64,000 nucleotides of DNA from Methanosarcinales archaeon Methan_01. GTDB taxonomy: Archaea; Halobacteriota; Methanosarcinia; Methanotrichales; Methanotrichaceae. The stretch's first letter is position 1; every line of letters starts with the position of its first letter. The notes below the pieces were generated by a model, which was given only the letters and a program-made list of their open reading frames with translations, ran no database searches and was not told where the DNA came from. Location: contig LUYE01000015.1 of NCBI GenBank assembly GCA_001602645.1, forward strand, positions 1 through 64,000, given 5' to 3'. Positions 1-64,000 of this stretch are shown one piece after another. The position numbers and the translations under genes are program-made.

Positions 1-569
1 CCATCGGCATCAGATGCGCTGGCGGTCCATATGATGGGAGTGCCGGCATCCTGGGGGCTCGCAGCGTTCGGGTCGAGGGAGTCTGCCACAGGCGGCTGGT
101 TCGGGGCCGGAGCCGGGTTCACGGTGAAGGGCGTTACCTTGAATGCGTCCCAGCTGTCAGGTCCGGCGTTGTTCCCGTCCCTGATCCAGACGTTCACCTC
201 GTAGCTTCCGGCTTGGGATGGTGTCCAGTCCCAGGAGTTGGTGGCCGACCAGTCCTGGACCTGCTGCCACGCATCGCCTGTAGATGGTCCCTTCAGGTAG
301 AACCTGTAGATGATAGGGTCACCATCTGCATCGGATGCGCTGGCGGTCCACTTTATGGTGGTTCCAACCTCCTGGGGGCTTCCCTTGTCCGCAGTGAGAT
401 CTCCGGCGGTCGGCGGAACGTCGGCCACAGCCGCCGAAGTCAGAAACATTCCAATGATCAGCAGCGCCAGAGCCAGGCGTAGCGCGCCTTTCTGGCTCCG
501 TTCCAAGATATCGCCGGGGGCATTCTTCAGTCTGTCCCAGGCTACCGCCTTCGATGAGGGATCTATCAT
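1..569 (-). CDS. Exported PKD/Ig-like repeat surface protein (3' part beyond left edge)
   Basis: Reading leftward from ATG at 569, one frame stays open to base 1, so the gene is cut by the window edge. The N-terminus has a charged stretch and then a hydrophobic helix rich in Leu, Ala and Ile (about residues 31-48) ending near Ala-Val-Ala-Asp, which looks like an uncleaved or cleavable signal. A domain follows with the motifs DADGDPIIY, FYLKGPSTGDAW and VNVWIRDGNNAG, and a second unit begins near base 60. The same motifs occur three times in the protein at 5236-6576, so the two are paralogues. A GGAAGGTG ribosome site lies just before the ATG. Such beta-sandwich repeats usually sit outside the cell. 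The ligand or role cannot be told from the sequence. Confidence 0.8.
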   Translation of the reverse strand, partial: MIDPSSKAVAWDRLKNAPGDILERSQKGALRLALALLIIGMFLTSAAVADVPPTAGDLTADKGSPQEVGTTIKWTASASDADGDPIIYRFYLKGPSTGDAWQQVQDWSATNSWDWTPSQAGSYEVNVWIRDGNNAGPDSWDAFKVTPFTVNPAPAPNQPPVADSLDPNAASPQDAGTPIIWTASASDAD

Positions 570-936
570 ATCGAACACCTTCCAATCTTTGACCGACAAA
601 TTCGTCTTCTGTCTGATCCGTCGATTTGGGCTTTTAAGTATCTATTTTTCACATCAGAGTCTCGTCGGTGCTAGATGCTGCGAACCTCGTTTCACATGAA
701 CTGGATGTAAGTCGCGTATGGATCTACAACTCAATAATTTACCATCTCCTGACAGTAAAGTTTGTCGGATGGCAGAACCTCCCGGAGAGGCAGGCGCCGA
801 AGAGCCGCCCGAAGACCAACGAGGATCCGATCCCCAAAAGCATCCACCGTGGTCAGCGACAGACCACCTCTCTCGCGCCGACCCGGGTGGAGCATCTCAT
901 AGGCCGATGGATCGGATATGAAATCCTGAAACTTTC
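570..936. other. Intergenic region, no convincing gene
   Basis: This stretch holds the leader and promoter of the leftward surface-protein gene (570-660) and then about 275 bases with no recognised coding pattern. Short open frames here have no family features and conflict with each other. Confidence 0.5.
632..652 (-). promoter_or_regulatory. Promoter-like element, copy A of a three-copy motif
   Basis: On the minus strand this reads GTGAAAAATAGATACTTAAAA. It resembles an archaeal BRE/TATA element and lies about 63 bases before the ATG at 569. Near-identical copies occur at 6638-6659, at the same distance from the paralogous gene, and at 8572-8592. Confidence 0.6.
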
Positions 937-1443
937 TCAGGCGAAGGGATGCTTCGCCGAGTCCTTCTTTGCAAGGGCCTCTTTGACCGTAGGCTCGCCT
1001 CCCATCGCCCTCTCGATGGCGAGCTTTGTGGCCCTGTAGTTGTAGTCGCGAACCTTCTTCTTATCCTCGGCGTCCCACTCGATGAATACCGAGACGATGA
1101 TCAGCAGGTCCTCAGCATCCCCCTCCGGGATCGTCCCGTCGGCCACCGAGTCCATCACCGCCTGGGCCACCGCCGCCTGGGCCGGGCCGAAGATCAGAAG
1201 GGCTTGGCTGGCGTTCGTGATAGTCACCTTGTTCACCATGAGGGTGGCGGGCTTGGGGATGAGGTTTGGCTCCAGGACCGCGAGGAGCGGTGTGTGGCCC
1301 ATCCTCGGCGAGGCGAGGGCGGTGACGAAGGCCTGCTCCACCGCGCTTCCCTTTCTCCCGATGACGAGGTCTATGTGGGCGACCTCGGGCCCCTCTCCCA
1401 CCAGCGCCTCTCCGATGAGGGCTTTTTCGAAGTGTTGAGTCAT
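937..1443 (-). CDS. fae: Formaldehyde-activating enzyme
   Basis: Fae condenses formaldehyde with tetrahydromethanopterin to methylene-H4MPT in the cytoplasm. The family signature is clear: GEALVGEGPEVAHIDLVIG near the N-terminus with the conserved His, then LLAVLEPNLIPKPATLMVNK, FGPAQAAVAQAV and a C-terminal DYNYRATKLAIERAM. From ATG 1443 the product is 168 residues, the usual size. An in-frame GTG at 1488 would add 15 unconserved residues. I prefer 1443 because GGGGAG sits about ten bases before it and the TATA box at 1504-1512 would place transcription start between the two codons. It is divergent from dmrX, another methanopterin gene. In methanogens Fae is thought to handle formaldehyde or feed C1 units. 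Confidence 0.95.
   Translation of the reverse strand: MTQHFEKALIGEALVGEGPEVAHIDLVIGRKGSAVEQAFVTALASPRMGHTPLLAVLEPNLIPKPATLMVNKVTITNASQALLIFGPAQAAVAQAVMDSVADGTIPEGDAEDLLIIVSVFIEWDAEDKKKVRDYNYRATKLAIERAMGGEPTVKEALAKKDSAKHPFA
940..958 (-). terminator. Hairpin spanning the fae stop codon region
   Basis: GGCGAAG and CTTCGCC form a perfect 7-bp stem with a 5-base loop, beside the stop codon of fae. No strong T-run follows, so a terminator role is only possible. Confidence 0.3.
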
Positions 1444-1503
1444 TTGTTCGTTCTCCCCTGGGCTGACATCGAAGCCAGTCCCTTTCACCTATTTGTGATG
1501 ATG

Positions 1504-1512
1504 TTTTATATA
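1504..1512. promoter_or_regulatory. TATA-like box between fae and dmrX
   Basis: TTTTATATA (TATATAAAA on the minus strand) lies in an AT-rich patch between the divergent genes. It is placed well for fae, with a start site near 1485 and a leader of about 40 nt. The AT patch may also serve dmrX. Confidence 0.55.
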
Positions 1513-1593
1513 TTTTCGTTTTGGAGTTCGACCGCTGGGGTGATAAGCCGCCGAAGCCGTGGGTCCATATCGTCGGGAGGGGTGAGCGGATCT

Positions 1594-2280
1594 ATGAAGA
1601 ACGTCGCTTGGGCCGTCACGGGGGCCGGCCACTACCTGGCCGAGAGCGTGGCGGCGATGGGGGAGGTCTCACGGAAGAACCGGGTCTGCACCTTCGTCTC
1701 GCGGGCCGGAGAGGAGGTCGCGAGGATGTACGGCCTCTTCGACAAGCTCTCTGAGATCTCGGGCGGGGGATATCTGGAGGAGCTGTTTTTTGAGCGGGAG
1801 GAGGGGGCGAGCAGCCCCAAGGCCGGGAGGTTCATGATGAATAAGTTCGACCTATTGATCGTCGCGCCGGCGACGGCCAACACCGTAGCCAAGATCGTCT
1901 GCGGAATAGCCGACAGCCTCCCGACGAACGCCGTGGCCCTGGCGAACAAGGCGGGGGTTCCCGTCTACGTCCTCCCCACCGACGTTCTGGAGAGGTCGGA
2001 GACCGAGCCGCCCTACACCATCGACAGGGATCTCTGCATCCGTTGCGAGGTCTGCGAGCCCCGGGAGGCGTGCCCGAAGGGGGCGATCGCCGCGCAGATC
2101 GACCTTGTGAGGTGCGACGGCTGTGGGATCTGCAGGGACCTCTGCCCCCAGGGCGCCATCAGGAGGGCCGAGATCTCCTTCGTGACCCGCCCCCTGGATA
2201 GGGAGAACATAGAACGGCTTGGGAGGATCCCGGGGATCACCGTTCTCGCGGGGCCCGAAGATATCTCGAAGCTTTTATGA
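1594..2280 (+). CDS. dmrX: Dihydromethanopterin reductase-like flavoprotein with two 4Fe-4S clusters
   Basis: The first ~150 residues are a flavoprotein domain with the motifs AVTGAGHYL, KFDLLIVAPATANTVAK and PTNAVALANKAG. The C-terminus carries two ferredoxin-type Cys clusters, CIRCEVCEPREACPKG and CDGCGICRDLCPQG. This matches the archaeal DmrX/AfpA group; DmrX of Methanosarcina mazei reduces dihydromethanopterin to H4MPT. The start at ATG 1594 follows GGGAGGGGTGA at a normal distance. The frame stays open far upstream, over fae on the other strand, but that part has no family features. The product has 228 residues. Its divergent pairing with fae supports a role in methanopterin metabolism. 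Which family member it is remains less certain. Confidence 0.85.
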   Translation: MKNVAWAVTGAGHYLAESVAAMGEVSRKNRVCTFVSRAGEEVARMYGLFDKLSEISGGGYLEELFFEREEGASSPKAGRFMMNKFDLLIVAPATANTVAKIVCGIADSLPTNAVALANKAGVPVYVLPTDVLERSETEPPYTIDRDLCIRCEVCEPREACPKGAIAAQIDLVRCDGCGICRDLCPQGAIRRAEISFVTRPLDRENIERLGRIPGITVLAGPEDISKLL

Positions 2281-2360
2281 TCTCTTCAGGCCAGAGGCAG
2301 AAGGGAGGGGCGGTTTGTGTAAGGTTTATCATCTAATGGCAGATATACGCCGGGGTGAAG

Positions 2361-2912
2361 ATGTCCGTTCTGGTAGTAAACAACTACGGTCAGTTCAACC
2401 ACCTGATTCATCGGAGCATAAGGGACCTGGTTTCTGCGAGGATGATCTCAAACCTGACGCCACCGGAGGAGATCGAGGCCGACGGCCTGATCCTCGGCGG
2501 CGGCCCGACCCTTGACCGGGCTGGAAACTGTTCCGAGTACCTGAAGAGGCTGAAGATACCGATCCTCGGGATTTGCCTGGGCCTCCAGGTGATGGCCGAG
2601 ACCTTCGGGGGAAGAGTTGAGAAGGGTTCCATCGGCGGGTATGCGGAGGTGGTGGTGGAGGTGCTGGAGGAGGACGAGATCCTGAAGGGCCTCCCCCCAA
2701 AGGTAAAGACCTGGGCTTCCCATGCCGACCAGGTGGTGAGGCTACCGCCGGAGTTCCGGGTGCTGGCGCGGTCCGAGGTCTGCGAGATCGAGGCGATGAG
2801 GCATGAGACGCGGCCTCTTTACGGAGTCCAGTGGCACCCCGAGGTCGTCCACACCGAGGGGGGCATCCGGCTCCTCGAGAACTTCATCGAGGTCTGCAGG
2901 GAGCGGAGATGA
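2361..2912 (+). CDS. guaAA: GMP synthase glutaminase subunit A
   Basis: This is the class I glutamine amidotransferase half of the archaeal two-subunit GMP synthase. It releases ammonia for the amination of XMP by subunit B. Visible features are VLVVNNYGQFNHLIHR at the N-terminus, GGGPTLDRAG, the nucleophile Cys in GICLGLQ, and the His-Pro-Glu of GVQWHPEV. The length, about 183 residues, is normal. An in-frame GTG at 2355 is an alternative start; a TATA-like GTTTATCAT near 2325 predicts a very short leader for either. The partner gene guaAB is not adjacent but begins at 8677. The next gene follows after 19 bases and is probably cotranscribed. Confidence 0.93.
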   Translation: MSVLVVNNYGQFNHLIHRSIRDLVSARMISNLTPPEEIEADGLILGGGPTLDRAGNCSEYLKRLKIPILGICLGLQVMAETFGGRVEKGSIGGYAEVVVEVLEEDEILKGLPPKVKTWASHADQVVRLPPEFRVLARSEVCEIEAMRHETRPLYGVQWHPEVVHTEGGIRLLENFIEVCRERR

Positions 2913-2931
2913 CGTACGGGGATCGGAGCAG

Positions 2932-3591
2932 GTGAACCGGGCTGAGATCGAGGAGATGCTGGCGGAGCTGGCCCTCCAGCTGGAGAGGGCCGAGCGGCTC
3001 TCGACAGAGATCGTCGCCCGCGATATAAGGCGATTCGGTTTTCGTTGCCAGCGGTGCGGCGAATGCTGCCGGGGCGAGGAGAACACCGTCGCCGTCTTCC
3101 CCTTAGAGATCAGGGCGATCATGGGCGAGACGGGCGAAGGGTGGCTGGAGGCGGCGGAGCCGCCCCTCGAGGGGGAGTGGGATTCCGGAGGGAACTTTCA
3201 CACCCTGGAGTGGCGTTTGAGAAAAACGGGCCGGGACTGCCGCTACTTTTCGGAAGGCGGGTGCCGGATCTACGGGAGAAGGCCCCTCCTCTGCGAAACC
3301 TACCCCTTTTACCTGGATGACGGCCGCCTCCGGTGGTCAGAGTGCCGGGGGATCGGAGGCGAGATAAGCTCAGAGGAGGCCACGAAGCTAGCCGAGCTTC
3401 TCAAAAGAAGGCAGATCTTCGAGATCAGAGAGGCGATCGAGCTGGTCCGGAAGTACGAGGAGTTCGAGAGGGGGGAGCCGTCGCCTTTCGGCAGATGCAT
3501 CATCCACGACAGCGAGGGCGTCCACGAGATCGAGTGGGCCGAGATCTCGGGTGCCCTGGGCCGGAGGCTCCGACGGTCAGGTGGTTGGTAG
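2932..3591 (+). CDS. YkgJ-family CxxCxxCC metal-binding protein
   Basis: The product has about 219 residues. An N-terminal helix leads to CQRCGECCRG (about residues 36-45), the hallmark of the zinc/iron-chelating CxxCxxCC family. Further Cys follow in DCRYFSEGGCRIYGRRPLLC, and then a charged helical C-terminus. GTG 2932 is the first possible start after the upstream stop, with GGAG close before it. An internal ATG at 2956 is also possible. The family is widespread, binds an Fe-S cluster or zinc, and has no settled function. Position behind guaAA suggests cotranscription only. Confidence 0.75.
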   Translation: MNRAEIEEMLAELALQLERAERLSTEIVARDIRRFGFRCQRCGECCRGEENTVAVFPLEIRAIMGETGEGWLEAAEPPLEGEWDSGGNFHTLEWRLRKTGRDCRYFSEGGCRIYGRRPLLCETYPFYLDDGRLRWSECRGIGGEISSEEATKLAELLKRRQIFEIREAIELVRKYEEFERGEPSPFGRCIIHDSEGVHEIEWAEISGALGRRLRRSGGW

Positions 3592-3599
3592 AAGGCCCC

Positions 3600-3845
3600 T
3601 CACCTGCCCTCGTCCTGAGCCTCGTACTCCAGGGTGCCGATGGCGTGCTTGAATACTATCATCTTCTTTCCCTTCCCCAGGTCTAAGAGGAGCTCGTAGT
3701 TGTTCTGCGACTCAAGCTTCGCTATCAGGGGCCTTCCGTCCAGAAGCCTGATCGTCACCTTCTGGCCCACGGCCCGAGGGATGAACTGCTTGGGCTTCGC
3801 CGTCTCCTTCTTCCCCTCTTCCTCTCCCTTCTCATCCAAGAACAT
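3600..3845 (-). CDS. Hfq-like Sm-fold RNA-binding protein
   Basis: An 81-residue protein with a Lys/Glu-rich N-terminal tail (about 20 residues) and an Sm fold. GQKVTIRLLDGRPLIAKLES corresponds to the Sm1 strands, and IVFKHAIGTLE matches the Hfq-type Sm2 signature (F/Y-KHA) rather than the usual archaeal Lsm Sm2. Hfq hexamers bind U- and A-rich RNA and pair small RNAs with mRNA; M. jannaschii has a known Hfq-like protein. Here it is the last gene of a minus-strand operon, 12 bases after the Thg1-like gene. AGGAGCGGAAG precedes the ATG. The fold call is firm. Targets are unknown. Confidence 0.75.
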   Translation of the reverse strand: MFLDEKGEEEGKKETAKPKQFIPRAVGQKVTIRLLDGRPLIAKLESQNNYELLLDLGKGKKMIVFKHAIGTLEYEAQDEGR

Positions 3846-3857
3846 GATCTTCCGCTC

Positions 3858-4610
3858 CTAAATATGCCGAATCGTCCCGTCGAGGAGGCGCTTTCCCTCC
3901 ACCGACCGAAAGAGGGGAGGCTCCCAGTCTTCGATGATCTTCATCCTCTCCCTCTTCTCCTTCCCTCCTCTCCCTCCATCGCCGGCGCCCTCGATCACAC
4001 CTTCCACTTCTCCATCGATCCGGACCCGGCGGATCAGGATCCCTCGCCTCTGCCACGCCGGGCTCTTGGCGAGGTTTGTCCCCCGCGCAAAGAGCGTCTC
4101 GTGGATCTCGGCCTCCTTCATTCCCCGGAGCTGCCCCATCGCCTCGTCGGGGGCGAGGCCGTCGGCGACGAGGGCGTAGAAGCCGCTGGAGAAGACGTGG
4201 TTTCTCCAGGCCTCGTCCTGCCTTTCTGCAAAGTACTCGCATATCTCGCCGGGGCAGAGGGGGATCGACCTCGCGTCCATGGCGACGGCCCTCCCGAGGG
4301 CGAGGGATAGGTGGCCCGAGAGGGACCCCGCCACCACTGAGTCGATCTTCTCCAGCCGGCCGTTGAAGGGAGCCTCCGGAAAGAGGAGGTTGACCTCGTC
4401 GGAGAAGGTGAAGGCGATGGCGGGGTCGAGGCTTGACTCCTCGAAGAACCTTCTCGCCGCCTTCGCCATCGCCCTCGCGAAGTCGAGGTCGTAGGGCTTA
4501 TCCGCCTCCCGGAGGAGCTTTCCAAAGCCTCTTCCGTCGGCCCGCACCACCAGGGGGGGGCGGACTCTGAGGTCGGCGTAAACCTCCCGGCTTTCAGACC
4601 TTCTCGTCAT
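3858..4610 (-). CDS. Thg1-like tRNA guanylyltransferase
   Basis: The 250-residue product has the Thg1 palm-domain signatures: RADGRGFGKL (about residues 23-32), whose Asp and Gly bind metal, and AFTFSDEVNLLF (about 66-77) with the second metal-binding Asp-Glu. GFYALVADG, RNHVFSSG and LFARGTNLAK are also family-like. Thg1 proteins add nucleotides in the 3'-5' direction. The eukaryotic enzyme adds G-1 to tRNA-His, while archaeal members often repair tRNA 5' ends with template-dependent addition. The start ATG overlaps the upstream PRC-barrel gene by 17 bases, implying coupled translation. A Gly/Lys/Arg-rich stretch near residue 210 is low-complexity and may be a lineage insertion. Confidence 0.88.
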   Translation of the reverse strand: MTRRSESREVYADLRVRPPLVVRADGRGFGKLLREADKPYDLDFARAMAKAARRFFEESSLDPAIAFTFSDEVNLLFPEAPFNGRLEKIDSVVAGSLSGHLSLALGRAVAMDARSIPLCPGEICEYFAERQDEAWRNHVFSSGFYALVADGLAPDEAMGQLRGMKEAEIHETLFARGTNLAKSPAWQRRGILIRRVRIDGEVEGVIEGAGDGGRGGKEKRERMKIIEDWEPPLFRSVEGKRLLDGTIRHI

Positions 4611-4854
4611 CGCTGTAAGATATGGTCCCGAAGTGCTTGGTGATTACGATATCTCCGACGGCGGTGACCCCTTGGTAGGGTATGATGATACCCTTCCCCT
4701 TCAGGTCGAGGAAGGATTTGTTGACGTTCCCGAGGGCAAGGCCGCTCACCTCGCCCACATCCGGATCGAGGACCACGTCGTCGACCCTCCCGACGAAGAT
4801 CCCCCGCTGGGTGTAGACGTCCTGATCCAAAAGTGCTGTGATTTCGATGCGCAA
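4594..4854 (-). CDS. PRC-barrel domain protein
   Basis: An 86-residue protein that is essentially one PRC-barrel. The motifs GIFVGRVDDVVLDPDVGEVSGLALG and IIIPYQGVTAVGDIVITK fit the family, whose members occur in photosynthetic reaction centre H subunits and in RimM. Many archaea carry short stand-alone copies of unknown role, sometimes linked to RNA or cell-division genes. It is the first gene of the operon with Thg1-like and Hfq-like genes. GGAAGGGG lies upstream of the ATG, and a weak TATA-like GATTTAAG lies near 4890. Confidence 0.8.
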   Translation of the reverse strand: MRIEITALLDQDVYTQRGIFVGRVDDVVLDPDVGEVSGLALGNVNKSFLDLKGKGIIIPYQGVTAVGDIVITKHFGTISYSDDEKV

Positions 4855-5235
4855 TCTCGTCCCCTTCCTATCGGTGTTGCTCTCACATCTTAAATCTTCT
4901 GATCAGTTTGGCGGAGAGACGGGGGGTGGATGGTCTCTTGGGTCGGCTAGAGAAGAAACAAAAGACCATGACGACAGAAGAGATGGGGCCGGTCCGCCCC
5001 GTCCAGGATGCAGGATCAAGGTGCTGTGAAGCTGGGAGGGGAGGGCCCCTCCCAACGCCCCCTTCATTCATCCTCCCCTCCCTTGGGGGAGATCTGGATC
5101 ATATTGATGCCGGGAGGCGGAGATCCTCCGGGCGCGTTCCCTGAGTTTTGCAGACCTCTTTTCGCGGGGTTGTATCATCGCCAGATCGGCTGGCAGAATC
5201 GGCTTATTCTGCCGATCTCTCCGATGGCGGACCGC
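4855..5235. other. Intergenic region with a G/C hairpin
   Basis: This stretch holds the promoter of the PRC-barrel operon near 4885-4895 and downstream sequence of the repeat protein at 5236. No plausible gene was seen; two short open frames lack family features. Confidence 0.45.
5034..5053. terminator. Hairpin between convergent-side gene ends
   Basis: GGGAGGGG and CCCCTCCC form a perfect 8-bp stem with a 4-base loop, about 180 bases past the stop of the leftward repeat protein. It may stabilise a 3' end. No T-run is adjacent. Confidence 0.35.
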
Positions 5236-6576
5236 TCACCAGGTTATGGTGAACTCCCTCACCTGGTAGCTGTCCCAGCTGTCGTATCCGGCGTGGTTTC
5301 CATCCCTGATCCAGACGTTCGCCTGGCTCGTCCCCACGTCGGAGGCGGTCGTCTGCCAGGTCCACCTGTTGCTCGCCGTCCATCCCGTCATGTCCCTCCA
5401 GGCGTTCCCGGTGGAGGGGCCCTTCAGCCAGAACCGGTAGTATATCTGGTCCCCGTCGGGGTCGTTGGCCGTCGCCGTCCAGATGACCGAAGACCCCGCG
5501 ACGAGGGGGCTTCCCCTGTTGGGGGTGAGGCCCGTCGCCGTCGGCGGCCCGTTCGCTCGGGGGGCCGCCACCTGGAACTCCCTCACCTGGTAGCTGTCCC
5601 AGCTGTCGTATCCGGCGTGGTTTCCGTCCCTGATCCAGACGTTAACCTGGCTCGTCCCCACGTCGGAGGCGGTCGTCTGCCAGGTCCACCTGTTGCTCGC
5701 CGTCCATCCCGTCATATCCCTCCAGGCGTTCCCGGTGGAGGGGCCCTTCAGCCAGAACCGGTAGTATATCTGGTCCCCGTCGGGGTCGTTGGCCGTCGCC
5801 GTCCAGGTGACCGAAGACCCCGCGACGAGGGGGCTTCCCCCGTCGGGGGCGAGGCCCGTCGCCGTCGGCGGCCCGTTCGTCCTGGGGAGGGCGACGGTGA
5901 ACTCTCTCGTCAGGCTGCACTTGGAGCCGTCGGGGCCGGCATTCCGCCCGTCCTTTACGCTGACGCAGACCGAGCTCGTCCCGGCGTCCGATGGGACCGT
6001 CCTCCAGGTCCAGCGGTTGCTCGTCGTCCATCCCGTCATATCTATCCAGGCCCAGCCCGTCGACGGGCCTTTAAGCCAGAACTTGTAGAGGATGGCGTCG
6101 CCGTCGGGGTCGGTCGCCCTGGCGGTCCAGGTGACGGCCGTCCCCGCCGTTGCGGGCCCAGCAGCGTCCGGATAGAGGTCAGTCGCCACAGGCTGCTGAT
6201 TGTACCAGCTCCTGCTGTACCTGCTGCTTCCCCAGGTGCCGTGTGCATGGCGGTCCTTGCCATCATCGAGCGGCACCTCGGGCCAGAAGTTGTAGCTGAA
6301 GCTTCCGGGATGGTAATAAGCCCCATCAGGACCGGGTGCCGGGAGACCGTACCCCGACCAAGTGATGGACGAATAAGCCGTGCCAGAGCTTGTGCTTTGA
6401 ATAGTCGCGATGCCAGCGGCGTTGGCGGAGGAGACCGCCGTCGCCAGGACCATCAATAGGAGAGAGATCGTCCCCATGACGTAAGGAAGGTTCTCCTTGA
6501 CGAGCGCCTCCCTCGCGAAACTTCTCAGGGAATCCTCCCCCAATTTAGTCGTAACCAACCCCCCTACCATGCTCAA
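5236..6576 (-). CDS. Membrane-anchored or exported protein with three Ig/PKD-like repeats
   Basis: The 446-residue product has an N-terminal segment with a hydrophobic helix at about residues 32-52 ending in Ala-Asn-Ala-Ala, followed by an ~80-residue unique part. Three repeats of 108 residues then run to the C-terminus. Each contains DPDGD, FWLKGPSTG, W..MTGW and RDG.(H/N)AG. The last two repeats are almost identical in DNA. The same repeat is found in the partial gene at 1-569. The gene is likely expressed from the promoter copy at 6638-6659. Repeats of this type form extracellular beta-sandwiches in archaeal surface or adhesion proteins. No catalytic residues are visible and the exact function is unknown. 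Confidence 0.85.
   Translation of the reverse strand: MSMVGGLVTTKLGEDSLRSFAREALVKENLPYVMGTISLLLMVLATAVSSANAAGIATIQSTSSGTAYSSITWSGYGLPAPGPDGAYYHPGSFSYNFWPEVPLDDGKDRHAHGTWGSSRYSRSWYNQQPVATDLYPDAAGPATAGTAVTWTARATDPDGDAILYKFWLKGPSTGWAWIDMTGWTTSNRWTWRTVPSDAGTSSVCVSVKDGRNAGPDGSKCSLTREFTVALPRTNGPPTATGLAPDGGSPLVAGSSVTWTATANDPDGDQIYYRFWLKGPSTGNAWRDMTGWTASNRWTWQTTASDVGTSQVNVWIRDGNHAGYDSWDSYQVREFQVAAPRANGPPTATGLTPNRGSPLVAGSSVIWTATANDPDGDQIYYRFWLKGPSTGNAWRDMTGWTASNRWTWQTTASDVGTSQANVWIRDGNHAGYDSWDSYQVREFTITW
5252..6223 (-). repeat. Three tandem 324-bp coding repeats
   Basis: The units begin at 5252, 5576 and 5900 on the plus-strand scale, so the period is exactly 324 bases (108 codons). Units 1 and 2 differ at only a few positions over their length; unit 3 is clearly diverged. 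This points to a recent duplication of one unit. Confidence 0.85.
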
Positions 6577-6637
6577 TCACCTACATTTTCAGCGCATCTT
6601 CAGCAAACCATCCGACAACCGAAGCCTGGCCTGGGAA

Positions 6638-6659
6638 ATTTAAATACCTATTTTTCATG
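6638..6659 (-). promoter_or_regulatory. Promoter-like element, copy B of a three-copy motif
   Basis: The minus strand reads ATGAAAAATAGGTATTTAAA, about 62 bases before the ATG at 6576. It shares the core TGAAAAATAG and TTAAA with copies at 632-652 and 8572-8592, and the spacing to the start matches copy A. Confidence 0.6.
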
Positions 6660-6814
6660 TTGGGTCCCTGTTAGTCGATTTTTTATCGTCTCGGTTATGT
6701 GAACCGCCTGTGAAACTCGTATAGGCGTTCGGGGGTGGGATAGGGGGAGAGGAAGCTGGTACATGGCAGATTTTTAAGAGTTAATGGGCGAGAAGACCTG
6801 GCAAAACAGATTAG

Positions 6815-6822
6815 TTTTTATA
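6815..6822 (+). promoter_or_regulatory. TATA box for the surface protein gene
   Basis: TTTTTATA ends 25 bases before the ATG at 6847, which predicts transcription starting at or next to the start codon (leaderless). Confidence 0.55.
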
Positions 6823-6846
6823 CTAGAGTGCCCTCAATAATGGATC

Positions 6847-8283
6847 ATGAAACTTCTAACTATATTATGTCTAGTTATTATGCTCTCTTCGACAGTTACG
6901 ACGGTAATGGGATCTTTCGGCCTTAAATACGATATTGGGGGCAAAGGGCAACCATTTGGTGGGGACAGTTTTCATGGAGCTTATTCTGCTCGATTGGATT
7001 ATGATCAAAATATAAGAAATATTAAAATAGATCTACAGGAGCCTTTATCGTTCGACGATTTGGACGAATTTTGTTTTCAAATGAAACTGCTTACTGCAAA
7101 TGCGACGATCGGTATAGATCTCTACTTAGATGGTGATGGCGATGGAAAGTGGAGCAGTAAGAGCGGCTATGACGTCAAATTTTATGCAAGGCCTGATGAG
7201 TTGGGAAAAAGTGGTTGGCCATTTAATCAATGGCACGATCTCGACGCCTTCGAGTTAGAATACAAAAAACAAATAGGCAATAAGACTTTTGGAGAAATGG
7301 TACTGGGTGAGTGGCAAGAAGAATCGAATCAAAACCTCCAGATAGTTCAAATTTATATAAGATTATATGTTAAAGGACATGGGATTTGCTTATTTGACTA
7401 TTTCAACATAAACGGCATGATCGCCAGCTTCGAGCCGAACGAGGGACCCAACGAGAAGGAGGGAAAGCCGAGCAGGATAAGCCAGAACGGCAAGATCACC
7501 TACACCATAACCTACGGCAACGATCTATTGGAGCCGATAACAAACCTCGTGATCGAGGAGGAGTACGATCCGAGGATGACCATCATCTCGGCGGACCCGC
7601 CGCCAGACCCCGGGACCAATAACGTCTGGACGATAGGGACCCTCCTTCCGGGAGAATACGGCCAGATCGTCGTCGTGATGAAGATGGTGAAGCAGAACTT
7701 CGTCGCGGAGGTGGAGGGGGACGTCTCCGGGGAGGGTTTCGTCTCCGTCCGGCGGAGGTTTACCACCAATAGGGGGCCCCACCTGATAGTGAACCAGGTG
7801 AGGATATCCTGCGACCAGTTTGAGCGGCAGGGACGGGTCGCGACGCCGGTGAGGGCGATAGTCGGAACAACCCTCAGCTTCGCTGAGCACGGCTCGGGAA
7901 GGTACGCCTCGGAGGAGGTCCTCAGCTACAGGACCACCAGGATGAAGATGGAGCGGTCCTTTGAAGCCGTCCGGACCCCGACGGCCCTGGCCCTCCCCCT
8001 GGGTCGATCCATCGGCTTCGACTCCGGCTGGAGCGCAAGCCACCTCTGCATGGATGAGAAGAGAGGCTCGATGATCTGGGAGCGGTACCTTCGCGCCGAC
8101 CGGCTCAACACCACCGGCCAGGCCGAGGTCAGGAGCACGAGGCTCCGGCTTAGTTCCGAATCGAACTTCTCCGGGATGGCGATATACGAGATAGAGAGTC
8201 ACACCGAAGCGAGAGACGCCGCCATCGCCAGCGTCTTCGATGGGAGCTACTCCCTGAAATGCGGCAGCGAGGTCTACAAATGA
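6847..8283 (+). CDS. Secreted surface protein with DUF11-like repeat, mosaic composition
   Basis: The 478-residue product begins with a signal peptide (hydrophobic residues 3-22). Residues ~25-195 form a Gly/Asp/Lys-rich domain written in unusually AT-rich DNA, including DLYLDGDGDGKW, which could bind calcium. From about residue 196 the DNA becomes GC-rich like the rest of the window. There a DUF11-type module follows (ITYTITYGNDLLEPITNLVIEE, then WTIGTLLPGEYGQIVV). The C-terminal third, starting near HLIVNQVRISC, is unrecognised. Proteins with DUF11 repeats are usually cell-surface structures. The sharp change in base composition suggests the 5' third came from a different source. A 12-bp hairpin about 190 bases downstream may end the transcript. 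Confidence 0.75.
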   Translation: MKLLTILCLVIMLSSTVTTVMGSFGLKYDIGGKGQPFGGDSFHGAYSARLDYDQNIRNIKIDLQEPLSFDDLDEFCFQMKLLTANATIGIDLYLDGDGDGKWSSKSGYDVKFYARPDELGKSGWPFNQWHDLDAFELEYKKQIGNKTFGEMVLGEWQEESNQNLQIVQIYIRLYVKGHGICLFDYFNINGMIASFEPNEGPNEKEGKPSRISQNGKITYTITYGNDLLEPITNLVIEEEYDPRMTIISADPPPDPGTNNVWTIGTLLPGEYGQIVVVMKMVKQNFVAEVEGDVSGEGFVSVRRRFTTNRGPHLIVNQVRISCDQFERQGRVATPVRAIVGTTLSFAEHGSGRYASEEVLSYRTTRMKMERSFEAVRTPTALALPLGRSIGFDSGWSASHLCMDEKRGSMIWERYLRADRLNTTGQAEVRSTRLRLSSESNFSGMAIYEIESHTEARDAAIASVFDGSYSLKCGSEVYK

Positions 8284-8471
8284 AATGCAGAGACGGACCT
8301 CGGACTCGATCTCAGGGGCCTTGCCCTCCTGAAATTCGATCGTGTTGGAGGCGATCTCCTGGGTCCCCGTCTTCAGGAAGGTCCGGACTACTGTGCTGAA
8401 AATGGTCTCCGCAATGGGTGAATGAAAAGGCAGGAAGAAGAATAGATCACCAAATGAGCAAAAGGGACGAT

Positions 8472-8505
8472 GGATGAGAGGGCGGAGGGAGAAGCCCTCT
8501 CATCC
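8472..8505 (+). terminator. Perfect 12-bp hairpin
   Basis: GGATGAGAGGGC (8472-8483) pairs fully with GCCCTCTCATCC (8494-8505) around a 10-base loop. A run of seven T follows at about 8525. This fits a transcription end for the surface protein gene. Confidence 0.55.
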
Positions 8506-8571
8506 TCATAGGAGGTCTGGCGATCTTTTTTTCCCACTCCCCTTCCCGCTGAGATACCCTAACACCCGCTC

Positions 8572-8592
8572 CTTTAAATGACTATTTTTCAC
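8572..8592 (-). promoter_or_regulatory. Promoter-like element, copy C of a three-copy motif
   Basis: The minus strand reads GTGAAAAATAGTCATTTAAAG, matching copies A and B. No gene lies leftward at the expected distance. Read rightward, CTTTAAATG could instead be a TATA box for guaAB with a leader of about 75 nt. Confidence 0.4.
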
Positions 8593-8676
8593 GTGCGGTT
8601 CATGTTGGTTTCATCTGAAATCCGGGCCGCCGATAACCGCAACCCTATTATCCTCGAAATAGGCCAAAAGACCCCT

Positions 8677-9591
8677 ATGGGCATCAACGTCCCCCAGTTC
8701 ATCGATGAAGCCATCGCAGGGATTCGCCGCCAGGTGGAGGGAAGGGCGGTCATCGGCCTCTCCGGGGGCGTGGACAGCTCTGTCTGCGCCTTTCTTGCCC
8801 GGGAGGCTATAGGAGATCGGCTGATCCCGGTCTACGTCGACAGCGGCCTTATGCGGCTGAACGAGTCAAAGAAGATCGCCGAGATGTTCTCCGACTTCAA
8901 CCTGGTCACCGTCACCGCCGAGGACCGGTTTTTGGGCGCCCTCGCGGGGGTGATCGACCCCGAGGAGAAGAGGAAGGTGGTGGGCGAGACCTTCATCCGG
9001 GTCTTCGAGGAGGAGGCGAGGCGGGTCGGCGCCGAATATCTGATCCAGGGGACGATATACCCGGACCTGATCGAGTCGGAGGGGGGGATCAAATCCCACC
9101 ACAACGTCGGAGGCCTCCCCCACCATATGGAATTCAAGGGCATCGTCGAGCCCCTCCGCGATCTCTACAAGGACGAGGTGAGGGCCGTAGCTCGGGGGCT
9201 ATCGATGCCGGCGGAGATCTGCGAGCGGATGCCCTACCCCGGCCCCGGCCTCTCCGTCAGGATCCTCGGCGAGGTTACCCGAGAGAGGCTCGCGGTAGTC
9301 CGGATCGCCAACGCCATCGTCGAGGAGGAGCTGAAGGGGTTCTTGCCCTGGCAGGCCTTCGCCGCGGTCCTGGGGAAGGCGACCGGCGTCAAGGGGGACA
9401 TCCGAGCCTACGGGTACATCGTGGCGGTGAGGGCGGTCTCCTCTCGGGACGCCATGACCGCCGACGTCCTCGAACTTCCCTGGGAGGTCCTTAGGCGGAT
9501 ATCCCACAGGATCACCGGGGAGATCCCTGAGGTCTCTAGGGTCGTATACGACCTGACGCCGAAGCCACCAGGGACGATCGAGTTCGAGTGA
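8677..9591 (+). CDS. guaAB: GMP synthase ATP-pyrophosphatase subunit B
   Basis: This subunit adenylates XMP and aminates it to GMP with ammonia from GuaAA. The PP-loop [13 protein letters not shown] (about residues 28-40) and the dimerisation-domain motif [16 protein letters not shown] are diagnostic, and the C-terminal KPPGTIEFE is the standard end of GuaA. The start at ATG 8677 gives [13 protein letters not shown], matching the family N-terminus, and 304 residues, the normal length. An open frame reaches 33 codons further upstream but that part is not conserved. The gene stands alone, about 5.8 kb from guaAA. Confidence 0.94.
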
Positions 9592-9605
9592 TCCATTCCA
9601 GGGGT

Positions 9606-10172
9606 TCAGAGAACCCCCTTGGTGCTGAGGACGAGGGTTCCCTCCGTTCTCATCGCCTCCTTCAGGGCGAGCCCCAGGGCCTTGAAGATGATCTCGGCCT
9701 TGTGGTGGTCGTTTTCGCCCTCAAACCTCACGTGGAGGGTGATCCGCCCTCCTTCCGTCAGGGCTGAGAGAAACGCTGCCACGTCCTGAGTCGGGAGGTC
9801 CCCGACGAGGTCGCCGGCGAAGCTGCCCTTCATCACCAGGTAGGCCCTCCCGCTCAGGTCCAGCGCCGTCGAGGCGAGGGCCTCGTCCATGGGGGCCGTC
9901 GCCCAGCCGTACCTTTTTATCCCCCGCTTATCCCCCAGGGCGGAGGCGATGGCCTCCCCCAGGGCGAGGCCCAGGGCCCTCGACCTCTGGGCGGAGATCC
10001 CCCCTTCCGCCTTTGCCGACAGGTCGATCCCACCCATCCTCGCGAGGGCGCTCAGCATGTGGTCGAGGAACCCCGATCCGGATTCGAGGGCCGAGTCCCC
10101 TTGGCCATCCAGGTCCAATTTGACGACGGACCGGGCCCCGCCGACCTCGGACCTTCCATCACCCTTCCTCAC
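9606..10172 (-). CDS. hisB: Imidazoleglycerol-phosphate dehydratase homologue lacking one metal-binding motif
   Basis: HisB dehydrates imidazoleglycerol phosphate in histidine synthesis using a di-manganese site. Family features present: GFLDHMLSAL, RYGWATAPMDEALA, ALDLSGRAYLV, VGDLPT, ENDHHKAEIIFKAL (second HH..E motif) and the C-terminal phosphate-binding STKG. Missing: the first motif, normally DDHHTVEDVG after GD, is replaced by a shorter GGISAQRSRALG, and the metal-binding His of the family motif FA(K/R)HG is Met (LARMG). The N-terminal region is also a few residues short. No nearby frameshift restores the motif. GTG 10172, seven bases after GGAGG, is the better-spaced start; ATG 10190 is in frame. 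It lies about 80 bases after hisA. Activity is doubtful. Confidence 0.8.
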   Translation of the reverse strand: MRKGDGRSEVGGARSVVKLDLDGQGDSALESGSGFLDHMLSALARMGGIDLSAKAEGGISAQRSRALGLALGEAIASALGDKRGIKRYGWATAPMDEALASTALDLSGRAYLVMKGSFAGDLVGDLPTQDVAAFLSALTEGGRITLHVRFEGENDHHKAEIIFKALGLALKEAMRTEGTLVLSTKGVL

Positions 10173-10252
10173 GACTCCACCTCCACACATCCTCCACAAA
10201 CTCTCTATCGATCTCCATGAAACCTCCACAAACCCTCCACGACGGATCAATA

Positions 10253-10978
10253 TCAGGATAGGAGGGCTGAGAGGGCCACCCTGAAGTCGAGCTTCCCCGT
10301 ATATATCGCAGTCCCGACGACCGCCCCCGCCGCCCCAGCGCCCCGCAGGAGCAGGAGGTCCTCGACGGTGGTGACCCCCCCGGCGGCGACGACGGGGATC
10401 TCCACCGCCTCGACGAGCCTCCTCGTCGGCTCGGGGTCGATCCCCCGGACCTGCCCCTCGGTGTCGATGTTGGTGAAGAGGATAGAGCCTGCGCCCCGCT
10501 CCTGGAAGAGGAGCCCAAGCTCGATCGCCCCCTCCTCCAGGTCCCGCTGCCACCCCTCGGTGGTGACCTTTCCTCTCCTCACGTCCAGGGCGACCATCAC
10601 CCTCTCGGAGCCGAAGTCGGAAGCCAGCTCCTTTACCATATCGGGCCGGGCCAGGGCCGCCGTCCCCAGGATCACCCGGTCGACGCCTAGACCAAGGAGC
10701 GACGCCGCATCTTCCCGGGACCTGATCCCGCCTCCGACCTGGATGAAGAGGTCGAGGGTCTCGACGATCTCCTGGAGTATGGGGCCATTGATCCGAACGC
10801 CCTGGATCGCCCCATCCAGGTCGATGATGTGCAGGGTCGACGACCCCATATCGGCCCACCGGACCGCCTCGGCCAGGGGGTCGTCGAGGGATACCACCTC
10901 GGAGCCCGGGACGCCGCCGACGAGCTGGACGCATCTTCCGCCTCGGAGGTCGACGGCCGGAAAGAGATCGAAAGGCAT
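10253..10978 (-). CDS. hisA: Phosphoribosylformimino-5-aminoimidazole carboxamide ribotide isomerase
   Basis: HisA is the TIM-barrel isomerase of histidine synthesis. The product has 241 residues, the usual length. FPAVDLRGGRCVQLVGG carries the first catalytic Asp, VGGGIRSREDAASLL the first phosphate loop, and AAGGVTTVEDLLLL with AVVGTAIYTGKLD the second half-barrel counterpart. LFTNIDTEGQVRGID supplies the second catalytic Asp. It is followed by the hisB homologue on the same strand. The short gap between them contains repeated GTGGAGG segments that look like several potential ribosome sites. Confidence 0.93.
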   Translation of the reverse strand: MPFDLFPAVDLRGGRCVQLVGGVPGSEVVSLDDPLAEAVRWADMGSSTLHIIDLDGAIQGVRINGPILQEIVETLDLFIQVGGGIRSREDAASLLGLGVDRVILGTAALARPDMVKELASDFGSERVMVALDVRRGKVTTEGWQRDLEEGAIELGLLFQERGAGSILFTNIDTEGQVRGIDPEPTRRLVEAVEIPVVAAGGVTTVEDLLLLRGAGAAGAVVGTAIYTGKLDFRVALSALLS

Positions 10979-11021
10979 GATAAGATCCTAGACCTTCGGA
11001 GACCTTAAATTTTGGGGCCTC

Positions 11022-14000
11022 CTAGGACCAGAACCTCTTCGTCCTGGCGTACTCCCTTTCCGCCTTCAGGATGTCCCGGTAGAAATCTGCCTCGTCTTTA
11101 CGGAGGTTGCGCATCAATCTTGCCGCCGTCTCGGGGCCGAGGCCCCGGCTCGCGAGGGTGACGGCGGCGGCCTTGCCATAGGTGAGGACGAGGTTTGCGT
11201 TCCGGTAGACCCGCTTCGTCCTCCGCCGGTCCTCGGGGGTCTTAGCCCCCTCCGGCTTCTTGACGATCCTGATCTCCTCCTCCTCCCAGGGCTTGAGGGC
11301 CGCCACCATCCGGGAGCCGCAGATGGGGCACTCGGGGACCTCGGGGACGTTCTTGACCATCCGCAGCGACTTCCAGCCCTTGCAGTGGACGCAGAATAGG
11401 ATAACCCGGTCGTTCATGATCCGGTCTTTGAGGAGGTCGATGACGGCGCCGTCGGCCCGCTCTGGGGTCGTCACGTCCCTCCCCCCCCGCCTCCCCTCGG
11501 CGCCGATGGGGCTCGCCGAGGAGGTGGTGATGGCGATCCTCCCCCCCCTCAGATCCTCCAAGACCTCCCTCGCCCGGTCGACGTCGATCCTGTCGAAGAG
11601 AACCTCCCTCATCGCCTCCTCGCCGATGACGCCGTCGACGAAGAGGCCTAGGATCCGTTTTAGGCTCACCATCTCCCGGTCGAGGTCCCGCCGGAGGGCC
11701 CCGAACCTCCGGGCGACGTGGACCATCCTCCAGGTGAATAGTGACGTGTTCTTGAGGGTCTTCTCCAGGATCGGGGCGAGGTGGTCCGGGTCCGTCCCGG
11801 CGAGGAGGGCTGCCACCTCCTCCGGCAGGATCTGCCCCGGCGTCTCAAGGCCGATCCGATAGGGGTCGACGTCTAGGGCGACGGAGGTTCCGAGCCTCGC
11901 CGAGAGGAGGGCGGTCAGGACCCTTCCCAGGGCCTCGTTCGCCTGGTGGCCAAGGCAGGCGTTGATGGTGATGTAGGCCCCATCCCCCTCGACGACTATC
12001 GTTCGGTCGTCGGGGACCGGAAGCCGGGCCGCTAGCTGGCTTTTTATCATCTTCACGAAGGCCGAAGCCGCCTCACCGTCGACGGGGTAGCTCTCCATCA
12101 GGAAGGCCAGGGCCGCCGCCTCCCCACCCTTCCCATCGGCGCCCCCTTCCTCCTCTCCAACGCCCGCCCCCTCCAGGAGGCGGGCGACCCGGCCCCGGAT
12201 CTCTCCCGCCTCCTGGGCCACCTCCCAGGGGACGGGGATCTCCTCCCCCGACCAGGAGGGGATCTCGCCCCCCCGGTGGATGGGTCCGACCCTGATCTCC
12301 GCCTCCTCGTCGACGACCTCCACGATCTCCCACATCTCCCCCCTGGAGACGAAGGTCGCCCCCGGCTCGGCGAAGTTGACGACGAAGGCCTCGTCGAGGG
12401 TCCCTACGGGCTTCCTCCCGACGACGTCGTAGACCCGGTACCTCTTCTCGTCGGGTATCATCGAGAGGTTCTGGTAGTAGTACTGCCATGACTTCCGCCT
12501 CCTCCGGAGGACCCCACCGTCGATGAAGACGAGCCGATGGTCGGCTATCTCCGCCACCACCTCCTCCAGCTCCGGGAAGGAGAGGTCCCGGAAGGGGCGG
12601 GACCTGGTGACGATCTCAAAGCACCTTTCGAGGCCGATCTCGCCGAAGTCGAGGGCGAGACCCACCAGCTGGTTTGCCAGGACGTCCTTCGGCCTCTCGT
12701 GGAGCCTCGTCCCCTCCAGCTCCCGAGAGTTCGCCCTCCTCGCTATGGCGGCGGCTTCGGCGACGTCGTCGGGGGATGTGGCGATGATCGTCCCCGCCGA
12801 GGTCCTCCCCACCCGGTGCCCCGACCTTCCCACCCTCTGGACTAGGCGGGAGACCTCTCTCGGGGAGCTGTACTGGATGACATGCTCCACGTCCCCGATG
12901 TCGATCCCCAGCTCCATCGAAGATGTGCAGATCAGCCCCCGGAGCCTTCCCGCCTTGAAGGCCTCCTCCGCCTCGATCCTCGCCTCTTTGGATAGGCTCC
13001 CGTGGTGGACCCCGATCTTCTCGCCGAGGATCCTGAAGCTCGACCCCAGGACCTCGGCGGCCTGGCGGGTGTTGACGAAGACGAGACTTCTCTCCGCCCA
13101 CACCGCCTCCCTGATCGATCGGATCTGGGATGCGAGGCTCGGGTCGCACTCCAGCTCTTTTGCGAGGGCGTAGTCGCCGCCTGTTGGCTGGGGGGATGTC
13201 ACCCGGAACCTCGCCTCCCGCTCAACGTCGGCCTGGACGATCCGGCACCTTCGGTGGGGGCCGACGAGGAACTCGGCGACGGCCTCCGGCGACCCGACGG
13301 TCGCGGAGAGGCCCACCCTCTGAAACTCTCCCGCCACCTCCGTCATCCTCTCCAGGACGACGGCGAGCTGGGACCCTCGTTTTGAGGCCGCCAGCTCGTG
13401 GACCTCGTCGATGACTACGGTCCTGACGCCCCGGAGGTTCGCCCGGAGCCGCTTGCCCGTCAGCATCACCTGGAGGGTCTCCGGCGTCGTGATGAGAAGG
13501 TCTGGAGGCCGCAAGGATTGGGCCCGCCGCTCGGCCTGGGTCGTATCGCCGTGGCGGACGGCGACAGAGACCCCCAGCTCCTCGCCCCAGGACCGGAGGC
13601 GAGAGAGCATGTCCCTGTTGAGGGCCCGGAGGGGGGTGACGTAGATCGCCAAGATCCGGCCGGAGGCCTCACCCTCGTCCGCGCCGGGGCCGTCTCTCTC
13701 CCGCCAATGCCCTTCCCTCGTCTCCCCCCCCATCGCTTCGCCTACTCCGAGAAAGCCCCTCTCCTCGCCAATTATGCGGCTCCTCCTCGTCGCCATCTCA
13801 CCAATTCGCCTGGCTGAGCCATCCCGGGTCCTGGCCTTATCCCGGAGGATCCTGTGGAATAGGGGCAGTGCGGCAGCCTCGGTCTTGCCGGTCCCAGTGG
13901 GGGCGATGAGGAGGAGGTGGTCTCCTGCCAGGATCAGGGGGATCGCCCTCTCCTGGGGCACCGTCGGCTCCGCTATCCCCTGGCGGGCGAGCATCCCCCG

Positions 14001-14033
14001 GATCTCCGGCCGGAGCCTCGAGAAGGCGGTCAC
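11022..14033 (-). CDS. lhr: Lhr-type large DNA/RNA helicase with C-terminal zinc ribbon
   Basis: A 1003-residue superfamily 2 helicase. Residues 44-51 are Walker A (APTGTGKT), residues 209-212 are DEVH, and SATVGSPEAV (motif III), STRQAAE-like VNTRQAAEVLG and VQRVGRSGHRVG (motif VI) follow in order. Downstream lie the Lhr-specific winged-helix and core domains. The C-terminus has CVHCKGWKSL and CPICGSRM, a four-Cys zinc ribbon. Lhr proteins unwind DNA and RNA:DNA hybrids and act in genome stability. Between motifs I and Ia there is a low-complexity insertion of about 60 residues rich in Arg, Gly and Glu (residues 62-125), which is unusual. Divergent from the next gene across only 51 bases. 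Confidence 0.92.
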   Translation of the reverse strand: MTAFSRLRPEIRGMLARQGIAEPTVPQERAIPLILAGDHLLLIAPTGTGKTEAAALPLFHRILRDKARTRDGSARRIGEMATRRSRIIGEERGFLGVGEAMGGETREGHWRERDGPGADEGEASGRILAIYVTPLRALNRDMLSRLRSWGEELGVSVAVRHGDTTQAERRAQSLRPPDLLITTPETLQVMLTGKRLRANLRGVRTVVIDEVHELAASKRGSQLAVVLERMTEVAGEFQRVGLSATVGSPEAVAEFLVGPHRRCRIVQADVEREARFRVTSPQPTGGDYALAKELECDPSLASQIRSIREAVWAERSLVFVNTRQAAEVLGSSFRILGEKIGVHHGSLSKEARIEAEEAFKAGRLRGLICTSSMELGIDIGDVEHVIQYSSPREVSRLVQRVGRSGHRVGRTSAGTIIATSPDDVAEAAAIARRANSRELEGTRLHERPKDVLANQLVGLALDFGEIGLERCFEIVTRSRPFRDLSFPELEEVVAEIADHRLVFIDGGVLRRRRKSWQYYYQNLSMIPDEKRYRVYDVVGRKPVGTLDEAFVVNFAEPGATFVSRGEMWEIVEVVDEEAEIRVGPIHRGGEIPSWSGEEIPVPWEVAQEAGEIRGRVARLLEGAGVGEEEGGADGKGGEAAALAFLMESYPVDGEAASAFVKMIKSQLAARLPVPDDRTIVVEGDGAYITINACLGHQANEALGRVLTALLSARLGTSVALDVDPYRIGLETPGQILPEEVAALLAGTDPDHLAPILEKTLKNTSLFTWRMVHVARRFGALRRDLDREMVSLKRILGLFVDGVIGEEAMREVLFDRIDVDRAREVLEDLRGGRIAITTSSASPIGAEGRRGGRDVTTPERADGAVIDLLKDRIMNDRVILFCVHCKGWKSLRMVKNVPEVPECPICGSRMVAALKPWEEEEIRIVKKPEGAKTPEDRRRTKRVYRNANLVLTYGKAAAVTLASRGLGPETAARLMRNLRKDEADFYRDILKAEREYARTKRFWS

Positions 14034-14084
14034 AACCCATAAGTTCCCCCCGGCCTAATAATAGCCTCGCGTGGAGGAGTTTTT

Positions 14085-14543
14085 TTGCAGGTCGCAGTAG
14101 TCGGAGCCGGAGAGTACGAGGAGAGGAGGTGCTCCCTCGCGAGGGAGCTGGGGAGAAAGATCGCCGAGGACGGTCACGTGCTGATCACCGGGGGCCTCGG
14201 CGGGGTGATGGAGGCGGCCTGCCAGGGGGCGCTGGAGGCGGGGGGCGTCACCGTCGGGATCCTTCCGGGGGAGAAGGAGGCGGCAAACCCCTTCGTCTCG
14301 GTGGCGATCGGTACCGGGATGGGCCACGGGAGGAACGCCATCGTCGTCCGGAGCGCCGACGTCGTCATCGCCCTCCCGGGGCTTTACGGGACCCTTTCAG
14401 AGATCGCCCTCGCCCTGAAGATGGGAAAGGTCGTCATCGACCTCGGCGACTGGAACGTCGATGGAATGCGCAAAGCGGAGAGCCCCGAGGAGGCGATGTG
14501 GATCGCCGAGGGGATGGAGGCGGCGAAGAGAGCAAAAAAATGA
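14085..14543 (+). CDS. TIGR00725/LOG-like Rossmann-fold nucleotide-binding protein
   Basis: A 152-residue protein with a Rossmann-like core. VAVVGAGEYEE at the N-terminus, ITGGLGGVMEAACQGA (about residues 34-49), MGHGRNAIVVRSADVVIALPG and GTLSEIALALKMGK match the group that includes molybdopterin-carrier-like and LOG-like proteins. The GG.GGVM segment and the conserved Glu in GTLSE are typical. The start is TTG 14085 after GTGGAGGAG; a TATA-like CCTAATAATAG lies only about 28 bases upstream. Members bind nucleotides or cofactor carriers, but a specific reaction cannot be assigned. Confidence 0.8.
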   Translation: MQVAVVGAGEYEERRCSLARELGRKIAEDGHVLITGGLGGVMEAACQGALEAGGVTVGILPGEKEAANPFVSVAIGTGMGHGRNAIVVRSADVVIALPGLYGTLSEIALALKMGKVVIDLGDWNVDGMRKAESPEEAMWIAEGMEAAKRAKK

Positions 14544-14680
14544 TTCGAGCGGTCGGGGCCCGGAGGGCAGATGACCATCGGGCGTCTTCCTTCCTCTCGT
14601 CGGATCTCTTCTTCTGCCCCTTTGCGGCCCGCCCTTCTCTTCCGGAATCCTTTTAACATCCTTCCGCCAATGGAAAGGCC

Positions 14681-15040
14681 ATGTCCAAATACAACTGGGT
14701 TTTGGCACTGCTCCTCGTCTTTGCCGCCGCCTTCGCCTGCGGCTGTGTCGGCGAGGATGAGGTCGAAGAGGCTGCCGAGGGGACAGTAGCCGCTGCTGAA
14801 GAGGCGGCTGGAGAGGCAGGGGCTGCCGCTGAAGAGGCTGTGGGAGACGTCGAAGAGGCTGCCGAGGGGACAGTAGCCGCTGCTGAAGAGGCGGCTGGAG
14901 AGGCAGGGGCTGCCGCTGAAGAGGCTGTGGGAGATGTCGAAGGGGCTGCCAAGGAGGGAGTAGCCGCTGCTGAAGAGGCGGCTGGAGATGTCAAAGAGGC
15001 CGTCGCCGGCGCCATAGACGAGGCTGAGAGCAAGCATTGA
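14681..15040 (+). CDS. Small Ala/Glu-rich repeat lipoprotein
   Basis: A 119-residue product. A signal peptide ends in the lipobox FAAAFACGC (Cys near residue 20-22), so the mature protein is probably lipid-anchored outside the cell. The rest is a low-complexity amphipathic sequence built from a 29-residue unit (VEEAAEGTVAAAEEAAGEAG...), present twice in full plus a diverged partial copy. It should form long helices, like apolipoprotein- or LEA-type repeats. A TATA-like CTTTTAAC about 26 bases before the ATG suggests a leaderless transcript. A run of T at 15063-15082 may end it. No function can be named. Confidence 0.75.
   Translation: MSKYNWVLALLLVFAAAFACGCVGEDEVEEAAEGTVAAAEEAAGEAGAAAEEAVGDVEEAAEGTVAAAEEAAGEAGAAAEEAVGDVEGAAKEGVAAAEEAAGDVKEAVAGAIDEAESKH
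14762..15010 (+). repeat. Tandem 87-bp coding repeats
   Basis: Units start at 14762, 14849 and 14936, an exact period of 87 bases (29 codons). The first two are nearly identical, with only single-base changes; the third is partial and diverged. Confidence 0.85.
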
Positions 15041-15165
15041 GCCAAGGCTGGAATGGAAGCTTCTTTTTTTATCCTCTTTTTCGGTCCCCCTACCAGGGCC
15101 CGATCGTCGACAGGAAATCTTCTGTCAGCTCGTTTCAGGGGCTCTCTGCCCTGAGCCGGTTCGCC

Positions 15166-15411
15166 TCAATCGCCTGAGAGCGGCTCTGCGCGAGACTTCT
15201 CCGCCTCCAGGTCCCTGATCCTATCCTCCTGGGCGAGAAAAGCCTCCTCCAGATACTGCAGGATCTCTACCTGGTGCTCCAGGTCCTTCAGCCTAGATTC
15301 GATGCTCACCCGGAAGGCGATGGTGCTGAATATCAGGGTCAGAAGGGCGCTGGCCATCGCTCCCACCACGGCGATCATCAGGGAACCCTCGTTGATCTCC
15401 ACCGCCACCAT
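15166..15411 (-). CDS. Small single-pass membrane protein with coiled coil
   Basis: An 81-residue frame beginning at ATG 15411 after AGGTG. Residues ~10-32 are a transmembrane helix (LMIAVVGAMASALLTLIFSTIAF). A charged heptad-like segment follows (SRLKDLEHQVEILQYLEEAF, then QEDRIRDLEAEKSRAE), which should form a coiled coil. No family was recognised. The pattern of one helix plus a coiled coil is coherent, so I regard it as a real gene. No partner gene is adjacent. Confidence 0.55.
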   Translation of the reverse strand: MVAVEINEGSLMIAVVGAMASALLTLIFSTIAFRVSIESRLKDLEHQVEILQYLEEAFLAQEDRIRDLEAEKSRAEPLSGD

Positions 15412-15839
15412 ATCTCATCGCACCTAATTCATTTTCGATGATCCCGTTCTCCAGGACGATGAGCCCAAAGGTTTCATCATCGAAGGTGAGACGATCAACG
15501 GCCCATAACGTCCATGGCATTATATCGCACCTCTTCGCGCGGGGCGCAAGTGATCTTCCCCGCGGACTTGACCGCATCTCAACTGAGATGGCCCGAAGCT
15601 CAGAGGAGGTCATGCCCTAGAGCCGAAAAAAGGGAGGCTTCCGGGAGAGGGAAAATGAAGGGGGATTTTTTGGGGCCTCTCCCGGCCTCTGTAAGATCAT
15701 GGCAACGGTGGGCTGGCCCCCGAGGGCCGTCCCAGCCTATACCATCTCCTCCACCCTACAAAAGGTCTGACCCCGGGTCGCGAAAGTATTGGGCCACTCC
15801 AAAAGCCTTAAGGGGCCTCGCAGCATGGGCAAAAGTAGC
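15412..15839. other. Intergenic region before hisS, no convincing gene
   Basis: Several short frames overlap on both strands, none with family features. The region contains the inverted repeat at 15641-15685 and, nearer hisS, a G/C-rich imperfect stem (about 15710-15738). A weak TATA-like CCTTAAG lies near 15805. Confidence 0.4.
15641..15685. repeat. 10-bp inverted repeat
   Basis: CCGGGAGAGG (15641-15650) and CCTCTCCCGG (15676-15685) are perfect inverted copies around 25 bases that include a run of six T. It could be a terminator-like structure for either strand or part of the hisS upstream region. Confidence 0.45.
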
Positions 15840-17189
15840 ATGACGATCCAGAGACCGAGAGGGACGAGGGACTTCCTCCCCGAGGACTCCTTCAAGAGGA
15901 ACGCCGTCAGGAGGAGGATGCAGGGGATTTTGGAGCGGTGGGGCTACTCGGAGGTATCTACCCCCACCTTCGAGCATCTGGAGCTTTTCACCGCGAAGTC
16001 GGGGCCGTCGATCATCGAGGAGATCTACGCCTTCAAGGACAAGGGGGGCCGCGACCTCGCCCTCCGGCCGGAGCTGACAGCCCCGGTGATGAGGATGTAC
16101 GTCGGCGAGCTCCAGAAGGCGGCAAAGCCCCTCCGGCTCCACTACTTTGGAAACTGCTTCCGCTATGAGAGGCCCCAGCGCGGCCGGTTCCGGGAGTTCT
16201 GGCAGCTGGGGGCGGAGCTGATCGGAAGCGACCGCCCCGACGCCGAGGCGGAGGTGATCGCCCTTGCCAAGAGGCTGATCGAGGGCGTCGGCGTCGCCGG
16301 CGACCTCCACCTCGGCTACCTCGGCCTGATCAGGGCGATGATGAAGAAGATCCCCGCCTCCGAGAGGCCAGCTGTGATGAGGTTCATCGACAAGAAGGAG
16401 CGGGACCTTCTGGCCGAGAAGCTCCAGGAGATCGGACGAGACCACCTCGGCCTCGCCGAGCTGATCGACCTGAAGGGGAGGCGAGCCCTCGACCTGGCGG
16501 CGGAGATCGCAGAGGATCTATCAAGATCGTCGGAGGACTTCCTGGCTGGAGAGGTCGACGGGGAGGCGTCTCCGGAGGCCGCCTCTTCGGATACTTCAGG
16601 AGAACGGGCCACCAGGTCCGATCGGGCTGCCCCATCGGACCTGGACCTCGCCGGCTTCTCGGAGCTGGTGGACCTCTTGGAGGCATACGGCGTCGAGGCG
16701 ACGGTGGACTTCGAGATCGTGAGGGGCCTGGAGTACTACACCGGAACCGTCTTTGAGATCTACGCCTCGGGCCTCGGCGCCCAAAACCAGATCTGCGGCG
16801 GCGGGACCTACAGCCTCGCGGGCCTCCTCGGCGGCCACGAGACGAGGTCTTCGGGCTTTGGTATCGGCTTTGATCGGATCATGGAGATCGTCACTCCCCA
16901 GGAGAAGCCGCCAGCGCCTGTGGCCGTAGTCTTCGTCCCCTCGGTCCGGGTCGAGGCGGTGAGGGCGACGAAGGCCCTCCGCGACGCCGTCGCCAAACCG
17001 ATCGTCCTAGACGTGATGGGTCGGGGGCTCGGCGCCCAGCTGAAGCAGGCTTCCGCCATTGGGGCGAGCTTCGCCGTGATAATCGGTCCGAAGGAGGTGG
17101 AAGAGGGGAAGCTCACCCTGAGGGAGATGTCGACGGGGTCTCAGGAGAGCCTCAGCCTCGGGGAGATCGCGGAGAGGCTGGCCCGATAG
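15840..17189 (+). CDS. hisS: Histidyl-tRNA synthetase
   Basis: A class II synthetase that charges tRNA-His. Motif 1 is near RPRGTRDFLPED, motif 2 is NCFRYERPQRGRFREFWQLGAE, and the histidine-specific loops are GLEYYTGTVFEIY and GGGTYSLAGLLGG. Motif 3 is FGIGFDRIMEI. The C-terminal anticodon-binding domain starts near VAVVFVPSVRVEA. ATG 15840 (MTIQRPRGTRDF) fits homologues and gives 449 residues; ATG 15825 is an in-frame alternative. A Ser/Ala/Asp-rich low-complexity linker near residues 235-265 is unusual. Downstream hairpins separate it from the convergent tbp gene. Confidence 0.95.
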   Translation: MTIQRPRGTRDFLPEDSFKRNAVRRRMQGILERWGYSEVSTPTFEHLELFTAKSGPSIIEEIYAFKDKGGRDLALRPELTAPVMRMYVGELQKAAKPLRLHYFGNCFRYERPQRGRFREFWQLGAELIGSDRPDAEAEVIALAKRLIEGVGVAGDLHLGYLGLIRAMMKKIPASERPAVMRFIDKKERDLLAEKLQEIGRDHLGLAELIDLKGRRALDLAAEIAEDLSRSSEDFLAGEVDGEASPEAASSDTSGERATRSDRAAPSDLDLAGFSELVDLLEAYGVEATVDFEIVRGLEYYTGTVFEIYASGLGAQNQICGGGTYSLAGLLGGHETRSSGFGIGFDRIMEIVTPQEKPPAPVAVVFVPSVRVEAVRATKALRDAVAKPIVLDVMGRGLGAQLKQASAIGASFAVIIGPKEVEEGKLTLREMSTGSQESLSLGEIAERLAR

Positions 17190-17195
17190 AAGGAA

Positions 17196-17227
17196 GGCGA
17201 CGGCCGCCCATCTGGGGCGGCGTCGCC
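17196..17227. terminator. Long GC hairpin after hisS
   Basis: GGCGACGGCCGCCC and GGGCGGCGTCGCC pair over 13 positions with one bulge and a 5-base loop, starting seven bases after the hisS stop. It lies between the convergent hisS and tbp genes. Confidence 0.55.
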
Positions 17228-17231
17228 GGGA

Positions 17232-17248
17232 CTGAGGCCCGGCCTCAG
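17232..17248. repeat. Palindrome between hisS and tbp
   Basis: CTGAGGCC-C-GGCCTCAG is a perfect 8-bp inverted repeat around one base, directly after the hisS hairpin. It may add to bidirectional termination. Confidence 0.5.
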
Positions 17249-17317
17249 GAGAAGCCGGCCCTCCGACCGGACCGATGAGAGACGGACCCGGCCCGGATCG
17301 GCAAAGGTAATCGAATA

Positions 17318-17869
17318 TCAGAGGAGCCCCAGGTTCTCCAGCTGGGCCCGGACGATCTTCACGCCCTCTTGGCATTCTTCGGGGGTCTTCCCCCCCGTCA
17401 CCACCAGCTTTCCTGAGCTGAATATGAGGACCACCACCTTCGGTGTCTTGATCCGGTAGACGAGGCCGGGGAACTGCTCCGGCTCGTACTCGATGTTCTC
17501 AAGGCCGAGGCCGAGGGCGATGGCGTTCAGGTTCAAATCGGTCTTGAGGTCGGCGCTGGCGACGATGTTCTGGACATGGATCTCGGGGTCGAGGTTTACG
17601 TCCTCAAACCCAATGGACTTGAGGGTCTGGGCCATGTTGGTGATCACCGTCCTCACGTCCTCGACGTTCTTTGCGCCGGTGCATACCACCTTCCCCGAGG
17701 TGAAGATCAGAAAGGCCGCCCGGGGCGATTTGACCCTGTAGACGAGCCCTGGAAACTTCTCCTTGTTGTATTCGGCGCCGTCCAGCTCCGACTCAATCTT
17801 GATCAGATCGAACTCCTCGGCGAGCTTTGTCGAGGCGACGACGTTCTCGATGATGATGGTGGACTCCAT
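17318..17869 (-). CDS. tbp: TATA-box-binding protein
   Basis: The general archaeal transcription factor that binds the TATA box and recruits TFB and RNA polymerase. The 183-residue product consists of the two direct repeats of the TBP saddle: [16 protein letters not shown] with [29 protein letters not shown], and [16 protein letters not shown] with [29 protein letters not shown]. Length and spacing are standard. A TATA box (17909-17917) precedes it, with a leader of about 18 bases that includes GGAGAG. Confidence 0.97.
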
Positions 17870-17908
17870 AATCGCGTCTCTCCGGAACCCCCCTTTTTAA
17901 ACTGAGGG

Positions 17909-17917
17909 TATATAAAG
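17909..17917 (-). promoter_or_regulatory. TATA box of tbp
   Basis: CTTTATATA on the minus strand, placing transcription start near 17887, 18 bases before the ATG at 17869. Confidence 0.65.
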
Positions 17918-18048
17918 TATTGTGGAGTTGACAGAACGCCGGAAGGATGAGCTGATGGGAGAGATCCGACAGCGGCTATTCTTCCGATCCAGAGGTTTTA
18001 AGCGGCTCTTTGAGGCGAAGGCGCAAACTTGGCGAATAGAAAAAGGGA

Positions 18049-18143
18049 AGCCGCCGATGGGATTCGAACCCATGACCTGCTGATGTACCGGGCCACCATC
18101 GGCCTTACGAATCAGCCGCTTTACCGGGCTAAGCCACGGCGGC
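18049..18143 (-). tRNA. tRNA-Thr (CGT) with 21-nt intron
   Basis: On the minus strand the acceptor arms GCCGCCG and CGGCGGC pair perfectly. The D stem is GCTT/AAGC, the anticodon stem GCTGA/TCAGC and the T stem ATGGG/CCCAT around TTCGAAT. The anticodon CGT is at 18107-18109. A 21-nt insertion at 18085-18105 sits between positions 37 and 38, the canonical archaeal intron site. The discriminator base is U and CCA is not encoded. A T-run follows the 3' end. Confidence 0.93.
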
Positions 18144-18206
18144 ACAGACCCCGCGGCCCTATTAGCGGCCGCTCTCAATTTAAGCGTTGCGATCTCTTTT
18201 TAATAT

Positions 18207-19439
18207 TCAGGTGGCATGAGCAACCCCGGCCAGCCGCTCGACCTCTTCGGCCAGCCTGGGGAGGAATATGCCGATATCGGTCACCAGGCCTATGGCCTGG
18301 GCCGTTCCCCGGTCCATCAGCTTCGTCACCGTCGAGGGGTTGATGTCGACGCAGATAGTTTTGACTCGGGATGGGAGGAGGTTTCCTGTGGCTATGGAGT
18401 GGAGCATCGTCGCCATCATGATCACCATGTCCACCCCCCGGAGGGCCTCGAACATCGCCTTCTGGGCAAGGACGGTGTCGGTGATGACGTCCGGCAGCGG
18501 GCCGTCGTCCCGGATAGACCCCGCGAGGACATAGGGTATATTTCGGCGGATGCACTCGTACATGATCCCGCCATTCAATTTTCCGTCCTCCACAGCCTTC
18601 TTTATGGAGCCGCTGGCGATCACCTCGCTGATGGCGTAGATGTGGTTTCGATGGCCTGCGGAGGTGAGATTGCCGTGAGGGTCCATACCCAAGCTCGTCC
18701 CGAAGAGCTGCCGCTCGATATCGTGGACCGCCAGGGCGTTTCCGGCCAGGAGGACGTCGACGTAGCCGTCCCGGATCAGCCTCGCCAGAGCCCCCGCGGC
18801 CCCGGTATGGATTATGCCTGGACCGCCGACGACGGCGATCTTGCCGCCGGCCCCCTTCGTCGCCAGGATCTCTTCTGCCAGCTGCTTCACGATCTCTCCC
18901 GAGGGCCGCTCCGAGGAGACCTCGTTGGACATGAACTCGAAGAAGGTCTTCTCCCTGGGGCGCTCGGGGGGGACCACCCTCACTCCGGCGGTGCCGACGA
19001 CGACGGCGTCCCCCTTCTCGATCTGCCCTATGGGGACGCATACTGCCCGGCCGTCCTTGACGACGATGAGGCAGTCCATCTGGATGTCCTCCACCTCCAG
19101 CCATGCGCCTTGGTGGCGTATGTGGGTGAGGTGGTTTGTGGTGGAGTAGAACCCCCGGGGAACGACCCGGTCCTGGGGTGCGATCTCGAGGTGGACGTCC
19201 TCCGCCTCGATCACCCGGGCTCCGAGGGGGTGGAGGGCCAGGAGGATCCGGCCGAGATGATCGGCGTCCTCCCCTGAGATCGCTATCAACACGTAGCTCG
19301 TATCGTGCTTCTTTTTGCCCACCCTGAACTTTTTGATCTCGAACTCGCCGCCCATGCTCATGATCTTGTCCAGAGCCTTGGTGAGGGTCAGGGAGTCGAT
19401 GAGGTGTCCTTCCATCTCTATGTCACAGGTTTCACTCAT
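18207..19439 (-). CDS. Archaeal ornithine cyclodeaminase / LOR-SDH-family protein (TIGR00300)
   Basis: The 410-residue product has an N-terminal domain (residues 1-~170) with EMEGHLIDSLTLTKALDKIM and RGFYSTTNHLTHIR. This is the conserved LOR/SDH region, where the Asn/His-containing segment resembles the guanidine-processing site of ArgZ-type enzymes. The C-terminal NAD-binding part has VVGGPGIIHTGAAGALARLI, NALAVHDIERQLFGTSLG and DINPSTVTKL. A family member from Methanococcus maripaludis converts ornithine to proline and ammonia. Transcription probably starts from its own TTTTTAGGG near 19472, downstream of the RNA-ligase operon terminator. Whether this copy acts on ornithine or arginine is not decided by sequence. 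Confidence 0.88.
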   Translation of the reverse strand: MSETCDIEMEGHLIDSLTLTKALDKIMSMGGEFEIKKFRVGKKKHDTSYVLIAISGEDADHLGRILLALHPLGARVIEAEDVHLEIAPQDRVVPRGFYSTTNHLTHIRHQGAWLEVEDIQMDCLIVVKDGRAVCVPIGQIEKGDAVVVGTAGVRVVPPERPREKTFFEFMSNEVSSERPSGEIVKQLAEEILATKGAGGKIAVVGGPGIIHTGAAGALARLIRDGYVDVLLAGNALAVHDIERQLFGTSLGMDPHGNLTSAGHRNHIYAISEVIASGSIKKAVEDGKLNGGIMYECIRRNIPYVLAGSIRDDGPLPDVITDTVLAQKAMFEALRGVDMVIMMATMLHSIATGNLLPSRVKTICVDINPSTVTKLMDRGTAQAIGLVTDIGIFLPRLAEEVERLAGVAHAT

Positions 19440-19508
19440 GGTGACCAGCCTTCAGGTAGGATCTGATACCCTAAAAACCATTCCGTCCGAGCCGACGATC
19501 TTGATCGC

Positions 19509-19533
19509 CGAGGGTCACCAGAGCTGACCCTCG
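19509..19533 (-). terminator. 9-bp hairpin at the end of the CBS/RNA-ligase operon
   Basis: CGAGGGTCA (19509-19517) and TGACCCTCG (19525-19533) form a perfect stem with a 7-base loop, overlapping the stop codon of the RNA ligase gene. Confidence 0.5.
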
Positions 19534-20636
19534 ACGATCGACTCGGTCTTGTCGTTGGTGCTCAAGACGAGCCTCTTTATCTTCACCAGGTGGCCCCCAG
19601 GGCAAGGTCGGGGCGGATCGAAGATCGCCCTAACCCCCATCCTTCGGAAGTGCTCCTCGAAGTCCTTCGCCGTCTGGAGGTCTCTCACCATAATCTCGAC
19701 CTCCTGGACTATCGCCTCACCGGCTATCTTCGCCTCCACCGTCTTCCTCATGGGGGCGAGCATCGACCTTCCAAGCCGCAGGCACCTCTCCAGAAACTCG
19801 CCCTCGCCCTCCGACCACTCCGTCGCCTGGAACCCCTCCCGGACGACCCGGGAGAAGAAGAAGTCCTGGCCGTAGTCGTTGTAGTATCGGAAGGCGTACT
19901 CCAGATCTCGGCAGTTGCTCTCGGAGCTGGTGTACTTGATGGGGCTTTTTAGGTTTGCTGGGTCCTTGATGATCACCCCCTCTCGACCTCGGCCCCCCAG
20001 ATCCCGGACGATCTTTTTTATCTCTTCGGACGCCTCCTCGAGGCCGAACTCCCCGAAGAGCTGGACGGACCTGATCCCGTATTCGTCGGCGAGGGCATGG
20101 GTCGAGAGGGACCCGTTCAGGTCCCTCCTCCCCTTCCGGGAGGTGTCGAAGAGGTAGAAGTCCATCGAATCTGCCGGGTAAACGTCCTTTGGAACGTAGG
20201 GGTTTTTGGGGCCGACCATCTCGCCGCAGAGGACCAGGTCTGGGTGGTCCGTGAAGATTTGGGCGGGGATCTGATCGCGAGCCACCTCCGTCGAGTAGGG
20301 GCAGATGAAACCCCCCCTGGTGAGGGCGACCGTCCTCCCCATCACCCTCGCCACCCGGACGTTGTGGCCGTTCATCTTCTCCTCGACGAGGACCCCGCCG
20401 GAAAAATGGCTTCGGAGGGCGGGGGCGAGCATCATCGCCCGCCTGATCTTGGGGTAGCCGTAGACGATCTCGTCCTCATCGAAGACGACCGTCCCCGCCT
20501 CTACCCCCGCTACAGCCTTGTCGAACCGGAGGTGCCGGGGCGGAGGCCAGTCGGATGCCCGGACCATCCTTCCGACCATCCTCTCCATCCTCTCGGCTGA
20601 GATCCCAAGCCTATCCGCCACGGCCCCAAGGTTCAT
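19515..20636 (-). CDS. Rnl3-type archaeal ATP-dependent RNA ligase
   Basis: The 373-residue product carries the nucleotidyltransferase motifs of RNA ligases. Motif I is EEKMNGHNVR with the lysine that is adenylated, followed by LTRGGFICPYSTE, LVLCGEMVGPKNPY (motif III region), GREGVIIKDP (motif IV) and SPIKYTSSESN (motif V). This is the family of Pyrococcus Pab1020, a homodimeric ligase that can circularise RNA. ATG 20636 overlaps the TGA of the upstream CBS gene by 4 bases, so translation is coupled and the gene is the last of the CBS operon. The N-terminal ~90 residues and C-terminal dimerisation part match the family length. Confidence 0.9.
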   Translation of the reverse strand: MNLGAVADRLGISAERMERMVGRMVRASDWPPPRHLRFDKAVAGVEAGTVVFDEDEIVYGYPKIRRAMMLAPALRSHFSGGVLVEEKMNGHNVRVARVMGRTVALTRGGFICPYSTEVARDQIPAQIFTDHPDLVLCGEMVGPKNPYVPKDVYPADSMDFYLFDTSRKGRRDLNGSLSTHALADEYGIRSVQLFGEFGLEEASEEIKKIVRDLGGRGREGVIIKDPANLKSPIKYTSSESNCRDLEYAFRYYNDYGQDFFFSRVVREGFQATEWSEGEGEFLERCLRLGRSMLAPMRKTVEAKIAGEAIVQEVEIMVRDLQTAKDFEEHFRRMGVRAIFDPPRPCPGGHLVKIKRLVLSTNDKTESIVEGQLW

Positions 20637-21409
20637 TTCGGCTTCACCAGGTAGTCGAAGAAGCACCTCCTGGTCAGCATCCCCACCAGCTCGTTGTTCT
20701 GGTTCAAGACCGGCATCCCGCCCAGATCCTCCACCAGCATCGTCTTCCTCGCCTCCTCCAGAGGGGTGTCGATCATGATCGACTTGACGCTCCGGGTCAT
20801 GACGTCCGAGACGAGGAGGTTCTTGATCCTAGCCTCCTGCTGGCTGCTGGGGACGAGGTCTCTGAAGGCCCGGAGCGACTTTGCCACGTCCCGCTCCGAT
20901 ACGATCCCCACCAGCTTGCCGTTCTCCATCACCGGGAGCCGACCGACGTCCCTGTCGAGCATCACCCTCCGGACGTGGATCAGCCGGTCGGAGGGGGTGG
21001 CGGTGAGAGGGGTCCGCATGGCGTCGGCGGCGAGCCCCGTCATCCGGAGGGCCTTGAGCATATCCTTCGGCCTCACCCATCCCAGAATATCCTCGTCTTC
21101 CATCACCACCAGGACCGAGGTCTTCTGGAGGAGGACGACGGCGTCCTCCACCTTCATATCGGGGTGGACTTTGGTCACCGTGTCCGAGGTGGCGGCGGTG
21201 ACGTGGAGGGATGAGGCGGGCATCCCCAGCCTCTGCCTCGTTCCGAGGACCCTCGCGATCTGTCTCATGGTGATGGTGCCGGCGAGCTTGCCGTCGGAGG
21301 TGACGAGAAGCCTTCGAAGGTCGTACTTCTCCATGACGTCCAGAGCGTGGCCGATCCTCTCCGATTTGTCTATGGTCACCGGCGTCGACATGATATCTTT
21401 TACCAACAT
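20633..21409 (-). CDS. CBS-domain protein 5 of operon (four CBS motifs)
   Basis: About 258 residues made of four CBS motifs with little else. Each begins with a DIM/DAM/DVM-like helix and ends in a G.(I/V)(T/S).RD-type segment: DIMSTPVTIDKSERIG, the second near DTVTKVHPDMKVEDA, DAMRTPLTATPSDRLI and DVMTRSVKSIMIDTP. Paired CBS motifs (Bateman modules) usually bind adenosyl ligands such as AMP, ATP or SAM. ATG 21409, three bases after the upstream stop and with GAGGTGG before it, is preferred over GTG 21421. Its stop overlaps the RNA ligase start. Confidence 0.88.
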   Translation of the reverse strand: MLVKDIMSTPVTIDKSERIGHALDVMEKYDLRRLLVTSDGKLAGTITMRQIARVLGTRQRLGMPASSLHVTAATSDTVTKVHPDMKVEDAVVLLQKTSVLVVMEDEDILGWVRPKDMLKALRMTGLAADAMRTPLTATPSDRLIHVRRVMLDRDVGRLPVMENGKLVGIVSERDVAKSLRAFRDLVPSSQQEARIKNLLVSDVMTRSVKSIMIDTPLEEARKTMLVEDLGGMPVLNQNNELVGMLTRRCFFDYLVKPK

Positions 21410-21411
21410 GG

Positions 21412-22269
21412 TCAAGACCACCTCGCCACTTCCGTAGTTATGTCTCGGGTCGAGAAGAACCCCACCACTCTCCCGTCGTCGACCACCGGCAGGCCGCAGA
21501 TCTCCTTATCGAGGAGGATCTTCGCGGCGTCCACGGCCTTGACGTCGGGGCCGGTGAAGATGATCGGGTAGGACATGACATCCTCCGCCACCAGGGGCAC
21601 CTCCTTGACGTACCTATACTCCTTCCTCCCGGCGGTGCTCTCCTTCCTCGCCATCTTGATGCTCTTGGTCTTCAGCTCGTCTTTTGAATCGGATAATCCC
21701 GATATCGCGAGGTTGGTGTGGGTTATCACCCCGACGGGGGTGGCGTTGTCCTCGCAGACTACGACCCGGTCGACTCCATTCTCCACCATCTCCTCGAGGA
21801 CGTGGTCGATGGTGTGGTGCCGGTGGACGGTGACGACGGACGGGTTCATCAGGTCGCCCACCTTCGAATCGGGTTTCTTCTCAACGAAGTACGATATGAG
21901 GTCTCTTGAGGTTATGATCCCCACGATCTCCCCCTCATCCCTCTCGACGGGGAGGCCGTCTATCCCGTTCTCGTCCATGATCTCTGCAGCCTGCTCCACA
22001 GTGGCTCCGGGATAGATGGTGATGGGGCGGTCCGTCATCACCAGCTTGACGGGGACTTTGCTGATGGGCCTCCTCCTCCATTCTGGGGCGGCCTGGCTCA
22101 GCCGGTGTGATATATCGTGTTTTGTTACAATCCCCGCCAGCTTCTCTCCGTCCATCACGAGGAGCCTGCTGATATAGTGCTTGAGCATCAGGTTCCTCGC
22201 GCGCTGGACCGGCTCTTCCTTCTCGATGACGTAGACGGGAGATTGCATGTAATCCTTTACCTTGCTCAT
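21412..22269 (-). CDS. CBS-domain protein 4 of operon (four CBS motifs)
   Basis: A 285-residue protein with four CBS motifs. They start near KDYMQSPVYVIEKEE, VKLVMTDRPITIYPGA, GDLMNPSVVTVHRHH and EDVMSYPIIFTGPDV. Motif ends such as GIVTKHDIS, GIITSRDLISYF and GFFSTRDITTEV are typical. Between motifs 3 and 4 there is a basic linker (KTKSIKMARKESTAGRKEYR) that could touch nucleic acid or a partner protein. The ATG overlaps the stop of the preceding gene by 4 bases. Confidence 0.88.
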   Translation of the reverse strand: MSKVKDYMQSPVYVIEKEEPVQRARNLMLKHYISRLLVMDGEKLAGIVTKHDISHRLSQAAPEWRRRPISKVPVKLVMTDRPITIYPGATVEQAAEIMDENGIDGLPVERDEGEIVGIITSRDLISYFVEKKPDSKVGDLMNPSVVTVHRHHTIDHVLEEMVENGVDRVVVCEDNATPVGVITHTNLAISGLSDSKDELKTKSIKMARKESTAGRKEYRYVKEVPLVAEDVMSYPIIFTGPDVKAVDAAKILLDKEICGLPVVDDGRVVGFFSTRDITTEVARWS

Positions 22270-23222
22270 GGTATGATCCCTCGTTTCTCCTCCGCAAATG
22301 CCCTGATGAAGTCTCTCTTGGTGATGATCCCTTGGAGCGATCCCTTATCCATGACCGGAAGGGCCCCGACGCCCTTCTCCATCATCATCTCTGCCGCCCA
22401 GCCGAGATCCACATCCTTCCCCGTGGAGACGAGGTCCCTCCGGACCAGGGTCTTTATCGGCTGGCTCATCACCTCGCCGATGTCTCCGGTCACCACCTTC
22501 TCGAAAGCCTCGCCGCTCCCCAGGTACCTCATGATGTCGGAGGCGGTCACCATCCCGATCAGGATGGAGTCCTGGACGACGGGGAGCTTCCGGAAGCCAC
22601 CCTGCTGGACCATGATCCTCGTCGTCTTCTCGATCGAGATCTGGCCGTTGGCGGTTATGACGGTCGGGCTCATGAACTCCTCGACCTTGATCCCGGTGTT
22701 CACCCCGGCCACGAGCTTGGCGAAGTCGTGTTCAGTGATCAAGGCCTTGATCCTGGCCTCCTCGTCCACCACGGGCAGACCGCCCACGTTCTTCTCGTAC
22801 ATCAACTTTAGGGCATCCTCGACGGAGGCCTTCTCACCGATGGATATGAGCCTGGGGCTCATGATCTCTCGGATGTCGGCGTTGATGGCTGCGAGGATAT
22901 TGCCTTCGTACTTCTTCTTCAGGAGGTTGTGTCTTATGCCGCCCCCAAGAAAGTCGACGACGTCGACGCCGGTGACGAAGCCGAGGAGCCGGCGGGTTCC
23001 GGCATCGGCGATCGGCAGCCTCCCGAAGCCGTAAGATGTCATGATCTTTACGGCGCTGATGATGGTGGTGGTGGGGGGCGCCGTCACCACCTCGTTTGTT
23101 GCTATGGTGAGAACGTCTCCTGCGCGCTTGGCAGCTCTGGAATCGAACTGGACCGGTCCCCTGTCCATCGCTCCCGGCATCCTGATCTTGGCATCCTTCC
23201 GATCCTCTGATTGTCTCTTCAT
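22266..23222 (-). CDS. CBS-domain protein 3 of operon (four CBS motifs, basic N-terminus)
   Basis: A 318-residue protein. A basic N-terminal tail of about 35 residues (MKRQSEDRKDAKIRMPGAMD...) precedes four CBS motifs. The motif ends are LGFVTGVDVVDFL, KALITEHDFAKLV, GMVTASDIMRYL and GIITKRDFIRAF, and the second to fourth motifs begin with REIMSPRLISI, EEFMSPTVITA and GEVMSQPIKTL. It shares 4-base stop/start overlaps with both neighbours. No catalytic domain is fused, so it is probably a ligand sensor or regulator acting on another protein. Confidence 0.88.
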   Translation of the reverse strand: MKRQSEDRKDAKIRMPGAMDRGPVQFDSRAAKRAGDVLTIATNEVVTAPPTTTIISAVKIMTSYGFGRLPIADAGTRRLLGFVTGVDVVDFLGGGIRHNLLKKKYEGNILAAINADIREIMSPRLISIGEKASVEDALKLMYEKNVGGLPVVDEEARIKALITEHDFAKLVAGVNTGIKVEEFMSPTVITANGQISIEKTTRIMVQQGGFRKLPVVQDSILIGMVTASDIMRYLGSGEAFEKVVTGDIGEVMSQPIKTLVRRDLVSTGKDVDLGWAAEMMMEKGVGALPVMDKGSLQGIITKRDFIRAFAEEKRGIIP

Positions 23223-23995
23223 TGTCCCTCACCGAAGATAGCTTTGATCACGTCGAATCTGTCGATAATTCCAACGAGCTTCCCGTCGTCCACCACGGTT
23301 ATCCTGCCGATATCCCTTTCAAGCATCATCCTGGCGGCGTCGCGAAGGCTGCTCTCCGAACTTATGCTGAAGAGGGGCGTGGTCATAAGCTTCTCCACCT
23401 TCATCACGTCCTTGGTGTCTTTCGCTACCCGGGCCCCCCCAGTCTTTATGATGTCGAAACGTGTGATCATCCCGACAGGCTTCTCCTTCTCGTCCACCAC
23501 TGGCATACCCGTGAAGTCGGAATCGAGCATGCCGTCCCAGACCTTCGTCACCGGGTCCTGGGGGGTGCAGGTCTTCGGATCCCTGGTCATGGCGTCCCCC
23601 GCCCTCTTTCCGGCGAGCTTCTCCGGATCGATCTTCTTGAAGATGTCTATGGGGCTGACCACTCCCAGAAGCCGTCGGTCCTCCGAGGAAGCGACCACGG
23701 GCAATATCGCATAATTGGAGGAGATGAACAGCTTCGCCGCCTCGGAGATCTCCGTTTTGGGGGTTACCAGGGGGGCCTCCACAGAGAAGCCGGAGACGGT
23801 GACGTTAGACCTGGTAGACGATATCCTCAGCATATCTCGGTCGGTGACGATCCCGACGACGCGCCCCTCGGCGCTGAGGATCGGCAGGCCCCGCAGCTGG
23901 TTGTCGCGAATCAGCTGCCGCGCCCGGGTGACGAAGTTGCCTTCTTCTACGCTGACCGGGTCCTTTGACATTATATCTTCAACTGAAACTCCCAT
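23219..23995 (-). CDS. CBS-domain protein 2 of operon (four CBS motifs)
   Basis: A 258-residue protein with four CBS motifs: EDIMSKDPVSVEEGN with GIVTDRDMLRI, APLVTPKTEISEAA with GVVSPIDIFKKI, DAMTRDPKTCTPQDP with GMITRFDIIK, and EKLMTTPLFSISSES with GIIDRFDVIKAI. It follows the first CBS gene of the operon after a 40-base gap and overlaps the next by 4 bases. Length and arrangement match its two neighbours, so the three look like diverged duplicates. Confidence 0.88.
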   Translation of the reverse strand: MGVSVEDIMSKDPVSVEEGNFVTRARQLIRDNQLRGLPILSAEGRVVGIVTDRDMLRISSTRSNVTVSGFSVEAPLVTPKTEISEAAKLFISSNYAILPVVASSEDRRLLGVVSPIDIFKKIDPEKLAGKRAGDAMTRDPKTCTPQDPVTKVWDGMLDSDFTGMPVVDEKEKPVGMITRFDIIKTGGARVAKDTKDVMKVEKLMTTPLFSISSESSLRDAARMMLERDIGRITVVDDGKLVGIIDRFDVIKAIFGEGQ

Positions 23996-24035
23996 ATTAA
24001 GCCCTCCTCCTCAATTCCGGATAACTCCAAAACGC

Positions 24036-24596
24036 TCATCTATTCCCGTCTCTGCAGCTCCAGCAGAGGAGCTCGCCATTCACCGATTCCAGAAAGTCGG
24101 AGATCTGGCCACACCGCTCGCAGATCCCCCTGATCATCTCCCTCTGATCCTCAAAATGGACGCTCTCCCTGTGCATCTCGATGAGGTGGCTCAGGATCTC
24201 GCCCATGCCGATGGAGGCCGACCCGGAGACGAGGTCGGTATCGGTGATTATGCCTACGAGCTTTCCTTCGCTCGATATCACGGGGAGCCTCTTCACCCCC
24301 GATTTGAGCATCTTTATGGCGGCGTCGCTCAAGCTTACATCTGGATGGACGGTGATCAGGGGCGAGGACATCACATCCCCCACCTTCACCTCTTTAGGGT
24401 TCGCGGCCCTGGCGACAATCTTCCCGACCAGGTCCCGCTCAGTTATGATCCCCATCGGCTGGTCGTCGTGAATCACGATCAAGCTGCCCACGTTTGCGGA
24501 GAACATCTTGTTCGCAGCCTTCACCACATCAACCTCGGAATCGATGGTGATCACAGGTCGGGCCATTATATCCCGCACCGGAATCTCTGTTTCCAT
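24036..24596 (-). CDS. CBS-domain protein 1 of operon with C-terminal zinc ribbon
   Basis: First gene of the operon, about 186 residues. Two CBS motifs (RDIMARPVITIDSEVD...GIITERDLVGKI and GDVMSSPLITVHPDVS...GIITDTDLVSG) are followed by a short helical link and a zinc ribbon with CERCGQ and LLCWSCRDG. The zinc ribbon could bind nucleic acid or protein, giving a ligand-sensing switch. ATG 24596 is preferred over GTG 24605 because GGAGGTGA lies five bases before it. The promoter is at 24645-24653. Confidence 0.87.
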   Translation of the reverse strand: METEIPVRDIMARPVITIDSEVDVVKAANKMFSANVGSLIVIHDDQPMGIITERDLVGKIVARAANPKEVKVGDVMSSPLITVHPDVSLSDAAIKMLKSGVKRLPVISSEGKLVGIITDTDLVSGSASIGMGEILSHLIEMHRESVHFEDQREMIRGICERCGQISDFLESVNGELLCWSCRDGNR

Positions 24597-24644
24597 AGAA
24601 CTCACCTCCGCGGCAGATCGCCGTTCTTATTAAAGAGATTCCCC

Positions 24645-24653
24645 CTATAAAAG
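24645..24653 (-). promoter_or_regulatory. TATA box of the CBS/RNA-ligase operon
   Basis: CTTTTATAG on the minus strand, giving a start site near 24622 and a ~25-nt leader carrying GGAGGTGA before the ATG at 24596. Confidence 0.6.
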
Positions 24654-24700
24654 GATCACTGCATCCTCTTCTATCGTATTCAAACTGTATTATAATTTTG

Positions 24701-25177
24701 TCATTCTGAGATGTGGTGGAGGATGTGATCGACCTCGGCGAGGATCAGCTCGATCCCGAGCCGGGCTGCCGACGGCGAGCCCGGGATGCAGAAGACGGGG
24801 ACCCCGCGGACCACTCCGGCCGACGCCCTGGTGAGGATCGCCCTCGTCCCCACCTCCTCCAGGCTTTTTTGCCTGAAGATCTCCCCGAAGCCGGGGATAG
24901 TCTTCTCGAAGAGGGGCTCTGCCCCCTCGATCGTCATGTCGCCGGGGGCAAGGCCGGTCCCCCCGCAGAGGACGACGACGTCCGCCTCCGATCCCAGAAT
25001 CGCTCTCCTCACCTCCTCCGCCCCGTCGGGGATGAGCCTGTAGGTGAAGCTCCGGCCGGCGGCCTCGAGCCGTTCGAGGATCGACCTCCCCGAGAGGTCC
25101 TCTGCCTCCTCCGGCTCATCCACCGCCCCGAACCTCCGAAATCGGGAGGTGCTCACGACGACGACCTCTATGATCAC
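24701..25177 (-). CDS. moaB: Molybdenum cofactor biosynthesis protein MoaB (MogA-type fold)
   Basis: The 158-residue product adenylates molybdopterin before metal insertion. Family motifs: VVVVSTSRFR at the N-terminus, DVVVLCGGTGLAPGDMTIEG (the GGTG..P.D site), FGEIFRQKSLEEVGTRAILTRASAGV and VFCIPGSPSAARLG. The start ATG lies about 26 bases after a TATA-like box, so the message is probably leaderless. Its product would serve the molybdo/tungsto-pterin enzyme Fwd encoded at 30.6-34.8 kb and works with MoeA at 48.9 kb. Confidence 0.92.
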   Translation of the reverse strand: MIIEVVVVSTSRFRRFGAVDEPEEAEDLSGRSILERLEAAGRSFTYRLIPDGAEEVRRAILGSEADVVVLCGGTGLAPGDMTIEGAEPLFEKTIPGFGEIFRQKSLEEVGTRAILTRASAGVVRGVPVFCIPGSPSAARLGIELILAEVDHILHHISE

Positions 25178-25198
25178 GGACAGTTATCCGTCTTGGAG

Positions 25199-25236
25199 GG
25201 ATAAAGCTCTTCTCACCATTCCCAACGGTTTTATCC
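25199..25236. promoter_or_regulatory. Back-to-back TATA boxes for moaB and the DUF1786 gene
   Basis: CTTTATCC on the minus strand (25199-25206) and TTTTATCC on the plus strand (25229-25236) each lie 26-27 bases from the start codons at 25177 and 25259. Both genes are probably leaderless. Confidence 0.55.
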
Positions 25237-25258
25237 GAGGAGGTCGATCTCGCCGTCC

Positions 25259-26314
25259 ATGGCGATTCTGGCGGTGGACGTCGGAGCGGGAACCCAGGAC
25301 ATCCTCCTCTTCGAGGACGGCGTCGCCATCGAGAACTCGGCGAAGATGGTGATGCCGAGCCAGACGGTGATCGTGGGCAAGAGGATCGGACGGGCGACGG
25401 CTCGCAAGGGGGACGCATTTCTGGCGGGGACGACGATGGGGGGCGGGCCCTCCGTCCGGGCGGCTAAAGACCACCTAATGGCGGGGCTTCGGCTCTCCGC
25501 CTCTCCGAAGGCGGCCCTCACCATCCATGATGACCTGGAGAAGGTCCGGAGGATGGGGGTCGAGATATCCGATTCGGCCCCCCCGGGGGCGGAGGTGGTG
25601 GAGATGGCGGACATCGACCCGTCGGCCATAGAGGCGACCTTCGAGATCTTCGGCCTTGAGATGCCCGAGAAGGCGGCCGTCGCCGTCCAGGACCACGGCT
25701 TCTCCCCCGAGAGGTCCAACAGGGTCGCGAGATTCGAAGAGATGGCCCGGGTCCTCGATTTGGGGGGAGACCTCCGATCTTTCGTCCACCTCAACCCGCC
25801 CCCCTTCTTCACCAGGATGAGGGCGGTGAAGGAGACCCTCGATGCTGCCGGGGTCCGATCGGTCGTCATGGACACGGGCCCCGCCGCGATCTTCGGCGCC
25901 GCCCTCGACCCCCGCTATCGAGAGCCGGCCCTCGTCCTGAACGCCGGAAACGGCCACACCATCGGAGCGGTTCTGGCCGAGGGCAGGATCACGGCCCTCT
26001 TCGAGCACCATACATCGGTCCTGACGCAAGAGAAGCTCCTCTGGCTCTCTGAGAGGCTCTGCGACGGGATTCTGACAAACACCGAGGTCTTCGATGACGG
26101 GGGGCACGGCGCCCACGTGACGGAGGCCCCGGGGATGCGGAGGATCCGGTCGGTCTTGGTGACGGGCCCGAAGAGAGAGAGGTTCATCGGGTCCGGCCTT
26201 CTCGGCCGGCTGGGCCCCGTCATCTCCGCCGCCCCCGGCGGCGACATGATGATGACCGGCTGCCTGGGGCTCGTCGAGGCCTGGAAGTGCGCTGAGGGGA
26301 GAGGCGATGGCTGA
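25259..26314 (+). CDS. DUF1786 family protein, actin/hexokinase-like fold
   Basis: The 351-residue product begins with ILAVDVGAGTQDILLFEDG, a phosphate-1-like loop of the ASKHA (acetate kinase/actin) superfamily. It continues with SAPPGAEVVEMADIDP, AVAVQDHGFSPERSNRVARF, VVMDTGPAAIFGAALDPR and LVLNAGNGHTIGAVL, which match the DUF1786 family common in methanogens. The fold implies nucleotide binding. The reaction is unknown. It overlaps the Bud32 gene by 8 bases, so the two are translated together. TATA-like TTTTATCC implies a leaderless transcript. Confidence 0.8.
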   Translation: MAILAVDVGAGTQDILLFEDGVAIENSAKMVMPSQTVIVGKRIGRATARKGDAFLAGTTMGGGPSVRAAKDHLMAGLRLSASPKAALTIHDDLEKVRRMGVEISDSAPPGAEVVEMADIDPSAIEATFEIFGLEMPEKAAVAVQDHGFSPERSNRVARFEEMARVLDLGGDLRSFVHLNPPPFFTRMRAVKETLDAAGVRSVVMDTGPAAIFGAALDPRYREPALVLNAGNGHTIGAVLAEGRITALFEHHTSVLTQEKLLWLSERLCDGILTNTEVFDDGGHGAHVTEAPGMRRIRSVLVTGPKRERFIGSGLLGRLGPVISAAPGGDMMMTGCLGLVEAWKCAEGRGDG

Positions 26315-26885
26315 GGAGATCGGGAGGGGCGCTGAGGCGATGATCACGAGGGTGGGGGCGAGGGTGAAGAAGGTGAGGCTTCCCAAGGGGTACAGGATGC
26401 CTGCCCTCGACGAGAGGATCCGGCGGGAGAGGACGGTGATGGAGTCGCGGATCATCTCCGAGGCCCGGAGGTGCGGCGTCCCTACGCCGATCGTCCTGGA
26501 CGTCGATTCTTTCAGCCTCACCATGGAGCACGTGGAGGGAGCTAAGCTGAAGGACCTCATCGATCCGGCCCTCTCCGAGGGGGTGGGGGAGCTGGTGGGA
26601 AGGCTCCACTCCTGTGGGATCGTCCACGGCGACCTCACCACCTCCAACATGATCCTCAAAGGGGAGAAGATCTACTTCATCGACTTCGGCCTCGCCTTCC
26701 ACGACCAGGGGATCGAGGCCCAGGGGGTGGATGTCCACGTATTTTTCCAGACAGTGAAGAGCACCCACGACCGCCCTGACGAGCTTATCTCTGCCTTCGG
26801 CCGGGGCTACGCCAGAACCTACGCCAGGGCCGAGGAGGTTTTAAAGCGGGTCGGAGAGATCGAGGCTCGGGGGAGGTATCTCTGA
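26307..26885 (+). CDS. bud32: Kae1-associated protein kinase Bud32
   Basis: A 192-residue small atypical kinase of the KEOPS complex, which makes threonylcarbamoyl-adenosine at tRNA position 37. Features: GRGAEAMITR near the N-terminus, the lysine of VKKVRLPKGYR, the conserved RRERTVMESRIISEARRCGV helix, MEHVEGAKLKDLI, catalytic HGDLTTSNMI and metal-binding IDFGLAF, then a C-terminal R-rich tail. Kae1 is often fused or adjacent in archaea; here the upstream neighbour is instead the DUF1786 gene, itself an ASKHA-fold protein like Kae1. Confidence 0.92.
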   Translation: MAEEIGRGAEAMITRVGARVKKVRLPKGYRMPALDERIRRERTVMESRIISEARRCGVPTPIVLDVDSFSLTMEHVEGAKLKDLIDPALSEGVGELVGRLHSCGIVHGDLTTSNMILKGEKIYFIDFGLAFHDQGIEAQGVDVHVFFQTVKSTHDRPDELISAFGRGYARTYARAEEVLKRVGEIEARGRYL

Positions 26886-26895
26886 CCAAATCATT

Positions 26896-26907
26896 AACTT
26901 TATGTAG
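26896..26907 (+). promoter_or_regulatory. TATA box upstream of alba
   Basis: AACTTTATGTAG places transcription start near 26929, leaving a ~34-nt leader with GGTGATGG before the ATG at 26963. Confidence 0.5.
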
Positions 26908-26962
26908 TAAACGATCCCTCTAAACCTCAGCAGTGCTACCAGTTACAAAGTGGTGATGGTAC

Positions 26963-27232
26963 ATGGCAGAAGATGATGTGGTATTCGTCGGCAGCAAACC
27001 AGTGATGAACTACGTACTGGCGGTGGTCACTCAGTTCAACAGCGGCGCCGGAGAGGTGAAGATCATGGCCAGGGGACGGGCGATATCAAGGGCCGTGGAC
27101 GTGGCAGAGGTCTCAAGGAGCCGCTTTCTCGGCGACGTCCAGGTCAAGGACATCCAGATCTCCACCGAGACCCTGAATACCGATCGTGGAGAGACGAACG
27201 TCTCGGCCATCGAGATCACCCTCTCGAAGTGA
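26963..27232 (+). CDS. alba: Alba chromatin/RNA-binding protein
   Basis: An 89-residue protein with the Alba fold signatures: [38 protein letters not shown] and [20 protein letters not shown]. Alba dimers coat DNA and bind RNA, and in Sulfolobus acetylation of a lysine near the N-terminus modulates binding. The equivalent Lys lies in VGSKPV. It is expressed from its own TATA box. The following purN gene begins at or just after the stop codon. Confidence 0.96.
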
Positions 27233-27255
27233 ATTTAAGCCCTCCTGGAGCGCGG

Positions 27256-27885
27256 TTGGCGTTGACCACCAGAATCGGGGTCATATCCTCGGGGCGCGGT
27301 GAGAACCTCCGGCACATCCTCGAGTCCGTACGGTCGGGGCGCCTCCCAGCGGAGGTGGCCGTCGTCCTCGCGGACCATCCCGACGCAGGAGCCCTCAGGA
27401 TCGCCCGCGACTATGGGATCGAGGCCCACTTCGTCGACCCCTCGGGCCTCGACCGGGCCGGGTACGACGGCGTTCTCGCGGAGCACCTCGACCGGGCGGG
27501 GGTCGACCTCGTCGTCCTCACCGGGTACATGAGGGTCCTCTCTCCGGAGTTCGTCCGGCGCTTCCGGGGGAGGACGATCAACATCCATCCCGCCCTCCTG
27601 CCGGCATTTCGGGGGCTGGACGCCTTCCAGCAGGCCCTCGACTACGGCGTCAAGGTGACGGGGACGACGATCCACCTCGTCGACGAGGACGTCGACCACG
27701 GGCCCATCATCCACCAGGTCCCCGTGGAGGTGAGGGACGACGACACCCATGAGAGCCTCAAGGCGAGGATCCAGGAGGCGGAGTTTCGGGCCTACCCCGA
27801 GGCTCTGAGGCTCTTCATCGAGGGGAGGCCGAAGGTCGTCGGAAGACGGGTCGTCTTTGAGGGAAGGGAGGTCGAGAGATCTTGA
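27256..27885 (+). CDS. purN: Phosphoribosylglycinamide formyltransferase
   Basis: PurN transfers a formyl group from a folate-type carrier to GAR in purine synthesis. Family motifs: IGVISSGRGENLRHIL, TGYMRVLSPEFV, the catalytic INIHPALLPAFRGLDAFQQAL (Asn and His) and GTTIHLVDEDVDHGPII with the catalytic Asp. The start is uncertain. TTG 27256 has GGAG five bases upstream, TTG 27262 lies about 26 bases after a TATA-like AATTTAAG, and GTG 27229 overlaps the alba stop. The first two fit homologue N-termini better. The stop overlaps the next gene's TTG. Confidence 0.9.
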   Translation: MALTTRIGVISSGRGENLRHILESVRSGRLPAEVAVVLADHPDAGALRIARDYGIEAHFVDPSGLDRAGYDGVLAEHLDRAGVDLVVLTGYMRVLSPEFVRRFRGRTINIHPALLPAFRGLDAFQQALDYGVKVTGTTIHLVDEDVDHGPIIHQVPVEVRDDDTHESLKARIQEAEFRAYPEALRLFIEGRPKVVGRRVVFEGREVERS

Positions 27886-28370
27886 GGACTCTGTGGGCTC
27901 CCTGGAGGATGGAGTACATCCGGAGCGAGAAGGCGGGAGGATGCATCTTCTGCGAGAAGGTCGGCGAGGACCGGGATGCGGAAAACCTGATACTCTTCCG
28001 GGGAATATACCACTTCATCATCATGAACGCCTACCCCTACAACAACGGCCACCTGATGGTCGTCCCCCGCCGCCACACCTCGACCCTCGCGGGCTGGACC
28101 GCCGAGGAGAGGGCCGAGTTTCTGGAGCTGGCCGACCTCGCCGTCGCTCTTCTAAAAAGGACGATGAACCCCGACGGCTTCAACCTCGGGATCAACATGG
28201 GCGAGTGCGCGGGGGCGGGGATCGCCGACCACATCCACCTTCACGTCGTCCCGCGCTGGTCGGGGGACTGCAACTTCATGCCCGTCTTCGCGGATACGCG
28301 GGTGATACCCGAGCACATCCAGGCGACCTACCAGAACCTCCGGGAGGCTCTGGAAAAGGTTCTGGGATGA
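27882..28370 (+). CDS. HIT-family nucleotide hydrolase or phosphorylase
   Basis: A 162-residue HIT protein. The histidine triad appears as DHIHLHVVPRW near residue 110-120. An N-terminal CIFCEKVG pairs with later His to make the zinc site seen in many HIT proteins, and NNGHLMVVPRRH is also typical. The N-terminus LWAPWRMEYI is characteristic of the AP4A-phosphorylase-like branch. HIT enzymes act on nucleotide phosphoramidates or dinucleoside polyphosphates. The start is TTG 27882, overlapping the purN stop by 4 bases, so the two genes are coupled. Confidence 0.87.
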   Translation: MRTLWAPWRMEYIRSEKAGGCIFCEKVGEDRDAENLILFRGIYHFIIMNAYPYNNGHLMVVPRRHTSTLAGWTAEERAEFLELADLAVALLKRTMNPDGFNLGINMGECAGAGIADHIHLHVVPRWSGDCNFMPVFADTRVIPEHIQATYQNLREALEKVLG

Positions 28371-28463
28371 TAGGCGGGTTCCGGGCCGATCCGATGGGAA
28401 TAGCTGCCCTATGCCTCCGAACTGGCCTCACAGGCGGATATGGCTGGCTATCTCCTTGAAACC

Positions 28464-28928
28464 CTATCGAGGGGACGGCTCCGGATCGATTACTCCCGCC
28501 TCAGAGAGCCGGAAAGGTACGCCCCTCCTCTCCAATTCTTCTGTTACCTCCTCCATGAAGACCCCCCTCCCCGGAACGTGGCGGTGCTCCTGGGGCCGGA
28601 TCTTCCCTCCGGCGTAGCCCGCCGTCGTCGAGGTGACGCCACAGCTGGGGCTCCCCCCGACGCCGACGACCTCGATCTCGCACCCCCTCTTCGAAAATTG
28701 CTCGATCAGGTCTGCGTGGTGGGCGAAGATCTCGCGGCAGTATCGGCGGTAGGAGGGGATATCGATCTGGTTTTTGGTGACCGCCCACCGGTCGAGGCCC
28801 AGGCATCCGGCCTCGGGGCAGGGGAGCTGGATGATCGGCGGCTCGGGCGTGAAGGCGACGGGTCGGAGCCCCAAAAGCCTCGTCTCGGGGTCGAGGAGGC
28901 AATGGGCGACGACCCGGATCGTCGTCAT
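28464..28928 (-). CDS. Conserved DUF523/COG5418-like Cys protein
   Basis: A 154-residue protein with VVAHCLLDPETR near the N-terminus, IIQLPCPEAGCLGL, RWAVTKNQID and VGVGGSPSCGVTSTTAGY. The GSPSCG motif with the two earlier Cys sites is the pattern of DUF523-like proteins (one bacterial branch is a 2-thiouracil desulfurase with an Fe-S cluster) and the archaeal COG5418 group. The ATG overlaps the stop of the upstream PH-domain gene by 4 bases. The function in methanogens is not known. Confidence 0.7.
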   Translation of the reverse strand: MTTIRVVAHCLLDPETRLLGLRPVAFTPEPPIIQLPCPEAGCLGLDRWAVTKNQIDIPSYRRYCREIFAHHADLIEQFSKRGCEIEVVGVGGSPSCGVTSTTAGYAGGKIRPQEHRHVPGRGVFMEEVTEELERRGVPFRLSEAGVIDPEPSPR

Positions 28929-29374
28929 CCTTCCTCGCCCGCCTCTTCTTTCAGGTCCCGCCCTTCGAGGACGGCTTTGACGTGCCGGTAGAACCTGACC
29001 CCGTCGATCTCGTGGTAGAACCGGACGTCCTCGGCGGCCTCGCCGATCCTTATCTTGATGGTGTTGTCCTGGAACTCCTTGACGTACTCGATCCCCGTTA
29101 CGCCGGAGAGGGGAAACCTGTCCATCCTGTTTCTGAATAGGCCGGCCCGGACGAAGACGACCTCTCTATCCGTCACCGCGATCCAGGAGGAGATCTTCTC
29201 CTCGTCGAAGGCCCCTATCCTCGCGAAGGCCAGAGCCTTCTCGTCCTGGTACCTCCGGGGGACGGCCGGGAAGGCCATGATGGTGGCCTCGCCGGCCCGC
29301 TCCAGGTCTTCCAGGGCCTTTCTGATCTTCTTCGGGAGGCTCTCGGGTGCCGATGCCGCTTCCATTTCAGCCAT
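28925..29374 (-). CDS. Bacterial-type PH-domain protein
   Basis: A 149-residue protein. After a helical N-terminus (about 35 residues), a segment with RIGAFDEEKISSWIAVTDREVVFVRAG, DRFPLSGVTGIEYVKE and NTIKIRIG has the strand pattern and the conserved T..RVVFV-like and PL..I..I elements of bacterial PH domains (YvbH/bPH type). No transmembrane helix is visible. It is coupled to the downstream Cys protein. The call rests on pattern, not on a search. Confidence 0.65.
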   Translation of the reverse strand: MAEMEAASAPESLPKKIRKALEDLERAGEATIMAFPAVPRRYQDEKALAFARIGAFDEEKISSWIAVTDREVVFVRAGLFRNRMDRFPLSGVTGIEYVKEFQDNTIKIRIGEAAEDVRFYHEIDGVRFYRHVKAVLEGRDLKEEAGEEG

Positions 29375-29425
29375 GATGGATGATCCGATTCGGATTTGAT
29401 TTTCTGCAGAGTTCGCGGGTCGAGT

Positions 29426-30568
29426 TCAGGTGACGATCTTATCGAGGGCGTCCTCTTCGAGAGCGATCTTCACCTCTCGCATCAGCCTCCTCCCCGTGCT
29501 CATGGACGTCCTCCAGAAGGCGTTCCCGTAGGGGTGGCCCACGGCCATGTGGACGTTCGTCCCGCCGCCGATCCGGGGGGCGACGTCGTAGATGGAGAAG
29601 TTCAGGTCCTTGTCGACGCAGGTCTGGAGGCAGAAGGGACCAATGATCCCGGGGCTGTAGTGGACCTTCGTCGCCTCGACGTATCTTTCGGCCAGGTCGA
29701 AGGCCTTCTCCAGGAGGGACTCGCGGAGGGTCGCTGAGTTGTGGCCGCAGACGGTGTACTCGGGGCTGATCTGGGCCTCGTTGAGGGTGAGCTGCTGGGG
29801 GGCGGGGATCCGGACGTGGCCGTCGAGGGAGGACTCAAACCGCCAGTCGATCCCGAGGAGCTCTATCCGGTCCAGGATCGGGGAGTAGAAGAAGTCGAGG
29901 TTGAAGACGGGGCCGATGACGTACCTCTCGATCCGCGCGAGGTCGAGGCCATCTTGGTCGATCACCCCGTGCTTGAGGAGGAGCTCCGACTTCTCCCGGT
30001 ACTCTTCGCTGCTCGCGGCGGTGAAGAACCCCCTCTCCAGGGTCTTGACGGCATGCGGCAGCTTCACCATCACCAGCTCGTCGATCTCCTCCGGCTCCAC
30101 CGTCTCGGGGAAGGGGAGGCCCGCCTTCTCCAGGATCCAGTAGTAGTCCTGCTCCTCCCCCCGCTCCTCGGACCGGAGGAGGTTTCTGCTCCCCAGGAGG
30201 GGGACCTCGAACTCGTCCTCCACCGAGTCGATCCCGCAGTAGGAGGTGAAGGACCGGTTGGGGACGAAGAGGACGCTCTTCGAGATGAGGGCGTCCTGCT
30301 GCTCGCTCCGGATCAGGTCAGAAAACCTGTTGAGGATCCGGACCTCGTCGACGACGCCGCTCGCGACCCTGCCGCTCACCCTCGTCGTCCTGAAGTACTT
30401 GGCGTAGGTCTTCTCCCTCCCCTTCTGGCATACTGCGAGGGTTCGAAATCCCTCCTCCACCGCCCCGTCACAGGTGTCCAGGGCGGAGTGGGAGGCGACG
30501 ACCCCTATCATCGGGCCGCGGAGGTCGTACCCCTCCAAAACCTCCAAAATTTTGCTCCGGTCTATCAA
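29426..30568 (-). CDS. purP: FAICAR synthetase PurP
   Basis: PurP is the archaeal ATP- and formate-dependent ligase that formylates AICAR. The product, about 380 residues, is an ATP-grasp enzyme. Motifs: GVVASHSALDTCDGAVEEGF, FVPNRSFTSYCGIDSVEDEF, VPLLGSRNLLRSEER, VMVKLPHAVKTLERGFFTA and GIIGPFCLQTC with APRIGGGTNVHMAVG. TTG 30568 aligns with homologues (LIDRSKILEVL) and has GGGGTG at a good distance; TTG 30583 is the longer option. Together with purN it adds to purine genes in the window. Confidence 0.93.
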   Translation of the reverse strand: MIDRSKILEVLEGYDLRGPMIGVVASHSALDTCDGAVEEGFRTLAVCQKGREKTYAKYFRTTRVSGRVASGVVDEVRILNRFSDLIRSEQQDALISKSVLFVPNRSFTSYCGIDSVEDEFEVPLLGSRNLLRSEERGEEQDYYWILEKAGLPFPETVEPEEIDELVMVKLPHAVKTLERGFFTAASSEEYREKSELLLKHGVIDQDGLDLARIERYVIGPVFNLDFFYSPILDRIELLGIDWRFESSLDGHVRIPAPQQLTLNEAQISPEYTVCGHNSATLRESLLEKAFDLAERYVEATKVHYSPGIIGPFCLQTCVDKDLNFSIYDVAPRIGGGTNVHMAVGHPYGNAFWRTSMSTGRRLMREVKIALEEDALDKIVT

Positions 30569-30646
30569 TTCTAAGCACCCCAAAATAATCTCGATCTCAA
30601 TTCTGGACTAGAGTGGTACTCACTTATCAAGGTGACCGTCATGGCA

Positions 30647-31417
30647 TCAGGCCTCCATGGATGCGACGTAGAGCTCTCCCTTCCCCCCGTCGACGAGGTC
30701 CCCCAAAAACTTCTTGAGACTCTGACCGTCGATCTCCACCGTCTCCTGGTACTGGTAGGATGGGAGGACCCGGGCGCGGCCGAAGACGGTGATGGCGCCG
30801 CTCGCCATCTCCGCCCCCGGCAGGTGGGCGTTCCCGCCGATGACGATCACCCCTCCCCGGTTTGCGATCCCCGGAAAGTCTCCGGCGTCCCCGAGGACGG
30901 TGATCTTCCCGCCGCAGAGGTGCTCTCCTAGATAGTCTCCGGCAGAGCCCTCTATCCGGATCTCGCCGCCGCGCATACCGCAGCTTTCGCCGCGGTACCC
31001 GGCGCCGACGTAGTCGCCGGCGTCGCCGGAGACATTGATCTTTCCGCCTCGCATCTCCCGGCCGAGCCAGTCTCCGGCCCGTCCCGCGATCTCGATCTCG
31101 CCGCCAGCCATCCCGTTTCCGGCGTGCATCCCCACATCGCCGCCAGCCTCGATCATCCCCGAGGTCATCTTCTCTCCGATTCGCTTCACCCTGGAGAAGT
31201 CCCCAGAGAGGAGGATCCGCGCGTCCGCCGCCTCCCCTGGAACGTCGTCCCCCGAGAGGGCGAAGAGGTCGGAGAGGACCGACCGCCGGTTCCCCTCCCA
31301 TACCTCGATCCTCCCGATCTCTTCGAGGGTCAAAGGAGCTAGGACGTCGGGGCTGATCCCCTCCGCCTCTACGGGGACCAAAAACTTTCGCCGCGGCTCA
31401 ATCCTGATCTCCCTCAT
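30647..31417 (-). CDS. fwdC: Formylmethanofuran dehydrogenase subunit C
   Basis: A 256-residue subunit related to the GltS alpha-subunit C-terminal domain. Its second half is a right-handed beta-helix built from G..(M/L)..G.I.(I/V).G repeats, for example GGDVGMHAGNGMAGGEIEIAG and GAGYRGESCGMRGGEIRIEG. FwdC supports the FwdA/FwdB core that fixes CO2 onto methanofuran. The ATG directly follows the fwdA stop. It is the last gene of a D-B-A-C operon. Subunits F and G (ferredoxin-type) are not in this window. Confidence 0.95.
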   Translation of the reverse strand: MREIRIEPRRKFLVPVEAEGISPDVLAPLTLEEIGRIEVWEGNRRSVLSDLFALSGDDVPGEAADARILLSGDFSRVKRIGEKMTSGMIEAGGDVGMHAGNGMAGGEIEIAGRAGDWLGREMRGGKINVSGDAGDYVGAGYRGESCGMRGGEIRIEGSAGDYLGEHLCGGKITVLGDAGDFPGIANRGGVIVIGGNAHLPGAEMASGAITVFGRARVLPSYQYQETVEIDGQSLKKFLGDLVDGGKGELYVASMEA

Positions 31418-33103
31418 CTAAATCACCCCCGCCCTGACGATCCGGGGACTGGTGACGTAGGCGTCCTGGACCATGTAGTTGGAGATCTGGATGCTGTAGT
31501 ACTTGGCGAACTTATCGACGAGGTCAGCCCTGACTTTAGCCGCTTCGTCCTCCGGGACGGAGGCTTCGACCCAGTAGGTCTTCCCCTGAGGCACCGCCAC
31601 CAACTCGCCGTTCCTGACGACGACCTCGCCACCCTTGATGGTGTACTTCGCCCTCGAGAGGGCCGCCTTCACCTTTTCGTGATCCTTCGATGGGTCGATC
31701 TTTTCTGGATCGATATCGTAGATCGAGACGTCCCCGTCCGCCCCCATCCCCAGGTGTCCCTTCTCTTCGAGCCCCAGGATCTTGGCGGGTCCGGCCCTGG
31801 TGACGATGGCGATATCGTTCCAGCCCATCTCCCTCTCTATGGAGGGAAGGGACGACCTTTTGCTCGCGAGCTCGTGCAAGGTCTTCAGCTCCTCCTCCCT
31901 CTTCGGCCGGCTCATCAGGAGGGCTACGACCTCCGGGTAGTTGACAAAGGGCCCGCCGTTGGGATGGTCTGTGGTCATGATCATCTGCCAGGGGTCCTCC
32001 GTCAGGAGGGCGAGCTCCAGGCCTATCGCCCACTGGATGGCGTTGATCGGCATCTTCCTACCGTAGACCAGGGGGACGACCCCGCTCGACTCCTCCAGCT
32101 CGATGTCGTGGTTCGACCACTTCGCCTTGAGGAGGCGGGCGTTACCGTACTCCAGGGGGGCGTCGGCGGTCATGGTGGTGGCGGACCCGAAGATCAATTG
32201 GCCCATGTCCATGGTGAACTGCTGGTGTCTATTGAAATAATCGGCGATCTCGGGGGCCTTCGACTCGAAGTCCCGCCAGCCGGTCCCGCCGTAGGCGGAG
32301 AACTGCATGTGGGTGACGTGGAGGACCTGCCGGTCCCGGCTGGCGGCGATATCCTCGACGGCCCGGAGGGTCTCGAGGGTCGTCTCGTAGTTTCCGGGCT
32401 TTCCCAGGTTGTTCGTGTGGAGGTGGACGGAGTGGGGGAGGCCGAGGGCCTCGTTCGCCCTCATCAGGCCTCTTATTATCTGCCGGGGCGTTACATCGAA
32501 GTTCGGGACGGGGTCGTCGATCCCTTTGACGTTCCCGCCGAAGCCCCAGGCCTCGCCGCCGCCGGGGTTCACCACCTTGACCCCGTAGCCTCGGCTGGCG
32601 CGAAGGCCCCAGGCGACGAAGGCCGCGAGCTTCCCGAGGTCGCCGTCCCGGACGCACTCCAGCACCTCCCAGTTGTTCCCAAAGAGGGTGAGCGCCCCTT
32701 TGTCGACGATGGGGATCTCCTCCAGCTCCTCGTGGGTGTGCCTCGCCTCCAGGATCGGGGTCGCCGCCTCGAAGGCGGTGGTGTAGCCGAGCCGAGCGTA
32801 GCGGTAGCCGATGGCGTAGCAGTTCGGGACTGTGTAGCCGGTCTGGGGCCGGAGGAGCTTCGTCCTCGCCTCCGTCCCACGCCTCCCGTCCTCGGGGCGC
32901 ATGATCCTGCCCGTGTTCACCTTCGCCCCTGCGATGTGGGCGTGGGCGTCGAGGCCCCCCGGCATCACCAGCATCCCCCGGGCGTCGATCTTGTCGCCAT
33001 CGCGGGACTCTTCGACGACTCTGCCGTCCTCGATGGAGATCTCCATCTCCTCGCCGAGGATCCCATTTCTCGGATCGTAGACGATCCCGCCCTCAATTAT
33101 CAT
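31418..33103 (-). CDS. fwdA: Formylmethanofuran dehydrogenase subunit A
   Basis: A 561-residue amidohydrolase that joins formate, delivered through an internal tunnel, to methanofuran. GGLDAHAHIAGAKVNTGRIM holds the first zinc-binding His pair, GVKVVNPGGGEAWGFGGN the lysine expected to be carboxylated, and LHVTHMQFSAYGGTGW and ITTDHPNGGPFVNYPE later metal or substrate residues. Length is normal. It overlaps fwdB by 11 bases, indicating coupled translation. The catalysed pair of steps is the first (or, in reverse, last) C1 step of methanogenesis. Confidence 0.96.
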   Translation of the reverse strand: MIIEGGIVYDPRNGILGEEMEISIEDGRVVEESRDGDKIDARGMLVMPGGLDAHAHIAGAKVNTGRIMRPEDGRRGTEARTKLLRPQTGYTVPNCYAIGYRYARLGYTTAFEAATPILEARHTHEELEEIPIVDKGALTLFGNNWEVLECVRDGDLGKLAAFVAWGLRASRGYGVKVVNPGGGEAWGFGGNVKGIDDPVPNFDVTPRQIIRGLMRANEALGLPHSVHLHTNNLGKPGNYETTLETLRAVEDIAASRDRQVLHVTHMQFSAYGGTGWRDFESKAPEIADYFNRHQQFTMDMGQLIFGSATTMTADAPLEYGNARLLKAKWSNHDIELEESSGVVPLVYGRKMPINAIQWAIGLELALLTEDPWQMIMTTDHPNGGPFVNYPEVVALLMSRPKREEELKTLHELASKRSSLPSIEREMGWNDIAIVTRAGPAKILGLEEKGHLGMGADGDVSIYDIDPEKIDPSKDHEKVKAALSRAKYTIKGGEVVVRNGELVAVPQGKTYWVEASVPEDEAAKVRADLVDKFAKYYSIQISNYMVQDAYVTSPRIVRAGVI

Positions 33104-34385
33104 CGCTGAGCCTCCTGACGCGATCGAGGATCTCCCGCACCGCCTCCTCGTCCGTCGGATATGGGGAATCCACCACCTTCTTCATCCGCAGGGATAAGCC
33201 GTCCATCCGGTAGGCAGTCCCCTCCGCCTCGATCCCGCAGACGGCGGTGGGGATGACCACGTCGGCGAGGAGGGTCGTGGGGTTGGGGAAGGGATCTATC
33301 TGGATCACCGGGATCTCGACCATCCCCCCCACCGTCGCCCTCGGGAAGTTCGAGGCGGGGTCGGCGGCGACGACCATCATGGCGTCCGCCTCCCTCTTCG
33401 CCAGGAGGTCGCAGGCCGCCGTCTCCCCAGGGTTGAAGTAGGGCGCTCCCCGGGAGAGGTCGACGGCCATGGGAAAGCCCGTCGACCAGGCGCAGACCTG
33501 GCCGAAGCCGGCGACGTTGTAGTGCCCCCTCATCGCCATCACCACGAACTTGGTGAAGCCGTTGAGGTCCGCCACCAGGGAGAGGGCGTTGTCGACGTTC
33601 TTGTACCTCCCCCGGCTGTGGGTCAGCCCGAGGCCTATGAGGACGACCCCGAACTTCGCGGCCAACATCATCGCCGCAGCCTCCTCCAGGTCGGATTTGG
33701 CGACCCCAGCCACCGTCTCCGGGACGATCTCCCCCTTCCCCTGGACGATCATCCGGAGGGCAGACAACACCTCGTAGTCGGTACCCGGTTTTATGAGGAT
33801 GAACTTGTCGGCATTCTTCGCCGTCCTCGTCTCCCGGACGTCGACGACTATCACCTTCCTCCCCCCCCTCCCGTCGGGGGTGAACATCCCCCGAGCGTTG
33901 GATGAGTAGCGGACGGTGTGGCGTGGGTGGGCCTCCGCAGGGTTTGCGCCCCAGAAGACGATCAGGTCCGCCCGGTTCTTTATCTGGCCGAGGGTCGCCC
34001 CCGCCATCCCCTTCTCCTCGATTCCGATGATGGAGGGGCCGTGGCAGACGGTGGCGGTGGAATCGACAACCCCTCCCACCTCCTCCGCAAGAAGGATCCC
34101 CAGTTTGGCGGTCTCGCAGACCGTCGAGCACCAGCCGTAGAGGAGGGGCCTCTTCGCCTCCTTCAGGATCTGGGCGGCCTGGTCGTACGCCTCCTCGTAG
34201 GTCGTCTCCAACAGCTCTCCATCCACTCTGATCATGGGGGCCGTCGTCCTCTCGTGCCCCAGGATCTTGCTCGAGCCGAGCCTGCAAGCCCTCTTCACCC
34301 CGACGATCTTTCCCTCCTCCACCTCGACCTTGATGTCGTCGCAGAGGCAGCCGCAGAAGGGGCAGAGGACGTCCTCGGCGATCAT
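33093..34385 (-). CDS. fwdB: Formylmethanofuran dehydrogenase subunit B
   Basis: A 430-residue molybdo/tungstopterin subunit that reduces CO2 to formate. The N-terminal CPFCGCLCDDIKV with ACRLGSS binds a 4Fe-4S cluster. STATVCHGPSIIG carries the active-site residue as Cys, so this is the Cys and not the selenocysteine form. FWGANPAEAHPRH and IQIDPFPNPTTLLADVVIP match the cofactor-binding fold. Start and stop overlap neighbours by 4 and 11 bases. MoaB and MoeA in the window make the required pterin cofactor. Sequence alone does not decide tungsten versus molybdenum. Confidence 0.95.
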   Translation of the reverse strand: MIAEDVLCPFCGCLCDDIKVEVEEGKIVGVKRACRLGSSKILGHERTTAPMIRVDGELLETTYEEAYDQAAQILKEAKRPLLYGWCSTVCETAKLGILLAEEVGGVVDSTATVCHGPSIIGIEEKGMAGATLGQIKNRADLIVFWGANPAEAHPRHTVRYSSNARGMFTPDGRGGRKVIVVDVRETRTAKNADKFILIKPGTDYEVLSALRMIVQGKGEIVPETVAGVAKSDLEEAAAMMLAAKFGVVLIGLGLTHSRGRYKNVDNALSLVADLNGFTKFVVMAMRGHYNVAGFGQVCAWSTGFPMAVDLSRGAPYFNPGETAACDLLAKREADAMMVVAADPASNFPRATVGGMVEIPVIQIDPFPNPTTLLADVVIPTAVCGIEAEGTAYRMDGLSLRMKKVVDSPYPTDEEAVREILDRVRRLSDDN

Positions 34386-34780
34386 CTCTGCCCCTCTGTC
34401 TCCAGGTCGGCGAAGAGCTCCCGGACGCCCTTCACCCTCCGATCCGTCCCCGTCACCTCTACTTCGACCCCCTTGTAGAGGGGGGTCCCACAGCCGCCGG
34501 TCTTCGGCCCCACGACGGCGTTCGCCCAGGGCCCCATCGGCATGAAGATCAGCCCGGGGGGGATGCCGCCCTCCCTCTTCGCCGAGACGACTACCTCGCC
34601 GGACCTGGTCCTCACCAGGACGTTCCCGTCCTTGGGGATTCCGAGGGCGTCGTAGTCCGACTCGGCGAGGGCGCAGGTCGATGTGGCCTTGAAGAACTCG
34701 GGGGACATCTTCGCCTCACAGGTGGCACCCTGGCCGAGGGTGCGCCCGGATATCATGATCGCCTTCAAGATGATCACCAT
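34382..34780 (-). CDS. fwdD: Formylmethanofuran dehydrogenase subunit D
   Basis: A 132-residue molybdopterin-dinucleotide-binding subunit, homologous to the C-terminal domain of other Mo/W enzymes. ISGRTLGQGATCEAKMSPEF, CALAESDYDALGIPKDGNVLVRTRSGEVVV and FMPMGPWANAVVGPKTGGCGTP are typical. ATG 34780 (MVIILKAIMISGRT) fits homologues; the open frame extends to 34873 but includes the promoter. It is the first gene of the fwd operon and overlaps fwdB by 4 bases. Confidence 0.93.
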   Translation of the reverse strand: MVIILKAIMISGRTLGQGATCEAKMSPEFFKATSTCALAESDYDALGIPKDGNVLVRTRSGEVVVSAKREGGIPPGLIFMPMGPWANAVVGPKTGGCGTPLYKGVEVEVTGTDRRVKGVRELFADLETEGQR

Positions 34781-34815
34781 CAAATTCGAACTCCATCCAC
34801 CATTCCATACCGGGG

Positions 34816-34861
34816 CTAAATATTGTGCGGTCATCCCTTTCGGGACGGTCAATTTAATATA
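34816..34861. promoter_or_regulatory. Divergent TATA boxes for the fwd operon and leuDB
   Basis: CAATATTTAG on the minus strand (34816-34825) gives an fwdD start site near 34795. TTTAATATA on the plus strand (34853-34861) gives a leuD start site near 34884. Confidence 0.55.
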
Positions 34862-34908
34862 CAGCGTTGGCATTGCTAACTATTCTACTGACGTTTGGGG
34901 GATGGCTT

Positions 34909-35397
34909 TTGGCAGGCAGGGCTTGGAAGTTCAAGGATGACGTCGACACCGACGCGATCATACCCGGTCGCTACCTGGTGATAAACGACCCCGAGGGGCT
35001 CGCAAAGCACGTCTTCGAGGGGGTGCGTCCCGAGTTTGCGGGTGGGGTAGAGGCGGGCGACTTCGTGGTGGCGGGGACGAACTTCGGCTGCGGATCCTCC
35101 CGAGAGCATGCGCCCCTAGGCCTCAAGGGGGCGGGGGTGAAGGCGGTCGTAGCCAAGTCCTTCGCCCGGATCTTCTTCCGAAACGCCATCAACATCGGTT
35201 TACCCCTCTTCGTCTCTCCCGAGGTGGAGAGGATTCGCGACGGAGACATGATCGAGATCGACCCGGACGCCGGGATCATATTCAACCGGTCCCGCGGCGA
35301 GTCTTACCGGACGACGCCCCTCCCACCCTTCCTCCAGGAGATCGTGGGTTCGGGGGGGCTTGTAGAGTACACTAAAAGGATGGTGAGGTCTGCTTGA
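34909..35397 (+). CDS. leuD: 3-isopropylmalate dehydratase-type small subunit
   Basis: The 162-residue product contains [19 protein letters not shown] near the N-terminus, [20 protein letters not shown] and [19 protein letters not shown], the signatures of the aconitase-superfamily swivel subunit. It would work with a large LeuC-type subunit, which is not in the window, on isopropylmalate or homocitrate-type substrates (HacB/AksE branch). TTG 34909 after GGGGGATGG fits homologue N-termini; longer starts add a hydrophobic stretch that overlaps the leader. The stop overlaps the leuB TTG. Confidence 0.9.
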
Positions 35398-36521
35398 AGT
35401 ACAAAGTTCCCGTTATACCTGGCGATGGGATCGGCCCCGAGATCGTGGCCGAGGGGCAGAAGGTGGCGGAGGCCGCGGCAGAGAAGCACGGCTTTGAGAT
35501 AGAATGGACGACGTTCTCCCTCGGAGCAGACCACTACCTGGAGACTGGAGAGCTCGTCGGCGAGGATACCCTCAAAGACCTCTCTCGGTACAAGGCGATC
35601 TACCTCGGATCCATAGGCGACCCTCGGGTGAAGCCCGGCGTCCTGGAGAAGGGCGTCCTCCTCGCGATGCGGTTCTACTTCGACCAGTACGTCAACCTCC
35701 GGCCGGTCAAGCTCCTGGAGGGGGTCTGGACCCCTCTCAAGGATAAAGGCCCGGAGGATATCGACTTCACCGTAGTCCGGGAGAATACCGAGGACTTCTA
35801 CATCGGGATCGGCAGCCGGGCGAGGGGGGGGAAGAGCCGCGCCGAGTTCGAGGTTATCAGAACCCTTTACGACGTCAAGTTCGGCCTGGACGTGGAGTCC
35901 GACAGCGACGAGATCGCCTACCAGATAGGGATGATCTCGAGGGAGGGGACCCGGAGGGTGATCAAGTACGCCTTCGACCTCGCCATGGTGCGGAGAAAGC
36001 ACCTCTCCAGCGTCGACAAGGCGAACGTCCTCTCCGACATCTACGGCTTCTGGAGGGAGGAGTTCGAAGCCACGGCGGCCCAGTACCCAGAGGTATCGAC
36101 CGACTTCAACTTCGTCGACGCCATCACCATGTGGTTTGTCAAAAATCCGGAGTGGTTCGACGTCGTCGTCGCCCCCAACATGTTCGGCGACATCATCACC
36201 GACCTCGGCGCCATGATCCAGGGCGGTCTCGGCCTCGCCCCCGGAGCGAACATCAACCCCGAGGGGACGAGCATGTTCGAGCCGATCCACGGAAGCGCCC
36301 CCAAGTACAAGGGGCAGAACAAGGTAAACCCCATCGCCACCATCTGGGCGGGGGCTATGCTCCTGGAGCACTTGGGCGAAGGCGCGGCCGCCGAGGACGT
36401 CGTCAGGGCGATCGAGACGAACATAAAGCGGGGGAAGGTCAGGACCTACGACATGGGCGGAAGCGCTACGACCTCGGAGGTCGGCGACGAGATCGCCGCC
36501 ATCGTCCTCGGTGAGATCTGA
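35394..36521 (+). CDS. leuB: 3-isopropylmalate dehydrogenase or homoisocitrate dehydrogenase
   Basis: A 375-residue NAD-dependent beta-decarboxylating dehydrogenase. [17 protein letters not shown] starts the fold, [16 protein letters not shown] carries substrate residues, [38 protein letters not shown] holds the metal-binding Asp residues, and [21 protein letters not shown] the NAD-binding His-Gly. The family includes LeuB and the coenzyme B enzyme AksF, and sequence inspection does not separate them. TTG 35394 overlaps the leuD stop by 4 bases, so the two genes are coupled. Confidence 0.9.
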
Positions 36522-36535
36522 CGGAAGGCGAAAAG

Positions 36536-36544
36536 GTTTTATGC
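36536..36544 (+). promoter_or_regulatory. TATA-like box upstream of tRNA-Lys
   Basis: GTTTTATGC places a transcription start near 36567, about 24 bases before the tRNA. The tRNA could be cotranscribed with rpoH. Confidence 0.45.
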
Positions 36545-36590
36545 CGGATGACCATCTCTTGAACAGTGGTATGGGCTGATCTGCTCATGG

Positions 36591-36682
36591 GGGCTCGTAG
36601 CTCAGTTAGGCAGAGCGTCTGGCTTTTAAGTTTTTTGAACGGAGATACCAGGTGGTCGAGGGTTCAAATCCCTTCGAGCCCG
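36591..36682 (+). tRNA. tRNA-Lys (TTT) with 18-nt intron
   Basis: Acceptor arms GGGCTCG and CGAGCCC pair perfectly. The D stem is GCTC/GAGC, the anticodon stem TCTGG/CCAGG (one G-U), the T stem GAGGG/CCCTT (one G-U) around TTCAAAT. The anticodon TTT is at 36625-36627. An 18-base insertion (36629-36646) lies between positions 37 and 38, the canonical archaeal intron site. The discriminator is G and CCA is not encoded. rpoH begins 30 bases downstream. Confidence 0.92.
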
Positions 36683-36711
36683 CTTATTACATAATTCTGG
36701 GAAGTGGCTGT

Positions 36712-36948
36712 ATGAAGAAGTTTGCGCTGCAGGATCACGATCTGGTGCCGGAACACATCCTCCTCACCTCCGAGGAGGCTGAGGAGGTCTTCAGGGCTTA
36801 CGGCGTCGATTCTGCTCAGCTCCCGAAGATCCATGCCACCGATCCGGTGGTGAAGGAGATCGGAGGAAAGGTGGGCGACGTGGTGAAGATAATGAGGAAG
36901 AGTCCCACGTCGGGGGAATCGGTCTTTTACAGGCTGGTAATCGACTAA
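36712..36948 (+). CDS. rpoH: RNA polymerase subunit H
   Basis: A 78-residue subunit homologous to the C-terminal half of eukaryotic Rpb5. DHDLVPEHILLTSEEAEEVF, LPKIHATDPVVKEIG and KVGDVVKIMRKSPTSGESVFYR match the family along its full length. ATG 36712 lies about 25 bases after a TATA-like TTACATAATT, so the message may be nearly leaderless. It is the first protein gene of the RNA polymerase operon. Confidence 0.96.
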   Translation: MKKFALQDHDLVPEHILLTSEEAEEVFRAYGVDSAQLPKIHATDPVVKEIGGKVGDVVKIMRKSPTSGESVFYRLVID

Positions 36949-36963
36949 GGGGTGTTTTAAAGT

Positions 36964-38454
36964 TTGCTGGACAGAGAAGTTCTATACAAGGCCTATTTTA
37001 CCAAAGATAAGCTGGTCCATCATCACATAAACTCTTTCAACGATTTCATAGATTCGGGCCTACAGAAGGTGATCGACGAGGTGGGGATCATCGAGACGAA
37101 CATCGAAAACACCTACGTCAAGCTCGGCTCGATCCGGGTCGAGAACCCCACGGTCACCGAGGCCGACGGCTCGGTGGAGCGGCTCTACCCCAACGACGCT
37201 CGCCTCCGAAACCTCACCTACGCATCGCCCCTCCGGCTGGAGATGACGATCGTCGAGGGGGAGACGGAGAAGGAGCCGGTGGAGGCGATGATCGGGATGC
37301 TCCCCATCATGATCATGTCCAAGGTCTGCAACCTCTCGGGCCTCTCCAGAGACGAGATGATCGAGTTCGGCGAGGACCCCCTCGACCCGGGCGGATACTT
37401 CGTAGTCAACGGCTCGGAGAGGGTGATCATGACCCTGGAGGACCTATCACCCAACAAGATCCTGGTGGAGTACAACCAGAGGTACGACGACTTCATCGAG
37501 GTGGCTAAGGTCTTCTCCCAGAGGCAGGGTTATCGTTCTCTCGTGATCGTCGAGCGGGGCCGAAGGTCGATCCTGGAGGTATCCTTCCCCTCCGTCAGCG
37601 GTAGGCTAAACTTCGTCACCCTGGCGAGGGCCTTGGGCCTTGAGACCGATATGGAGATCGTCCAGGCCGTCTCCGAGAACCCCGAGATCATAAAGTTCAT
37701 GCTGGAGAACCTGGAGGAGGCAGAGGTGGCGACCAAGGAGGAGGCCCTGGAGAAGATCGGGGGCCGGGTCGCCGCCGGCCAGGCGAAGGAGTACCAGAAG
37801 AAGAGGGCGGCCTACGTCCTGGATCGGTACCTCCTCCCCCACATCGGCGTCGAGGAGGGGGACCGGTATGCTAAGGGCCTCTTCCTCGCGAGGATGGCGG
37901 AGGCCTGCTTCGAGCTCGCCCTGGGGAAGCGGGGTGAGGACGACAAGGACCACTACGCCAATAAACGGCTGAAGCTCTCCGGGGACCTGATGGAGGACCT
38001 ATTCCGGGTCGCCTTCAGCCGGCTGACGAGGGACATCAAGTACCAACTCGAACGGGCCAGCATGAGAAACCGGGAGCTGAACGTCATCACCACCGTCCGG
38101 GCAGACGTCCTCACCGAGAGGATGATCCATCCTCTGGCCACCGGGAACTGGGTCGGCGGCCGAACCGGCGTATCCCAACTCCTGGACAGGACCGACTACA
38201 TGGCGAGCTTAAGCCACCTCCGGAGGGTCATATCGCCCCTATCCCGGTCCCAGCCCCACTTCGAGGCGAGGGACCTTCACCCCACCCAGTGGGGCCGGAT
38301 CTGTCCGAGCGAGACCCCGGAGGGGCCCAACTGCGGCCTCGTCAAGAACTTCGCCCAGGGGGTCGAACTCTCCACGGGGGTCGAGGATTACGAGGACGTG
38401 AAGAGGATGCTTCTGGATCTGGAGGTAGTTCCTGTAGGTGGTCGCTATGAGTAG
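36964..38454 (+). CDS. rpoB2: RNA polymerase subunit B'' (N-terminal half of B)
   Basis: A 496-residue subunit, the N-terminal half of the Rpb2-type subunit, which is split in methanogens and halophiles. The end region [31 protein letters not shown] is the fork-loop and active-centre-proximal motif, and [19 protein letters not shown] is the lobe signature. The start is TTG 36964, 15 bases after the rpoH stop. It overlaps rpoB1 by a few bases. Confidence 0.96.
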
Positions 38455-40261
38455 GGCGCGGGTATTTGTCAACGGGGAGTTCGTGGGGACCCATTCCGAC
38501 CCCATCAGCCTCGCCAAAGATATGAGGCGGCTCCGGCGGGGCGGCAAGATAAGCAACCAGATCAACGTCTCCTTCTTCGCGAGGACGAACGAGATATTGA
38601 TCAACACCGACTCCGGCCGAGCCCGAAGGCCCCTCATCGTGGTGGAGGATGGCGCTTCCATGGTCACCGAGGAGCACGTCGAGAAGCTCCGCAGGGGGGA
38701 GATCGCCTTCGACGACCTCGTCAAAGTGGGGCTCGTCGAGTACCTCGATGCCGAGGAGGAGGAGAACGCCCTGGTGGCGATCGAGGAGGAGGATATAACC
38801 CTCGATCACACCCACCTGGAGGTCGACCCCTCCCTCGTCCTGGGGATCTGCACCGGCCTCGTCCCCTACCCGGAGCACAACGCCAGCCCCCGAAACACCA
38901 TGGGGGCTGGGATGATCAAGCAGTGTCTGGGGACGCCGCTGGCCAATACGAAGCTCCGGCCGGATACAAGAGGCCACTACCTCCATTACCCCCAGAGGGC
39001 CCTCTGCCGGAGCAGGACCGCCGACGCCATCGGTTTCGACGAGAGGCCCGCGGGCCAGAACTTCGTCGTCGCCGTCCTCGTCTACGAGGGGTACAACATC
39101 GAGGACGCCCTCATCCTCAACCGGGGCTCCATCGAGAGGGGCCTTGGCCGGAGCCACTTCTTCCGGGTATCGGAGGCGGAGGAGCGGAAGTACCCCGGCG
39201 GCCAGGAGGACAAGTTCGAGATCCCCGACATGGAGGTCCGGGGTGCGCGGGGGACGGAGGCCTACTCGCAATTGGACGACGACGGCCTCGTCAACCCCAA
39301 CGCCGTGGTCGCCCCCAACGACGTCCTGATTGGGAAGACCTCGCCGCCCCGGTTCCTCGAGGAGCCGACGGAGTTCGGGATCACCCCCCAGCAGAGGCGC
39401 GAGACCTCGGTGACGATGAGGTCTAACGAGAAGGGGGTGGTGGACACGGTGATCCTCACCGAGTCCTCCAACGGCAACAGGCTCGCCAAGGTGAAGACGA
39501 GGGACCAGAGGGTCCCGGAGCTGGGGGACAAGTTCGCGTCGCGCCACGGCCAGAAGGGGGTCATCGGCCTGATCGTCCCGTCGGCGGACATGCCCTTCAC
39601 CGAGTCCGGCCAGGTCCCCGATCTTATCGTCAACCCCCATGCCATCCCCTCGCGGATGACCGTCGGCCACGTCCTGGAGATGATCGGGGGGAAGATGGGA
39701 TCCCTTGAGGGCAGGTTCGCCGACGCCACCGCCTTCCTGGGGGAGGAGGAGGCGGATATGAGGGCTGCCCTCACCAAGTTCGGCTTCTCCCACACCGGCC
39801 GGGAGGTGATGTACAACGGGATCAACGGCGAGCAGATCATGGCCGACGTCTTCGTCGGGGTGATCCTATACCAGAAGCTCTACCACATGGTCGCCGGAAA
39901 GATGCACGCCCGGTCGAGGGGTCCCGTCCAGGTCCTCACCCGGCAGCCGACGGAGGGGCGGGCGCGGGAGGGCGGCCTCCGGTTCGGCGAGATGGAGCGC
40001 GACGTCCTGATCGCCCACGGGGCGGCTCTGGCCCTGAAGGAGCGGCTCGTCGACGAGTCAGACAAGGTGACGGAGCTCGTCTGCAGCCGCTGCGGGATGA
40101 TCGCCATCCACGATAAAAGGAGGAACGTCGACTACTGCTCGGTCTGCGGCTCGGACACCGAGATATACCCCGTGGAGATGAGCTACGCCTTCAAGCTCCT
40201 GCTGGACGAGATAAAATCTCTGGGCGTCGCCCCCAGGCTGGTTCTGGAGGACGCAGTTTAG
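38447..40261 (+). CDS. rpoB1: RNA polymerase subunit B' (C-terminal half of B)
   Basis: A 604-residue subunit. The hybrid-binding and wall regions appear as [41 protein letters not shown] and [15 protein letters not shown]. The clamp zinc site is [23 protein letters not shown] near the C-terminus. ATG 38447 is chosen over GTG 38438 because GGTGG lies before it and homologues start at [11 protein letters not shown]-like sequence. It overlaps the rpoB2 stop, consistent with coupled synthesis of the two halves. Confidence 0.96.
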
Positions 40262-40269
40262 GTGTGAAC

Positions 40270-44033
<3,764 letters not shown>

Positions 44034-44042
44034 GGTAAAAGG

Positions 44043-44354
44043 ATGATAAATATTGATAGAGCGCTCAGAAGTTCGATCAGAACCGGTAAAGTTGTTCTCG
44101 GCTCAAATCTCGCCCTGGAGGCCGGGACCAAAGGGCAGGCAAAGCTCTTCATCAGCGCCATCGACTGCCCGGAAGAGGTGGCAGTCGAGCTGAAGAAGGC
44201 CGACGTCCCCGTCTACAGCTATTCGGGAAGGGGAAAGGATCTGGGCTCAGCCTGCGGAAAGCCCTTCTCGGTCGCGGCTCTGGCGGTGATAGAGCCCGGC
44301 GAATCGGAGATCATGGCGCTCCTGAGGGAGATCAGGGGTAACGAGGATGAGTGA
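44043..44354 (+). CDS. rpl30e: Ribosomal protein L30e
   Basis: A 103-residue protein of the L7Ae/L30e RNA-binding fold. NIDRALRSSIRTGKVVLGSN, AKLFISAIDCPEEV and YSGRGKDLGSACGKPFSVAALAVIEPGES are family motifs. It sits between rpoA2 and nusA as in many archaea and overlaps the nusA start by 8 bases. Confidence 0.95.
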   Translation: MINIDRALRSSIRTGKVVLGSNLALEAGTKGQAKLFISAIDCPEEVAVELKKADVPVYSYSGRGKDLGSACGKPFSVAALAVIEPGESEIMALLREIRGNEDE

Positions 44355-44778
44355 GTTCAAGCTTACCACCGAAGGGATCAGGTACATCGCCCTCTTCGAA
44401 AGCTTGACCGGCGGCGTCGCGAGAGACTGCATCATCGACGACGAGAACGACCGGATTATATTCGTCATCAAGAAGGGAGACATGGGAGCTGCCATCGGGA
44501 GGAAGGGCAGCAACATCAACCGGGTTAAGAAGTCGATAGGAAAGCAGATCGAGATCGTGGAGCACAGCGACGATGTCAAGGAGTTCCTGGAGAACGTCTT
44601 CCAGCCCGCCTCGATAAAGAACGTGACGATCGTCTCGAAAAACAATAAGCGATTGGCTTATGTAGAAGTAGCAAATAGGGACAAGGGCATCGCCATAGGC
44701 CGGGACGGCCGCAACATATTAAAGGCCAAGATGCTCTCTTCGAGGCATCACGGCGTTGATGACATCATCATCCAGTAA
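44347..44778 (+). CDS. nusA: NusA-like transcription factor
   Basis: A 143-residue archaeal NusA reduced to two KH domains. FVIKKGDMGAAIGRKGSNINRVKKSIGKQIEIVE and VEVANRDKGIAIGRDGRNILKAKML show the two GxxG loops (IGRKGS, IGRDGR). The S1 and N-terminal domains of bacterial NusA are absent, as usual in archaea. It binds RNA in transcription elongation or termination. It is located between rpl30e and rpsL. Confidence 0.95.
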   Translation: MSEFKLTTEGIRYIALFESLTGGVARDCIIDDENDRIIFVIKKGDMGAAIGRKGSNINRVKKSIGKQIEIVEHSDDVKEFLENVFQPASIKNVTIVSKNNKRLAYVEVANRDKGIAIGRDGRNILKAKMLSSRHHGVDDIIIQ

Positions 44779-44853
44779 AAAAAGCCGGCGCTCGACTGAG
44801 GTCGGATGGGGCCAACGGTTGGCGATGGACATAGCATTCAACTAGGTGAAATA

Positions 44854-45282
44854 ATGGGAAAGGGAATGTACGCGGCCAGGAAACTGGAGAGCGACCGCAA
44901 GAGCTTCCGGTGGAAAGATCTGAACTACAGCCGGAGGGTACTGAAGCTGAACGTCAAGGCAGACCCCCTGGGCGGCGCGCCGCGGGCTCGAGGCATCGTC
45001 CTGGAGAAGGTCGGCGTCGAGGCCAAACAGCCGAACTCCGCCATCAGGAAGTGCGTCCGGATACAGCTGATCAAGAACGGAAGACAGGTCACCGCCTTCT
45101 GTCCGGGGGACGGTGCCATCGGGTTCATAGACGAGCACGACGAGGTCGTGGTGGAGAGGATCGGCGGCAGGATGGGCGGAGCCAAGGGCGATATCCCAGG
45201 CGTCCGGTTCCAGGTCGTCGCCGTCAACAACGTGGCCTTGAACGAGATGGTCTCGGGGCGGAAGGAGAAGCCCGTAAGGTGA
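44854..45282 (+). CDS. rpsL: Ribosomal protein S12
   Basis: A 142-residue protein. [39 protein letters not shown] and [18 protein letters not shown] are the S12 signature segments of the decoding centre. ATG 44854 follows AGGTGA. The open frame extends upstream to 44806 but homologues start at [11 protein letters not shown]. Confidence 0.97.
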
Positions 45283-45286
45283 TACC

Positions 45287-45850
45287 GTGAGCGTTAAGAT
45301 CTTCAACAAATGGGACCCCGAGGAGATCGAGGTGGCGGACCAGAGCATAAAGCGCTATTTCAACCTCCGTCCGACGGTCGTCATGCATTCTGGCGGCAGG
45401 CATGCAAGACAGCAGTTCAAGAAGTCTGAGCAGCACATCGTCGAGCGGCTCATCAACAAGATGATGCAGGGGGAGGACAACACCGGCAAGAAGATGAAGA
45501 CCTACAAGATCGTCGAAGAGGCCTTCGACATCGTCCACCAGAGGACGAAGGAGAACCCCCTCTCGGTCTTTGCGAAGGCGATCTCCAACGCCGGCCCTCG
45601 GGAAGAGGTGGTCCGTCTCAAGTACGGCGGGATAACCGTCCCCAAGGCCGTCGACACCGCCCCCCAGAGGAGGGTGGACGTCGCCCTGAACTTCATCTCC
45701 ACCGGAGCCCAGAGGTCGGCCTTCAAGTCCAAGCGTTCGGCGGCCAGCTGTCTCGCCGACGAGATCATCGCCGCCTCGAAGGGCGATGTTCGAAGCTTCG
45801 CCATGAACAGGAAGGACAGCGTAGAGCGGGTCGCCAAGGCGGCCCGGTGA
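45287..45850 (+). CDS. rpsG: Ribosomal protein S7
   Basis: A 187-residue protein. [22 protein letters not shown]-like N-terminal sequence, [10 protein letters not shown]-type helix ([12 protein letters not shown]) and [19 protein letters not shown] with [17 protein letters not shown] identify archaeal S7. The start is GTG 45287, four bases after the rpsL stop. It is the last gene of this transcript. In many archaea elongation factor genes follow; here a terminator region does. Confidence 0.96.
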
Positions 45851-45897
45851 CGCCTTCTTGGAGGCGTCCTCGCGTTCAGGGGGGCTCTTCGCCCCCT
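45849..45897 (+). terminator. Tandem hairpins after rpsG
   Basis: GACGCCT/AGGCGTC (45849-45868) starts on the rpsG stop codon. It is followed by a GGGGGC/GCCCCC stem with loop TCTTC (about 45879-45897) and an AT-rich tail. Together they mark the end of the RNA polymerase/ribosomal transcript. Confidence 0.65.
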
Positions 45898-45971
45898 CAA
45901 AATTTGTTTCTGCTTCTCACCCTCGATTTGGGGGCGGCCCCCATCCATCGAGGGGTTTTTGGCAATAAGCA

Positions 45972-45990
45972 AGGCCAGATCATCTGGCCT
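45972..45990. terminator. 9-bp palindrome between rpsG and the convergent flavoprotein gene
   Basis: AGGCCAGAT-C-ATCTGGCCT is a perfect inverted repeat around one base, with T-runs on both sides. It probably serves the leftward flavoprotein gene as well as the rightward transcript. Confidence 0.5.
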
Positions 45991-46020
45991 GAGCTTTTCC
46001 GCCCCCCCCAAACGGGGTTC

Positions 46021-47133
46021 TTACTTGAACCTCTTCACGAAGGACTTGTCGATCCAGCTCTTGAAGGTGTAGATGATCCTCTTGGGGATGGGGACGCAGA
46101 GGTCGCCGTATATCCCGACGGCGCAGCCGCACCCCGTCGAGATGAGGGCTACGGGGCTGTCGGTGGAAGCCCTGATCGAGTAGGGCTTGAGGGCGTCGCC
46201 CTTCGCGACCCTCGCCAGGTTCCTGGCGGTGTGCTTCGCCTGGATCTCCGCCTCCATCCCCGTCTTGGTGGCGAGCTTCCCGTCGATCTCGATCCAGGCA
46301 GAGTCTCCGATGGCGAAGACATCCTTTCGCCCCTCGACCCTCAGGTACTGGTCGGCGAGGAGCCATCCATTCTTCTTTGGCAGGTCGAGGCTCTCGATCA
46401 GGGGCGCGGGCCCGATCCCCGCCGTCCAGATGGTCATGTCGCAGTCCAGGGCTGTGCCGTCGGCGAAGGTGACGCTGCCATCCTGGATCGATTCGACCCG
46501 TTTGTTCGTCAGGACCTCCACCCCCTTTCCCGCCAGGATCTTCTCCATCAGGATGGAGGCGTTCCGAGAGAGGGTCGGCAGAAGCCGGTCCATCATCTCG
46601 ACGACGAATATCTTGCAGCTGGTGTTATCTGCAAGAAAGCAGGCCGTCTCTATCCCGGTGGGCCCCGACCCAATTATCGCGATCTTTTTCGGGCGGGTCT
46701 TTTCGACGAACCGCCTGGCCTTGACCGTATCCTCCAGGGTGTTGATGGCGAAGGCCTTCTCCGCCCCCTCTACCCCGAAGTAGTTCTGGACCGCCCCGGG
46801 GGCGAGGACCAGGACGTCGTAGTCGATATCGTTCTTCTCGCAAGTCACCCTCTTATCGGCGAAGTCCGCCTTCAGGGCCCGGTCCCTGACGTGGACGACG
46901 TCCATCTTCCTGCAGAAGGGCTCGAGGGGGGCGGTCATCTCCTCGATCCCGATCTCGCCGCCGAGGTAGTCGGGGTAGAGGGCCTGGCACTCGATCCTAT
47001 CCTTCGGCTCGATGAGGACCAGCTCCAGCCCCTCCTTTGTGGCGGCGTTTCTCAAGAGCTCCGCTCCGCCGATGCCGCCGCCGATGACGACGACCCGCAG
47101 GAGGGTCTGCCTCTCCAGGTTCATCCGCCTCAT
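46021..47133 (-). CDS. NDH-2-like FAD-dependent NAD(P)H oxidoreductase
   Basis: About 370 residues with two Rossmann folds. VVVIGGGIGGAELLRNAA binds FAD, IAIIGSGPTGIETACFLAD binds NAD(P)H, and VFAIGDSAWIEIDGKLATKTGMEAEIQAKHTARNL is the second FAD motif. TIWTAGIGP and STGCGCAVGIYGD are also typical of type II NADH dehydrogenases and related sulfide:quinone or disulfide reductases. Basic, aromatic residues at the C-terminus (IIYTFKSWIDKSFVKRFK) could attach it to the membrane. ATG 47133 has GAGGTG before it; ATG 47124 is also possible. The electron acceptor is not known. Confidence 0.85.
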   Translation of the reverse strand: MRRMNLERQTLLRVVVIGGGIGGAELLRNAATKEGLELVLIEPKDRIECQALYPDYLGGEIGIEEMTAPLEPFCRKMDVVHVRDRALKADFADKRVTCEKNDIDYDVLVLAPGAVQNYFGVEGAEKAFAINTLEDTVKARRFVEKTRPKKIAIIGSGPTGIETACFLADNTSCKIFVVEMMDRLLPTLSRNASILMEKILAGKGVEVLTNKRVESIQDGSVTFADGTALDCDMTIWTAGIGPAPLIESLDLPKKNGWLLADQYLRVEGRKDVFAIGDSAWIEIDGKLATKTGMEAEIQAKHTARNLARVAKGDALKPYSIRASTDSPVALISTGCGCAVGIYGDLCVPIPKRIIYTFKSWIDKSFVKRFK

Positions 47134-47251
47134 CAACACCTCTGGCCCGGACTTAACCTCTGGTCATCGGTCATAAGGTCTTCGATATCCCCCCGCCGAA
47201 CCACCGTCTCCGGGTCTCTCAGCCCGGAGACGTTCGTCCTCGTCCCACACC

Positions 47252-47668
47252 TCATCTTCCCCGGATGATCGAGAAGGATGCCGACGTCTGGGTGAGGACG
47301 GGGCCGTCTGCCGAGTCTGCCATCACCCTCCCCTCGGCGAAGGCTACCCGCCGGCCCATCCTCACCACCTTTCCGGCGGCCGCAATCCTCCCCTTCCGCA
47401 CCCCTCGGAGGTAGGAGGTGGTCTCGGATATCGTCGCGATGCGATCGCCCGGATCGAGGAGGGTGAAGAGGGCGATGGCCATCGCCTCGTCGGCGAGGGC
47501 GGCGTAGATCCCCCCTTGCATCCACCCCGCCCCGTTCAGCATCTCGGGCCTCACCTCCATCTGAAGCTCGGCCTTCCCATCGCCGAACGTGGCGACCTCG
47601 ATCCCCATCAGTTTGAAGAAGGGGTTTGCATCCCTACCCCTTTCTCTCAGATCTTCGAGGTAGCTCAT
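47252..47668 (-). CDS. PaaI-family hotdog-fold thioesterase
   Basis: A 138-residue hotdog protein. [25 protein letters not shown] begins the fold. [24 protein letters not shown] is the hotdog helix, with the catalytic Asp/Glu region in [41 protein letters not shown] covers the later strands. These enzymes hydrolyse acyl- or phenylacetyl-CoA. ATG 47668 is chosen over TTG 47683. It is followed on the same strand by the flavoprotein gene after about 120 bases. Confidence 0.87.
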
Positions 47669-47784
47669 TTTGTCGTCCTTCAAGACCTGTTTGTATAAGC
47701 TTTTTGGAGGGTGCTATCGTCAGGCCTGTTCGAGAACGTCCCCGAGACCAAAAAGAGATATCCGTTCGGGTTTACGTTTTTATC

Positions 47785-48876
47785 ATGGCAGGGAACTCTT
47801 TCGGCACCATCTTCAAGATCACCACCTGGGGCGAGAGCCACGGCCGGGCCGTCGGGGCCGTCGTCGACGGCTGCCCCGCAGGTCTGGCCTTATCCGTGGA
47901 GGAGGTCCAGAGGGAGCTGGACCGGAGGCGTCCGGGGCAGAGCTTCATCTCTACCCAGCGGAAGGAGGAGGATCGAGTCGAGATTCTGAGCGGCACCTTC
48001 GATGGGGTTACGACGGGAACTCCCATCTCGATGCTCGTCTGGAACAAGGATGCGAAATCGAGCGCCTACGACGCCCTGCGAGACCGGCCGAGGCCGGGCC
48101 ATGCCGATTGGCCTTACCTCGCCCGGTACGGGATCCGGGACCACCGGGGCGGGGGGAGAGCCTCGGCGAGGGAGACGGTCGGGCGGGTTGCTGCCGGGGC
48201 CGTCGCGAAGAGGCTCCTCGCCGTCGAGGGGATCTCTATCGTCGGCTACGTCCTGGAGCTCGGGGGCGTCCGGGCCGACCTTCCGGATGGCGAGGATCCA
48301 TGGTGCCTGAGGGAGGCGGCCGAGAGGAACCCCGTCCGCTGCCCCGACCCGTTGGCTGCTGAAGAGATGGTCCGGGCCATCGAGGCGGCCCGTGCGGCCG
48401 GCGACAGCCTCGGGGGGATCGCCGAGATCGTCGCCGTCGGCGTTCCCCCGGGGCTGGGGGAGCCGGTCTTCGATAAGCTCGACGGAGACCTCGCCCGCGC
48501 CCTCATGGGGATCGGGGCGGTCAAGGCCGTCGAGATCGGCGCGGGGGTTGAGGCTGCCCGGATGCGCGGAAGCGAGATGAACGATCCCATCCTCCCCGGG
48601 CAGGAGGGACCAAGGTTTGAGACGAACAACGTCGGAGGGATCCTCGGCGGGATATCGACGGGGGCGCCGATAATCTGCAGGATCGCTGTCAAGCCGACGC
48701 CATCGATTTCCAGACCCCAGAGGACGGTGGACTTATCGACGGGGGAGGCGGTGGAGATCGATATCAGAGGCAGGCACGACCCCTCGATCCCCCCGAGGAT
48801 CGTCCCCGTGGCGGAGGCGATGGTGGCCCTAGTCCTCGCGGACCACTTCCTGAGGCGAAAGGTGGCCAGGGTCTGA
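47785..48876 (+). CDS. aroC: Chorismate synthase
   Basis: The last enzyme of the shikimate pathway, using reduced FMN. The 363-residue product shows [66 protein letters not shown] and [26 protein letters not shown] 47785 is about 27 bases after a TATA-like AGATATCC, so the message is probably leaderless. Open frame upstream of the ATG is not conserved. Confidence 0.95.
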
Positions 48877-48891
48877 ATCGAGGGAGCTAGA

Positions 48892-48899
48892 TTTTATAT
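48892..48899 (+). promoter_or_regulatory. TATA box of moeA
   Basis: TTTTATAT is centred 27 bases before the ATG at 48923, predicting a leaderless message. Confidence 0.6.
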
Positions 48900-48922
48900 C
48901 GGTCTCCCAAAGATCGACGTCC

Positions 48923-50725
48923 ATGCAGAAGGAGTTTCACACCCTCCTCTCCCTCGACGAGGCGAGGAGGGTCGTCCTCGGCCGCCCGCTGACGGCCAGC
49001 TTCGAGACCGTCCCCCTGGAGAGGGCCGCCGGCCGGGTCCTTGCCGAGAGGGTGGCGTCGGGAATCGACGTCCCCGGCTTCCACCGGGCCGCCATGGACG
49101 GCTACGCCCTCAGATCCTCCGAGACCGTAGAGGCGAGGGAGGATCGGCCCATTGCCTTCTCCCTCATCGGCCGGGTCCCCATGGGACGGGCGCCGGAGTT
49201 GGCCGTCGGCGAGGGCGAGGCTGTCGAGGTATCCACCGGCTCGATGATGCCCGCTGGCGCCGACGCCGTCGTCATGGTCGAGCACTCCGAGGTAGACGGC
49301 TCATCTCTCCTCATAAGGCGGCCGGTCCACTTCGGGGAGAACACCCACCGGGCCGGGGGAGACGTCGCCATGGGCGAGACGGTCCTCCCTGCTGGGAGGA
49401 GGCTCTCGGCCCGGGAGATCGGCCTTTTGGCGGCGGTGGGCCGGAGGGATGTGAGGGTCCGATCTCTCAAGGTGGCGGTCGCCTCATCCGGGAATGAGCT
49501 CGTCCCTCCCGGCTCCGGCTCGGGGCTCTCCCCGGGCCAGATCTACGACATTAACTCTTACTCGATAGCAGCGGCCGTGGAGGAGTGTGGCGGAACCCCC
49601 TGGATCTGGGGAATTCTGCCCGATGACTGCGATAGGATGGCCGAGGGGCTCCTCGCCATGGCCGAGGAGTCTGACCTCGTCATCGTCTCCGGCAGCACCT
49701 CCGCCGGGGTAGGGGACATGGTCTATCGGGTCGTTGAGGAGGTCGGCGAGGTCGTATTTCACGGGATCAACCTCAAGCCCGGAAAGCCGACCCTCTTCGG
49801 GTCCGTCGGGGAGAAGCCCTTCATCGGCCTTCCCGGATACCCTACGAGCGCCCTCACCGTCTTCGGCCTCCTGGCGGCCCCGGCCATCCGGAGTGCGGTG
49901 GGGACGGAGCACCTCGCGCCTTCGGCGACCGGCAGGCTCGCGAGGCCCGTCCGGTCCGAAGGCCGGCGGCAGATGCTGGCGGTGGCGGTCGTCGGGGGGT
50001 GGGTCTACCCCGTAGACAAGGGGAGCGGCTCCATCACCACCCTCGCCGCCGCCGACGGCGTCGTCGATATCCCAAGCTCCGTCGAGTTCCTCGACCGGGG
50101 GGAGGAGGTGACGGTCCATCTATTCGGCGACGTCCAGAAGGCCTCCCTCCTCCTGGAGGGGGAGGACTGCCCCCGGCTCGAAACTCTCTTCGCCGCCCTC
50201 CCCTTCCCGGTCCGGTTCGTCCCCACCGGGAGCCGCTGCGGCGCCATCTCGGCAGAGGACGGCGTCGCGGATATAGCAGTCGTCTCGCGGTCTGTGGGGC
50301 TGGACCCCGTCTGGGACGAGGCGGTCCTCGAGCCGATCGGCGGCTATCGCAGAGAGCTGGTGATCATGGCGAAAGATCCTGAACTTCTCGAGCTGGAGGG
50401 GATAGAGGAGAGACGGGTCCTGGGCTGGACCAGGGACTCGGAGATGAGCCGGATATTCGGGAGAGTTCTGGAGGAGGCGGGCCACTCGTCGGTCGGATTT
50501 GTCGGTCGGGCCCGGACCCACGCCGCCGTCGCCGGCTCTGTGAAGGCGGACCGCGCCGACCTCGGCTTCGCCGCCCAGGAGGCGGCGGAGGAGGCTAGCC
50601 TCGCCGCGATGAAGGTGGCCGAAGACGAGATACTCTTTTTTGCCCGTCCCGATAAGATAGATCGGGATGCGGTCCGGACCTTCCTGGAGTCCCTCGGATC
50701 GCTCCTCAAGAGCGATGTTCTCTAA
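48923..50725 (+). CDS. moeA: MoeA molybdopterin molybdotransferase fused to a periplasmic-binding-like domain
   Basis: A 600-residue fusion. Residues 1-~400 are MoeA, which inserts Mo or W into adenylated molybdopterin: FHRAAMDGYALRSS, VSTGSMMPAGADAVVMVE, YDINSYSIAAAVEECGG, VSGSTSAGVGDMVYRV and FIGLPGYPTSALTVF. The rest (~410-600) resembles the LysR-substrate/PBP-like domain of COG1910: TGSRCGAISAEDGVADIAVVSR, YRRELVIMAKDPELLEL and DLGFAAQEAAEEASL. This fusion is common in methanogens, and the added domain is suspected to sense or bind oxyanions or the cofactor. A diverged copy of the 3' end lies at 51750-51960. Confidence 0.93.
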   Translation: MQKEFHTLLSLDEARRVVLGRPLTASFETVPLERAAGRVLAERVASGIDVPGFHRAAMDGYALRSSETVEAREDRPIAFSLIGRVPMGRAPELAVGEGEAVEVSTGSMMPAGADAVVMVEHSEVDGSSLLIRRPVHFGENTHRAGGDVAMGETVLPAGRRLSAREIGLLAAVGRRDVRVRSLKVAVASSGNELVPPGSGSGLSPGQIYDINSYSIAAAVEECGGTPWIWGILPDDCDRMAEGLLAMAEESDLVIVSGSTSAGVGDMVYRVVEEVGEVVFHGINLKPGKPTLFGSVGEKPFIGLPGYPTSALTVFGLLAAPAIRSAVGTEHLAPSATGRLARPVRSEGRRQMLAVAVVGGWVYPVDKGSGSITTLAAADGVVDIPSSVEFLDRGEEVTVHLFGDVQKASLLLEGEDCPRLETLFAALPFPVRFVPTGSRCGAISAEDGVADIAVVSRSVGLDPVWDEAVLEPIGGYRRELVIMAKDPELLELEGIEERRVLGWTRDSEMSRIFGRVLEEAGHSSVGFVGRARTHAAVAGSVKADRADLGFAAQEAAEEASLAAMKVAEDEILFFARPDKIDRDAVRTFLESLGSLLKSDVL

Positions 50726-50733
50726 ACCTTTCT

Positions 50734-51528
50734 TTGTCGTTGGGGCAGAAGAAGATGAAGACTGATTACAATGCCATGGCGGATGTATACGCTCGCAGCC
50801 GGAGGGCGAGTAAGCACGTGATTGCCGAGTTGCAGTCATTCTGTTCAATCACTCCCGCGTCCAAGGTGTTGGAGGTCGGCTGTGGCACAGCCAACCACAT
50901 CCACGCCCTCATCGATTCGGCTGGCTGTGCTGGGTGGGGCGTCGAGCCTTCCGAAGGCATGCGGCAGCATGCGCCTGTTCATTCCCGGCTTAGGGTCTGC
51001 CAGGGATCGGCCGAGAATATCCCATTCGGGGATGCTTTCTTCGCCCTTCTGTTCTCGGTCAACGTGATCCATCATGTGCCCAGGCCCAGGAATTACTTTG
51101 AGGAGAGTTTTCGAGTTCTCCGCCCTGGTGGATGGATATGCACATTCACGGATTCGACCGAGATGATTCGGAGAAGGGTACCGCTTTCGCGGTATTGGCC
51201 ATCGACCGCTGAAGTGGACATCGCACGATACCATACAGTCGCTGAGTTGCTCGACGTCATGGGTCAAGTGGGTTTCATCAATCTGGCTACTCGTGAGATC
51301 AAAAAAACATCGCGCCTTGTCGATGTTACGCCCTACCGGGAGAAGGCTTTTTCGTGCCTTCGGTTCATTGATGATGTTCAGTTCGAAGAAGGTCTTCAGC
51401 GGCTTGAGGAGGATCTGCGGAAAGGACCGGTGTATGTGAAGTCGGAATACGTGTGCATATGGGGAGAAGTCCCAACAAGCGCCTCCAACGCCGTGGCGCG
51501 GAATATCTCGCCTTCGCCACATGGCTGA
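50734..51528 (+). CDS. Class I SAM-dependent methyltransferase, likely acquired
   Basis: The 264-residue product contains the SAM loop VLEVGCGTANHIHAL (about residues 45-59), GVEPSEGMRQHAP (acidic residue of motif II), GSAENIPFGDAFFALLFSVNVIHHV (motif III-IV) and RVLRPGGWICTFTDS. It is a UbiE/type-11-like methyltransferase whose substrate is unknown. The DNA is visibly less GC-rich and uses codons such as CAT, GTG and TTG more evenly than its neighbours. It is bracketed by the end of moeA and a decayed copy of that same end, a pattern expected from insertion with duplication. The listed start is TTG 50734; ATG 50755 is an alternative. Confidence 0.82.
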   Translation: MSLGQKKMKTDYNAMADVYARSRRASKHVIAELQSFCSITPASKVLEVGCGTANHIHALIDSAGCAGWGVEPSEGMRQHAPVHSRLRVCQGSAENIPFGDAFFALLFSVNVIHHVPRPRNYFEESFRVLRPGGWICTFTDSTEMIRRRVPLSRYWPSTAEVDIARYHTVAELLDVMGQVGFINLATREIKKTSRLVDVTPYREKAFSCLRFIDDVQFEEGLQRLEEDLRKGPVYVKSEYVCIWGEVPTSASNAVARNISPSPHG

Positions 51529-51749
51529 AAGTCTGAGAGTGGCTGAAGGTCTGATCCCGGCTCGTCCTCAACCGCGAAGTCGTGCGGTTAGGGGGCGAAG
51601 CTGAATTCATGCATTTTATATTTTTTCCTTCAGCATATCTTATCTCACAGTCTCCAAGCCTATCCGCTAGCTAGGTCTCGGTGAGACCCACCTACCTAAT
51701 AACTGTGGCTGGAGGGTTTCTGGCAATGGCCGGTACGGGGAAGCCCGTC

Positions 51750-51960
51750 ATCGGTTGTTCGAGATGCTCGACGAGGGGTTCCCACAGTCCTCGGCGAACG
51801 TTCAGCTGGCCGAGCGGATCTGGGCTTCGGTCTTTTGGAGGCGGCGGAGGAGACGGGCCTCGCCACGGGGAAGATGGCGGAGGACGAGATCCTCTTTTTT
51901 GCCCGTCCTGATAAGAGAGATCGGGATCCGGTCCGGGCCTTCATGGAGGCGCTGGTTGGT
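51750..51960 (+). pseudogene. Decayed duplicate of the moeA 3' end
   Basis: Bases 51838-51950 match moeA 50578-50690 at roughly 86% by eye. They translate as ADLGFGLLEAAEETGL, EDEILFFARPDKRDRD and VRAFMEAL in the frame corresponding to the MoeA tail. Upstream, a related stretch (RLFEMLDEGF) is in a different frame, so the copy is frameshifted, and no start codon or MoeA domain precedes it. After 51960 the homology ends and the frame drifts to a stop at 52047. Confidence 0.7.
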
Positions 51961-52210
51961 GTCTCCAAGACTCCAAGCAAAAGCATAGCTCAAATCAAGA
52001 GAGAACCATCCTCAAAAGCCATTATGGCTATTTTTATATGCATGTAATCCGTTTTAACTTGAGTTCAGATAATCTATAACGGAGTCATATTCTCGTTTAT
52101 AAAGCGATGCCTGTAGGGGGAGAGCACGAGCAAAAACATCTATTGGGGGAGTCGCCAGGTCGCAATTTCATGACAAAAGCCGAAGGCCAGAGGAGAGCTC
52201 CATCCGGTGT
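51961..52210. other. AT-richer intergenic region upstream of the histidine kinase
   Basis: No gene was seen. A TATA-like GTTTATAAAG (about 52095-52104) could start the kinase transcript with a leader of about 80 bases that contains GGGGGAG twice. Confidence 0.4.
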
Positions 52211-54850
52211 TTGTTCGTTGGGGATGGGCTCGATATCTCAAAGTTCGAGGATATGAATTTCGAGATCGTCGGGTCGGCGGCGGAGGCGATCGAGAAGCTG
52301 GAGGGCTCCTTCTACGACGTCGTCGTCACCGACTCTTCGACGGGCGGCATCGACCTTCTGAAGAAGGTCCGCTCCAAAGATCCTGAGATCCCCTTCATCC
52401 TTCTCATCGACGTTGGCGAGGGGGCGATCTCCGAGGCCATGAAATGCGGGGCAGAATACTGTTTTAAGGGAAGAGACGGAGGCGTCATGTCCTCGGACCT
52501 CGCCCATCGGATCCGGACGGCGGTGGCCTTCAGAAGGGAGCGGTCTCTCCGCCGGGAGCTGGACGAGCGGCACAGCGCCCTCCTTCAGAGCCTTCCGGCG
52601 ATGACATTTTCCAGCTCCCTGGATTTCGTTCCAACCTCAATCCGCGGAAAGGTAGAAGAGATCACCGGCTACACCCCAGAGGCGATCTCCTCCAGAAACC
52701 CGAGTTGGTATCAGATAATCCACCCCGACGAACTCCTCTGGCTGAGACCGAAGATGGATGGGGCCAGAGCCGGTTCTTTGAACATATCGGAGAACGAGTA
52801 TAGAATCGTCCGCAAGGACGGCGAAGTCGCCTGGGTCCACGAGCTGGTCCAGATCGTCTGTGAAGGGCCAGGACATCCCGCCAAAGTCGAGGGGGTCCTC
52901 TACGACATCACCTCCCGCAAGTGGACTGAGGCTGCGCTGGAGGATAGCGAAAGCAGATATCGGGAGCTAGCGGGCTTGTTGCCCCTGATCGCTTTCGAGC
53001 TCGATCTCGAGGGCCGGGTCACCTTCTACAACCAGAAAGGCCTGGAGGTCTTTGGATACTCCCCCGAAGACCTCAGGCGAGGCCTCACCATCTTTGACGT
53101 GATCGTGAACGTCGACCCTGATGAGCTGGAAGGGGGCTTCCGGCTCGCTTTGAGGGGAGTCTGTCCGGACTATGAGCTTCTAATGAAGAGAAAAGACGGC
53201 AGTACCTTCCCGTCCATCGTTAAAACCGCCCCCATAATCCGAGATGGCCACCCTTCGGGGCTGAGGGGGATCATCGTGGACATCTCCGAGAGGAAGGAGA
53301 TGGAGGAGGCGCTGAGGGAGAGCGAGAGGTTCTATCGGACCATCATCGAGGATCAGACCGACCTCATCTGTCGTTTCCGGCCCGATGGGGTATTCACCTT
53401 CGCGAACGACGCCTACTGCCGCTACTTCGGCAAGACTCGTGAGGATCTGATCGGCCACGCCTTCACGCCTCTGATCCCGGAGGAGGATCTGGAGATGGCC
53501 CGCCAGAAGTTCTCGTCCCTCTCCCGAAAGTCCCCTCTAACCAGCTACGAGCACCGGGTCGTCCTCCCGGGCGGGCTGGTCCGTTGGCAGAGGTGGACCG
53601 ATCGGGCGATCTTCGACGACTCGGGTGAACTCGTCGAGTTCCAGTCGGTGGGTCAGGACATCACCGAGCAGAAAAAGCTGGATGAAGAGCTTCGCCGCGC
53701 CTACAAGCGTCTGATGGACATAATCGGCTTCCTTCCGGACGCCACCTTCGTCGTAGACGAGGACAGACGGGTGATCGCGTGGAACCGGGCGATCGAGGAT
53801 ATGACGGGCGTTCGAAACGAGGAGATCATCGGGGAGGGCGATTACGCCTATGGAGTGCCCTTTTATGGTTTTAATAGGCCCATACTCATCGATCATATAT
53901 TTTTAGACGATGACGGATTGAGGGACGAGTATGATTACATCAAACGGATGGGGGACACCGTCTTCGGCGAGGTCTTCGTTCCATCCCTTTATGGTGGAAA
54001 AGGTGCCTACCTCTTTGGGACAGCATCTCCCCTCTTTGACGATGAGGGACGGATCGTGGGCGCGATCGAGTCGATCCGGGATATAACCGATCGGAAGCGT
54101 GCAGAAATGGTGCTGCAGAAGGCTCACGACGAGCTGGAGATCAGGGTTTTGGAGAGGACGAGAGAGCTGGAGGCGAAGAACGCCGAGATGGAGAGGTTCG
54201 CCTACACCGTCTCCCACGACCTCCGGTCACCTCTCGTCACCATCCAGGGATTTCTCGGCTTTCTCCAGGAGGATGTGCGAGATCGGGACGGTGAGAAGAT
54301 CGACGCCGACATCGAGATGATCTCCGATGCCGTCGAGAAGATGGACTACCTGCTGCAGGATACCCTCCGGCTCTCTCGGATCGGCCGGGTAGCAAACCCC
54401 CCGGAGGACGTGCCCTTCGAAGATATCGTCGGTGACGCCCTCGGCTCGATCTCGGAGATGGCGAGGTCGAGGGGGGTCGAGATCTCTCTGGCTGAAGAAT
54501 GGCCCATCGTCCACGTCGACCGGCTGAGGATCGGAGAGACGCTCGTAAACCTGATCGAGAACGGCATAAGATACTCGGCCGACCAGCCCCGCCCCCGAGT
54601 GGAGGTGGGATGGCGAAAAGATGACGAAGAGACGGTCTTCTTCGTCCGAGACAACGGGATCGGGATCGATCCCGGCCAGCAGGAGAAGGTCTTCGAGCTG
54701 TTCTACAAGGCCGATCCGGAGGGGGAGGGGACCGGGGCGGGGCTCGCCATCGTCAAGAGGATCATAGAGGTCCACGGCGGCCGAATTTGGGTCGAGTCGG
54801 AGGAGGGCGAAGGCAGCACCTTCTGCTTCACTCTGCCGATGGTCGATTGA
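52211..54850 (+). CDS. Multi-PAS sensor histidine kinase with N-terminal receiver-like domain
   Basis: The 879-residue soluble protein has, in order, a receiver-like domain (residues ~1-110; VVVTDSSTGGIDLLKKVR holds the possible phospho-acceptor Asp), four PAS domains (about 118-240, 248-370, 375-495, 500-625), a HisKA helix pair with FAYTVSHDLRSPLVTI (His near 669), and an ATPase domain with LIENGIRYS, RDNGIGIDPGQ and GEGTGAGLAIVKRI. No transmembrane helix is visible, so it senses in the cytoplasm. The first acidic pair of the receiver appears incomplete and the start is a TTG, so the N-terminus is uncertain. No response regulator gene is adjacent. Confidence 0.9.
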   Translation: MFVGDGLDISKFEDMNFEIVGSAAEAIEKLEGSFYDVVVTDSSTGGIDLLKKVRSKDPEIPFILLIDVGEGAISEAMKCGAEYCFKGRDGGVMSSDLAHRIRTAVAFRRERSLRRELDERHSALLQSLPAMTFSSSLDFVPTSIRGKVEEITGYTPEAISSRNPSWYQIIHPDELLWLRPKMDGARAGSLNISENEYRIVRKDGEVAWVHELVQIVCEGPGHPAKVEGVLYDITSRKWTEAALEDSESRYRELAGLLPLIAFELDLEGRVTFYNQKGLEVFGYSPEDLRRGLTIFDVIVNVDPDELEGGFRLALRGVCPDYELLMKRKDGSTFPSIVKTAPIIRDGHPSGLRGIIVDISERKEMEEALRESERFYRTIIEDQTDLICRFRPDGVFTFANDAYCRYFGKTREDLIGHAFTPLIPEEDLEMARQKFSSLSRKSPLTSYEHRVVLPGGLVRWQRWTDRAIFDDSGELVEFQSVGQDITEQKKLDEELRRAYKRLMDIIGFLPDATFVVDEDRRVIAWNRAIEDMTGVRNEEIIGEGDYAYGVPFYGFNRPILIDHIFLDDDGLRDEYDYIKRMGDTVFGEVFVPSLYGGKGAYLFGTASPLFDDEGRIVGAIESIRDITDRKRAEMVLQKAHDELEIRVLERTRELEAKNAEMERFAYTVSHDLRSPLVTIQGFLGFLQEDVRDRDGEKIDADIEMISDAVEKMDYLLQDTLRLSRIGRVANPPEDVPFEDIVGDALGSISEMARSRGVEISLAEEWPIVHVDRLRIGETLVNLIENGIRYSADQPRPRVEVGWRKDDEETVFFVRDNGIGIDPGQQEKVFELFYKADPEGEGTGAGLAIVKRIIEVHGGRIWVESEEGEGSTFCFTLPMVD

Positions 54851-55331
54851 GGTTGGTGTCGAAGAGGTCGAGGACCATGGGCACAGACCGGATGTGATCC
54901 ACGCACCTTTCGGGTCCGGCCCGACGAAAACCTAGCCTCTCGTAGATCTCAACAGCGTTGGGCGCTGAGTTGACGGTGACCGTCGTAATTTCGGGATCTC
55001 CTCTCCGGCAAATTTCCAGAGCCTTCTTTAAGAGTTCGCGGCCGATGCCCTCGCACTGGAACTCGCCGTCAACAAAGAAGAGGGTGACGTGGCCGACGTT
55101 ACGAATCTCGATCATTCCGGCGATCTCTTTTTCGGTCGTAGCTATCAGGATGAAGTGGTTAGACTGCGATCGACGCAGAATTATGTGGGGGTCTATGTGG
55201 TTACGAAATTCGCGGACGCCCTCTTCGGAAAATTGAGGTGCGACAAACTCCTCGAAGACCCGAAGGGCGAGGTTATAGACCATAGTCTCCTCGCCGCGCT
55301 TCATCCGCCTGTACTCAAAAGGACCTCTCAC
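54828..55331 (-). CDS. GNAT-family N-acetyltransferase
   Basis: A 167-residue protein. MVYNLALRVFEEFVAPQFSEEGVREF opens the fold, AGMIEIRNVGHVTLFFVDGEFQCEGIGRELLKKAL holds the acetyl-CoA pyrophosphate loop (here QCEGIG), and VNSAPNAVEIYERLGFRRAG is the C-terminal strand-helix. GTG 55331 overlaps the priL stop by 4 bases, so the gene is coupled to priL and pcn. The substrate is unknown; an N-terminal or lysine acetylation role on replication proteins is only a guess. Its 3' end overlaps the convergent kinase gene by 23 bases. Confidence 0.85.
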   Translation of the reverse strand: MRGPFEYRRMKRGEETMVYNLALRVFEEFVAPQFSEEGVREFRNHIDPHIILRRSQSNHFILIATTEKEIAGMIEIRNVGHVTLFFVDGEFQCEGIGRELLKKALEICRRGDPEITTVTVNSAPNAVEIYERLGFRRAGPERCVDHIRSVPMVLDLFDTNLNRPSAE

Positions 55332-56329
55332 CCACCACCGCCCCTTTTCAGCTTTCGCTCGTAGTAGCTGAGGGGATGGTTCACCCACCGGCAGAGGCTG
55401 TCCATCCCGGGGCAGTTGCCGTAGGTGGCCATGGTGGCGCAGGAGGGGGGCCTGTAGGCCGTACCTCCTCTGCCAGCGATGTGCTCCACCTGGTAGCGGG
55501 TCTTCTCCTCGTCGAAGTCGGGGCTTCTGTTGAAGATCCCGACGACCTCGTCGACCTTCATCCCCACGGCGAGGAGGAAGGTCGTCAGGGCGAACCGCGA
55601 GGTATGGGCGAGGTTTGCGCCCGCGGCCACCTGGCTGAGGAAACCGCGGATGCAGGGGGGGAAGGCCTCCTCGGTCACCTCCCCGAGGTCGACCCTCTCT
55701 TCCGCCCGCTTCGCCCGGAGCTCCTCCTCCACCTGGCCCAGGTCTGGCCGGAGCTTCTCGCACACCTCCTGGGATACCTTCAGGGGAAGCCCTCTCGCGA
55801 CCCGGTCCCGAGCCCTCTCCTCCAGGAGCCGGGCCAGCTCGGAGCCGGTGATCGAGACCCAGCCCGCCTCCAGGGAGCGGTTGACGAGCTTCCAGCCGGG
55901 GCTCTTCATCCTCGCCGCCGCCTTCAGGTAGTCGGAGAAGGGGACGCGGAGGCAGTCCTGATCAGCCTGGGGGTGGAGATCCAGGTCGTGGGCGAGGAGG
56001 ATAAGGCTGGCGAGATCCTCGCGGGCCATCTTCCGGCTTGCGAGCTTCGCCTCGGCGAGGGCGTACCTCCTCGAGAGGAGGTCGTCGTCGAGGCAGGAGA
56101 CCATCACCCTCGCCAGGGGGTAGGATAGAAGCTCCGCCAGAGGGTGGGTCTTCTCCTCGGGGATCTCCCCCCTCACCGCCCCCAGGACCCGGTCTTGCGC
56201 CCTCCTCCTCACGAGACGGGAGAGCCTGGGCTCCTGGTTCGGCTCCTCCAGGAGCCCCTCCAGGGAGTAGCCAGCCTCCTTCACCCTCGCCGCCGCCTCC
56301 TGGGAGAAGGGGTAGTCGGCGAGGCTCAT
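55328..56329 (-). CDS. priL: DNA primase large subunit
   Basis: A 333-residue regulatory subunit of the archaeal-eukaryotic primase. The C-terminal Fe-S domain has its Cys ligands in PPCIRGFL, PPSCATMATYGNCPGMDSLC and adjacent sequence. The middle has HTSRFALTTFLLAVGMKVDEVVGIF, and the N-terminal helical domain binds PriS. PriS itself is not in this window. The ATG overlaps the pcn stop by 4 bases, so PCNA and PriL are translated from one message. Confidence 0.94.
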   Translation of the reverse strand: MSLADYPFSQEAAARVKEAGYSLEGLLEEPNQEPRLSRLVRRRAQDRVLGAVRGEIPEEKTHPLAELLSYPLARVMVSCLDDDLLSRRYALAEAKLASRKMAREDLASLILLAHDLDLHPQADQDCLRVPFSDYLKAAARMKSPGWKLVNRSLEAGWVSITGSELARLLEERARDRVARGLPLKVSQEVCEKLRPDLGQVEEELRAKRAEERVDLGEVTEEAFPPCIRGFLSQVAAGANLAHTSRFALTTFLLAVGMKVDEVVGIFNRSPDFDEEKTRYQVEHIAGRGGTAYRPPSCATMATYGNCPGMDSLCRWVNHPLSYYERKLKRGGGG

Positions 56330-57069
56330 TCCTGCTCGATTCTCGGAGCGAGAAGGTAGTTGATCTCGACCCCCTGGCCGAGCTTGAAGCTGATCCTCAG
56401 GGGGTAGTCAACCCCCATCTCCAGCTTCACCTCCTGGGCCTTGCCGATCGCCTTGCTCATGTCGGCGAGGTAGTCCAAGGAGAAGAGGGACCTCGCCTTT
56501 CCGGGCTTCAGCCCCAAAAGCTCCGCCCCCGGCATCTTCAGCTTGAGGGAGTCGATATCCCCCTTGGCCTCCATGTAGAACTGGTCCTCGGGGTCGTCGG
56601 TGACGCCGAGGACGACGTGGTCAGAGACCTTCTCGGCGGCCCTGACCGCCTTCCGGAGATGGGCCCCGGGGAGGATGACGTGGGCGGGAAGATCCAGCTC
56701 CGGCACCCGCGGCTCTTTTCTTATGGCGCTCGGGTCGATGAGGCTCAAGGTGTAGGAGAGGGAGTTCACCCCTATCTTCAGCTTGTGGTTCTCCTCGTCC
56801 AGCTCGAGGGTGACGTTCTCGCCCCTCTCGGCCATGGAGAGGACGTCGGTGAGCCTCACCAGGTCGACGCCGATCTCTCCGGGCGTCGCCTTGAAGTACT
56901 CGAAGGCCTCGGAGTTTAGCCGGAAGGAGACCATGGCCACGTTGGCGGGGTCCACAGCCTTCAGCTCAACGCCGTTCTCTGACAGGGTGAACTTCACCTC
57001 GTCGACAAGAGACGAAACCGCCTCCACAGCATCCCGCAGGGTTTCTGCGCTTATCACTGCCTTGAACAT
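56326..57069 (-). CDS. pcn: Sliding clamp PCNA
   Basis: A 247-residue clamp with the two-domain PCNA fold: MFKAVISAETLRDAVEAVSSLVDEV at the N-terminus, GVELKAVDPANVAMVSFRL (clamp face), the interdomain region near SLIDPSAIRKEPRVPELDLPAHV, and the C-terminal INYLLAPRIEQE. It tethers polymerases and FEN1/ligase to DNA. It is first in the pcn-priL-GNAT operon. Confidence 0.97.
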   Translation of the reverse strand: MFKAVISAETLRDAVEAVSSLVDEVKFTLSENGVELKAVDPANVAMVSFRLNSEAFEYFKATPGEIGVDLVRLTDVLSMAERGENVTLELDEENHKLKIGVNSLSYTLSLIDPSAIRKEPRVPELDLPAHVILPGAHLRKAVRAAEKVSDHVVLGVTDDPEDQFYMEAKGDIDSLKLKMPGAELLGLKPGKARSLFSLDYLADMSKAIGKAQEVKLEMGVDYPLRISFKLGQGVEINYLLAPRIEQE

Positions 57070-57124
57070 CCTCGTAGCCCCTCCGTCGGAGAGAACAATT
57101 TTATCTTAAATATAGATTATCCCC

Positions 57125-57436
57125 TCAGTCGTACTCTCTCCAGGTGAAATTGCATTTTGTGCATCTGAAGAAGCGGACCTCGCTCTCGTCGGCAGAACGC
57201 AGCTGCCGGAGCCACCAGTAGGCGGTGTCGTTCCCGCACTCCGGACACTTGTACTTGGTGGTGGGAAGCCCCGCCGCCTCGGAATCCTCGATCACCGTCA
57301 TCCTGCGCTCTTTCTGCTCGGTCCTGCTGACCAGGTTGTCGCCCTTCTTCATCTCCAACCTCTTGCCGCACCTCCGGCAGATCAGGACGCCGTCCGACGG
57401 GACCATTATGCTTTTACAATCGGGACAAAACTCCAT
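57125..57436 (-). CDS. tfs: Transcript cleavage factor TFS
   Basis: A 103-residue protein with two zinc ribbons. The N-terminal CPDCKSIM...CRRCGKRL resembles the Rpb9 ribbon. The C-terminal CPECGNDTAYWWLRQLRSADESEVRFFRCTKC has TFIIS-type architecture with the acidic tip residues Asp-Glu in RSADES. TFS stimulates RNA cleavage by backtracked polymerase. ATG 57436 is preferred over GTG 57454 since the predicted transcript starts near 57439. Confidence 0.95.
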   Translation of the reverse strand: MEFCPDCKSIMVPSDGVLICRRCGKRLEMKKGDNLVSRTEQKERRMTVIEDSEAAGLPTTKYKCPECGNDTAYWWLRQLRSADESEVRFFRCTKCNFTWREYD

Positions 57437-57439
57437 CAG

Positions 57440-57461
57440 ATGACGAGTACTCACTCGTCAT
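57440..57461 (-). promoter_or_regulatory. Inverted repeat between TATA box and start of tfs
   Basis: ATGACGAGT (57440-57448) and ACTCGTCAT (57453-57461) are perfect inverted copies spaced by four bases. The tfs TATA-like ACTTTAATA (57461-57469) ends where the repeat begins, and the predicted start site is at its other end. The placement is that of a repressor operator. Confidence 0.5.
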
Positions 57462-57537
57462 ATTAAAGTTTACCAGTTGAGTAATGGTGGAGGATGGCGA
57501 AGAGATTCGCCGGAGCGTCTTCATCTATGAGGTTATC

Positions 57538-58194
57538 ATGAGCACTGCATTGAACCTGATCTGCGAGAACAGGCCCGGGGTGCTGAGGGACATAGCCGGG
57601 GTCGTCGCCAGCCTCGGCGGGAACATCGAATACACCCAGCAGTTCGTCCTGGAGCGGGGCGTCCACGGGGGGAAGGCCACCGTCTACATGGAGATCGATC
57701 AGTTGGCTTCAGGGATGGTGGAGAAGCTCGAGGCCCTCCCTTCGGTGATGGAGGTCTCCGTCCACCAGTCCTTCGACGAGATATACGGCTCGAGGGTGAT
57801 CATCATCGGGGGAGGTGCCCAGGTCGCCCAGGCGGCCGTCGGGGCCGTCAACGAGGCGGATCGGCACAACCTCCGGGGAGAGAGGATCAGCGTCGACACG
57901 ATCCCTCTGGTGGGAGAAGATCCCATAGCCGAAGCCGTCAACGCCGTGGGCCGGCTCCACAGGGCCTCGGTCTTGGTCCTGGCGGGAGCCCTCATGGGCG
58001 GCAGGATCTCCGACGAGGTCAAAAGGCTCCAGGAGGAGGGGATCCCGGTGATCGCCCTCAAGATGGCCGGCTCTGTACCGCGTCACGCAGACCTGGTGGT
58101 GACCGATCCGATCCAGGCCGGGACCTTCGCGGTGATGCACGTCGCCAAGACCGCGATCTTCGACATTAAAAGGGTCCGCGGGATGGAGTTCTGA
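57538..58194 (+). CDS. ACT-domain protein of the COG1707 type
   Basis: A 218-residue protein. The N-terminal ACT domain (residues 1-~75; LNLICENRPGVLRDIAGVVASLGGNIEYTQQ) usually binds amino acids. The remaining part has VIIIGGGAQVAQAAVGAVNEADRHN, VDTIPLVGEDPIAEAVNAVGRL and ADLVVTDPIQAGTFAVMHVAKTAIFD, which suggests a Rossmann-like domain. This architecture is conserved in methanogens without a proven function. ATG 57538, six bases after GAGG, starts directly at the ACT domain; the frame is open from 57484. It is divergent from tfs. Confidence 0.82.
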   Translation: MSTALNLICENRPGVLRDIAGVVASLGGNIEYTQQFVLERGVHGGKATVYMEIDQLASGMVEKLEALPSVMEVSVHQSFDEIYGSRVIIIGGGAQVAQAAVGAVNEADRHNLRGERISVDTIPLVGEDPIAEAVNAVGRLHRASVLVLAGALMGGRISDEVKRLQEEGIPVIALKMAGSVPRHADLVVTDPIQAGTFAVMHVAKTAIFDIKRVRGMEF

Positions 58195-58223
58195 AGAAAA
58201 TGGGCCAATCAGGGCTCGTCTGG

Positions 58224-58481
58224 TCATCCCCGAAGCCCCATCGCCTCCAGGTCCCGGATGGCGTCGCCATCGAAGAGCTCCTCGATGGTGTAGAACTCCT
58301 CCCCCGCCATGAGGACTGGGGCGCTGAGGGTGAAGACCCCGTTGACCCGCAGCTCCGTCAGGGCCTCGGCGGTGGCCATATCCACCGTCTCGAACTCGAC
58401 CCCCCAGCCAGCGAGGACCCTCTTGACCTGCTCGCACCGGGGACAGTCGGCGGTGGCGTAGACGACGTACTTCAGATGCAT
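58224..58481 (-). CDS. Glutaredoxin-like protein
   Basis: An 85-residue thioredoxin-fold protein. VVYATADCPRCEQVKRVLAGWGVEFETVD carries a CPRC redox motif near residue 13, APVLMAGEEFYTIEELF contains the cis-Pro region. The size is that of the small archaeal glutaredoxins used in thiol-disulfide exchange. The gene follows the Cys-rich gene on the same strand by about 35 bases, so they may be cotranscribed. Confidence 0.85.
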   Translation of the reverse strand: MHLKYVVYATADCPRCEQVKRVLAGWGVEFETVDMATAEALTELRVNGVFTLSAPVLMAGEEFYTIEELFDGDAIRDLEAMGLRG

Positions 58482-58515
58482 CCCCCCTTCCTTCTCTTGG
58501 CCTCCAAAGGGCGTT

Positions 58516-58851
58516 TCATCTCAACACCATCGGGTAGCCCTTCTCCGCCCAGACGGCGTACCCCTCATCCACGGCCCGATCGGCGCACTCTCTGCAGCAG
58601 GAGAAGTTGGCGAGGTAGGTTACGCCCCCCATCTCGTGCTCGAAGATGTTGTTGCAGCTGAGCCCCATCACCCTCCTGCAGTCCAGCCCCCGGCAGAACT
58701 CGTGGTCGTCGGCGACGATCGGAAACTCGTCCTCAAACCAGATCTTTGGGAGGAGGACCGGGAGTATCGCCATGTCCATGCCGCACCCGCAGGGGCCGTA
58801 GGTATCCTCGGGGCCGTCGTAGACGACAGCCCTCTCGATCTTATGATCCAT
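58516..58851 (-). CDS. Cys-rich small protein of unknown function
   Basis: About 111 residues with ten or more Cys: GPCGCGMDMAILPV near the N-terminus, FCRGLDCRRVMGLSCNN in the middle and FSCCRECADRAVDEGY near the end. The spacing suggests two metal-binding knuckles. ATG 58851, with GGGGTGGCGG upstream, is preferred over TTG 58872. The downstream glutaredoxin suggests a redox or metal-handling role, but that is inference. I do not recognise the family. Confidence 0.65.
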   Translation of the reverse strand: MDHKIERAVVYDGPEDTYGPCGCGMDMAILPVLLPKIWFEDEFPIVADDHEFCRGLDCRRVMGLSCNNIFEHEMGGVTYLANFSCCRECADRAVDEGYAVWAEKGYPMVLR

Positions 58852-59082
58852 CTTCCGCCACCCCGATTCCAACCCTCCCCTCGTCCCGAAACCTAAATAA
58901 CCCTTTTCATCTCTGGCCCGGCGGAGGGGTCGGGACGGGCCGAGATGGGTGGATCTTTTTCCCTAGACGGAACCCCCTTGGAATGAAAATAAACTGTCGT
59001 TGTGGGGATTTTGGCCAAATATGCTTATAAATTCATTTTTCTTTGATTTTCTGGTATAATTTTGCCCACCAGTTTACGTAAA

Positions 59083-59092
59083 TTATATATAG
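59083..59092 (+). promoter_or_regulatory. TATA box of the histone gene
   Basis: TTATATATAG predicts a start near 59115, giving a leader of about 88 nt, long for this window. Confidence 0.6.
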
Positions 59093-59121
59093 AGACCTGA
59101 GGGACAACCTGGTATCTAATA

Positions 59122-59175
59122 GGCTCTTTAGTCGGAGAAGGAAGGGGTAAAATCCTTTTTCTTCCTGTAAGAGCC
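59122..59175 (+). promoter_or_regulatory. Stem-loop in the histone leader
   Basis: GGCTCTT (59122-59128) and AAGAGCC (59169-59175) pair perfectly. Inside them GGAAG (59140-59144) pairs with CTTCC (59161-59165), next to a T-rich loop. The structure ends about 27 bases before the ATG at 59203, leaving the GGAGAGGAG ribosome site exposed. Confidence 0.45.
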
Positions 59176-59202
59176 GGATTCGATCTTAGGAGAGGAGCAA
59201 AT

Positions 59203-59436
59203 ATGCCGATACTTCCAGTGGCACCGGTCAGCAGACTCATCCGCGAGGCTGGGGCAAAAAGGGTCAGCGAGGGGGCGAGGGACGCCCTGGCAGAAGTTCT
59301 CGAGAGCTACGGGATGGAGGTGGCGGAGGAGGCCGTCGAATGGGCTAACCACGCCAAGAGGAAGACGGTGAAGGCCGAGGACATCCGGGAGGCGGTCAAG
59401 AGGGTGAGGCCGCCCCGGGCACCCGGCACCGACTGA
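59203..59436 (+). CDS. Archaeal HMf-type histone
   Basis: A 77-residue histone-fold protein: LPVAPVSRLIREAGAKRVSEGARDALAEVLES and WANHAKRKTVKAEDIREAVKRV, with the helix-loop-strand signatures of HMfA/HMfB. It is about ten residues longer than HMfB, with a short Pro/Arg/Gly C-terminal tail (RPPRAPGTD). Histone dimers wrap DNA into extended nucleosome-like fibres. GGAGAGGAG lies before the ATG. Confidence 0.95.
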   Translation: MPILPVAPVSRLIREAGAKRVSEGARDALAEVLESYGMEVAEEAVEWANHAKRKTVKAEDIREAVKRVRPPRAPGTD

Positions 59437-59444
59437 GGGAGATC

Positions 59445-59452
59445 TTATTTAA
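59445..59452 (+). promoter_or_regulatory. TATA box of gatE
   Basis: TTATTTAA is centred about 28 bases before the ATG at 59477, predicting a leaderless message. Confidence 0.55.
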
Positions 59453-59476
59453 CCCTGGAGGTAGGGTCGTCCTTCT

Positions 59477-61369
59477 ATGCCTGAAAGCTTGGACTACGCC
59501 TCCCTGGGTCTGGTCTGCGGCATCGAGATCCACCAGCAGCTCGATACCGCGGCCAAGCTCTTTTGCGGCTGCCCCACCAGGATCCGAGAGGTGGAGGAGT
59601 CGGATCATCAGTTCTTCAGGTACCTGCGACCGGCGCGAAGCGAGCTCGGCGAGATCGACAGGGCCGCCCTGGAAGAGGTTCTGGTCACCCGGAAGTTCAT
59701 CTACAACTCTTACGATACTACCTGCCTGGTGGAGGCAGACGAGGAGCCCCCCAGCGAGCTGAACCCCGAGGCCCTGGAGATCGGGCTGGTCGTATCGAGG
59801 CTCCTCTCGATGAAGATCGCGGACGAGGTCCACACCATGAGGAAGATCGTCATCGACGGCTCCAACACCTCGGGCTTCCAGAGGACCGCCTACCTCGCCT
59901 CTCACGGCTCGATCGACACCTCTTGCGGGAGGGTCGGGGTGGAGACGATCTGCCTTGAGGAGGAGGCGGCCCGGATCGTCGAGGATCGGGGCGACGAGGT
60001 CGTCTACTCCCTCGACCGGTTGGGGATACCCCTCGTCGAGATCTGCACCTCTCCCGACATAGTCTCCCCCTCGCACGCCCGGGAGGTCGCCGGTCGGCTC
60101 GGGATGATCCTCCGGTCGACGGGGAGGGTGAAGAGAGGCCTGGGGACGATCCGCCAGGACGTCAACGTCTCGATCCGGGACGGGGCTCGGGTGGAGATCA
60201 AGGGGGTCCAGGACCTGAACCTGATCGAGACGATCGTGGCGGTGGAGGCGAGCCGGCAGCACAACCTCCTGAAGATCAGGGACGAGCTCCTCCGCCGACG
60301 GGCGCGGGTCGGCGACCGGGTCGCCGACCTCACCGGGATCTTTGGATCCGCCGAGTCGAAGGTGGTCCGCGCCGCCCTAAGGAAGGGGGGCGTCGTCCTG
60401 GGGGTGAAGCTTCTGGGCTTCGCTGGGCTCATCGGGATGGAGATCCAGCCAGGCCGGAGGCTCGGCTCGGAGCTATCGGACCGGGCGAAGAGGGCGGGGG
60501 TCGGCGGGATCTTCCACTCCGACGAGCTTCCAGCCTACGGGATCACCCGCGACGAGGTCGAAGCCGTCCGGGCGGAGCTCGGGGCCGGGGAGGGGGACGG
60601 ATTCGCGATGGTGGCCGCACCCCTGGACCGGGCGGAGGCGGCGATGAAGGCGGTCCTCGAGAGGGCTGCCGAGGCCCTGGTGGGGGTCCCCGAGGAGACG
60701 AGGCGGGCCCTCCCCGAGGGGACAAGCGAGTACATGAGGCCCCTTCCCGGCTCTGCTCGGATGTACCCCGAGACGGACGTCCCTCCTGTGGTGGTGGCCC
60801 CCGAGTACGTCGCGTCCCTCGCCCTCCCCGAGCTCTTCGATCGGAAGGCGGTCCGGCTCGAGGAGGAGTACGGCCTCAACCGCGAGTTTGCAGGCCTCAT
60901 GGCATCGTCCCCGAGCTGCCAGCTCTTCGAGGAAGCCGTCCGGAGCCTCTCCCTCCAGCCAGCCCTGGTGGTGAGAACCCTGGAGATGATACCGAGGGAG
61001 CTGGCCCGGGAGGGGGTTCCCATATCGAACCTGACGGAGGACCGGTTCATGGAGGCCCTATCCCTCATCGCCGGGGAGGGGTTGGCGAAGGAGGGGACCC
61101 CGAAGCTCCTGGAGGCGATGGCGGTGCGGCCCGATCTATCCGCCGCGGAGGCGGCGAGGGCGGCGGGCCTTCTGGGCGTAGGCCAGGGCGAGGTGGAGGC
61201 GGTCGTAGCCGCCATCGTCGCCGACCGGGAAGAGTTCGTCCGGGAGAGGGGCGAGGCGGCCTTGGGCCCTCTGATGGGCCTCGTCATGAAGGAGCTTCGG
61301 GGGAAGGCCGACGGAGCCCTCGTCAGCTCCGCTCTGCGGCGGGAGCTCGACCGGCTTCTGGCTGGTTGA
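59477..61369 (+). CDS. gatE: Glutamyl-tRNA(Gln) amidotransferase subunit E
   Basis: The 630-residue archaeal-specific GatB relative that, with GatD, converts Glu-tRNA(Gln) to Gln-tRNA(Gln). CGIEIHQQLDTAAKLFCGCPT starts the cradle domain. TMRKIVIDGSNTSGFQRTAYLASHG, IGRLGIPLVEICTSPDIVS-like sequence (RLGIPLVEICTSPDI) and GLGTIRQDVNVSIRDGARVEIKGVQDLNLIE are the kinase-active-site motifs. The AspRS-like insert and the C-terminal YqeY-like helical domain follow. GatD is not in the window. A TATA box at 59445-59452 suggests a leaderless message. Confidence 0.95.
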   Translation: MPESLDYASLGLVCGIEIHQQLDTAAKLFCGCPTRIREVEESDHQFFRYLRPARSELGEIDRAALEEVLVTRKFIYNSYDTTCLVEADEEPPSELNPEALEIGLVVSRLLSMKIADEVHTMRKIVIDGSNTSGFQRTAYLASHGSIDTSCGRVGVETICLEEEAARIVEDRGDEVVYSLDRLGIPLVEICTSPDIVSPSHAREVAGRLGMILRSTGRVKRGLGTIRQDVNVSIRDGARVEIKGVQDLNLIETIVAVEASRQHNLLKIRDELLRRRARVGDRVADLTGIFGSAESKVVRAALRKGGVVLGVKLLGFAGLIGMEIQPGRRLGSELSDRAKRAGVGGIFHSDELPAYGITRDEVEAVRAELGAGEGDGFAMVAAPLDRAEAAMKAVLERAAEALVGVPEETRRALPEGTSEYMRPLPGSARMYPETDVPPVVVAPEYVASLALPELFDRKAVRLEEEYGLNREFAGLMASSPSCQLFEEAVRSLSLQPALVVRTLEMIPRELAREGVPISNLTEDRFMEALSLIAGEGLAKEGTPKLLEAMAVRPDLSAAEAARAAGLLGVGQGEVEAVVAAIVADREEFVRERGEAALGPLMGLVMKELRGKADGALVSSALRRELDRLLAG

Positions 61370-61378
61370 GGCCTTGAA

Positions 61379-61396
61379 CCCTGGAGACGGCCAGGG
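61379..61396 (+). terminator. Short hairpin after gatE
   Basis: CCCTGG and CCAGGG form a 6-bp stem with a 6-base loop, ten bases after the gatE stop, followed by an AT-rich stretch. Confidence 0.35.
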
Positions 61397-61535
61397 AACC
61401 CTATTTATTTCTGACCGCTCCAACTAACATTTTGTCTGTTGAGATCAGCCTCCGGGGGCTTCAGCTACGAGACGGGAGATTCTCCTCTGGGACGAGACGA
61501 TCTTCAAGGACCGGGAGGTCCTGGAGTTCGACCAC

Positions 61536-62615
61536 ATGCCGGAGCACTTCGCTCACCGCGAGCCTCAGATGGAGGCTCTAAAGTTTTGCGCCAGGCCTGC
61601 CCTCCAGGGAGGACGCCCCGTCAACGCCCTCTGCCTCGGCCCTCCCGGCACTGGGAAGACGACGGCGATCTTCAAGCTCTTCAGCGAGATGGAGGCCGAG
61701 TCGTCGAAGGCGGTCCCCGTCCACGTCAACTGTCAGATGGACCATACGAGGCACGCCATCTTCCTCCGGATCTACAGCAAGCTCCTCGGCCACTCTCCTC
61801 CGGCGAGCGGCGTATCCTTCAAGAGGGTCCTGGAGAAGATCGCGAGGACGATGGCGAAGGAGAACCGGGTCATTGTGGTGGCCCTCGACGATGTCAACTA
61901 CCTCTTCCCTGAGAAGGAGGTGGACCGGGTCCTCTACACCCTCCTTCGGGGCCACGAGGCCTTCCCCGGATTCCGGGCGGGGGTGATCGCCATCCTCAGC
62001 GAGCCTGCCCTCAACTACGTCTTCGATCCGAGGGTCAGCTCGGTCTTCCAGGCGGAGGAGGTGTCGTTCCCGCTCTACTCGCTCAAGGAGATCCGGGACA
62101 TCCTAGCGCGGCGGGCCACCCTCGGGTTCTATCCTGGGGTCGTGTCCGAGGAGATCATCGCGAGGGTCTCCGACCTGACCGAGAGGGCCGGAGACCTCCG
62201 GGTCGGGATCGACCTCCTCAAGAGGGCGGGGATGGAGGCGGAGAGGAGGGCCTCCCGGACCATATCCGACGAGGACGTCGACCGGGCCTACGAGAGGTCG
62301 AGGCTCGTCCACCTATCGAGCGCCTTGAAGCCCCTCCGGGAGGATGAGCTCCTCCTCCTGGGCCTCGCGGCGGAGATGGAGTCCTCTAAGGCGGGAGCTC
62401 TATATGAGAAGTTTCAGGCCTCCACCGGCTCGGGGTACACCAGGTTCCACGAGATCCTGAATAAGCTGGACGCCGCCAGGCTTATAGATACCGACTTCAG
62501 TGGGCCTGGCCACCGTGGCAGGTCCAGGGTCGTCCGGATCAGGTACGATCCGAAGGAGGTGCTGGATAGGATAAGCCAGAAGAGAAATCCCGGGGCTGAA
62601 GCCGAAGATATATAG
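61536..62615 (+). CDS. cdc6: Orc1/Cdc6 replication initiator (start codon uncertain)
   Basis: An AAA+ initiator. Walker A is LGPPGTGKTTAIFKLF, Walker B VVALDDVNYLFPEKEV, sensor 1 VIAILSEPALNYVFDPRVSSVF, and sensor 2 follows near LTERAGDLRVGIDLLKRAG. The C-terminal winged helix (residues ~265-345) binds origins. The conserved segment that normally begins the family (ILLWDETIFKDREVLEFDHM) is encoded at 61479-61538 in the same frame, but there is no ATG, GTG or TTG between an upstream TGA at 61440 and ATG 61536. Either an ATT start at 61479 is used, or a frameshift or error links it to TTG 61439. The coordinates given are therefore a minimum. Confidence 0.85.
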   Translation: MPEHFAHREPQMEALKFCARPALQGGRPVNALCLGPPGTGKTTAIFKLFSEMEAESSKAVPVHVNCQMDHTRHAIFLRIYSKLLGHSPPASGVSFKRVLEKIARTMAKENRVIVVALDDVNYLFPEKEVDRVLYTLLRGHEAFPGFRAGVIAILSEPALNYVFDPRVSSVFQAEEVSFPLYSLKEIRDILARRATLGFYPGVVSEEIIARVSDLTERAGDLRVGIDLLKRAGMEAERRASRTISDEDVDRAYERSRLVHLSSALKPLREDELLLLGLAAEMESSKAGALYEKFQASTGSGYTRFHEILNKLDAARLIDTDFSGPGHRGRSRVVRIRYDPKEVLDRISQKRNPGAEAEDI

Positions 62616-62676
62616 AATATATGCCGGCATAGTTTGTATTTTGGGATAACCTTCTCTATTTATCCTATTGTGATTA

Positions 62677-62685
62677 ATTTTATAA
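62677..62685 (+). promoter_or_regulatory. TATA box of pstS
   Basis: ATTTTATAA predicts a start near 62707, between two candidate ATG codons (62704 and 62713). Confidence 0.5.
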
Positions 62686-62712
62686 CAGATGCCATCGAGC
62701 AGGATGCCTCTG

Positions 62713-63576
62713 ATGAATAGATTTTCAGTCAACCTTTTGGTCGCCGCCTTGGCGATCGGATCGATCCTGGCATTTTCGGGGTGTATCGGCCAGGATGAGG
62801 AGGATGCTTCCTCCAAAAAGGCGGCAAGCGTCACCGTCGCCGGCTCCACCACGGTGATGCCCCTGGTGGAGGCCTGTGCCGAGGAGTTCAACAAGATCCA
62901 GAACGAGGTCCGAGTCTCCGTCACTGGCGGCGGGTCCGGCGTCGGGATCAAGAACGTCGCCGGAGGGACGGCGGACGTTGCCATGGCCTCGCGGGAGGTG
63001 AAGCCGGACGAGATCGCCTCCTACGGCGACAGCTTCCGGGAGTTTCTCGTTGCCTACGACGCCATAGCCATCGTGGTCAGCCAGCGGATCTACGATGCTG
63101 GGATCACCGACCTCTCTCGGGAGGAGGTTCGGGCGATATACAGCGGCGATATCACAAACTGGAAGGACCTGGTAGGACCCGATGCTGGGATCTACGTGGC
63201 GGCGAGGGAGGTCGGCTCCGGTACGAGGGACACCTTCAACGAGATGGTCTTGGGAAGCGAAAAGGCCGAGACCCCTGGGGTCACCACTTACCACGGGAGC
63301 AACGCCGAGGTGAAGACCGCTGTGACGGGGAGCGATAAGGCGATAGGCTACGTCGGGATGAACTACGTCCAGGGCGGAGCCCAGCGGGCCGTAGCTTACG
63401 AGGGGGTCATGCCCATAGCAGAGACGATCAAGGACGGCTCCTACCCGCTGTCGAGGGCCCTGAACCTCTACACCTTCGGCGATCCGAGCCCCGCCGCCGA
63501 AACGTTCATAGACTTCGTCCTGAGCGAGGAGGGGCAGAGGATCGTGGAGGGGGCCGGATTCGTTTCGATCCGCTGA
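62713..63576 (+). CDS. pstS: Phosphate ABC transporter substrate-binding lipoprotein
   Basis: About 287 residues. A signal peptide ends in the lipobox LAFSGC, so the protein is lipid-anchored outside the membrane. VAGSTTVMPLVEACAEEFNK, SVTGGGSGVGIKNVAGGTADVAMASREV, IYSGDITNWKDL and REVGSGTRDTF supply the phosphate-binding Ser, Thr, Asp and Arg residues of PstS. The start may be 62704 or 62689; 62713 gives the cleanest signal peptide. PstC, PstA and PstB are not downstream: a terminator follows, so the gene is separated from its permease here or the operon was split. Confidence 0.92.
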   Translation: MNRFSVNLLVAALAIGSILAFSGCIGQDEEDASSKKAASVTVAGSTTVMPLVEACAEEFNKIQNEVRVSVTGGGSGVGIKNVAGGTADVAMASREVKPDEIASYGDSFREFLVAYDAIAIVVSQRIYDAGITDLSREEVRAIYSGDITNWKDLVGPDAGIYVAAREVGSGTRDTFNEMVLGSEKAETPGVTTYHGSNAEVKTAVTGSDKAIGYVGMNYVQGGAQRAVAYEGVMPIAETIKDGSYPLSRALNLYTFGDPSPAAETFIDFVLSEEGQRIVEGAGFVSIR

Positions 63577-63604
63577 ATCGGAAAAATAATATCTCGGAGG
63601 TGGG

Positions 63605-63641
63605 GCGCTGGTGCGTGAAGCGCCAGCGCGGCACTTTTTTT
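63605..63641 (+). terminator. Terminator after pstS
   Basis: GCGCTGG (63605-63611) and CCAGCGC (63623-63629) form a perfect 7-bp stem, with seven T beginning six bases later. Confidence 0.7.
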
Positions 63642-63653
63642 CTAATCGCGAAC

Positions 63654-64000
63654 TCAGCATTCGCAGGTGAATACCTTCTCTTCGTCAAATAACTTGTCAT
63701 CTCCATCCATGTTGCCGTAGCCGCCTATGCAGCAGGAGAGCCAGTCCGCCCTGGGCTTTGATCCAGAGCAACTGGTGCAGATCTCCATGTTCTTGGTGAT
63801 CTTGAAGGTGCCGATGTAATTCTCATCGATCTCTATCAGCGGGTTCTTCCATCCATCGGCTGATCTGCAGTCCAGGCCTTCTTTTGTCATGAGCTGGCCA
63901 ATGTGGACCGCGCCTTCGGTAACATCCTCCTCAATCTTCATGCTGGTTCTGCTGAATCCATTTATGGGTGAGGAGCTGTAGCCCTTTTGTGGCCATTTCT
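63654..64000 (-). CDS. Cys-rich protein of unknown function, 5' end beyond right edge
   Basis: The frame ending at 63654 stays open to the window edge, so the gene probably starts outside. An internal ATG at 63941 gives 95 residues, but the upstream part (WPQKGYSSSPINGFSRTSMK) reads like continuous protein. Cys occur in LDCRSADG, EICTSCSGSK, WLSCCIGGYG and the terminal FTCEC, suggesting metal or Fe-S binding or disulfides. It converges on the pstS terminator. I do not recognise the family. Confidence 0.6.
   Translation of the reverse strand, partial: KWPQKGYSSSPINGFSRTSMKIEEDVTEGAVHIGQLMTKEGLDCRSADGWKNPLIEIDENYIGTFKITKNMEICTSCSGSKPRADWLSCCIGGYGNMDGDDKLFDEEKVFTCEC

Follow-up and report, generated by a model that had tools for sequence, protein, structure and literature searches.

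Within the 64,000-nucleotide window analysed here, the first 64,000 positions of contig LUYE01000015.1 from Methanosarcinales archaeon Methan_01 (Methanotrichaceae), we examined a gene on the minus strand that encodes a protein related to imidazoleglycerol-phosphate dehydratase (IGPD, the product of hisB). In a profile search the protein matches PF00475 with 158 bits (E 1.8e-46), well above the curated cut-off of 27, and its predicted fold is that of an intact IGPD (AlphaFold2 pLDDT 93.4, TM 0.93 to the Acanthamoeba enzyme 6FWH, whose residue numbers are used below unless stated). We refer to it as copy A, and to a second paralog described below as copy B. The features of the locus are as follows.

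9606..10172, minus strand: copy A (HisB-A) of the putative split IGPD, an open reading frame of 188 amino acids with a GTG start (PF00475, AlphaFold2 model)
10253..10978, minus strand: hisA, on the same strand as copy A and immediately upstream of it; most of the family keeps the two genes linked
10056..10070, minus strand: FLDHM, whose His (10059-10061) is the Mn1 ligand H40 (36/36 copy A, 0/35 copy B; PMC6029752)
9969..10004, minus strand: GGISAQRSRALG, at the place of the canonical first (D/N)xHHxxE motif; H66 and H67 are gone in all copies A (alignment)
9912..9914, minus strand: Arg corresponding to R92 of the phosphate pocket, a residue of the third chain, C; present in A and deleted in B (alignment; PMC6029752)
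9873..9890, minus strand: MDEALA, whose Asp is D101, which holds the Mn2-bound water; present in A and lost in B (alignment; PMC6029752)
9774..9776, minus strand: Ala replacing the canonical Mn2 ligand H138 (the helix-3 His), lost in all copies A and retained in 35/35 copies B (alignment)
9693..9710, minus strand: DHHKAE, the second metal motif (H162, H163, E166), in 36/36 copies A (alignment)
9615..9626, minus strand: STKG of the C-loop (S191 and K193, third-chain phosphate residues), in A and not in B (alignment)

A preliminary description of this gene had listed FDHM-like, MDEALA, DHHKAE and STKG elements and had noted that the first HHxxE motif is missing. We find all four elements, the first reading FLDHM, and GGISAQRSRALG indeed stands where a canonical D(D)HHxxED would be expected. 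The deletion of six to seven residues proposed for this segment does not hold; the segment is mostly substituted, and is only about three to four residues shorter than in HisB from Methanosarcinaceae and Acanthamoeba. As had been stated, no local frameshift restores the motif, and HHxxE is found in no frame of 9901-10120. The His of FA(K/R)HG has become Met, also as described. However, this residue (H48 in 6FWH, H55 in Arabidopsis) does not bind Mn; its contact is with the phosphate, through a water molecule (PMC6029752). H48 is lost from both A and B in the sampled family and is kept in the canonical IGPDs of the class. A second loss of a true ligand, that of H138, had been overlooked.

The suggestion that another HisB might exist elsewhere in the genome proved correct as to its existence, on another contig, although this protein is likewise incomplete, in a complementary way. 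The second IGPD match lies on contig C57 (20843-21253; 110 bits against the PF00475 cut-off of 27), within an open reading frame of 180 amino acids (L002, 1414-1956). Copy B retains DHHTVED, the helix-3 His and an N-terminal RxTxET, has LLDEI in place of FDHM and DDWQKVE in place of DHHKAE, and lacks R92, R114, D101, K170 and the STKG C-loop. Within one genome A and B are only about 27% identical. Both fall below the NCBIfam HisB equivalog cut-offs (best scores of 190 bits for A versus 231 needed, and 127 bits for B versus 269 needed), and neither chain carries both (D/N)xHHxxE motifs, the second being present only in A and the first only in B. No third, canonical IGPD was found in the genome (G000) or in its relatives within the family. 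Across the family a divergent purP-like gene often neighbours copy B, an arrangement that is common and not universal. Two purP-like paralogs are present in the genome (L002 174-1244 and window 29426-30583; 39% identical), and it is one of these two that is often divergent from copy B. PurP uses AICAR, which is a by-product of histidine synthesis.

The source genome carries both copies, as do 33 of the 36 relatives sampled from the Methanotrichaceae, and a canonical copy is present in none. Named records matching copy A come from Methanothrix/Methanosaeta, Candidatus Methanocrinis and other Methanotrichaceae. The remaining three relatives have one copy each, of type A or B. In G017, a genome that is 99% complete, copy B occurs alone; a close hisA ortholog is absent as well as copy A, and an assembly gap is therefore likely. 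G014 and G036 carry copy A, and copy B is absent from their assemblies. For the three single-copy genomes taken together, assembly gaps and real variants are both admissible. One further observation concerns G083, a Methanotrichaceae genome (83% complete, 3% contaminated) with three IGPD matches.

We also sampled 150 genomes of the class and 119 of the phylum, and outside the family the same A/B split was not seen in either sample. Other families have a single copy, with the exception of a few genomes that have no match or a fragmented one. All eight Mn ligands are present in each of 20 single copies inspected, the lowest-scoring ones included. Two otherwise canonical single-copy HisB genes (L025 and L026, in G039 and G037; family f2, genus g12) contain a single in-frame TAG at an identical position (DDSCA-TAG-VAID), possibly a pyrrolysine codon or a site of TAG read-through. 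In five genomes of family f10 of the phylum, the single-copy HisB (L199, L200, L201, L202 and L206) lacks the STKG C-loop and retains all eight Mn ligands. In the Pyrococcus enzyme, catalysis is reported to require the C-loop (PMC4509728).

The solved structures offer a frame in which these losses can be read. IGPD active sites lie between subunits, on the two-folds of a 24-mer with 432 symmetry (PMC6029752). In 6FWH, Mn1 is bound by H67A', H40A, H162A and E166A, and Mn2 by H66A', E70A', H138A' and H163A; the phosphate is held by K170A together with R92C, R114C, S191C and K193C, and the water HOH1 by D101A (PMC6029752). Work on the Medicago enzyme similarly describes metals held by two subunits and phosphate by a third, and notes that in several other species removal of Mn causes IGPD to dissociate to trimers (PMC10978614). 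The metal sites therefore bridge trimers. From the naming of the chains, chain C would belong to the trimer of A.

We aligned 36 copies A, 35 copies B and 22 canonical sequences with 6FWH as the numbering reference; additional bacterial rows were left out for H138, where their column is shifted by one residue. The Mn ligands of the A side are kept in copies A and B, respectively, as follows: H40 in 36 and 0, H162 in 36 and 1, H163 in 36 and 0, and E166 in 36 and 23. D101 (36 and 0) and K170 (36 and 5) sort in the same manner, as do the phosphate residues R92 (36 and 0), R114 (36 and 2), S191 (36 and 0) and K193 (36 and 0), and all ten of these chain-A or chain-C residues are present in every one of the 36 copies A. 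The residues of the opposite side are kept in all 35 copies B, and in copy A are found 0 times for H66, H67 and H138, 10 times for E70 and 3 times for E14. In each of the 34 two-copy genomes, A has H40, H162, H163 and E166 and lacks H66, H67 and H138, while B has H66, H67, E70 and H138 and lacks H40 and H163. The union of A and B contains all 15 catalytic residues checked in 34/34 of these genomes, and the eight Mn ligands are complete in all 34 by residue count, their pairing across an A:B contact being our reading. All 14 residues with a published chain assignment sit in the predicted copy. Counted by residue (4 of A' versus 10 of A or C), such sorting has a chance of 1 in 1001; counted by linked motif (2 versus 6), the chance is 1 in 28, and the independent units are few. 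Taken with the crystal chain assignments, this partition would give copy A the roles of chains A and C, and copy B that of A'.

One residue is out of line with its published label. The Arabidopsis residue E21, equivalent to E14 of 6FWH, is the putative acid/base, and the E21Q mutant is inactive (PMC4509728). E14 is present in 35/35 copies B and lost in most copies A. In the same report, the Fig. 2 legend labels it Glu21A, on the same chain as E173 (PMC4509728), which is copy A's side and does not fit the split. A pseudo-two-fold relates the first half of IGPD to the second (PMC7284861), and in a profile comparison of the halves H40 pairs with H138 and the HHxxE motifs pair with each other (hhalign E 1.7e-9). 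Judged from this pseudo-two-fold rather than from coordinates, E14 should work with H138 and the first HHxxE, from A', because its rough counterpart in the second half, D101, works with H40 and the second HHxxE; E14 itself, in the first half, lies outside the span of the half-to-half alignment.

Both copies are under purifying selection, with dN/dS of 0.12-0.25 for A and 0.19-0.49 for B. In a quick tree, A and B each form one clade with support of 100, on long stems of 1.29 and 1.51 changes per column, respectively. Lateral transfer of one copy was considered and set aside in view of these two family-wide clades, although the long stems leave their placement relative to canonical HisB loose. 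Distances for A and B are correlated across genomes (Spearman 0.74), a correlation that shared descent alone could produce. As to the pathway, hisG and hisD are present in 10/10 genomes tested, and hisA lies upstream of copy A in most genomes of the family.

The family thus has two genes that are both under selection, present family-wide and divided exactly in their catalytic residues; reciprocal loss of interface-site residues is seen in two co-retained paralogs, with three assemblies holding one copy. Judging from these sequences, histidine synthesis in Methanotrichaceae very probably relies on an IGPD in which two diverged paralogs come together as a heteromer. At each active site between subunits, copy A would contribute H40, H162, H163, E166, D101 and K170 on one side, as well as the third-chain phosphate clamp (R92, R114, S191 and K193). 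The other side, with H66, H67, E70 and H138 and probably also the acid/base E14, would come from copy B. Neither copy by itself has all four protein ligands for either Mn, so the two would be obligate partners. Such a pair might have originated by gene duplication followed by a complementary, ligand-by-ligand split of the bimetal site.

We infer that A and B assemble physically, and from the geometry of the particle also their alternation, stoichiometry and activity. The 24-mer may be pictured as a cube with trimers on its eight corners, where each two-fold edge joins two corners and an alternate colouring is possible. Homotrimers of A and B could then alternate as 4 A3 + 4 B3 (12A+12B), and every two-fold would pair A with B, giving a complete site and a second site without any essential histidine. 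Because the sites sit on two-folds between trimers, this arrangement would complete the most sites. The enzyme is probably an obligate hetero-24-mer of this alternating A3/B3 kind, with tetrahedral rather than octahedral symmetry and with 12 working and 12 dead composite sites, although we hold this with less confidence than the heteromer itself. A variant in which the trimers are randomly mixed and the number of live sites varies is unlikely. The sequences settle what residues come from each copy and leave the arrangement of trimers free; however, only A keeps the third-chain residues R92, R114, S191 and K193, and mixing would presumably waste more sites.

Other readings depart from the heteromer altogether. 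Copy A might use its incomplete metal site for a new or modified reaction, and copy B might be a separate protein with another function, for example a regulatory pseudoenzyme. Each copy is without four of the eight Mn ligands (E being partly kept), and each is conserved on its own. However, in 34/34 genomes the residues retained by A and B add up exactly to a single ordinary site, half from each copy, all of them consistent with the usual chemistry, and the searches of these genomes turned up no further IGPD for the pathway step. The different chemistry raised in the preliminary description is thus unsupported, and we consider this reading improbable. Its other proposal, gene decay, fares worse. 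Were both copies decaying, with histidine taken up or the step performed by an unrelated enzyme, conserved catalytic motifs could be absent from each copy, as they are. But purifying selection acts on both, hisA, hisG and hisD are retained, all ten chain-A or chain-C residues persist in 36/36 copies A, and the predicted fold of A is normal, which together with the family-wide conservation makes decay very improbable. Least credible, to the point of being negligible, is a sequencing or assembly error at the site of the motif in this contig, an outcome for which the preliminary description had allowed along with a canonical motif in close relatives at this locus. The sequence does come from a single draft genome of 85 contigs, but no frame restores the motif and the same loss recurs across relatives: H66 or H67 occurs in 0/36 family copies A and in 0/25 named copy A records, two sets that share some species.

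The proposed heteromeric enzyme resembles known IGPDs (HisB; PF00475; PDB 6FWH, 4MU4 and 5DNL) in the predicted fold of copy A, the retained half-sites, the linkage of copy A to hisA and the pathway context. In contrast, the solved enzymes are homo-24-mers with both HHxxE motifs in each chain, and here there is one motif per paralog. In a survey of 535 IGPD sequences, both halves of each sequence carried HHxxE (PMC7284861), a generalisation that the Methanotrichaceae pair breaks. To annotate one of these genes in isolation, whether as HisB or as a defective HisB, would mislead. We found no earlier report of an IGPD split in the open literature, subscription papers being outside the scope of the search. 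If true, this would be an unusually clean natural case of a homomeric enzyme becoming an obligate heteromer, in which almost all the metal ligands are traceable to a single paralog, the one that the particle's two-fold geometry would lead one to expect.

In kind, the closest precedent is trypanosomatid deoxyhypusine synthase, where two paralogs of a homo-oligomeric enzyme are, alone, one impaired and one dead, and the heteromer is highly active (PMC3663545). That is a different enzyme in another domain of life, and its division into one dead and one impaired paralog, as described there, is unlike the even, ligand-by-ligand loss across the metal site in the IGPD split. Trypanosomatid AdoMet decarboxylase and its prozyme are likewise an obligate heteromer of paralogs that arose after duplication, as is proposed here. 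However, the prozyme activates by relief of autoinhibition and is not described as supplying half of a site (PMC5201418), the role that each copy would play in the Methanotrichaceae enzyme.
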